DNA of 33,275 nt. Source: Porticoccaceae bacterium. Its GTDB lineage: Bacteria; Pseudomonadota; Gammaproteobacteria; Pseudomonadales; Porticoccaceae. This document shows positions 1-33,275 of this stretch, piece after piece. The position numbers were made by a program, and so were the translations under genes. Each line of letters starts with the position of its first letter. Position 1 is the stretch's first letter. Below the pieces are notes generated by a model. The model ran no database searches. It was not told the origin of the DNA and worked only from the letters and a program-made list of their open reading frames with translations. The stretch covers positions 1-33,275 of the forward strand of contig JAHRWI010000181.1 of the NCBI GenBank assembly GCA_019090225.1, read 5' to 3'.

Positions 1-444
1 AGCAACGAAATCAACATGGACGCCAAGGGGCGCATGGCTATGCCTGTCAGGCATAAAGATGCCTTGCTGGCTGATTGTGAAGGTCGGTTGGTGGTGACCA
101 TAGATATTTCCGACAAGTGCCTGATGATTTATCCGCTGCCCGAATGGGAAGAGCAAGAAAACAAGATTCGTGCCCTCCCTACCTTAAACGCTGCGACCCG
201 TCGTATGCAACGCTTATTAATTGGTCATGCCCGAGATGTCGAAATGGATGCCAATGGACGCGTTTTGATTCCTCCAGAATTACGTAGTTATGCCGAGCTT
301 GAAAAGAAAGTGACGGTGGTCGGGCAGGGCCACCGTTTAGAGCTGTGGAACTCAGAGAGTTGGAATACACAACGAGATATCTGGTTGGATGAAGAGTCCG
401 GTCAAGCGGATTTTCCCGACGATATAAAATCTATATCCCTGTGA
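1..444 (+). CDS. mraZ: MraZ transcriptional regulator, 5' end cut by window
   Basis: MraZ is a DNA-binding, AbrB-like (SpoVT-type fold) regulator that represses the dcw operon it heads. The frame is open from base 1 (S-N-E-I-N-M-D-A-K-G), and the family normally has a few more residues before this point, so the ATG at 16 in the ORF track is internal and the true start lies upstream of the window. Two copies of the MraZ signature are visible: DAKGRMAMPVRH near the N-terminus and DANGRVLIPPELR in the second half, plus the typical YPLPEWE and RRMQRLLIGHA segments. The stop is followed after 10 nt by rsmH, the usual neighbour. Its operator repeats would lie upstream and cannot be seen. Confidence 0.97.
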   Translation, partial: SNEINMDAKGRMAMPVRHKDALLADCEGRLVVTIDISDKCLMIYPLPEWEEQENKIRALPTLNAATRRMQRLLIGHARDVEMDANGRVLIPPELRSYAELEKKVTVVGQGHRLELWNSESWNTQRDIWLDEESGQADFPDDIKSISL

Positions 445-454
445 GGTAAGTTTG

Positions 455-1390
455 GTGGGCCTTCAGCCTGAAAGTCATACCACGGTATTGCGAGCAGAGG
501 CCGTTGCGGCATTGGTTCAGAACCCTGATGGCTTTTACGTGGATGGTACCTTTGGCCGCGGTGGCCATAGTGCTGAAATTTTAAAACGTTTGTCCAGCAA
601 GGGCCGCTTGCTGGCGATTGATAAAGACCCTGAGGCCTGCGCCTGGGCAAACCAGTATTTCGTCAGTGATGAAAGGTTTGTTATCGAGCGCGGCTGTTTC
701 GAGGATTTGGCCTTGATAGTTGAGCGGCATCTTGGCGCGGGTCGGGTGTCCGGCGTACTTCTGGATTTGGGTGTGTCTTCTCCGCAACTAGATGATTCCA
801 GCCGGGGTTTCAGCTTTTTACGTGATGGGCCTCTGGATATGAGAATGGACCCGGATCGAGGCCAAAGTGCTGCGCATTGGCTGGCCGTGGCCTCAATCGA
901 TGAAGTCACCCGTGTGCTCAGAGATTACGGTGAAGAGAAGCACGCTCGTCGCATGGCACGGGCAATTGTCGCTGCCCGGGATGAAGCGCCTATTACCCGA
1001 ACCGGCCAGCTGGCAAGCATCATTACTGAGGCTAACCCGTCCTGGGAGAAGCATAAGCATCCCGCCACTCGCGCCTTTCAGGCGATCAGAATTTTCATCA
1101 ATAGGGAACTGGAAGAAATACATCAGCTTCTTGATAGCGTGCTTGATGTGCTAGCGGTGGGTGGCCTTCTGGTGGTGATCAGCTTCCACTCGCTCGAGGA
1201 TCGGATCATCAAGCGTTTTATTCGCGGTCACGAGCGCCCGGTGGTGCCGAAAGGCTTGCCGATACGCGATAGCGAGATTGTGCGGCGGATGCGCTCGGTA
1301 GGTAAGGTCATCAAGGCCAGCGAGCAAGAAATTGCCGCCAATCCCCGTGCTCGCAGCGCCGTGATGCGTGTGGCGGAGAAGCTGGTATGA
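455..1390 (+). CDS. rsmH: 16S rRNA (cytosine-1402-N4) methyltransferase RsmH
   Basis: RsmH (MraW) N4-methylates C1402 of 16S rRNA using S-adenosylmethionine. The N-terminal HTTVLRAEAV and the SAM-binding DGTFGRGGHS motif are present, followed by LLDLGVSSPQLDD and the C-terminal ISFHSLEDRIIKRF segment typical of the family. Length is about 311 residues, as usual. The ORF track opens at a TTG (452), but GTG at 455 is 8 nt after a GAGG Shine-Dalgarno sequence and is preferred here; both are possible. The stop codon overlaps the ftsL ATG (ATGA), so translation is probably coupled. Confidence 0.97.
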   Translation: MGLQPESHTTVLRAEAVAALVQNPDGFYVDGTFGRGGHSAEILKRLSSKGRLLAIDKDPEACAWANQYFVSDERFVIERGCFEDLALIVERHLGAGRVSGVLLDLGVSSPQLDDSSRGFSFLRDGPLDMRMDPDRGQSAAHWLAVASIDEVTRVLRDYGEEKHARRMARAIVAARDEAPITRTGQLASIITEANPSWEKHKHPATRAFQAIRIFINRELEEIHQLLDSVLDVLAVGGLLVVISFHSLEDRIIKRFIRGHERPVVPKGLPIRDSEIVRRMRSVGKVIKASEQEIAANPRARSAVMRVAEKLV

Positions 1391-1680
1391 GTCAAGCGTC
1401 CACCATCCTCGGACTAAGTTTGTCGAAAGTTATGGCAGTCGTATGGCTATTGATGCTGTTCAGCGGCCTGAGTGTGGTTTATGTCAGTCACCAGTGTCGT
1501 TTGTTGTACAGCGAGCTGGCTGTGCTGGAGCAGAAAAAAAATGGTCTCCAAGTCGCCTGGGGTCAGTACTTGATTGAAGAAAGCGCGCTGGCTTCTTTGC
1601 ATCGGGTTGAAGTTTTTGCACAACAAAAATTGGGTATGCAGGCGCCAGTGCTGGATCAGATTGTGGTAGTTAAGCCTTGA
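1387..1680 (+). CDS. ftsL: Cell division protein FtsL
   Basis: FtsL is a small bitopic divisome protein that acts with FtsB and FtsQ in the inner membrane to activate FtsWI. The 97-residue product has a short cytoplasmic N-terminus, one transmembrane segment (about residues 15-35) and a periplasmic heptad-like region followed by a conserved-looking VEVFAQQKLGM stretch. Sequence conservation in FtsL is low, so the assignment rests on size, topology and position between rsmH and ftsI. It overlaps rsmH by 4 nt (ATGA) and ftsI by 4 nt (TTGA). Confidence 0.93.
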   Translation: MSQASTILGLSLSKVMAVVWLLMLFSGLSVVYVSHQCRLLYSELAVLEQKKNGLQVAWGQYLIEESALASLHRVEVFAQQKLGMQAPVLDQIVVVKP

Positions 1681-3614
1681 AGCGCGAGCAAACAAAAAGT
1701 CGTCGACCTTCTGGGTCTAAGTCTAGATCGTCTCGTGGTCGACAGCCGGGTGCTCGACAGCTTGGTCTGTCAGCCTGGCGTTATCGCGTAGTGGTGGTCG
1801 GGTTGGCGCTACTGCCGCTTGCTGCGCTGTGGAAGATTGCCAGCTTGCAGGTGCTGCCAGATATTGATCGGGGCTTTGAGTTTTTGAAGGGTCAGGGTGA
1901 CGACCGGATGGTGCGCAAGGAAGAAATTCCCGGTTATCGCGGTGTCATAACCGACCGCAGAGGTGAGCCTCTAGCGGTGAGTACGCCGGTCTTGTCCATA
2001 TGGGCTGACCCGAGAGTGCTTGATGCCAATGCAGATCAGCTTGCTCCACTAGCTCGGCAGTTGGGTATAAAGCTCAGTGTCCTGACTGGTCGCATCGCGC
2101 ATTATGCAGGCAAAGAATTTATGTATTTGTCGCGGCGGATAACGCCGCGACAGGCCGAGGCGATTCTTGAGCTGGGTATTCCCGGAGTTTACAAAAACAC
2201 CGAGTACAAGCGCTACTACCCGGCTGGTGAAGTCACGGCTCAGTTGGTCGGTTTTACCGACATTGATGATGTTGGTCAGGAAGGCATGGAGCTGGCCTTC
2301 AACGAGAGCCTGGCTGGGCGCTCTGGATTCAGGCAGGTGCTTAAGGATCAAAAGGGTCGTGTCATCAAAGACCTCCGATTATTGAGTAGTGAAAAACCCG
2401 GTAAGAATCTCGCCTTGAGTATTGATTTGCGACTGCAATATGCGGCCTATCGGGAATTGAAAGCGGCGATTACTCACTTTCGTGCGGCCTCAGGCTCGGT
2501 GGTAATTCTCGATGTTCACAGTGGCGAAGTACTGGCCATGGTTAATCAGCCTTCGTTTAACCCCAATGATCGCAGTCGCTTGAACACCCAGGCCATGCGC
2601 AACCGGGCGGCAACCGACCTTATTGAGCCTGGTTCTATCATGAAGCCCCTGACCATGGTGGCGGCTTTGGAGAGCGGCAAGTTTCATCCCAGCACCGTCA
2701 TCGATACCAGTCCGGGGCACTTCCGGGTCGGTCGTAAAACCTTTGTTGACCACAAAAATTATGGCCCGCTTGATCTCACTGGGATTCTTAAGAAATCGAG
2801 CCAGGTAGGTACCACCAAGATCGCCATGGCATTAGAGCCTGAAGCGATCCGTGGGGTATTCGAGCGAGTCGGTTTAGGGCAAGGGCCGGGTACGGGTTTT
2901 CCCGGTGAATCGGCTGGTTTTTTGCCGAATAAGCAGCGTTGGCGACCAGTTGAAAGAGCGACCATGGCTTTCGGTTATGGCCTGGCGGTAACGCCTCTGC
3001 AATTAGCGCAGGCCTACGGTGTGTTGGCGAGTGGGGGTACTAAAACAGCAGTATCGCTGTTGAAGATATCGCCTGAAGACAGGCAAGTCCCGAGCGAGCT
3101 TGATCGGGTTATCCCCTCTGCTATCGCCGTGGATGTGCGCGAAATGATGAAGTCGGTGCTAGAGAAGGGTGGTACCGGAACCAGAGCGGCGATTCCAGGT
3201 TATGAGGTGGCAGGTAAAACCGGAACCAGCCACAAAGTGGGGGCGGCAGGTTATCAGCAGGATCATTATGTTTCGCTATTTGCTGGTATGGTGCCAGCAG
3301 ATTCCCCTCGCCTGGTAGCGGTGGTGGTGATTGATGATCCACGTAGTGAAGACTATTACGGTGGTCTCGTGGCTGCCCCGGTGTTTTCAAAAGTCACTGC
3401 TGAGGCCTTGCGTTTTCTAAATATTCCACCGGATATTCCCTTTCCAAAATCAGAGCTTGTCACGGCTAAAGAAGCCTCGTTTAAAGAAGACTTGCCTAAA
3501 GAAACCTCACCCAAAGACGTGCAAACAAGCAGATCTGGTGCGGATAAGTCGATGGCGAAATCAGACCTTGCCGGAGTGCAGAAGCTTGTTCGCGCACAGG
3601 GTGGCGCAACGTGA
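1677..3614 (+). CDS. ftsI: Septal peptidoglycan transpeptidase FtsI (PBP3)
   Basis: FtsI crosslinks septal peptidoglycan in the periplasm with its partner polymerase FtsW. The 645-residue product has a basic cytoplasmic N-terminus, one transmembrane anchor (about 35-55), a pedestal domain and a C-terminal transpeptidase domain. The serine nucleophile lies in PGSIMKP (S320, SxxK) and the KTGT box is at 514-517. The SxN box reads SSQ (374-376) instead of the usual SSN, a rare-looking change. The last 60 or so residues form a hydrophilic tail containing a 5-residue repeat (see repeat feature) not expected in the family. The start is TTG, sharing TTGA with the ftsL stop; no better in-frame start fits the N-terminal anchor. 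The murE start overlaps its stop. Confidence 0.97.
   Translation: MKREQTKSRRPSGSKSRSSRGRQPGARQLGLSAWRYRVVVVGLALLPLAALWKIASLQVLPDIDRGFEFLKGQGDDRMVRKEEIPGYRGVITDRRGEPLAVSTPVLSIWADPRVLDANADQLAPLARQLGIKLSVLTGRIAHYAGKEFMYLSRRITPRQAEAILELGIPGVYKNTEYKRYYPAGEVTAQLVGFTDIDDVGQEGMELAFNESLAGRSGFRQVLKDQKGRVIKDLRLLSSEKPGKNLALSIDLRLQYAAYRELKAAITHFRAASGSVVILDVHSGEVLAMVNQPSFNPNDRSRLNTQAMRNRAATDLIEPGSIMKPLTMVAALESGKFHPSTVIDTSPGHFRVGRKTFVDHKNYGPLDLTGILKKSSQVGTTKIAMALEPEAIRGVFERVGLGQGPGTGFPGESAGFLPNKQRWRPVERATMAFGYGLAVTPLQLAQAYGVLASGGTKTAVSLLKISPEDRQVPSELDRVIPSAIAVDVREMMKSVLEKGGTGTRAAIPGYEVAGKTGTSHKVGAAGYQQDHYVSLFAGMVPADSPRLVAVVVIDDPRSEDYYGGLVAAPVFSKVTAEALRFLNIPPDIPFPKSELVTAKEASFKEDLPKETSPKDVQTSRSGADKSMAKSDLAGVQKLVRAQGGAT
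3456..3515 (+). repeat. 15-nt degenerate tandem repeat in the ftsI 3' end
   Basis: Four in-frame 15-nt units encode LVTAK, EASFK, EDLPK and ETSPK, then a decayed unit DVQTS. The last three main units share GAA at the start and AAA at the end, with divergent centres. It lies in the hydrophilic tail after the transpeptidase domain, so growth or loss of units should be tolerated. Seen directly; origin by repeat expansion is inferred. Confidence 0.7.
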
Positions 3615-5359
3615 TGGCCGCGCAGAAAAATACAGCTGTCATGACCCTGCGGGATTTATTACCCGATATGGAAATGATGGCTGAGTCAGTGATTTTGCCG
3701 CGAACCGTTAGTGCAGAATCAGTGGCAGAGATTGGTGTCAGTGGACTCCAGCTCGATAGCCGCAAGGTCCGGCCCGGAGATGTGTTTATTGCGGTGCCAG
3801 GTTTCGATCAAAATAAGCCAGTCGATGGCCGACAGTTTATCGGTCAGGCACTTGCCGCGGGTGCCGTGGCGGTGCTCGCGGAGCACGAGGCATGGTCCGA
3901 GCAAGCTTTAAAACAAGATGGGCTCGAACAAGACGAAACCAGGCAAGCATTGCCTGAGTATGGAGTGCCGGTAGTCTTGATTGCCGGTTTAGTCAGCCAG
4001 ATAAGTTCTATCGCCGGGCGCTTTTACGATCAGCCCAGTGAGCATATGCGGGTGATCGGAATCACTGGCACGAACGGCAAGACCACCTGTTCCCACCTGC
4101 TTGCGCAACTGTTCAACCAGCTCAAGGTCACGGCGGCTGTGATTGGTACGTTGGGTTACGGTGTGTCGGATCGGCTTGCGCCAAAGTCCGGTGGGTCTGG
4201 TGGCGATAATGCTGAGAGTCAAAGTGCCGGAGGCTTAATTAACAGGGACTTAACTAATAGGGGGTTGGTTAACAAAGACTTGATCAGTACCGGTTTAACG
4301 ACGCCGGATGCGGTGCTTAGCCAGGCCATCCTGGCTGACATGCGTGCCGCCGATGTGGCCTGTGTGGCGATGGAGGTGTCTTCTCATAGTCTTGATCAGG
4401 GCCGGATTAGCGGTGTCCGCGTGGCCGGGGCGGTGTTTACCAATCTCAGTCAGGATCATCTGGATTATCACGGCACGATGGCGGCGTATCTGGCGGCCAA
4501 AGAAAAACTCTTCCAGATGCCGGGCCTTGAATTCGGGGTTATTAATGTCGATGACCCGGCCGGGCTTGCCCTTGTTGAAGCGCTTGATAGCAGCATAAAA
4601 GTTTATACCTATTCACTAAGCGCAGATTCTTTTACAGCGAAAGATAGCGCGGTTTATGTCAGTAATATTCGCTACTCGGCACAAGGCATAGAGGCTGATG
4701 TCGTTAGCCCATGGGGTGAAGCGCGCATACAGAGTCGACTGGTCGGCGAATTTAATCTGAGTAATCTCCTGGCGGTTATGACCACCGCTTGCGCCAGTGG
4801 TCTGGCTTTTGATCAGGTGATGCCAGCGCTAAGTCAGTTGCGACCTGTGCCTGGTCGTCTAGAGGTGATTAACGAGGGATCGGGTCCGAGAGTCGTTATT
4901 GACTATGCTCATACGCCCGACGCTCTGTCGAATACCTTGAGCGCTTTGCGCTATACCGCAACTAGTTCGAGTGGGGCGTCCAGCAAGGACTCCAGTGCTA
5001 AATTGTGGTGCGTATTTGGTTGTGGCGGAGATCGGGACAAAGGCAAGCGTCCGGCGATGGCCGCCGTTGCTGGTGAATTGGCAGACGAGATAGTCGTCAC
5101 CAGTGATAACCCTCGTAACGAAGCGCCAGAGAATATTATTGATGACATCCTGTCTGGCGCGAATCGATTGTTTCATCGTATCGAAGACCGGGCTGAGGCC
5201 ATTGCTTTTGCTATCAGCCACGCTGAACCGCAAGACACCGTGCTGATTGCCGGTAAGGGTCATGAGGATTTCCAAATAAATGGTGAGAGCCGTTTACCCT
5301 TTAGCGATGCTGCACAGGCACGTTTAGCGCTCAGGCATAGGGAAGGTGGTCATGAGTAA
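3614..5359 (+). CDS. murE: UDP-MurNAc-tripeptide ligase (meso-DAP adding) MurE
   Basis: MurE adds meso-diaminopimelate to UDP-MurNAc-L-Ala-D-Glu in the cytoplasm, using ATP. The Mur ligase P-loop GTNGKTT lies near residue 153, and DNPR near residue 499 is the motif that selects meso-DAP over lysine. At about 580 residues it is well above the usual 490-500. The excess is in three places: a Gln-rich stretch before GVPVV, a roughly 40-residue insertion between IGTLGYG and TTPD containing a 15-nt repeat, and a Ser-rich loop before LWCVFGCGG. Start: a GTG at 3611 shares GTGA with the ftsI stop, while the adjacent ATG at 3614 is used here. The 3' end overlaps murF by 8 nt. Confidence 0.97.
   Translation: MAAQKNTAVMTLRDLLPDMEMMAESVILPRTVSAESVAEIGVSGLQLDSRKVRPGDVFIAVPGFDQNKPVDGRQFIGQALAAGAVAVLAEHEAWSEQALKQDGLEQDETRQALPEYGVPVVLIAGLVSQISSIAGRFYDQPSEHMRVIGITGTNGKTTCSHLLAQLFNQLKVTAAVIGTLGYGVSDRLAPKSGGSGGDNAESQSAGGLINRDLTNRGLVNKDLISTGLTTPDAVLSQAILADMRAADVACVAMEVSSHSLDQGRISGVRVAGAVFTNLSQDHLDYHGTMAAYLAAKEKLFQMPGLEFGVINVDDPAGLALVEALDSSIKVYTYSLSADSFTAKDSAVYVSNIRYSAQGIEADVVSPWGEARIQSRLVGEFNLSNLLAVMTTACASGLAFDQVMPALSQLRPVPGRLEVINEGSGPRVVIDYAHTPDALSNTLSALRYTATSSSGASSKDSSAKLWCVFGCGGDRDKGKRPAMAAVAGELADEIVVTSDNPRNEAPENIIDDILSGANRLFHRIEDRAEAIAFAISHAEPQDTVLIAGKGHEDFQINGESRLPFSDAAQARLALRHREGGHE
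4235..4294 (+). repeat. 15-nt degenerate tandem repeat inside murE
   Basis: Four consecutive in-frame 15-nt units begin at 4235, 4250, 4265 and 4280 and encode LINRD, LTNRG, LVNKD and LISTG, running directly into the conserved TTPD of MurE. Units 1-3 resemble each other in DNA (TTAATTAACAGGGAC as type). The last unit corresponds to the native TG-L-TTPD region, which suggests the array grew from or inserted next to it. The array sits in a surface insertion, not in the ATP or DAP sites. Confidence 0.75.
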
Positions 5360-6725
5360 TTTAACCTTGTCCCAGGCTGCGGTGGCTTATGGCGGCACCT
5401 TGCTGTATCCGGATTGCGGTTTTAGTCATGTGTCCACAGATTCTCGGACAGTTGCTGCCGGGGATTTGTTTGTGGCTTTGCGCGGTGAATCATTCGATGC
5501 CCATTTATTTCTTAAACAGGCCGCCAGCAAAGCCTGCGGTTTAGTTGTTCAATACCCTGATAAACAACTCGATGTTCCGCAATGGGTGGTCCCAGATACA
5601 GTGCAGGCTTTGGGTCAGTTAGCGGCTATGGCGCGCGAGCAGTTTGATGGCCCCTTAGTGGCTCTCACTGGCAGCAGTGGCAAGACCACGGTGAAAGAAA
5701 TGCTGGCGAGTATTCTCGCTTGCGTGGCACCGGTGCTAGCCACGCAGGGCAACCTGAATAATTACATCGGAGTACCGAAAACCTTATTGAGATTGGAGCC
5801 AGAGCACCGTTTTGCCGTGCTCGAATTAGGCGCCAGCGCACCTGGCGAGATAGCCTATCTCGCCAGTTTGGTTAAGCCGACCATCGCCTTGGTGACCAAC
5901 GTTTTACCGGCTCACGTTGAAGGTTTTGGCTCTCTGGCCGGCGTTGCCGCCGCCAAGGGTGAAATCTATCGCAGTCTCGATGGTTCAGGTGTTGCGGTTC
6001 TTAATCTGGATGAGCCCTGGTTAGAGCAGTGGCAACAATCCTTGCCTTGCCTCGAGACCGTGACGTTTAGTCTCGATAAAGCGGAGGCCGATGTTTATGC
6101 CAGCGATATACGTTTAGACGTCGAGGGCTGTGCGGCGTTTGTATTGAATATTTGTCGAGATCAGGCAAGGGATCAATTGCCCGTTCAGCTGCGTATACCT
6201 GGCCGTCATAACGTCAATAATGCCCTGGCAGCTGCGGCCTGCGCTGTGGCTGCAGGTCTCGAAATCACCACCATTGCGGCGGGTCTGGAGTCAGTGTCGG
6301 CGGTGGCCGGGCGCATGGAATATAAGACCGGCCTTAAAGGCTGCCGGGTAATCGACGATAGTTATAACGCGAATCCGGGTTCCGTGAAAGCGGCTATTGA
6401 TGTGCTGGCTGGCTTAGAAGGCCGCCGGATACTGGTGCTCGGTGATATGGCAGAGCTTGGTGCCGATGCTGACAAGCTGCATTACGAAGTCGGCGAGTAC
6501 GCCACGGAACAGGGTGTCGATTTGCTTCTGGCAACCGGAAATTTATGCGCCCATGCCATTGCTGGTTTTGGTGATGAAGGCCGTCTCTGCGCGAATAAAG
6601 ACGCCCTTGTCGAGTCCTTGCTCCCTGAATTGCGAGGCGATGTCACAGTGCTGGTCAAGGGTTCCCGTAGTGCGGGCATGAATGAATTGGTTGAACAGAT
6701 CGTTATCGCAGGGGGAAGTGCCTGA
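5352..6725 (+). CDS. murF: UDP-MurNAc-tripeptide-D-alanyl-D-alanine ligase MurF
   Basis: MurF adds D-Ala-D-Ala to the UDP-MurNAc-tripeptide, completing the cytoplasmic pentapeptide precursor. The P-loop [12 protein letters not shown] and the downstream [23 protein letters not shown] and [10 protein letters not shown] segments are diagnostic. Length, about 458 residues, is normal. The ORF track opens at GTG 5346, but ATG at 5352 follows GGAAGG by 5 nt and gives the N-terminus [10 protein letters not shown], so it is preferred. It overlaps murE by 8 nt and shares TGATG with mraY. Confidence 0.97.
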
Positions 6726-7807
6726 TGCTTTATTGGTTAGCCGACTATTTATCTCAGTACATGAGTACCCTGGCGGTCTTCAAATACCTGACCCTCCGGG
6801 CGATTTTGGGAATTCTCACATCGCTGAGTATCTCTTTGTTATTGGGGCCAATGGTGATTAGGCGTCTCAATGATATGCAGATCGGTCAGGCGGTACGCGA
6901 TGACGGTCCGCAAAGTCATTTAATTAAAGCCGGTACCCCGACTATGGGTGGGGCGCTGATTCTCTTATCAATTTTTACCAGTACCTTGCTGTGGGCGGAC
7001 TTAAGTAATCGCTATGTGTGGGTGGTTCTGGCGGTGACGTTTTTGTTTGGTGCCGTGGGTTGGGTGGATGATTATCGCAAAGTGGTCGAAAAGCACTCTC
7101 AGGGTTTATCCGCACGCTGGAAATATTTCTGGCAGTCGCTGATTGGTTTGAGTGCGGCGGTATTTTTGTTTGTCAGCGCAACGTCGCCAGCGGAAACGCA
7201 ATTGATCGTACCCTTCTTTAAAAGCGTCGCCTGGGATATGGGCATCTTTTATGTGGTTCTGACTTATCTGGTCATTGTCGGTTCGAGTAATGCTGTGAAT
7301 CTCACCGATGGCCTTGACGGCCTGGCCATTATGCCGACGGTACTGGTGGGTGGCGCACTGGGCGTGATTGCTTATCTGGCCGGTAATATCGAATTCGCCA
7401 GTTATTTACATATTCCCTACATCCGTGGTGCAGGCGAGCTGGTGATATTTTGTACAGCCTTGGGTGGCGCTGGTCTTGGCTTCCTGTGGTTTAACACTTA
7501 TCCCGCGCAAATCTTTATGGGCGATGTCGGTTCCCTGGCCCTTGGCGCAGCGCTGGGTATCGTCGCGGTGATCGTCCGTCACGAAATCGTGTTGTTCATT
7601 ATGGGTGGGATTTTTGTTCTTGAAACGGTTTCGGTGATTTTGCAGGTGGCGTCTTTCAAGCTTACAGGTAAGCGTATTTTTCGTATGGCACCCATTCACC
7701 ACCATTTTGAGTTGAAAGGCTGGCCGGAACCAAGGGTGATTGTACGTTTCTGGATTATCACCGTGATGCTGGTTTTATTTGGACTGGCGACTTTAAAGCT
7801 CAGGTAA
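6725..7807 (+). CDS. mraY: Phospho-MurNAc-pentapeptide transferase MraY
   Basis: MraY transfers phospho-MurNAc-pentapeptide to undecaprenyl phosphate at the inner membrane, forming lipid I. The 360-residue product is polytopic with about ten transmembrane segments. The catalytic-loop motifs are present: [27 protein letters not shown] and the histidine-rich [15 protein letters not shown]. The start ATG overlaps the murF stop by one base (TGATG). It is followed by an unusual 117-nt spacer holding a 15-nt tandem repeat before murD. Confidence 0.98.
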
Positions 7808-7826
7808 TGGCAGTAAAGCAGGGGTG

Positions 7827-7952
7827 ATGAAAACACCTGAAATAACAAGGTATGACATTAGTAAGAGCGACCTAACTAGCTACGACATAAACAGGTACGA
7901 CATAAACAGGTACGACGTAAATAGATGCAAGAGCAGGCTGTGGGAAATTTAA
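7827..7952 (+). CDS. Putative 41-codon micro-ORF of pentapeptide repeats, overlapping the murD start
   Basis: The ORF is too short for the ORF track. ATG at 7827 follows AGGGG closely (2-4 nt, tight for a ribosome binding site) and reads to TAA at 7952. After MKT it gives six 5-residue units, PEITR, YDISK, SDLTS, YDINR, YDINR and YDVNR, then a short tail CKSRLWEI. The murD ATG lies inside it in another frame, and murD itself has no clear Shine-Dalgarno sequence, so the micro-ORF could couple mraY and murD translation. Equally, the open frame may simply be a by-product of a 15-nt repeat. No family is recognised. Translation is unproven. Confidence 0.3.
   Translation: MKTPEITRYDISKSDLTSYDINRYDINRYDVNRCKSRLWEI
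7836..7925 (+). repeat. Six-unit 15-nt tandem repeat in the mraY-murD spacer
   Basis: The units are CCTGAAATAACAAGG, TATGACATTAGTAAG, AGCGACCTAACTAGC, TACGACATAAACAGG (twice, identical) and TACGACGTAAATAGA. Period is exactly 15 nt, with divergence increasing towards the 5' end. The array runs up to the A of the murD ATG. The GACYTAACTA and ATNAACAGG strings recur in the murE array. Confidence 0.85.
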
Positions 7953-9310
7953 TCGCGAGCGACAAGTTAAGTGTTGTGGTGGGTCTGGGCGAGACCGGCT
8001 TGTCCGTGGCGCGCTTTCTGGCGGCCAGTGGCGAGCCTTTCGTGGTGGTCGACAGTCGCGCGCAACCGCCGGGCCTTGCCGCATTGCAGGAAATCTTGCC
8101 GGAAGTAGAAGTCGAGGTCGGTGGTTTCCGCTCGGAAACATTAGCCAGCGCACAGCGCCTGGTAGTGAGTCCAGGTGTGTCTCTGGCGGATCCAGCCTTG
8201 GTAGAAGCGGCGGCTCAGGGCGTGGAGCTAATCGGCGATATCGAGTTGTTTATGGCCGAGGCTAAGGCCCCCGTGATTGCGATCACCGGGTCAAACGGTA
8301 AAAGCACTGTCACGACTCTGCTCGGAAAAATGGCTGAGGCGGCTGGCTTAAATGTCGGTGTCGGCGGCAACCTTGGGCCACCGGCGCTGGATTTATTGAG
8401 TGCAGAGCGGGATTTGTACGTGCTGGAGTTATCGAGCTTTCAGCTTGAGTTGATCGATAAGTTATCGGCCCAGGTGGTGACGGTTCTCAACGTCAGTGCC
8501 GATCATATGGATCGCTACGCCAGCCTGATGGAATACCATCGCGCCAAACATCGTGTGTTTAGAGGTGCTAAAAAGGTCATCGTTAACCGGGATGACACGC
8601 TAACCCGGCCGCTGGTGCCCGATTCAGTGGAGCGTCTTACTTTTGGTCTGGGCAAACCAGATTTAAAGGCTTTCGGTTTGCTGGAAGAAAACGACGAAAC
8701 TTATCTCGCCTTCGAGTTTGAACCCTGGCTGGCAGTCTCCGAGCTGGGTATCAAAGGTCGTCATAATATTGCCAACGCCCTGGCTGCGCTGGCTCTGGGT
8801 CAGGCTGCCGGTTTGCCTCGCGAGGCTATGCTTCAGGCGCTGCGGGACTTTAGTGGCTTAGCTCATCGCTGTGAGACGGTTGCGGGAATAACTCAGGTCG
8901 TCGATGGCAAGCAGGGCATCACCTGGATCAATGATTCGAAGGCCACAAATTGTGGCGCGACCCTGGCGGCCATAACTGGCCTGGCTGATGCAGGTGATAT
9001 GAATATCATATTGATGGCTGGTGGCCAGGGTAAAGACCAGGACTTCTCCGTGCTTGAAGCTGCCACGGAAGGCCGGGTCAAGGTGGCGATATTGCTTGGC
9101 GAAGATGCTCCTCAAATTGCCCAGTGCCTACCTGCTTCGGTAGAGATTTTATTCGTCGAGGATATGACCGCAGCTGTGATGCTTGCTGCCGAGCACGCTG
9201 TCCCCGGTGACAGCGTGCTGCTATCACCAGCCTGTGCCAGTTTCGATATGTATTCTGGCTTTGTTGAACGTGGCAACAGTTTTAGAGCTGCAGTGGAGGC
9301 CTTGTGCTGA
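7925..9310 (+). CDS. murD: UDP-MurNAc-L-alanine:D-glutamate ligase MurD
   Basis: MurD adds D-glutamate to UDP-MurNAc-L-Ala in the cytoplasm. The N-terminal UDP-binding GLGETGLSVARFL, the P-loop ITGSNGKST, GRHNIANALAALAL and INDSKATN are all present, and the roughly 461-residue length is normal. The ATG at 7925 directly abuts the 15-nt repeat and lacks a Shine-Dalgarno sequence. A GTG at 7940 would give MGNLIASDKLS, closer to related MurD N-termini, so the exact start is uncertain. The stop overlaps the ftsW GTG. Confidence 0.96.
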   Translation: MQEQAVGNLIASDKLSVVVGLGETGLSVARFLAASGEPFVVVDSRAQPPGLAALQEILPEVEVEVGGFRSETLASAQRLVVSPGVSLADPALVEAAAQGVELIGDIELFMAEAKAPVIAITGSNGKSTVTTLLGKMAEAAGLNVGVGGNLGPPALDLLSAERDLYVLELSSFQLELIDKLSAQVVTVLNVSADHMDRYASLMEYHRAKHRVFRGAKKVIVNRDDTLTRPLVPDSVERLTFGLGKPDLKAFGLLEENDETYLAFEFEPWLAVSELGIKGRHNIANALAALALGQAAGLPREAMLQALRDFSGLAHRCETVAGITQVVDGKQGITWINDSKATNCGATLAAITGLADAGDMNIILMAGGQGKDQDFSVLEAATEGRVKVAILLGEDAPQIAQCLPASVEILFVEDMTAAVMLAAEHAVPGDSVLLSPACASFDMYSGFVERGNSFRAAVEALC

Positions 9311-10503
9311 CTCAGCTTCGAGATTGGTCTGGCTGGTTCTGGCGACCCAGAATGCTTATGGAGCTTGATAAGCCTCTCCTGTTAAGCGTTTGCGCCTTGA
9401 TATCTATTGGCATCGTGATGGTTCTTTCGGCCTCGATTGCTTATTCGGCCTACAGTTATCAGGATGAATTTTTCTTCTTAAAACGGCATTTGGTTTATCT
9501 CGTTATCAGCGCCATCGGCGCTCTGATTGTTCTGCAAATTCCCATGCAGCTCTGGTATCGATATGCCGGATTGCTACTGATCGGCAGTGTGCTGTTGTTG
9601 GTTGCGGTGTTGATTCCCGGTGTCGGTCATGAAGTGAATGGCAGTTCTCGTTGGCTTCGTGCGGGGCCTTTAACCTTGCAGGTTTCAGAGTTAGCGAAAA
9701 TAGCGATGGTGGTTTTTATCGCCGCCTACTTACAACGTCATCACCTGAATTTGCACAAGGATTGGAAAAGTTTTGCCAGGCCTCTCGGTATTCTGGTTTT
9801 GCTCAGTGGGCTGTTGTTACTGGAGCCTGATTTTGGCTCGACGGTGGTTATCGGCGCGACGGTTCTGGCAATGCTGTTTTTAGCGGGTGTGCGTCTATGG
9901 CAATTTATGGCATTGATATCAGTGGCAATGCTAGGCGTGGCGGCTTTGGTGGTGGCATCGCCTTATCGATTCCGACGGCTGATTACTTTTTTAGATCCCT
10001 GGGCTGATCAATTCGACAGCGGTTATCAATTAACCCAATCCCTGATCGCCTTTGGTCGAGGTGAATGGTTTGGCGTCGGCCTGGGTAATAGTGTGCAGAA
10101 GTTGTTCTATTTACCAGAAGCCCACACCGATTTTGTATTTGCTATTTTTGCTGAAGAATTTGGTCTGGTTGGTGTTTTAGTGGTGCTGGCCTTATTGATT
10201 GTCCTGGTTATGAGGGTCTTCACTATTGGTGTTCAGGCGATACAGCGCCAGCACTGGTTTGTCGCTTATGCCGTGTTTGGTTTTGGCCTCATGCTGGCCG
10301 GGCAGGCTTTTATCAATTTGGGGGTGGCATCGGGACTATTGCCTACTAAAGGCCTGACCCTGCCCTTTGTCAGTTACGGGGGTAGTAGTTTATTGGTCTG
10401 TAGTTTGATTGTTGCGCTGGTACTTCGCGCCGGTCTGGAAATGAATTACACGACGCCCGCTGTGGCGAGTGCGAAAGTCGGGCGTAGTGACCATGGAGCG
10501 TAG
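9304..10503 (+). CDS. ftsW: Lipid II polymerase FtsW (SEDS family)
   Basis: FtsW is the septal SEDS glycosyltransferase that polymerises lipid II in complex with FtsI. The 399-residue product has about ten transmembrane segments. Conserved SEDS stretches seen are VNGSSRWLRAGPLTLQVSE, ELAKIAMVVF, EPDFGSTVV, EAHTDFVFAIFAEEFGLVG and PTKGLTLPFVSYGGSS. The start is GTG at 9304, placed 5 nt after GGAGG and overlapping the end of murD by 7 nt. The 3' end overlaps murG by 11 nt. Confidence 0.97.
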   Translation: MLTQLRDWSGWFWRPRMLMELDKPLLLSVCALISIGIVMVLSASIAYSAYSYQDEFFFLKRHLVYLVISAIGALIVLQIPMQLWYRYAGLLLIGSVLLLVAVLIPGVGHEVNGSSRWLRAGPLTLQVSELAKIAMVVFIAAYLQRHHLNLHKDWKSFARPLGILVLLSGLLLLEPDFGSTVVIGATVLAMLFLAGVRLWQFMALISVAMLGVAALVVASPYRFRRLITFLDPWADQFDSGYQLTQSLIAFGRGEWFGVGLGNSVQKLFYLPEAHTDFVFAIFAEEFGLVGVLVVLALLIVLVMRVFTIGVQAIQRQHWFVAYAVFGFGLMLAGQAFINLGVASGLLPTKGLTLPFVSYGGSSLLVCSLIVALVLRAGLEMNYTTPAVASAKVGRSDHGA

Positions 10504-11581
10504 CCGGGTGTTGATTATGGCGGGCGGTACCGGCGGGCATGTCTTCCCAGGCCTGGCGGTGGCAGAAGAGCTGCGCGAGCGAGGACTCGATGTCACCTGG
10601 TTGGGCACCCGTCGGGGCGTTGAAGCACAGCTGGTGCCGGCCCGTGATTTCCCCATCCGTTTTATAGAGGTCAGCGGTCTACGCGGTAAAAAAGGTGTGC
10701 TTGGTAAAGTCAAAGCCCCCTGGCAATTACTAAAAGCGCTCTGGCAGGCTTTAGCTGTAGTGAGGAGTGTCAAGCCCGACGTGGTTCTCGGTCTGGGTGG
10801 CTTTGCCTCCGGCCCCGGTGGTCTTGCAGCTCGCTTATTGGGCAAACCTCTGGTGATTCATGAGCAAAACGCAGTGGCCGGTACGACTAATCGTCTGTTG
10901 GCGAAAGTTGCCAACCGTGTGCTCGAAGCGTTTCCGGGTAGCTTGCCCCGTGGGCAGCACTGTGGCAATCCGGTTCGGCAAGATATCAGCAGTTTGCCGG
11001 CCCCTGAGCAGCGTCTTGGCGATAGCCTCAATGCCAGCAGTGAGCAAGTGCCGGCTTTACTGGTGCTCGGCGGCAGTCTCGGTGCGCTGGCGATTAATAA
11101 TATGATTCCGGCCTGTGTGGCGCGGATGCCCGCCAGTCTGCGACCAGAAATACGCCACCAGACCGGTCGTGATCATCTTGAGGCGACTCGCCAGGCTTAT
11201 GCAGACGCCGGTGTATGTGCCGATACCTCGGCATTTATTGACGATATGGCCGAGGCCTACGGCTGGGCAGATCTGGTGCTGTGTCGGGCGGGAGCCTTAA
11301 CCGTGTCCGAGCTGACGGCGGCTGGTCTGGCTTCGATCTTGATTCCATTCCCCTTTGCCATTGACGATCACCAAACAGTCAATGGTGCCTGGTTGGTTGA
11401 TCATGAGGCGGCTTTACTGATCCAGCAAGATGATCTCAACGAAGCAGATTTGGCTGCTTTATTGAGTGAATTATTTAGTGATCGACCCAGGCTATTGAGC
11501 ATGGCCAAGGCAGCGCGGGCCTTAAGTCGCCCGCAAGCGACTGCGGTGGTGGCTGATGTTTGTCAGGAGTTGATCAAGTGA
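10493..11581 (+). CDS. murG: Lipid II synthase MurG (UDP-GlcNAc transferase)
   Basis: MurG adds GlcNAc to lipid I on the cytoplasmic membrane face, making lipid II. The glycine-rich [16 protein letters not shown] near the N-terminus, [22 protein letters not shown] and [11 protein letters not shown] are family hallmarks. The ORF track opens at GTG 10469, but ATG 10493 gives [15 protein letters not shown], matching known N-termini, and overlaps ftsW by 11 nt. The product is about 362 residues. Its end (GTGA) overlaps the murC start. Confidence 0.97.
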
Positions 11582-13038
11582 GCGGGGTTTATGAAGTTCC
11601 AGAAATGCGTCGTATACGTCGTATTCATTTTATTGGCATCGGTGGTAGCGGTATGTGTGGCATCGCCGAGGTGCTGAATAATCAGGGCTACGAGATTTCT
11701 GGTTCGGACCTCGCGGTCAACAACAATATCGGTCGTTTACGCGCCCTGGGTGTTGAGGTGTTTATCGGCCATAGCGCCGAGCACCTGACCGGTGCGGATG
11801 TAGCCGTGGTGTCCTCGGCAATCCGGGATGATAATCCAGAACTGGTCGCAGCACGGGAGTCACGTATTCCCGCTGTACCTCGGGCTGAAATGCTCGCTGA
11901 GTTAATGCGCTATCGCCACGGTATTGCTGTGGCAGGCACGCACGGAAAGACCACCACGACCAGCTTGCTGGCCGGTATTCTGGCCGAGGGCGGTAAGGCT
12001 CCGACCTTTGTTATCGGTGGTCGGGTCAATAGTGCGGGCACTAATGCCCAGCTCGGTGAAAGTCGCTATCTGGTGGCAGAGGCCGACGAGAGTGATGCCT
12101 CCTTCCTGCATCTGCAGCCCATGATTGCCGTGGTGACCAATATCGATGCGGATCATATGGAAACCTATGATTTTGATTTTGAGCGCCTGAAAACCACCTT
12201 CGTGGAATTCCTTCATAACCTGCCTTTTTACGGCCTCGCAGTGCTCTGCATCGACGACGACACAGTCAAGGAGATCGTGCCTCGCATTGCCCGACCCATA
12301 CTGACCTATGGTTTTTCTGAAGACGCTGACTTTTCTATTAGTGATGTCCAGGCCCATGAGCGCAGCACTGAATTTACGGTAAGTCGTCCCGATGGCTTAG
12401 CACCCCTGAATGTGAAACTGAACATTCCCGGTGAGCACAATATTCTCAACGCCACAGCGGCCATTGCGGTGGCGGTTGATGAAGGCATTGCTGAACATCT
12501 AATTCTGGCCGGTCTCGCAGGGTTTGAGGGCGTTGGTCGGCGCTTTGAGGTCTACGGTGACTACCCCGTGGGTGAGGGCACGGCCATGCTGGTAGATGAC
12601 TACGGGCACCATCCCCGAGAAATCGAGGCAACGATTAAAGCGGTGCGCAAGGGCTGGCCCGAGCGGCGCCTGGTGCTGGTGTTTCAGCCTCATCGCTACA
12701 CCCGCACCCGGGATTTATTCGATGATTTTGTCGAAGTGTTATCGGCATGTGATGCCCTGTTGCTGGTGCCAGTGTACTCCGCTGGGGAGGCGCTTATTGA
12801 CGGTGCAGATAGTGATCATCTCTGTGCGGCGATCAATGATCAGAGTTGCCAAGCTTACGCTGGCCTGAGTGCTGGCAAGCGTAAGTGCTCAGGTGAGAGT
12901 GCTGTCCTGGCTGAATCTATAGAGGCAGTGCCGAGCATGATTGCCGGTCTGGTTCGCGCCGGAGATATTGTTATTACCCAGGGTGCAGGTAGCGTTAGCA
13001 CGCTGGTTAAATTATTAGCAGAGAGCCGTCTTCAATAA
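11578..13038 (+). CDS. murC: UDP-MurNAc:L-alanine ligase MurC
   Basis: MurC adds L-alanine to UDP-MurNAc, the first amino-acid step of the pathway. The [21 protein letters not shown]-binding segment, the P-loop AGTHGKTTT and [13 protein letters not shown] are present. The GTG at 11578 is 8 nt after AGGAG and shares GTGA with murG, so it is preferred to the TTG (11560) of the ORF track. A loop after [12 protein letters not shown] is about 15 residues longer than in E. coli and contains interleaved inverted repeats (12846-12893). The stop shares TAATG with ddlB. Confidence 0.97.
12846..12893. repeat. Interleaved inverted repeats in the murC insert
   Basis: Three short perfect inverted pairs occur in the order A-B-C-A'-B'-C': TTGCCA/TGGCAA, CTTACGC/GCGTAAG and CCTGAG/CTCAGG. 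The same stretch also reads as an approximate 30-nt direct duplication (GGCCTGAGTGCTGGC versus GGTGAGAGTGCTGTC). It lies in a loop that is extra relative to E. coli MurC. Confidence 0.5.
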
Positions 13039-14030
13039 TGGCCAGTGATATGAACCGGAGCGCTCTCGATGCCGACCAGGTGGGTCGCGTGGTGGTGCTT
13101 TACGGTGGCTGGTCCGGGGAGCGAGAAGTCTCCCTTGCGGGCGGCGTTGCAGTGTTGAAAGGCCTTCAGAAAGCTGGGGTCGATGCCCTCGGCCTCGATG
13201 CGGGTCAGGACTGGATGGAGCAGTTGCGGGCCTTAGCGCCAGCGCGGGTCTTCATTATGCTCCATGGCAGTGGTGGCGAAGATGGTGTCGTACAGGGTGC
13301 TTTAGAAAGTATGGGCCTGCCTTACACCGGCAGTAGTGTGCTGGCCTCGGCATTGGCTATGGATAAAATGCGCTGTAAACAGTTTTGGTCGGGCATTGGT
13401 TTACCGACAGCACCTTTTATATTGCTTAACAAGCACAGTGATTGGCCCCAGGTGCTCAAATCTCTGGGCGGTAGCGCCATGGTCAAACCGGCAAGCGAAG
13501 GTTCGAGTCTCGGAATGACTAAGGTTGATTCGGCTTCTGAATTGAAAGCGGCATGGCAAATAGCCAGTCAGTACGACAGCTGTGTGCTTGCTGAGCAGTG
13601 GTTGAGCGGTGCCGAATACACGGTAGCTATTGTCAATGGCAAAGCGCTGCGCACCATCAAGTTAGAGACCGAACGGACTTTTTACGACTACCAGGCTAAA
13701 TACATTGCCGACGATACCCGCTATTTGTGTCCCTGTGGTTTATCGGCAGAACGCGAAGCGGCTATTCAGGCGCTTGCCTTAGAGGCCTACCAGAGTCTTG
13801 GTTGTCGTGGCTGGGGTCGGGTGGATCTGATGGAGGGGGCCGACGGTGAATTTTATGTTCTGGAGGTCAATACCGTTCCAGGCATGACTGATCACAGTTT
13901 GGTGCCTATGGCCGCTGCCGCTGAGGGCCTATCTTTCAGTCAGTTAGCTGTGGAGATTCTGTCTGCTTGCAATTCGAGTAGCGACTTAACACAGCAACCT
14001 GAAACAGCAGCTGTGGAGCAAAAGTCATGA
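13038..14030 (+). CDS. ddlB: D-alanine:D-alanine ligase
   Basis: This ATP-grasp ligase makes the D-Ala-D-Ala dipeptide used by MurF. The N-terminal VVLYGGWSGEREVSLAGG, HGSGGEDGVVQGALE, the ATP-grasp VKPASEGSSLGM and the C-terminal LEVNTVPGMTDHSL are diagnostic. Length is 330 residues, with a short nonconserved Ser/Gln-rich tail after SQLAVEIL. The start shares TAATG with murC and the end shares ATGA with ftsQ. Its place between murC and ftsQ marks it as the ddlB copy; the B label rests on position. Confidence 0.96.
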   Translation: MASDMNRSALDADQVGRVVVLYGGWSGEREVSLAGGVAVLKGLQKAGVDALGLDAGQDWMEQLRALAPARVFIMLHGSGGEDGVVQGALESMGLPYTGSSVLASALAMDKMRCKQFWSGIGLPTAPFILLNKHSDWPQVLKSLGGSAMVKPASEGSSLGMTKVDSASELKAAWQIASQYDSCVLAEQWLSGAEYTVAIVNGKALRTIKLETERTFYDYQAKYIADDTRYLCPCGLSAEREAAIQALALEAYQSLGCRGWGRVDLMEGADGEFYVLEVNTVPGMTDHSLVPMAAAAEGLSFSQLAVEILSACNSSSDLTQQPETAAVEQKS

Positions 14031-14779
14031 GGCGGCATCAGCAAGCTGCACCAAAGAATATTCCGGACGAGGCGCGATGGCGACCATGGCTGGCGGCCAT
14101 AACTCGGATCTTGACCGGTGTTGGCGTGATCATTGTGGCGGGGGTAATAGTCGGGCTGAGTGTGTTGTTTTATCGCTGGCTTGATGCGCCGGTACTGGCT
14201 GTCGCCATCGCTAATCCCTTGCGCAAGGTCAGTCAGATTGAACTGGAGTCCATTGTTAATTCGACGATGGACGGTGGCTTTTTGAGCCTCGATATTGACG
14301 CTTTGTGCCTTGTCCTGGAGGCCCACCCCTGGGTGACTCACGCCACTGTGCGTCGTTACTGGCCAGACCGAATTGAGATCACGGTTGTTGAGGAAGTGGC
14401 TATTGCCCGCTGGGGGCAACATGGTTTTGTTAATCAACGGGGGCAGATATCTGAGCTGGGTGATGCCGACGAGCTGGCGTCATTGCCGCAATTGTCGGGC
14501 CCTGAGGGCAGTGTTGAAGATGTCATGCGGGAGTATCGAGATATTAGCGAATTACTCCTGGCTGAAGGCCTTAAGGTCAGCGAGTTTGGTATGGACAAGC
14601 ATCGACGTTGGCGTATGCGGCTCGATACCGGATTTTCTGTCTGGCTGGGCCGGCAGCAAGTGCTGGCCAAAGTACGCCGCTTTTTGCAGGCCTGGAGTCA
14701 TGAATTAAAAATGCGTAAAGATGAGATATCGGTGGTTGATGCCCGCTACGAAAATGGAGTGGCTGTGACATGGCGCTAA
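14027..14779 (+). CDS. ftsQ: Cell division protein FtsQ
   Basis: FtsQ is a bitopic inner-membrane divisome protein that binds FtsB/FtsL. The 250-residue product has a cytoplasmic N-terminus, one transmembrane segment (about 30-50), a POTRA domain (starting near PLRKVSQIELESIV and running to HPWVTHATVRRYWPD) and the FtsQ beta domain ending in VDARYENGVAVTWR. It overlaps ddlB by 4 nt. A 121-nt spacer separates it from the preferred ftsA start. Confidence 0.96.
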   Translation: MRRHQQAAPKNIPDEARWRPWLAAITRILTGVGVIIVAGVIVGLSVLFYRWLDAPVLAVAIANPLRKVSQIELESIVNSTMDGGFLSLDIDALCLVLEAHPWVTHATVRRYWPDRIEITVVEEVAIARWGQHGFVNQRGQISELGDADELASLPQLSGPEGSVEDVMREYRDISELLLAEGLKVSEFGMDKHRRWRMRLDTGFSVWLGRQQVLAKVRRFLQAWSHELKMRKDEISVVDARYENGVAVTWR

Positions 14780-14827
14780 GGACGTATAGGGAGCAAGGCG
14801 GTTTTAAACGACTCGCTGTTTGTCAAA

Positions 14828-14842
14828 GGTCGCGTGGCGACC
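14828..14842. other. Short perfect hairpin in the ftsQ-ftsA spacer
   Basis: GGTCGC-GTG-GCGACC is a 6-bp perfect stem with a 3-nt loop, about 60 nt before the preferred ftsA ATG. There is no T-run, so it is not a terminator. It may shape the ftsA leader mRNA or be chance. Confidence 0.35.
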
Positions 14843-14900
14843 GCTGGTTAGCAGACTGTTTGGTAATGAGCTATCGAGTGCCGAAGGTGGGGTTCTAAAT

Positions 14901-16133
14901 ATGGTGAACGGAAATAGCGAAGAGATGATTGTCGGTCTTGATATCGGCACATCAAAAGTCGTGGCGATAGTGGGGGTGATGGGTGCCGACGGTCAGATGG
15001 AAATTGTCGGTACCGGTATGCATCGCTCTTCAGGCATGAAAAAAGGCGTGGTGGTCAATATCGAATCGACGGTGTCGGCAATTCAGCGCGCGATTGAAGA
15101 GGCTGAGTTAATGGCCGGGTGCCACATTCATTCGGTCTATGCGGGCATAGCGGGGAGTCATATTCGCAGTATGAATTCCCATGGCATTGTCGCCATTCGA
15201 GACCGTGAAGTGTTGCCCATGGATGTTGAGAGAGTCATCGATGCGGCGCGGGCGGTGGCCATTCCTGCCGACCAGGAAATACTCCACGTCTTACCCCAGG
15301 AATTTATCATTGATAGCCAGGAGGGGGTTCGCGAACCTTTGGGTATGTCGGGGGTCAGGCTCGAAGCCAAAGTACACCTTGTCACCTGTGCGGCCAATGC
15401 GGCACAAAACATCAAAAAATGTATTCGCCGCTGCGGGCTAGAAGTGGACGACATCATTCTGGAACAGTTGGCTTCAAGCTATGCGGTGCTCACCGAAGAT
15501 GAGAAGCAACTCGGGGTATGCATGATTGATCTCGGCGGTGGTACCACCGATATCGCCATTTTTACTGACGGGGCAATCCGCCACACCGGGGTGATTCCTA
15601 TCGCCGGGGATCAGGTTACCAACGATATTGCCATGGCTCTGCGCACACCTACAGCTCACGCTGAGGAACTGAAGATTAAATACGCCTGCGCTCTGGCGAA
15701 GCTAGCAGGGCCAGAAGAAACCATCAAAGTACCGAGCGTCGGCGATCGACCGCCTCGGGATTTATCCAGACAGGCTCTGGCTGAGGTGGTGGAGCCGCGT
15801 TATGACGAACTGCTGACCTTAGTGCAGGCCGAACTGCGCCGCAGCGGCTTTGAAGATTTAGTGGCAGCTGGTGTGGTGCTGACCGGCGGCACGGGAAAAA
15901 TGGAAGGCGTGGTAGAGCTAGCGGAAGAGATTTTTCATATGCCAGTGCGGCTGGGTTGTCCGCAAAATATCCGGGGTCTGACGGATATTGTAAACAATCC
16001 GATTTACTCAACAGGTGTGGGTTTGTTGTTGTATGGCATGCAGCAACATCGTGATGGTGGTAGATCAGGAAAGGGTAAACCTGGCGAGAGTTTGATTGAA
16101 AGGATCAAACGCTGGTTTCAGGATCATTTGTAG
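14901..16133 (+). CDS. ftsA: Cell division protein FtsA
   Basis: FtsA is the actin-like ATPase that tethers FtsZ to the membrane. Phosphate-binding GLDIGTSKVVAIVG, DLGGGTTDIAIF and TGGTGKMEGV are present, and the C-terminus SLIERIKRWFQDHL is the amphipathic membrane-targeting helix. The ORF track opens at TTG 14820, which would add 27 residues; ATG 14901 gives MVNGNSEEMIVGLDIG, matching related proteins, and is preferred. A 57-nt spacer, with GAGGGG near its end, separates it from ftsZ. Confidence 0.97.
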   Translation: MVNGNSEEMIVGLDIGTSKVVAIVGVMGADGQMEIVGTGMHRSSGMKKGVVVNIESTVSAIQRAIEEAELMAGCHIHSVYAGIAGSHIRSMNSHGIVAIRDREVLPMDVERVIDAARAVAIPADQEILHVLPQEFIIDSQEGVREPLGMSGVRLEAKVHLVTCAANAAQNIKKCIRRCGLEVDDIILEQLASSYAVLTEDEKQLGVCMIDLGGGTTDIAIFTDGAIRHTGVIPIAGDQVTNDIAMALRTPTAHAEELKIKYACALAKLAGPEETIKVPSVGDRPPRDLSRQALAEVVEPRYDELLTLVQAELRRSGFEDLVAAGVVLTGGTGKMEGVVELAEEIFHMPVRLGCPQNIRGLTDIVNNPIYSTGVGLLLYGMQQHRDGGRSGKGKPGESLIERIKRWFQDHL

Positions 16134-16190
16134 TATTGATGCAGTACTTAAATTTATGGACAAAACGGTGCGAGCCGAGGGGTAATTGAT

Positions 16191-17420
16191 ATGTTTGAAA
16201 TTGTTGACAGTATTCCAGAAGGTGCGGAAATAAAAGTAATAGGTGTCGGTGGCGGTGGCGGTAACGCCGTTAAAAATATGATCGAAAGTCAGGTCCAAGG
16301 GGTCGATTTTATCTGTGCCAATACCGATTCTCAGGCGCTGAAAGACATTACCGGCGCGACGCTGCTACAGCTTGGCAATGGGATGACCAAAGGCCTGGGT
16401 GCAGGGGCTAATCCTGAGATAGGTCGTCAGGCTGCGATGGATGATCGAGACAGAATTGCCGATGTGCTTGATGGTGCAGATATGATCTTTATCACTGCGG
16501 GTATGGGCGGCGGCACTGGTACGGGCGCTACGCCAGTGGTGGCTGATGTGGCTCGGGAGATGGGCATACTCACCGTCGCTGTGGTGACTCGACCGTTTCT
16601 ATTTGAAGGTCGTAAGCGTATGGCCATTGCGGCAGAAGGTATTAATGAGTTGAAAGACAAAGTTGACTCATTAATTACTGTACCCAATGAGAGACTATTG
16701 GCGGTGCTTGGTAAATCCACTTCTTTGCTGGATGCTTTCAAAGCAGCCAACGACGTCTTGTTGGGCGCAGTTCAGGGCATTGCTGATCTTATTATTCGAC
16801 CGGGTATGATCAATGTCGATTTCGCCGATGTGCGCACGGTGATGTCCGAAATGGGTATGGCCATGATGGGCAGCAGCCAGGCGAGTGGAGAACATCGGGC
16901 TCGGGAAGCGGCTGAAGCAGCGGTCCACAGTCCCCTCCTTGAGGATATCGATTTGCTTGGTGCAAAAGGTATTCTGGTGAATATTACCGCCGGACCAGAT
17001 CTCTCCCTGGGAGAGTTCGCCGACGTTGGTGATACCGTGGAAGCCTTCGCTTCGGAAAATGCGACGGTGGTGGTTGGTACGGTTATTGATCCCGATCTCG
17101 AAGATCAATTGCGAGTCACCGTGGTCGCGACAGGCCTCGGTCATCAGGAGGAGGCGAGGCGCCCAGTGGCACCGACTAAAGTGGTTGATAACACCATTAA
17201 GCCCGGTGGCGAGATTGATTTCGTTGCGCTAGATCGTCCCACCGTGACCCGTCGACCTCGCGGTAGGGCGGGTGCAGTGGCTACTGCTCTCGACGCTTCA
17301 GCGCAGCAGACCGAAATCGCCATTGAGCAGGTCAGGGAGGCGCCGCGGGCGCAACTGAAGCAGGAAGTGGATATGGATTATTTAGATATTCCTGCATTTT
17401 TGCGCCGTCAGGCTGATTAA
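16191..17420 (+). CDS. ftsZ: Cell division GTPase FtsZ
   Basis: FtsZ is the tubulin-like GTPase that forms the division ring. The GTP-binding glycine loop [21 protein letters not shown], and the T7-region [11 protein letters not shown] are present. The C-terminal [14 protein letters not shown] is the conserved peptide that binds FtsA and ZipA, and the linker before it is of ordinary length. The 409-residue ORF starts at ATG, preceded by GAGGGG. A strong terminator begins 14 nt after the stop, so ftsZ ends the dcw transcript. Confidence 0.98.
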
Positions 17421-17433
17421 TTCGCCCGTCCAT

Positions 17434-17473
17434 CGCGTCCTGTGTGATCCCCTCCACAGGACGCGCCTTTTTG
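17434..17473 (+). terminator. Intrinsic terminator after ftsZ
   Basis: An 11-bp perfect stem (CGCGTCCTGTG / CACAGGACGCG) with a 10-nt loop is followed by CCTTTTTG. It lies just after the ftsZ stop and separates the dcw transcript from lpxC. Confidence 0.9.
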
Positions 17474-17507
17474 TGCTCGCTAGTGGGTAGAGGGTGGCGA
17501 AGGGTTT

Positions 17508-17516
17508 TGCTACTAT
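17508..17516 (+). promoter_or_regulatory. Possible extended -10 promoter for lpxC
   Basis: TGCTACTAT is an extended -10-like element about 30 nt upstream of the lpxC start and after the ftsZ terminator, where a promoter is needed. No convincing -35 box is seen. Confidence 0.3.
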
Positions 17517-17546
17517 GCGCGCCTGATTGCCTAGAATTCGTTACGA

Positions 17547-18461
17547 GTGATAAAACAGCGCACATTAAATAACACTATTCGTGCTACCGGTGTCGGTTTA
17601 CATACCGGTGAGAAGGTGTACCTGACCTTAAAGCCGGGGCCGGTAAACTCTGGAATTTTGTTCCGGCGCATCGATCTCGACCCCATTGTTGAAATAGAAG
17701 CTAAAGCGGTGAACGTCGGAGATACCACTCTGTCAACATCGCTGGTCAATGGCGATGTACGTGTTTCCACAGTAGAGCACCTGTTGTCGGCCATGGCTGG
17801 CCTGGGTATAGACAACGCAATTATTGATGTTACCTCCGCAGAATTGCCGATTATGGATGGCAGTGCGGGGCCTTTTGTATTTCTTATCCAGTCGGCAGGC
17901 ATTGTCGAGCAGGCTGCGCCGAAGAAATTTATCCGTATCAAGTGTCCGGTCAAGGTCCAGGAAGACGATAAAACAGCTATGTTTGAACCCTACGATGGCT
18001 TCAAAGTTAGCTTTGCCATCGATTTTGATTACCCGGTATTTCGTGATCGTAGCTTGAAAGCCTCAGTGGATTTCTCCAGCACCTCTTTTGTCAAAGAAGT
18101 CAGCCGCGCGCGTACCTTCGGATTTATGCACGAAATAGAGTATTTGCGTTCCAAGGGTCTGGCCCGTGGCGGCAGTATGGACAATGCGATAGTCGTCGAC
18201 GAAAACTGTATTTTGAATGAAGACGGCTTGCGCTACGAAGATGAATTTGTCAAACACAAAGTGCTTGACGCCATTGGAGATCTCTATTTGCTGGGCTATA
18301 GCCTGATTGGTGCCTTTGAAGCCTACAAGTCCGGGCACGCACTCAATAATGCCTTGTTGCGAGAGTTGTTATCTCAGGAAGATGCCTGGGAAATAGTGAC
18401 CTTTGAAGAAGATGACCTGAATGCACCGATATCCTACGTAAAGCCCTTGCTCGCCAGTTAG
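17547..18461 (+). CDS. lpxC: UDP-3-O-acyl-GlcNAc deacetylase LpxC
   Basis: LpxC is the zinc deacetylase that commits to lipid A synthesis, in the cytoplasm. The N-terminal [35 protein letters not shown] (first zinc histidine), [19 protein letters not shown] (zinc histidine and aspartate) and [10 protein letters not shown] (catalytic histidine) are present. Length is 304 residues, normal. The start is GTG, with only a weak Shine-Dalgarno sequence, and gives [11 protein letters not shown]. It is separated from the dcw genes by a terminator, so it is probably transcribed from its own promoter. Confidence 0.98.
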
Positions 18462-18530
18462 ACCTGGGTAACTAGTAGGTGTGGATATTAATGATATGAG
18501 CCTGAGAATAAGAGAAACGCAAGTCTAACC

Positions 18531-19451
18531 ATGAAAATCATACTCCTTGATGCCTGGCAGGGCAGAACCGTCGCGCTGAGCGTGAACAGCTGGGCCAAAG
18601 CCTTGTTGTCTCTATGTGTCCTGGGTCTTCCTCTAGGTCTGGGTGCTGCTATAGGTTTAAGTAGTGGGGATGAGAGTGATGGGCTGGTCGCTGAACTTGA
18701 GGTACTTGAAGCTCAATTGAACTCACAAAAAGATTTGCTTGCCGAAGGTCGTACACAGGCGGTACATCAGCTTGCAGCGTATTCCTCCCGCCTGGCGGAA
18801 ATGCAGGCGCGGGTGGTTCGGCTTGATGCCCTGGGTGAACGTATTACCGATATCGCAGGGCTGGATAGTGGTGAGTTTGATTTTGCTAAACCTCCGGCAG
18901 TCGGCGGGCCGAGCGAAAATGAGTCTGATTCCGCAGGCCCGCAGGACATCGAATCATTTTACGCGGAACTGGATGCTCAGTTGGAAGACCGTGAGCGTCA
19001 GTTAGGTTTGCTCAAAATCATGATGGTTGATCGCGAGTTTAAGCGTGAAAGCACTGTCGCCGGTTTGCCGGTCAAAAAAGGCTGGATGTCCTCGGCTTAT
19101 GGTATGCGGCGCGATCCTTTCCACGGCAAAAAAACCTGGCACAAAGGTATCGATATTGCGGGTAAGGATGGCACTTCGGTCATTGCAGTTGCGGGTGGAA
19201 TTGTTACTCGCTCCGAAACTAAATCAGGCTATGGTGAGCTGGTTGAAATCGATCACGGCAATACTCTGGTCGCTCGTTACGCGCATAATAAACAAAACCT
19301 GGTCAAAGTTGGCGACCTTGTAAAGAAAGGTCAGGTGATTGCGCTTATGGGCAGTACCGGGCGTTCCACCGGCCCTCACGTGCATTTCGAAGTCTATAAA
19401 AATGGCCGTCATGTCGACCCCGCTAGCTATATTCGGCGTACTATTCGTTGA
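18531..19451 (+). CDS. Membrane-anchored M23 (LytM-type) peptidase-family protein
   Basis: M23 metallopeptidases or their inactive LytM relatives act on peptidoglycan peptide crosslinks in the periplasm. The 306-residue product has an N-terminal signal anchor (about residues 20-45), a coiled-coil-like region (50-100), an acidic linker and a C-terminal M23 domain. The zinc-ligand motifs are intact, HKGIDIAG and GPHVHFEVYKNG, so it may be catalytic rather than only an amidase activator. It lies between lpxC and secA, the place of secM in enterics, as in pseudomonads. No SecM-like arrest motif is seen at its C-terminus. Confidence 0.9.
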   Translation: MKIILLDAWQGRTVALSVNSWAKALLSLCVLGLPLGLGAAIGLSSGDESDGLVAELEVLEAQLNSQKDLLAEGRTQAVHQLAAYSSRLAEMQARVVRLDALGERITDIAGLDSGEFDFAKPPAVGGPSENESDSAGPQDIESFYAELDAQLEDRERQLGLLKIMMVDREFKRESTVAGLPVKKGWMSSAYGMRRDPFHGKKTWHKGIDIAGKDGTSVIAVAGGIVTRSETKSGYGELVEIDHGNTLVARYAHNKQNLVKVGDLVKKGQVIALMGSTGRSTGPHVHFEVYKNGRHVDPASYIRRTIR

Positions 19452-19455
19452 TAAA

Positions 19456-19498
19456 CTCGTATCGTCGTTGTTGGTATAACGAATCGAGTAGTTTTTTT
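19456..19498 (+). terminator. Possible intrinsic terminator or attenuator upstream of secA
   Basis: CTCGTATCGTCGTT and AACGAATCGAG can pair imperfectly around a short loop, followed three bases later by a run of seven T. It lies just after the M23 gene stop and 30 nt before secA, so it could end the upstream transcript or attenuate secA. The stem has mismatches. Confidence 0.45.
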
Positions 19499-19529
19499 CA
19501 CAACGGGTAAATCAGGGTCGAGGACCATC

Positions 19530-22370
19530 ATGGTCGCTAAGGTATTTAAAAAAGTTTTCGGAACAAAAAATGATCGTGAGCTACGTCGCTTGCGGAAGGT
19601 TGTCAGCGCCGTAAATGATGTAGCAGCAACTACGGAGGCGCTTAGCGATAGCGAACTACGCCAACAAACCGACATCTTCCGGGCTCGTTTCGAGTCCGGC
19701 TCAAGTCTGGATGAGCTGCTTCCTGAAGCCTTTGCCGCAGTGCGTGAGTCGGCCAGTAGAACCCTTGGTATTCGACATTTCGATGTCCAGTTGATTGGTG
19801 GCCTGGTGCTTCACGAAGGCAAAATAGCCGAGATGCGCACCGGTGAAGGTAAAACCCTGGTGGCTACCCTTGCCGCCTATTTGAATGCCCTGTCGGGTTC
19901 CGGCGTGCACATTGTCACCGTCAATGATTATCTGGCGCGACGTGATGCCGAATGGATGGCCCCGGTTTATAACGCATTGGGTATGAGCGTCGGAATTATT
20001 CAGTCTTATACAGGACCCGGCCAGCCGAATTCCTTTGTCATAAAGCCTGTTCCGGAAGAGTCTGATGATCACCAAATTGAGACCACAGAAGTCGCGTCTC
20101 GCCAGCAAGCCTATGCCGCTGATATTACCTACGGCACCAACAATGAATTCGGTTTTGATTACCTCCGTGACAACATGGTGCTGCATTTGCAGGAAAAAGC
20201 TCAGCGCGAGTTGGGCTTTGCCATCGTTGACGAAGTTGACTCGATCCTGATCGATGAATCTCGCACTCCGCTGATTATTTCCGGCACTGCTCAGGATAGT
20301 TCTGCCCTGTACAAGCGTATCAACGCGGTTGTGCAACTGCTAGCCGTTGGTCAGGTGATTGAGCAAGATGAGGCGAAGAACGTTTCCGTGCTCTACGATT
20401 CGCCTGAAGTCGATGGTGATTTTGTTATTGATGAAAAAACCCGGCAGGTGGAATTAACCGAGCAGGGCCACGAAAAAATAGAGGACATTCTGGAGGGTGA
20501 AGGTTTATTGGGTGAAGGCGAAAGCCTTTATCAACCAGCCCATCTGGGCCTGTTACATCATGTCCATAATGCGCTGCGCGCTCACCATTTGTTTCATAAA
20601 GATGTTGAATACATCGTCCAGGAAGCCGAGGTGGTTCTGATCGATGAACACACGGGCCGGACAATGGCTGGACGCAGGTTGTCAGAGGGTTTACATCAGG
20701 CCATTGAAGCCAAAGAAGGAGTGCAAATTCAGAGTGAAAGCCAAACCCTGGCTTCCACCACTTTCCAGAATTACTTCCGTATCTACGATAAATTGTCGGG
20801 CATGACCGGTACGGCTGACACTGAGGCCTTTGAATTTCAGCAGATTTACGGTTTACAGGTAGTGGTGATCCCCACTAATCAGAATGTTGCCCGTGAAGAC
20901 TATAACGATCTAATTTTTCTGACCCAGGAAGAAAAATTTGAAGCTGTGATTGAAGATATTCGTTCCTGTATCGAGAAAAATGCGCCGGTATTAGTGGGTA
21001 CTGCCTCGATAGAATCATCCGAGTTGATGTCCGGATTATTAACTAAAGCCAAAATCCGGCATCAGGTACTGAATGCTAAATTCCACGAAAAAGAGGCGGG
21101 AATTATCGCCGAAGCAGGTCGACCCGGCGCGGTGACCATCGCCACCAACATGGCCGGTCGCGGTACCGATATTGTGCTCGGTGGTAACTGGGAGGCCCAG
21201 GTGAGTGCCCTGGCTCAGGCCAGCCAGGCGCAGATCGACACGATTAAAGCCGAGTGGCAGGAAAACCATCGTCAGGTCATCGAAGCCGGTGGCTTGCATA
21301 TTCTCAGCACCGAGCGCCATGAGTCCCGTCGTATCGATAATCAGTTGCGTGGCCGCGCAGGCAGGCAGGGTGATCCAGGGGTGTCGCGGTTTTATTTGTC
21401 TATGGAAGATAATTTAATGCGCCTGTTCGCTTCCGACCGCGTCAAAAATATGATGCGCGCCATCGGTATGGAAAAGGGCGAGGCTATCGAGCACCGCATG
21501 GTGACTAACGCCATCGAAAAAGCCCAGCGTAAAGTCGAAGGTAGGAATTTCGATATCCGCAAGCAACTGCTTGAATACGACGATGTTGCCAACGACCAGC
21601 GTAAGGTGGTCTATGAGCAGCGCAATGAACTGCTCGGCGCTGATGATATCTCCGACATGATCACGGAGGTTCGTCACGATGTTATCAATACTGTGATTAA
21701 CCACTCTATTCCTCCCCAATCTTTGCACGAGCAATGGGCTGTTGAAGACCTGGAAACTGATTTAAATACCGAATTTAATTTTAAATTACCGATTCAGCAC
21801 TGGCTTGATGAGGATGAGCGACTCAATGAAGAGGGTCTCCGAACGCGGATACTGGACGAAGCCGACAAGGTCTATCAGCAGCGCGCTGGCGAGATCGGTC
21901 CCGAAATACGGAACCTTGAAAAACAGGTGATGTTGCAGGTTCAGGATAATTTCTGGAAAGAACATCTCTCGAGTATCGATCATCTTCGCCAGGGCATTGG
22001 TCTGCGTGCCTATGCCCAGAAAAACCCCAAACAGGAATACAAACGCGAGTCCTTCGAGTTGTTCCAGGAAATGCTGGAGAACATTAAGCTCGAAACTGTG
22101 CGCTTTCTCAGTCGCGTCGAAATCCGCAAGCCGGAAGATATCGAAGAGCTGGAGCGCCAGCGCGTAGAACAACAACGTTTGCAGCAAGTGGCCTTTGAAC
22201 ACGCTCAAGCCTCTGCTCTGTCAGCAAGTGGGGGTGTGGGTAACTCCTCCGAGACTACTGTTGCCGATGGTAAGACCTTCACCCGGACCGGCGATAAGGT
22301 GGGTCGCAACGAGCCCTGCCCCTGTGACTCAGGGAAAAAATATAAGCACTGTCACGGTAAACTCGCTTAG
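19530..22370 (+). CDS. secA: Preprotein translocase ATPase SecA
   Basis: SecA is the ATPase that drives preproteins through SecYEG. Walker [44 protein letters not shown] and [13 protein letters not shown] are present, and the C-terminal [14 protein letters not shown] is the zinc-binding SecB/ribosome contact domain. At 946 residues it is somewhat long. One excess is about 25 residues between GIIQSYTG and [12 protein letters not shown] in the first nucleotide-binding domain, where relatives have a short link. It starts at ATG with upstream AGGGTCGAGG. Confidence 0.98.
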
Positions 22371-22463
22371 TCGAAAGTGATCGATCATGGCCATTTATTT
22401 AACTACACAAAGTGTGAGATTGCGGTTTATGGCGCCAGGGATTAAAGCGCTGAGGACTATCCA

Positions 22464-23690
22464 ATGGCGGTAGGCAGCGGCAAACTTGCAGAAATTTTTC
22501 CAGTGGCAGGTTTTCGTTTGGGTACGACGAGCGCCGACATCAAAACACCAGGGCGCAATGACCTGGTGTTAATGGAGCTTGCAGCGGGCAGTGCAGTGGC
22601 CGCAGTATTTACCGGCAACGCCTTTTGCGCCGCACCCGTACAGGTAGCCAAAAACCACCTGGCGGCGGCTGGTCAAGCCGATGAATGTATTCGTTATTTG
22701 ATTACCAATACCGGCAATGCCAATGCTGGTACGGGAGCGTCGGGGCTGCATGATGCGCTCACTGTCTGTAAGTCTGTTGCTGGATTTTCCGGAGTGGAGC
22801 CTTTTCAGGTGCTACCTTTCTCCACAGGCGTGATCGGTGAACCGCTCCTTGTCGATAAAATAACAGAAGCCATACCCTCTGCGTTCGAAGCGCTCGATAA
22901 CAATACCTGGCTTGAAGCGGCCGAGGGGATACTGACTACAGATACCCGGCCCAAAGCGGTGAGTCGCCAGCTCAAACTCGGCGGCAAGCTGATTACCATC
23001 AGCGGTATTTCCAAAGGCGCAGGGATGATCAAGCCGAACATGGCGACTATGCTGGCCTATATTGCTACAGATGCCTGCGTTGAGCAGACTCAATTACAAG
23101 ATGTACTTGGCCGGGCGGTGGAGAAGTCTTTCAATCGCATTACCGTAGATGGCGATACCTCGACCAACGATAGCCTGGTACTGGTGGCAACCGGAGCTAG
23201 CGAGGCTTTTATTATGGCGCAGGCTGACATCGAACTGTTCGAGGAGGCGCTTGAATCAGTTTGCGTGGCACTCGCGCAGGCGATCATCAAAGATGGCGAA
23301 GGCGCAACCAAGTTTATTGAAGTCATTGTCAGCGGTGGTATCGACTATAAAGAATGTATGGATGTCGCCTACGCGGTAGCGGAATCGCCCCTGGTTAAGA
23401 CCGCGCTTTTTGCGTCAGATCCTAACTGGGGCAGAGTGCTGGCTGTGGTGGGGCGGGCTGGTGTGCCAAATCTGGCTGTCGATGATGTGAAGATATGGTT
23501 CGATGATGTGCTGATTGCCGAGCAGGGGGGTCGTGCGCTCAGTTATACCGAAGTTCAAGGTCAGCGAGTGATGGACCAGGAAGAGTTTGCTATCAAGATA
23601 GACCTGGCCCGTGGTGACTGTACTGAAACCATTTGGACCACTGATTTATCCTACGATTATATTCGCATCAATGCAGAATATCGGACATGA
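22464..23690 (+). CDS. argJ: Glutamate N-acetyltransferase / ornithine acetyltransferase ArgJ
   Basis: ArgJ recycles the acetyl group between N-acetylornithine and glutamate in arginine synthesis, and can be bifunctional. The self-cleavage site is visible in KGAGMIKPNMATMLAYIATDA, the Thr of MATML being the new N-terminal nucleophile. TNTGNANAGTG, DGDTSTNDS and DPNWGRVLA are further family segments. Length is 408 residues. The ATG follows GAGGA by about 7 nt. The stop overlaps the next gene by 4 nt (ATGA), which suggests an argJ-mutT operon, as in pseudomonads. Confidence 0.97.
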   Translation: MAVGSGKLAEIFPVAGFRLGTTSADIKTPGRNDLVLMELAAGSAVAAVFTGNAFCAAPVQVAKNHLAAAGQADECIRYLITNTGNANAGTGASGLHDALTVCKSVAGFSGVEPFQVLPFSTGVIGEPLLVDKITEAIPSAFEALDNNTWLEAAEGILTTDTRPKAVSRQLKLGGKLITISGISKGAGMIKPNMATMLAYIATDACVEQTQLQDVLGRAVEKSFNRITVDGDTSTNDSLVLVATGASEAFIMAQADIELFEEALESVCVALAQAIIKDGEGATKFIEVIVSGGIDYKECMDVAYAVAESPLVKTALFASDPNWGRVLAVVGRAGVPNLAVDDVKIWFDDVLIAEQGGRALSYTEVQGQRVMDQEEFAIKIDLARGDCTETIWTTDLSYDYIRINAEYRT

Positions 23691-24160
23691 ACGTTGATGC
23701 TGGTACTCCTGATGCTACTGGTGCCGGTGGTTTTGCTGTGGAAGGCTCGTCGAAAAATGATATAGCACGTATCCATGTGGTGGCAGGGGTTATTTATAAT
23801 CCTGAGCGGGATAAAATATTGATCGCCAAACGGCCGGCCGATAGTCACCAGGGCGGTTTGTGGGAATTCCCCGGTGGTAAGGTCGCGGCGGGTGAGTTGG
23901 CCTATCAAGCTTTGTGTCGTGAACTGCGGGAAGAGCTAGCGATCGGAGTGACTGCCGCAACGCCACTACTTAGCGAAAGCTACGATTACCCCGATAAAAA
24001 TATACAACTCGAAAGCTGGATAGTGGAAGGTTTTACCGGCTCGGCTACGGGCAATGAAGGGCAAGAGATAGCGTGGGTGGCTTTGAGTGACCTGGGAGCT
24101 TACGATTTTCCGGCGGCGAATCGCTCGATTCTTGATCAGATTCGAAGACCATCCGTTTAG
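23687..24160 (+). CDS. mutT: MutT-type Nudix hydrolase
   Basis: MutT cleans the nucleotide pool by hydrolysing 8-oxo-dGTP. The Nudix box is GGKVAAGELAYQALCRELREELAI; the catalytic RExxEE is intact, but the usual Gly before the last hydrophobic residue is Ala. AKRPADSHQGGLWEFPGGK is typical of MutT. The first 28 residues or so are an extension before the IHVVAGVIYN that normally begins the protein, rich in Gly, Ala and Asp, and open with a partial 15-nt duplication. Translation may really start later, but no obvious internal start exists. It overlaps argJ by 4 nt. Whether it is the 8-oxo-dGTP enzyme or a paralogue is unproven. Confidence 0.88.
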   Translation: MNVDAGTPDATGAGGFAVEGSSKNDIARIHVVAGVIYNPERDKILIAKRPADSHQGGLWEFPGGKVAAGELAYQALCRELREELAIGVTAATPLLSESYDYPDKNIQLESWIVEGFTGSATGNEGQEIAWVALSDLGAYDFPAANRSILDQIRRPSV

Positions 24161-24238
24161 GTTAAAAGACGCTCAGCTTAAGAATTGATTTTGCCGGTAG
24201 GCGCGGGGTTTTGTGGGAATCGTGTGCCGATCTGTGGA

Positions 24239-24478
24239 CTAATACTGATCTAACTCGCCGCCTGTACTGGCATCGCTAAAAGAGCCATCAAGACTATCGT
24301 CCAAATTATCCCCGTTACTATGCTGGGTTTGCCCGGCAATACGATGGGTCTCGTTTGCCCAGTCGCCAAAATCTATTTGTTTGCAGCGGGCTGAGCAGAA
24401 CGGTCGGTGGGGGTATTTATTATTCCAATGCACCGGCTTTTTACATTCTGGACATTGCAAAACAATGTTGTTTGTCAT
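24239..24478 (-). CDS. yacG: DNA gyrase inhibitor YacG (zinc-binding)
   Basis: YacG is a small zinc-finger protein that binds gyrase GyrB and inhibits it. The four cysteines CPEC (9, 12) and FCSARC (28, 32) and the following KQIDFGDWANE are diagnostic. At 79 residues it is longer than E. coli YacG because of an acidic Asp/Ser/Gly-rich tail after RIAGQT. It overlaps coaE by 4 nt, and both follow the pilDCB genes on the - strand. It is convergent with the mutT-like gene; the 78-nt gap between them shows no clear terminator. Confidence 0.95.
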   Translation of the reverse strand: MTNNIVLQCPECKKPVHWNNKYPHRPFCSARCKQIDFGDWANETHRIAGQTQHSNGDNLDDSLDGSFSDASTGGELDQY

Positions 24479-25095
24479 GGGGCGTTTGTTGCTGCTTTCT
24501 CAGCAGCCAGTTGCAGGTATTTTTGGTGGAGCGCCTGTACGGGTTCAAGCAATGCTTCGAGGGAGGCATTGTTATCAATCACGTCATCGGCTCTTGTTAA
24601 GCGCAATTCCCGCGACATTTGAGCGCTAATGATGGCTTTAATTTGTTCGGGGGTGTTGCCGTCTCGCGCTGATGCCCGGTCAATTTGGGTCTGTTCTTCG
24701 ACATCCACCACCAGTGAGCAGTCGGCCATTTCATGTTGCGTGGTTTCCAGCAAAAGCGGAGATTCCAATATGGCGTAGGGGCTTTCTGCACTGGCTAGTT
24801 CGTCGGCTATCCACTGGCCAATGGCGGGGTGCAAGAGTTGCTCAAGCCAGAGACGCTCATCCTCAGTGTCAAAAATAATTTGGCGTAGTGCCGCTCGATC
24901 CAGGGTGCCATCATCCAGTAGAGTCGCTTCACCAAAGTGATCAGCGATGGCCTGCAATGCGGGAGTGCCCGGTTCAACGACTCTTCGCGCGGCGATGTCT
25001 GCATCGACAACCTGAATGCCATGTTCACGAAATAGCGCTGCGACTGCACTTTTACCGCTGCCGATGCCGCCGGTGAGTCCAACAATATATTTCAT
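24475..25095 (-). CDS. coaE: Dephospho-CoA kinase CoaE
   Basis: CoaE phosphorylates dephospho-CoA, the last step of CoA synthesis. The P-loop GLTGGIGSGKSAVAALF opens the protein, followed by VDADIAARRVVEPG and the LESPLLLET lid region. Length is 206 residues, normal. It sits between pilD and yacG, the usual pseudomonad order. An 85-nt gap separates it from pilD and contains a perfect TATAAT, so it may have its own promoter. Confidence 0.97.
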   Translation of the reverse strand: MKYIVGLTGGIGSGKSAVAALFREHGIQVVDADIAARRVVEPGTPALQAIADHFGEATLLDDGTLDRAALRQIIFDTEDERLWLEQLLHPAIGQWIADELASAESPYAILESPLLLETTQHEMADCSLVVDVEEQTQIDRASARDGNTPEQIKAIISAQMSRELRLTRADDVIDNNASLEALLEPVQALHQKYLQLAAEKAATNAP

Positions 25096-25146
25096 AGAAT
25101 CTCAAAGCTATTTGATTGCTTACTTAATTAATGATCGAGTTAGCTA

Positions 25147-25152
25147 ATTATA
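25147..25152 (-). promoter_or_regulatory. Possible -10 box upstream of coaE
   Basis: A perfect TATAAT on the - strand lies about 52 nt before the coaE start in an AT-rich gap. The -35 region (GCGTTT at 17-nt spacing) is poor. Confidence 0.35.
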
Positions 25153-25180
25153 CGAGCAAGCTTAATTTAAAACGCCCTGT

Positions 25181-26062
25181 TCAGAAAGTGCTTAAATAGC
25201 TTGAGGTGATTTTTTCGCCAGCCAGCAGGGCAATCCAGCCAGCGATGGCAAGGTAGGGGCCAAAGGCGATGGCATTTTGTCGGTCTTTTTTCTGAAGCAG
25301 TAATATCAGCGTGCCAATCACGACGCCAACCACAGAGGATAATAAAACAATTAAGGGCAATTGCTGCCAGCCTAGCCAGGCACCCAGGGCCGCCAGAAGT
25401 TTAAAATCACCGTGGCCCATACCTTCTTTGCCAGTGATGAGTTTGAAGGCCCAGTAGACGCTCCACAGCGATAGGTAACCAGCGGCAGCACCAATTACCG
25501 CGCTGCTTAGATCGGTATAAACACCTCCAGTGTTGATGAGTAAACCGAGCCATAAAAGTGGTAGGGTAAGATTGTCGGGTAACAATTGATGGTTCAGATC
25601 AATGCCGGTTAAGGCGATCAACATCCAGGTAAATAAAAGTGCGAAGAGACCTTGCCCAGTAAAACCAAAATGAAAAATAACAAATGCAGACATTAAACCG
25701 CAGACTAGTTCGACGGCTGGGTACCGGATAGATATAGCAGCGGAACAGGCTTTGCATTTACCCCGTAATATCAGATAGCTGATCACCGGAATATTTTGCC
25801 AGGGCTTAATCAGTGTTTCGCAGTGAGGGCATCGCGAAGGTGGGTGTACCAGGCTAAATTTGTTGCTGGGCTGCTTGGTGGGGTCGTGGTCTAACTCAGG
25901 TTTCTGTCCCAGGAAGTCCAGGGCTTCGGAGCGCCAGGCCAGTTGCAATTGCAATGGCAGCCGGTAAATAACGACGTTCAGAAAGCTGCCAATAAGCAGG
26001 CCAAATACTAATGCAACGGTCGCTAGTATCTCTATGGGATAAGATTCGATTCCACCGGTCAT
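25181..26062 (-). CDS. pilD: Prepilin peptidase / N-methyltransferase PilD
   Basis: PilD is the inner-membrane aspartyl protease that cleaves type IV prepilins (and type II secretion pseudopilins) and N-methylates the new N-terminus. The 293-residue polytopic product has the two-pair cysteine motif of the methyltransferase domain (CPHC and CKAC) and the catalytic aspartates in LTGIDLNHQLLPD and GMGHGDFKLLAALGAWLG. It follows pilC by 2 nt in the same operon. Its substrate here is presumably PilA, encoded divergently at 29479. Confidence 0.97.
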   Translation of the reverse strand: MTGGIESYPIEILATVALVFGLLIGSFLNVVIYRLPLQLQLAWRSEALDFLGQKPELDHDPTKQPSNKFSLVHPPSRCPHCETLIKPWQNIPVISYLILRGKCKACSAAISIRYPAVELVCGLMSAFVIFHFGFTGQGLFALLFTWMLIALTGIDLNHQLLPDNLTLPLLWLGLLINTGGVYTDLSSAVIGAAAGYLSLWSVYWAFKLITGKEGMGHGDFKLLAALGAWLGWQQLPLIVLLSSVVGVVIGTLILLLQKKDRQNAIAFGPYLAIAGWIALLAGEKITSSYLSTF

Positions 26063-26064
26063 AC

Positions 26065-27276
26065 CTATACGACGTTGCCGAGCTGGAATATTGGTAGGTA
26101 CATAGCGATCAGCAATCCACCAACCAATACCCCGAGAACCGACATGATTAAAGGCTCGAGAAGCGCGGTGAGGTTGTCAACGGCATTATCGACGGCTTCT
26201 TCATAATGGTCGGCAGCTTTCTCCATCATTTCATCCAGGGCACCGGATTCCTCACCAATAGAGGTCAGCTGTAAAAGCATGATAGGGAATAGCCCAGTGG
26301 ACTTCATAGAGCTATGAATGGTTAAGCCGGTCGTAACATCATTGCGTACTGCAATGATCGCATCACGATAAACTGCATTACCGGCGGCACCCGCTACAGA
26401 ACCAAGGGCTTCGACCAATGGCACGCCAGCAGCAAAGGTTGTGGACAGTGTTCGGGCAAAGCGTGCGACTGCACCATTATTTATGACATCGCCAATAATA
26501 GGCATTTTTAACAATAAAGCGTCAAAACCATCTGAAAATTTCTGAGATCGTTGTCTTGCCTCTGCAAAGGCATATCCAGATCCCACAAGAGCGGCTAAAA
26601 TAAGTAGCCACCACTTTTGGGTAAAGTTTGAAAGGTCTAATACAAATTGGGTAAATGCTGGCAGTCCAGCGCCAAAGCTTGAAAACGTTGAAGCAAATAC
26701 CGGGACAACCTTAACCAGAAGTATTGCTGTGACAATTATCGCAACGACGATAACGGCAGCAGGGTAGGTCAGGGCTTTTTTGATTTTGGCTTTAAGTTGC
26801 TCAGTTTTTTCCTTGTAAGTGGCTACCCTGTCCAACAGGGTGTCGAGCGCGCCCGCTTGCTCGCCAGCATCGACTAAATTACAAAATAGGTCATCGAAGT
26901 ATTTTGGATGGCGTTTTAAAGCACTGGCAAAGCTATTGCCAGCCGAGACTTGCTCGTGAAGGTCTGCGACTAACTCTTTCATAGTCTCGTTTTCAGCACC
27001 TTCCAGGACGATTTCAAAGCTCTGTACCAGGGGTACCCCAGCCTTCATCATGGTCGCCATTTGCCTGGTAAAGATGGCGATATCCATCGGTTTGACGGGT
27101 TTTTTGCGTTTGAATAGGTCTTTCGGTTTTTTCTTCACCGATTTGGCGATAACCCCCTGCTTGCGCAACTGGGCTTTAATTAAGGCAGGGTTATTCCCTG
27201 TCATCTCTCCTTTGACAGGATTGCCCTCCTTGTTTTTACCCTTAAATACATAAACCTGAGCTTGTGCTGTCGCCAT
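26065..27276 (-). CDS. pilC: Type IV pilus inner-membrane platform protein PilC
   Basis: PilC is the polytopic platform that couples the PilB ATPase to pilin assembly. The 403-residue product has two T2SF domains, each with a cytoplasmic helix bundle: MAIFTRQMATMMKAGVPLVQS and ARFARTLSTTFAAGVPLVEAL are the repeated signature. Transmembrane segments lie after each domain and at the C-terminus (LEPLIMSVLGVLVGGLLIAMYLP region). It is 3 nt from pilB and 2 nt from pilD. Confidence 0.97.
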   Translation of the reverse strand: MATAQAQVYVFKGKNKEGNPVKGEMTGNNPALIKAQLRKQGVIAKSVKKKPKDLFKRKKPVKPMDIAIFTRQMATMMKAGVPLVQSFEIVLEGAENETMKELVADLHEQVSAGNSFASALKRHPKYFDDLFCNLVDAGEQAGALDTLLDRVATYKEKTEQLKAKIKKALTYPAAVIVVAIIVTAILLVKVVPVFASTFSSFGAGLPAFTQFVLDLSNFTQKWWLLILAALVGSGYAFAEARQRSQKFSDGFDALLLKMPIIGDVINNGAVARFARTLSTTFAAGVPLVEALGSVAGAAGNAVYRDAIIAVRNDVTTGLTIHSSMKSTGLFPIMLLQLTSIGEESGALDEMMEKAADHYEEAVDNAVDNLTALLEPLIMSVLGVLVGGLLIAMYLPIFQLGNVV

Positions 27277-27279
27277 GAT

Positions 27280-29010
27280 TTAATCCTTCGTCGTTCGGTT
27301 GGCTTCTTCCAGACTAATTATACCTTCAGCTGTCTTTTTAAGTGCGGCCTGGCGCAAAGTTCTAAAACCTTCTTGCTTGCCTAATTCGGCTATGTCTATT
27401 GAGCTACCTCCTTCCATAATCAGTTTTGACATGGCTGGGGTGATTTTTAGTACCTCATAAAGCCCAATTCTACCTTTGTAGCCACGGGCACATTTGTCGC
27501 AGCCTTTGGGTTGAAATATTGTTATTTCATCGAAAGGAATACTAATGTTTTCGAAACCTTCTTCTTGTAAGACCTTATCAGGGATATCGTTGCGGGGCTC
27601 TTTGCAATGGGGGCATAATTTGCGTGCCAGGCGCTGAGCAATAATTAAGCTCACAGAGGTAGCGACGTTGAAGGATGCTACCCCCATATTTTGCAAGCGG
27701 GTCAATGTTTCAGGAGCACTATTTGTGTGCAGGGTCGATAAGACCATGTGCCCAGTTTGAGCGGCCTTAATAGCAATTTCCGCAGTTTCCAGATCGCGAA
27801 TTTCGCCGACCATCACGACATCGGGATCCTGGCGCAGGAAAGCTCTTAGAGCTTCGGCAAAGGTCAGACCAACCCGTGCATTTACCTGTACCTGATTAAT
27901 GCCTTCGAGATTAATTTCAATTGGATCTTCAGCGGTGGATATATTACGTTCTTCTGTGTTGAGGATATTTAATCCGGTATAGAGCGATACAGTTTTACCC
28001 GAGCCGGTCGGTCCGGTCACCAAAATCATGCCCTGATGCTGGTGCAAAGTATCCAGGTAGGCCTGTTGCTGGTCTGCTTCATAGCCCAGTGCTTCAATAC
28101 CCATTTGGGCACTGCTGGGGTCGAGGATACGCAAGACGATTTTTTCGCCATATTGAGTGGGTAGCGTGTTAACACGAAAATCGATGGCCCTTGTCTTGGA
28201 GATTTTTAACTTGATCCGCCCATCCTGCGGCACCCGCCGTTCGGAGATGTCCATCCGCGACATCACTTTTAGGCGAGCGGCAAAGCGGTTGGCCATGTTG
28301 ATGGGCGGATTGGTAATTTCTTCGAGAATGCCATCGGTACGAAACCGCACTCTATAGCTGTATTCATAGGGTTCGAAATGAATATCTGATGCGCCTTTTT
28401 TAATGGCGTCGAGGAGTAATTTGTTGACAAAACGTACTATCGGGGCGTCATCTTCGTCGGACGATTCCTCGCTTTGCTGATTGGCATCCTCAAAACTGTC
28501 GATTTCCAGGTTGTCGAGCTGGATATCATCTAATTGACCAAGGGCGTCTCCAAGATTGTTCTCGCCCTGCTCAAGATAGGCCTCAATGGCGACCTTAAGT
28601 TTATCGTATTCGACGACAATCACGTCGACAGAGGCTCCGACATTGAAGCGGATTTCATTAATAGTGTGATGATTAGTCGGGTCGCAGACGGCTATTTGAA
28701 GGCGGTTGGCCTTGAACGATAACGGCAGAGCCATATGCTTGCTCATCAGACTAGCATCGACCAGGCCAGCAGGGCACTTAGCGAGATTCAGGTAATCGAG
28801 ATCAAATAGAGGTACCCCAAACTCGTGGGCTGTAATATCGGCTACTTGAGAGGCACTCAGTGTCTCGCTTTGCACCAGATGCTGAACCAGCGAAACTCCG
28901 GTCGATTCGCAGGCTTTGAGTGCTTCATGGGCACCAGTTTCATCGAGTAGCCCGTCGTTGACAAGGCGCCGGGACAAGCCCTGTAAGATAGTGTTAGCTA
29001 GATTATTCAT
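27280..29010 (-). CDS. pilB: Type IV pilus extension ATPase PilB
   Basis: PilB is the hexameric ATPase that powers pilus extension. The 576-residue product has an N-terminal MshEN/N1 domain, an acidic linker (around LGDALGQLDDIQLDNLEID), Walker A GPTGSGKT, the Asp box and Walker B region VMVGEIRDLETAEIA, the His box TGHMVLSTLHTN, and a four-cysteine zinc motif (CPHC and CDKC). It heads the - strand pilBCD operon and is divergent from pilA across a 468-nt gap. No clear promoter for it was found. Confidence 0.98.
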   Translation of the reverse strand: MNNLANTILQGLSRRLVNDGLLDETGAHEALKACESTGVSLVQHLVQSETLSASQVADITAHEFGVPLFDLDYLNLAKCPAGLVDASLMSKHMALPLSFKANRLQIAVCDPTNHHTINEIRFNVGASVDVIVVEYDKLKVAIEAYLEQGENNLGDALGQLDDIQLDNLEIDSFEDANQQSEESSDEDDAPIVRFVNKLLLDAIKKGASDIHFEPYEYSYRVRFRTDGILEEITNPPINMANRFAARLKVMSRMDISERRVPQDGRIKLKISKTRAIDFRVNTLPTQYGEKIVLRILDPSSAQMGIEALGYEADQQQAYLDTLHQHQGMILVTGPTGSGKTVSLYTGLNILNTEERNISTAEDPIEINLEGINQVQVNARVGLTFAEALRAFLRQDPDVVMVGEIRDLETAEIAIKAAQTGHMVLSTLHTNSAPETLTRLQNMGVASFNVATSVSLIIAQRLARKLCPHCKEPRNDIPDKVLQEEGFENISIPFDEITIFQPKGCDKCARGYKGRIGLYEVLKITPAMSKLIMEGGSSIDIAELGKQEGFRTLRQAALKKTAEGIISLEEANRTTKD

Positions 29011-29315
29011 GGTTGAGATGATCGCACGTTTCGCCCTGTGCTAATGATTATTATTCTGCCCAGTTCATAAGCAGTGTCAGTTGTAAGCGCTCAGCCAATA
29101 GAGCCAGCACTAGAAAGCCCGTGTCGTAATGAAAAGCCCTGCAATTTTACGATAATAGCGACCTTTTGCAAGGTAACACATCACATAAGGCGTTTACACT
29201 GCTTAAGTACCTAAATAAGTGAAAGGGACATTTAAGATGGAGCGGAAAGCGGATGCGTAGGAGCAACGATTGAAAGCAGTGTGAGGTGAAATGTAAAGCA
29301 GGCTTTGTAACGATA

Positions 29316-29330
29316 TGACACAAAATGTCA
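29316..29330. promoter_or_regulatory. TGACA-N5-TGTCA inverted repeat, candidate PilR site
   Basis: A perfect 5-bp inverted repeat lies about 110-125 nt upstream of the start expected from the sigma-54 promoter. That is the usual distance for an enhancer-binding activator, and TGTC-containing sites are reported for PilR upstream of pilA in Pseudomonas. The link to PilR is inferred. Confidence 0.35.
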
Positions 29331-29415
29331 GTTAACGTCCGATATAGATGGCGAATGGCGGTGTGGGTTTCGTGAGTTAATCTCTTTAGCCTTTGTTATT
29401 GGGCTTGAGGAAAGT

Positions 29416-29431
29416 TGGCGCAGTTTATGCA
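29416..29431 (+). promoter_or_regulatory. Sigma-54 (RpoN) promoter of pilA
   Basis: TGGCGCAGTTTATGCA matches the -24/-12 consensus TGGCACG-N4-TTGCW, with GG and GC at the required 10-nt separation. It lies 48 nt before the pilA ATG, giving a leader of about 36 nt. RpoN control of pilA through PilS/PilR is established in Pseudomonas. Confidence 0.82.
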
Positions 29432-29478
29432 TTATCCCGTTCGCAAGGTTTAAAAAACATTCATGAAGGAGATACACC

Positions 29479-29913
29479 ATGCAAAAGACACACAAGCAAA
29501 AAGGTTTTACGTTGATCGAACTGATGATCGTAATTGCCATTATTGGTATTCTGGCCGCGATCGCGTTGCCCGCTTATCAGGATTATACGATTCGTACCAA
29601 GGTAACTGAGGGTGTTGGCTTATCCGGTGCCGCAAAACTGGCTGTTGCCGAAACTGCGCAGGCGCTCGGAATATTAGCCACCGCTGTCGACCAGACTAAT
29701 TCAGGTTATAACTTGTCAGGTAGTCCTAAGTATGTCTCGGGTATTACCATTGCCAATGGCGTTATTTCGGTTGTAACGGCAAATACCGGTGCAAGCACCG
29801 AGCCTGAATTAGATATCACTCCTGTCCAAGCCGCTCTGGATGATGTCGTTTCTTGGGAATGTTCGACGACGACTGGCGAATTTAAACACGTTCCTGCCGA
29901 ATGTCGTAACTAG
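29479..29913 (+). CDS. pilA: Type IV major pilin PilA
   Basis: PilA is the structural subunit of the type IV pilus. The leader ends KQKG and is cut by PilD before F10 of [20 protein letters not shown]; the mature Glu5 (E14) is present. The rest of the 144-residue protein includes the [15 protein letters not shown] helix end and a C-terminal disulfide loop between C128 and C142, ending ECRN. ATG at 29479 is 7 nt after AAGGAG. Transcription is probably RpoN dependent. A 14-nt tandem duplication spans the stop codon, and a perfect palindromic terminator follows. Confidence 0.97.
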
Positions 29914-29926
29914 AATGTCGTAACTA
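29899..29926 (+). repeat. 14-nt tandem duplication across the pilA stop codon
   Basis: GAATGTCGTAACTA occurs twice in direct succession. The first copy encodes the last residues of PilA and supplies the first two bases of TAG; the second is outside the gene. Without the duplication the stop would be TAA, so the protein would be unchanged. Confidence 0.85.
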
Positions 29927-29945
29927 ATAGTTAGGTTGATGATTT

Positions 29946-29977
29946 AAAAATAACCCCGGATATCCGGGGTTATTTTT
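29946..29977. terminator. Perfect palindromic bidirectional terminator after pilA
   Basis: The 32-nt sequence is a perfect inverted repeat with 16-nt arms: an A-run, TAACCCCGGAT, its complement, and a T-run. It ends pilA on the + strand and would work equally on the - strand. Confidence 0.92.
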
Positions 29978-30038
29978 ATGTCGGTTGATAAAAAGTGGGC
30001 TTGGATTCAAATAATAAACGCCTCACCTGGTGGGGTGG

Positions 30039-30236
30039 TCAAAGCGGTCTTCGGCCGGTAGGCTTCACGGTTTTTTCGGTCAACAAGTTTCTCAGATAAT
30101 CTGTCAATGGTAATCCTTTGTTGCTTCTGATTAAAACAAGTATTAGTTCGCCGGCGATAAGAAATACTGTTGGTGTCAGAAGCAGGTTCAGATAACAGAC
30201 TTGGAATAGTAGAGTGTCTGAGGTGGCAAAATGCAC
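30039..30236 (-). CDS. Possible membrane-protein remnant, 65 codons
   Basis: From a GTG this - strand ORF reads a hydrophobic stretch (VCYLNLLLTPTVFLIAGELILVLI) followed by a polar tail (RSNKGLPLTDYLRNLLTEK), which has the look of the end of a real membrane protein. The frame stays open for about 30 more codons upstream, to near 30334, without any usual start, so it could be the 3' end of a gene that lost its beginning. An RDD-type C-terminus is a weak guess. An AAGGAG lies 14 nt before the GTG, too far for good spacing. The terminator at 29946 would serve it. It may also be a chance ORF. Confidence 0.22.
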   Translation of the reverse strand: MHFATSDTLLFQVCYLNLLLTPTVFLIAGELILVLIRSNKGLPLTDYLRNLLTEKTVKPTGRRPL

Positions 30237-30273
30237 CTTAGATAGGGGATCTCCTTGGGAATTATTTTCGATG

Positions 30274-30291
30274 TTTTGTCGATTTTGTCGA
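30274..30291 (+). repeat. 9-nt tandem repeat in the leader of the GT-C-like gene
   Basis: TTTTGTCGA is repeated twice in tandem. The second copy supplies TTGTCG, which can act as a -35 box. Confidence 0.6.
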
Positions 30292-30312
30292 GGGGGAAAG
30301 TGGATATAAAAT
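30285..30312 (+). promoter_or_regulatory. Possible sigma-70 promoter of the GT-C-like gene
   Basis: TTGTCG, a 16-nt spacer and TAAAAT lie about 60 nt before the start of the gene. The matches are moderate. A promoter is expected here because a terminator separates this gene from pilA. Confidence 0.35.
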
Positions 30313-30370
30313 ATGCAAGGTATGATAAGTTTTTACAATGATGATCTACCTCGCCAGGGACTAGAAAGTG

Positions 30371-32437
30371 ATGCCTAATGGTAGTGAAGCAGTGTCGGCG
30401 GGTTGGTATGAGCTGCTTGAAGCCAGAAAACGGCCAGTTGTCGGCACTTTATTGTTGCTCTGTGTGGCAGTATTAATCATTACAGCTTTGCGTGATCCTG
30501 TCGATTATGACGGGTACTGGCATCTTCAAATGGGCAAGGACTGGATCGAAAACGGGCTGAGTCCTTACAAAGACCATTACAGCTTTACCCACCAGGATGA
30601 AACGATCAAATCGCCACCGGTAGTGTTCCAGGCCGGGCTTTATGTCATGGTTAAGTTGTTTGGTGATGTGCTCGGCTTCATCGTCGTTAAGCTCTTGGCT
30701 TTTTCCCTGGTTTTAGCTTGTATGGTTGCATGGCTTAGACAAATTAAGGCACCGACCTTGGTTTACTGTCTGGTGTTGCCTTTGCTAATCACACTGGTTC
30801 AGTTGCGCGCGCAAGTCAGGCCCGAATTAATTAGCTGGAGCCTGTCCATCATAGCCCTGATGCTCTACCATCGCGCCCGGTTGCGCCTTACTGTCACCGC
30901 AATCGCCCCGATTGTGGTGTTAATTATATTCTGGGTTAACTACCATTCATCTATTTTCGCCTATGTTATTTTTTTCGGTTTGTTTGTTGATATCGGTGTG
31001 AAACTGATTAAGCAAAAAAGTGGTGTTAGAGACTGGGTTGTGTGGAGCTGCTGGGGCTTAGTGCTGGTCGGGGCTGGTATGATTAACCACAATATGGCGC
31101 ATCCCGTCTACGGCGCGATAATGTTCCCTGATGTATGGAAAGCTCTTATCATGGAATACTACCCTCCATACGCACTGTTTAAGAGTTTTCCACCCATACA
31201 CGTATTGAGCTTGCTGACCCTTGCGTCAATAGCTATGGCCGTGTGGCAAAGAAAATTTGGTTATTTAGTATTTATTGGTGTCGCTCTGTACGGCGGTTTA
31301 TCAATGATTAGGTTAGTAACACCTATGGGTATTATATTCCTCGGAGTATTTGCTCATTTGCTGACCGATGCGAGAATCGAAGATGCCTTAAGAGCGTCAT
31401 CGGAGTGGTTTTCCAGGGTCGTTGCGGTGCTTTTAATAGTCATATTCCTGGTTCCAATGGCTTATGCTGTACTCTTTGCGCGATCAGCTATGTATGGAAA
31501 CATGCATACCCGAATGTTGTTTCCCAGTTCGTTAGTTTCTTACATGCGGGCAAACAACAAAACGGGCAGAATCTTTAACGAGTATCACTTGGGGGGATAC
31601 CTTATATATAAGCTTTCCCCCGAAAGTCAGGTTTATATTGATGGCAGGACAGGTATCCTCTATTCGCCGGAACATTTTGTAAGGCATAACGCGGCGAGAG
31701 ATAACGGAAAGCTTCTTGCCGATGAAATAGAGAAATATGATATCGATTTTGCTCTCCTCGAGAGTAGTGCTACTAACGCCTGGAATGTGTTGCAGTCTGG
31801 TGAGTTTGAATTGGATTTTGTCGATGCTAAATTCGCTCTCTATAGCCGAAATGCCCCTGCATTACCGGCTACAGGGAGGTTATGGGCAAGACCGTATTGC
31901 TGGATTGAAAATGACAAGCAAAGCTTACTTGAAGAATGGGAAATGGCGTCATCGCGTTTGCCATGGGCAGCCCCAGTTCTGCCACTCATGGAACGAGTTA
32001 ACGAATATGTCACTTCAGAAGACCCGTTAGCGTGGCTTGCAAGTCTGAGTCCAGATTTTACCTGGAATGATGATAGCAAACGATTTGTCGGCTATCGGGC
32101 GCTCGAATATGGATTGGGTAAGATGGCCATTGATCTATTTGATGGGGTAGCGGATAAAAGTTTGAAGGATTACCTGGCAACGGCGTTGGCTTATCTTCGA
32201 GACGGGCAAGTTGACGAGGCTGAGCAGACGCTAGACATAGTATCAAGGAAGGAGTGGCCCAGACGAGTATTCAACGATCTATTGATTATGCATGATTTGT
32301 TAACCGAAATTCAGCAACAACGGCCGTTAAGGTACATGAATAAAAAGTTTGTTGATGGGATAGCTGGGCAGGTAAGTTCGGCGAGGGCAAGCCAAGCTAA
32401 TGAACCCGTTAGTGCCAAGTCTTTTTGTGTTTACTAA
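30371..32437 (+). CDS. Polytopic GT-C-like membrane protein of unknown function
   Basis: The product is about 688 residues. After a short cytoplasmic N-terminus it has roughly ten transmembrane segments up to about residue 375, then a soluble C-terminal half ending in a helical, TPR-like stretch (LAYLRDGQVDEAEQTL). The first loop DYDGYWHLQMGKDWIENGLSP and the later FNEYHLGGYLIYKL...VYIDGR resemble a group of GT-C-fold glycosyltransferase-like membrane proteins that use polyprenyl-linked sugars; no enzyme activity can be assigned. Start: GTG 30368 or ATG 30371; the ATG aligns with the start of the inverted paralogue (MPNG versus MSNG) and is used. Its place beside pilA makes a role in pilin or surface glycosylation plausible, but that is inference. 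Confidence 0.72.
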   Translation: MPNGSEAVSAGWYELLEARKRPVVGTLLLLCVAVLIITALRDPVDYDGYWHLQMGKDWIENGLSPYKDHYSFTHQDETIKSPPVVFQAGLYVMVKLFGDVLGFIVVKLLAFSLVLACMVAWLRQIKAPTLVYCLVLPLLITLVQLRAQVRPELISWSLSIIALMLYHRARLRLTVTAIAPIVVLIIFWVNYHSSIFAYVIFFGLFVDIGVKLIKQKSGVRDWVVWSCWGLVLVGAGMINHNMAHPVYGAIMFPDVWKALIMEYYPPYALFKSFPPIHVLSLLTLASIAMAVWQRKFGYLVFIGVALYGGLSMIRLVTPMGIIFLGVFAHLLTDARIEDALRASSEWFSRVVAVLLIVIFLVPMAYAVLFARSAMYGNMHTRMLFPSSLVSYMRANNKTGRIFNEYHLGGYLIYKLSPESQVYIDGRTGILYSPEHFVRHNAARDNGKLLADEIEKYDIDFALLESSATNAWNVLQSGEFELDFVDAKFALYSRNAPALPATGRLWARPYCWIENDKQSLLEEWEMASSRLPWAAPVLPLMERVNEYVTSEDPLAWLASLSPDFTWNDDSKRFVGYRALEYGLGKMAIDLFDGVADKSLKDYLATALAYLRDGQVDEAEQTLDIVSRKEWPRRVFNDLLIMHDLLTEIQQQRPLRYMNKKFVDGIAGQVSSARASQANEPVSAKSFCVY
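30562..30639 (+). repeat. 78-nt inverted repeat, copy 1 (inside the GT-C-like gene)
   Basis: This stretch matches 32842-32919 in inverted orientation at 76 of 78 positions, including 61 identical bases in a row. Sequence on either side is much less alike (about 77% just upstream, less beyond), so the near-identity is local. Confidence 0.9.
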
Positions 32438-32605
32438 TAACTTTCTGCCCATGGATATTGTGCTTCGACAGAGGAGTTAGGGTGTTTGGTTGGACTGATA
32501 TGCTCAATCAAGTAATCGTCTGCTATAACTACTTTCGTTTATAAGACCGAATTTAGATCCGCGTACGACACCTTATTTCATATAATCGTGAGGCTATCAT
32601 CCTCT
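32438..32605. other. Gap after the GT-C-like gene, nothing assigned
   Basis: No gene, hairpin terminator or complete insertion sequence was recognised. It lies downstream of two genes or gene remnants that point towards each other. No open frame of note has recognisable content. Confidence 0.5.
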
Positions 32606-32810
32606 TCAGGGCTGCACCTTGATGATGTTCTCTAGACAGTAGCCCGATCCTCTTCTAGCCCCAACCATAAAGGTAACATCACAAGCCTTTCGCCCAAATT
32701 ATGGGTGTTTTTCAGGTCGCCAGAGCAGCGCCCGTATTTCTCTCCAATAGGTGAATTATGGAGCGGAATATAATGAAATACCGCGCCTATTCCACATTCT
32801 TAAAGCCGCC
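32606..32810 (-). pseudogene. 3' remnant of a DegT/DnrJ/EryC1/StrS (WecE-type) aminotransferase
   Basis: Read on the - strand from about 32808, the frame gives RL-stop-ECGIGAVFHYIPLHNSPIG, then EKYGRCSGDLKNTHNLGERLVMLPLWLGL. This matches the C-terminal part of PLP sugar aminotransferases that make dTDP-4-amino-4,6-dideoxygalactose (HYxPLHxSPxG and the LPLW motif). The end is damaged: after EDRATV a stop follows, but a one-base shift restores LENIIKVQP and a TGA at 32608, a normal family end. Only about 65 codons remain, with no PLP lysine, so it is nonfunctional. It abuts the GT-C paralogue remnant. WecE versus FdtB-like specificity cannot be told. Confidence 0.8.
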
Positions 32811-32821
32811 CCATTCGTCAA

Positions 32822-33107
32822 AGGTTTTTACAAGGATATGCAGCCCGGCCTGGAACGATACCGGTGGCGATTTGATCGTTTCATCCTGGTGGGTAAAGCT
32901 GTAATGGTCTTTGTAAGGAGTGAGTCCATTTTTGATCCAGTCTTTGCCCATCTAGAGATGCCAGTAGCCATCGTAGCCAATGGGGTTGCGGAGTGACATA
33001 ACTACTAAAATAGCGCTACAAACCACCACTGAGCCAATGGCAAACTGTCGATTGGATTCGAGTACTTGATACCAGTTTGCTGGACTATGCTGAGGGCCGT
33101 TTGACAT
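32822..33107 (-). pseudogene. Decayed 5' fragment of a paralogue of the GT-C-like gene
   Basis: From ATG 33107, preceded by GGAGCAGGAACAA, the - strand reads MSNGPQHSPANWYQVLESN and a transmembrane segment, then RNPIGYDGYWHL, aligned end to end with the start of the gene at 30371. A TAG at 32952-32954 replaces the expected Gln codon (CAA in the intact gene), and the frame then continues MGKDWIKNGLTPYKDHYSF through SPPVSFQAGLHILVKT before homology stops near 32820. About 95 of 688 codons are left. Beyond the break lies an aminotransferase remnant. The ORF-track start at 33140 is a TTG upstream of the real ATG. Confidence 0.85.
32842..32919 (-). repeat. 78-nt inverted repeat, copy 2 (inside the pseudogene)
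   Basis: Reverse-strand partner of 30562-30639, with only two mismatches. The two copies are inverted and about 2.2 kb apart, so homologous recombination between them could invert the intervening DNA. Confidence 0.9.
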
Positions 33108-33132
33108 TTGTTCCTGCTCCATTGTTTTTCTC

Positions 33133-33152
33133 GCAGCCAACTAATTGGCTGC
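33133..33152. other. Perfect hairpin upstream of the decayed paralogue
   Basis: GCAGCCAA-CTAA-TTGGCTGC is an 8-bp perfect stem with a 4-nt loop, 26 nt before the paralogue's ATG on the - strand. No T-run follows it on either strand, so it is not a typical terminator. It could be a leader structure or an operator. Confidence 0.45.
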
Positions 33153-33261
33153 CGCTGGCCATACAGTTTTAGATTTATGCTTTTCTGGCTGCAACAAACA
33201 GACTCCCACCGATGCAATTAGGTAAGAATTTGTTAAGTTTGTTTTCGAAAATTGAAATATA

Positions 33262-33275
33262 AAGGAGTATCTTGC
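33262..33275 (+). promoter_or_regulatory. Possible ribosome binding site of a gene leaving the window
   Basis: AAGGAG is followed 4 nt later by TTG (33272) at the edge of the window. A + strand gene may begin here or just beyond, but the sequence ends too soon to tell. The 33153-33261 stretch before it shows no gene. Confidence 0.25.

What the first reader, a model, noticed from the sequence alone, without database searches (positions are those of the whole stretch)
3456..7925. Possible dispersed family of 15-nt in-frame repeats within the wall-synthesis operon
Three arrays with the same 15-nt period occur within 4.5 kb. The murE and spacer arrays also share DNA (GACTTAACTA versus GACCTAACTA; ATTAACAGG versus ATAAACAGG) and peptide type (DLTNR versus SDLTS; LINR versus DINR), as if copies of one element. 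A period of five codons lets arrays enter genes without breaking the frame, similar in effect to Rickettsia palindromic elements but of different build. I do not recognise a described family.
Basis: inference. Interest (0 to 1): 0.78.

Follow-up and report, generated by a model that had tools for sequence, protein, structure and literature searches.

The report
Genome-wide ~14-nt tandem duplications, lineage-restricted
The three 15-letter repeats are not copies of one mobile sequence; they are local examples of something that happens across this whole bacterial genome and in some relatives, where short stretches of DNA about 14 letters long keep being duplicated in place, and genes keep only the duplications that preserve the reading frame (15 letters).

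Summary
The three lag-15 arrays are real: ftsI 3463-3522, murE 4232-4306, mraY-murD spacer 7851-7925. They are not a sequence family. Unit consensuses at 31 period-15 arrays in this genome resemble each other no more than shuffled ones (465 pairs), and a unit motif is not enriched.

The genome is nevertheless full of such arrays. In 646 kb sampled I found 16, 27 and 7 arrays of period 14, 15 and 16, against 0-0.4 in shuffles. In non-coding DNA, tandem pairs peak at 14 nt (20, 12 and 7 pairs of 14, 15 and 16 nt; none expected), with little excess below 9 or above 19. Off-frame periods never lie inside called genes (0 of 26), whereas period 15 does (18 of 27).

Adjacent units are more alike than distant ones and differ by excess transitions, so arrays grew stepwise. 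The same signature occurs in a congener, another genus of the family and one genome of another family. It is near absent in other relatives and in E. coli.

Best reading: a lineage-restricted mutational process duplicates ~11-17 nt in place, filtered by frame selection. The enzyme is unknown. The large repeat surveys I found cover units of at most 11 nt.

The parts
3463..3522 (+). 15-nt array, four degenerate units in frame in the ftsI C-terminal tail (TAKEASFKEDLPKETSPKDVQ)
   Evidence: the tail lies beyond the Pfam transpeptidase domain, which ends at residue 573; congener G004 has an unrelated 15-nt array in the same tail
4232..4306 (+). 15-nt array, five degenerate units in frame in murE (GLINR DLTNR GLVNK DLIST GLTTP); the last unit overlaps the conserved TTPDA motif and may be the parent
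   Evidence: insert absent in nine MurE orthologues except G016, which has its own array there; residues 188-214 and 219-221 have pLDDT below 50 in a model of mean 83
7851..7925 (+). 15-nt array, five units (TATGACATTAGTAAG, AGCGACCTAACTAGC, TACGACATAAACAGG twice, TACGACGTAAATAGA) in the mraY-murD spacer, ending on the murD ATG
   Evidence: spacer is ~10 nt in congener G004 and ~115 nt in G003 and here
29899..29926 (+). perfect 14-nt tandem duplication GAATGTCGTAACTA x2 straddling the stop codon of the pilin-like ORF 29479-29913

Best explanation
The arrays are products of a lineage-restricted mutational process that repeatedly duplicates a short local stretch of DNA head to tail. The duplicated length is about 14 nt (range ~11-17), whatever the sequence. 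A first duplication makes two copies, later rounds add units, and point mutations (enriched for transitions) blur the copies. Off-frame duplications survive only outside genes or across gene ends. Inside genes, duplications of 15 nt (sometimes 12 or 18) survive in flexible loops and tails, giving pentapeptide repeats. SHOWN: the genome-wide excess, the length peak in non-coding DNA, the frame filter, the lack of shared sequence, stepwise divergence, and the lineage distribution. INFERRED: that the cause is mutational rather than selection for function. GUESSED (about 0.35): the chemistry, namely strand-displacement or fill-in synthesis at a nick or staggered break, with a flap of roughly this length ligated in instead of trimmed.
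For: Own genome, 646 kb: periods 14, 15, 16 and 17 give 16, 27, 7 and 2 arrays (at least 28/45 lag matches) against 0-0.4 in locally shuffled sequence. Non-coding DNA only: tandem pairs at least 85% identical number 20 at 14 nt, 12 at 15, 7 at 16 and 3 at 17, with ~0 expected, and counts near expectation at 5-8 nt; rate for 13-17 nt is 381/Mb against 44/Mb in negative relatives plus E. coli, p=7e-10. Frame filter: off-frame periods 0 of 26 inside called genes, period 15 18 of 27, Fisher p=1e-7. True copies: 473 transitions to 448 transversions between adjacent units, against a ratio of ~0.42 for chance arrays. Stepwise growth: identity 0.69, 0.58 and 0.51 at one, two and three units apart, between the simulated burst and chain models. 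No shared sequence. Replicated in congener G003, G016 (another genus) and G030 (another family). Recent births: 19 isolated exact pairs of 11-17 nt in 1.40 Mb of array-bearing and intermediate genomes against 5 in 1.65 Mb of controls; 11 of all 20 isolated pairs have no microhomology. Lineage-specific gains in murE, the ftsI tail and the mraY-murD spacer.
Against: No enzyme was tied to the process: Pol I 5'-nuclease domain, MutS, ExoI and Y-family polymerases are present in array-rich and array-poor genomes alike, apart from isolated missing hits in G002 and G004. Nearly all sampled arrays in the own genome are already diverged (best score 38/45), so births there may be slow, past, or error-prone. 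Eight of 20 isolated pairs have at least 2 nt of extended match, so microhomology may help in some. The 28/45 threshold was chosen while looking at the own genome. Gene calls come from my own simple codon-usage caller.
Confidence: 0.78

Rival explanations
1. A dispersed mobile or copied 15-nt element family, similar in effect to Rickettsia palindromic elements.
For: Three arrays of one period within 4.5 kb and some shared words.
Against: Unit consensuses no more alike than shuffled ones; motif not enriched over its reversed control; periods 14, 16 and 17 occur with unrelated units; orthologous tails carry unrelated units.
Confidence: 0.03
2. Ordinary replication slippage at pre-existing short repeats, as in known simple sequence repeats, merely more frequent here.
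For: Tandem head-to-tail copies, stepwise growth, 2-3 nt of microhomology in some isolated pairs, a few heptamer arrays.
Against: Slippage should favour short units, yet non-coding pairs of 5-8 nt are near expectation and the excess peaks at 14 nt; units have no heptamer substructure; 11 of 20 isolated pairs have no microhomology.
Confidence: 0.2
3. Selection for function: repeated binding sites, or flexible charged linkers in proteins.
For: Coding arrays encode hydrophilic, probably disordered segments; the spacer array abuts a start codon.
Against: The same periodicity appears in coding and non-coding DNA with unrelated sequences; identity falls with distance between units rather than staying constant as for a constrained motif; dcw arrays are not conserved between congeners.
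Confidence: 0.08
4. Fill-in after insertion of an element or integrase with 14-15-bp target duplications (casposase or Cas1-like, or reverse transcriptase).
For: The length fits casposase target duplications (own knowledge). Weak Cas1-like ORFs occur in this genome, G002, G003, G004 and G030.
Against: G016, one of the array-richest genomes, has no Cas1, and array-poor G019 and G027 have one. No reverse transcriptase in this genome, G003 or G016. No inserted DNA between units.
Confidence: 0.04

Closest known systems
Long simple sequence repeats (Mrazek et al. 2007, as described in PMC4679880) and short tandem repeats across the tree of life (PMC12699852)
   Same: Tandem repeats enriched in particular prokaryotic lineages; units that are multiples of three preferred in genes.
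   Different: Those surveys cover units of 1-11 nt and 1-9 nt; here the peak is 14 nt, copies are degenerate, and non-coding pairs of 5-8 nt are near expectation.
TAACTGA heptamer direct repeats of Beggiatoaceae and Cyanobacteria (PMC4679880)
   Same: Many short arrays across a genome, often near start codons.
   Different: There one fixed sequence recurs; here each array has its own sequence and only the length is shared.
Close direct repeats (patterns 8n4g24, cd8g6) in a prokaryote-wide survey (PMC4060949)
   Same: Locally repeated octamers; such patterns would catch part of these arrays.
   Different: The survey does not resolve a period peak near 14 nt or a frame filter in the passages read.
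Bacterial minisatellites / VNTR loci
   Same: Tandem units longer than 9 nt, in genes and spacers (general knowledge).
   Different: Usually isolated loci with varied unit lengths (general knowledge); here I extrapolate roughly 300 arrays per genome within 12-18 nt from 66 in 646 kb.
Rickettsia palindromic elements
   Same: Tolerated in frame inside genes.
   Different: A shared palindromic sequence family; no shared sequence was found here.

Membership tests
Dispersed repeat element family (RPE-like) | Copies share sequence across loci | tested here: not met
   465 array pairs match the shuffled distribution; motif not enriched
Dispersed repeat element family (RPE-like) | Palindromic structure | not tested
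   No hairpin or palindrome scan of the units was run.
Simple sequence repeats (LSSR/STR) | Unit of 1-11 nt | tested here: not met
   Mode 14 nt in non-coding DNA; 5-8 nt near expectation
Simple sequence repeats (LSSR/STR) | Multiples of three preferred in genes | tested here: met
   0 of 26 off-frame arrays against 18 of 27 period-15 arrays inside called genes
TAACTGA-type fixed heptamer repeats | One recurrent heptamer | tested here: not met
   No shared unit; lag-7 identity within arrays at background
Bacterial minisatellites (VNTR) | Tandem head-to-tail units above 9 nt | tested here: met
Bacterial minisatellites (VNTR) | Copy number varies between strains | not testable with these tools
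   One genome per species is held; between species the array sites differ

The most novel reading that the evidence does not exclude
These bacteria have a distinct DNA replication or repair activity with a built-in length of about 14 nt that copies local sequence in place regardless of its content. It would be a mutational pathway unlike slippage, and it would supply new in-frame peptide repeats and lengthen spacers in several lineages.
Probability: 0.3. Interest if true: 0.85.

Novelty: new variant of a known kind. Interest (0 to 1): 0.62.

Why it matters
Bacterial tandem repeats are usually put down to slippage on short units or to mobile elements. A sequence-blind, length-specific duplication signature that appears and disappears between genera would make the origin of new tandem repeats directly testable by comparing cultured array-rich and array-poor relatives. 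It would also explain lineage-specific loops in essential proteins such as MurE and FtsI without invoking function, and it warns against reading such pentapeptide repeats as adaptive or as mobile elements.

Tried and rejected
Shared-motif family: rejected. Heptamer origin of 14-nt units: rejected, no lag-7 signal. Single-burst amplification: identity falls with unit distance, so unlikely. Loss of the Pol I 5'-nuclease domain, MutS or ExoI: no pattern. Ku end joining: no Ku in any of 18 genomes. Reverse transcriptase: absent from this genome, G003 and G016. Cas1: not correlated. Y-family polymerases: present in all but one genome, no pattern. Lead not settled: a second, ~300-aa 5'-3' exonuclease (Xni-like) is missing from G000, G003, G016 and G030 but also from array-poor G009, G028 and G029 (and from G010 and G021); hypergeometric p about 0.07 by hand, relatedness ignored. 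TRF at permissive settings did not separate genomes because GC-rich control genes give many weak hits; at stricter settings it does. First lag scan counted masked N runs as repeats and was redone. Rfam: no match in the window. I could not name the organism: genome handles are anonymous; the nearest named MurE hits (42-44% identity) are Cellvibrio and Microbulbifer. Literature: no paper on a 14-15-nt period found in seven repeat-related searches.

Full report
OBSERVATION. The window is a dcw cluster (mraZ to lpxC, then secA and others) from a fragmented genome of 3.1 Mb in 380 contigs, 84% complete. TRF and a lag scan confirm three period-15 arrays: in ftsI (units from 3463), murE (4232-4306) and the mraY-murD spacer (7851-7925). 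The spacer array is intergenic and runs into the murD ATG, so 'in-frame' fits only the first two. A perfect 14-nt duplication also straddles the stop codon of a pilin-like ORF at 29899-29926.

NOT A SEQUENCE FAMILY. The motif GACNTAAYWAACAGG with up to 2 mismatches has 56 hits genome-wide, fewer than its reversed control with 99. I sampled about 646 kb of the same genome and compared consensus units of 31 period-15 arrays in all rotations and both strands. The 465 pair scores have the same distribution as shuffled units. The murE-spacer pair scores 8 of 15, an ordinary value.

A FAMILY OF LENGTHS. The same sample holds 16, 27, 7 and 2 arrays of period 14, 15, 16 and 17 at 28 or more matches in 45; locally shuffled sequence gives 0-0.4. 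The arrays are listed; each has its own unit. In non-coding DNA, where frame does not matter, tandem pairs at least 85% identical number 20, 12, 7 and 3 at 14, 15, 16 and 17 nt against about zero expected, while 5-8 nt pairs are close to expectation and pairs above 19 nt are rare. A few of the 14-nt cases are heptamer arrays, but the remainder show no 7-nt substructure.

FRAME FILTER. None of 26 arrays of period 13, 14, 16 or 17 lies inside a called gene (they sit in spacers or across gene ends), against 18 of 27 of period 15; Fisher p = 1e-7. The genome sample is 83% coding by my caller. This is what a frame-blind process followed by purifying selection would give. Some N-terminal 'coding' arrays may lie upstream of the true start, a caveat of my simple gene caller.

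HISTORY OF ARRAYS. Adjacent units differ by 473 transitions and 448 transversions, against about 0.42 to 1 in chance arrays of control genomes, so they are true copies that diverged by mutation. Identity falls from 0.69 to 0.58 to 0.51 with distance in units, between the simulated single-burst and one-by-one models. This argues against one burst and against a conserved functional motif. Isolated exact pairs, the likely newest events, are 11-17 nt long in 19 of 20 cases in 1.40 Mb of array-bearing and intermediate genomes, against 5 in 1.65 Mb of controls; 11 of the 20 have no microhomology at the junction.

OTHER GENOMES. Off-frame arrays per Mb: own 40, congener G003 53, G016 (another genus) 100, G030 (another family, only 40 kb seen) 125; most other sampled relatives and E. 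coli 0, G006 and G010 intermediate on two arrays each, control dcw loci 1 (E. coli 50 kb there, 200 kb). Stricter TRF agrees: 73, 103, 150 and 175 per Mb of period 13-17, against 19 in negative relatives, 28 in control dcw loci and 0 in E. coli. Non-coding rates of 13-17-nt pairs are 381, 408 and 467 per Mb (own, G003, G016) against 44 per Mb. The thresholds were set on the own genome, so the other genomes serve as an independent check.

LOCAL HISTORY. The murE insert is absent from nine orthologues except G016, which has an unrelated 15-nt array in the same loop; G003 has its own array in another MurE loop; G004 has an unrelated array in its FtsI tail and a spacer of only about 10 nt between mraY and murD. 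In a predicted MurE structure (mean pLDDT 83) the insert region, residues 188-221, is the main low-confidence stretch. The insertions therefore fall where the protein tolerates them.

MECHANISM. I favour in-place duplication of about 14 nt during DNA repair or replication (mutational origin 0.78), by ligation of a displaced flap or fill-in of a staggered nick (about 0.35). That chemistry is a guess. Gene surveys over 18 genomes exclude Ku, and exclude reverse transcriptases in three of the four array-rich genomes. They show no pattern for the Pol I 5'-nuclease domain, MutS, ExoI, Y-family polymerases or Cas1. The only lead is the missing Xni-like exonuclease, which is neither sufficient nor statistically firm.

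KNOWN WORK. The surveys found cover units of at most 11 nt (Mrazek 2007, cited in PMC4679880) or 9 nt (PMC12699852); PMC4060949 treats 'close direct repeats' without, in the passages I read, a 14-nt peak; PMC4679880 describes one fixed heptamer. I found no description of a sequence-independent 14-nt peak, but the library holds only open-licence papers. Overall this is a new variant of bacterial minisatellites whose narrow length range and patchy distribution are the surprising parts.

Noticed in passing
window 29899-29926: Perfect 14-nt tandem duplication across the stop codon of a pilin-like gene, an off-frame example at a gene end.
   Followed up: yes
window 3908-3971: A second MurE-specific insert (residues ~100-115, pLDDT below 50) shows a weak 15-nt repetition (23/45), possibly a decayed array.
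   Followed up: partly
L225 4773-4900: In congener G003, a run of near-perfect 14-nt units (GCAGATCGAAATAG, then GCAGATCAAAATAG), probably a young array with a spreading single-base variant.
   Followed up: no
L274 17206-17330: Genome G030 from another family has a long array of about eight 15-nt units; only 40 kb of this genome was seen.
   Followed up: partly
G000:C257:3932-4585: Weak Cas1-like ORF (353 aa); similar ORFs in G002, G003, G004, G019, G027 and G030, perhaps a divergent CRISPR type. Not correlated with arrays.
   Followed up: partly
L143 8658-9325: One 376-aa protein of this genome carries separate 18-, 12- and 15-nt arrays.
   Followed up: no
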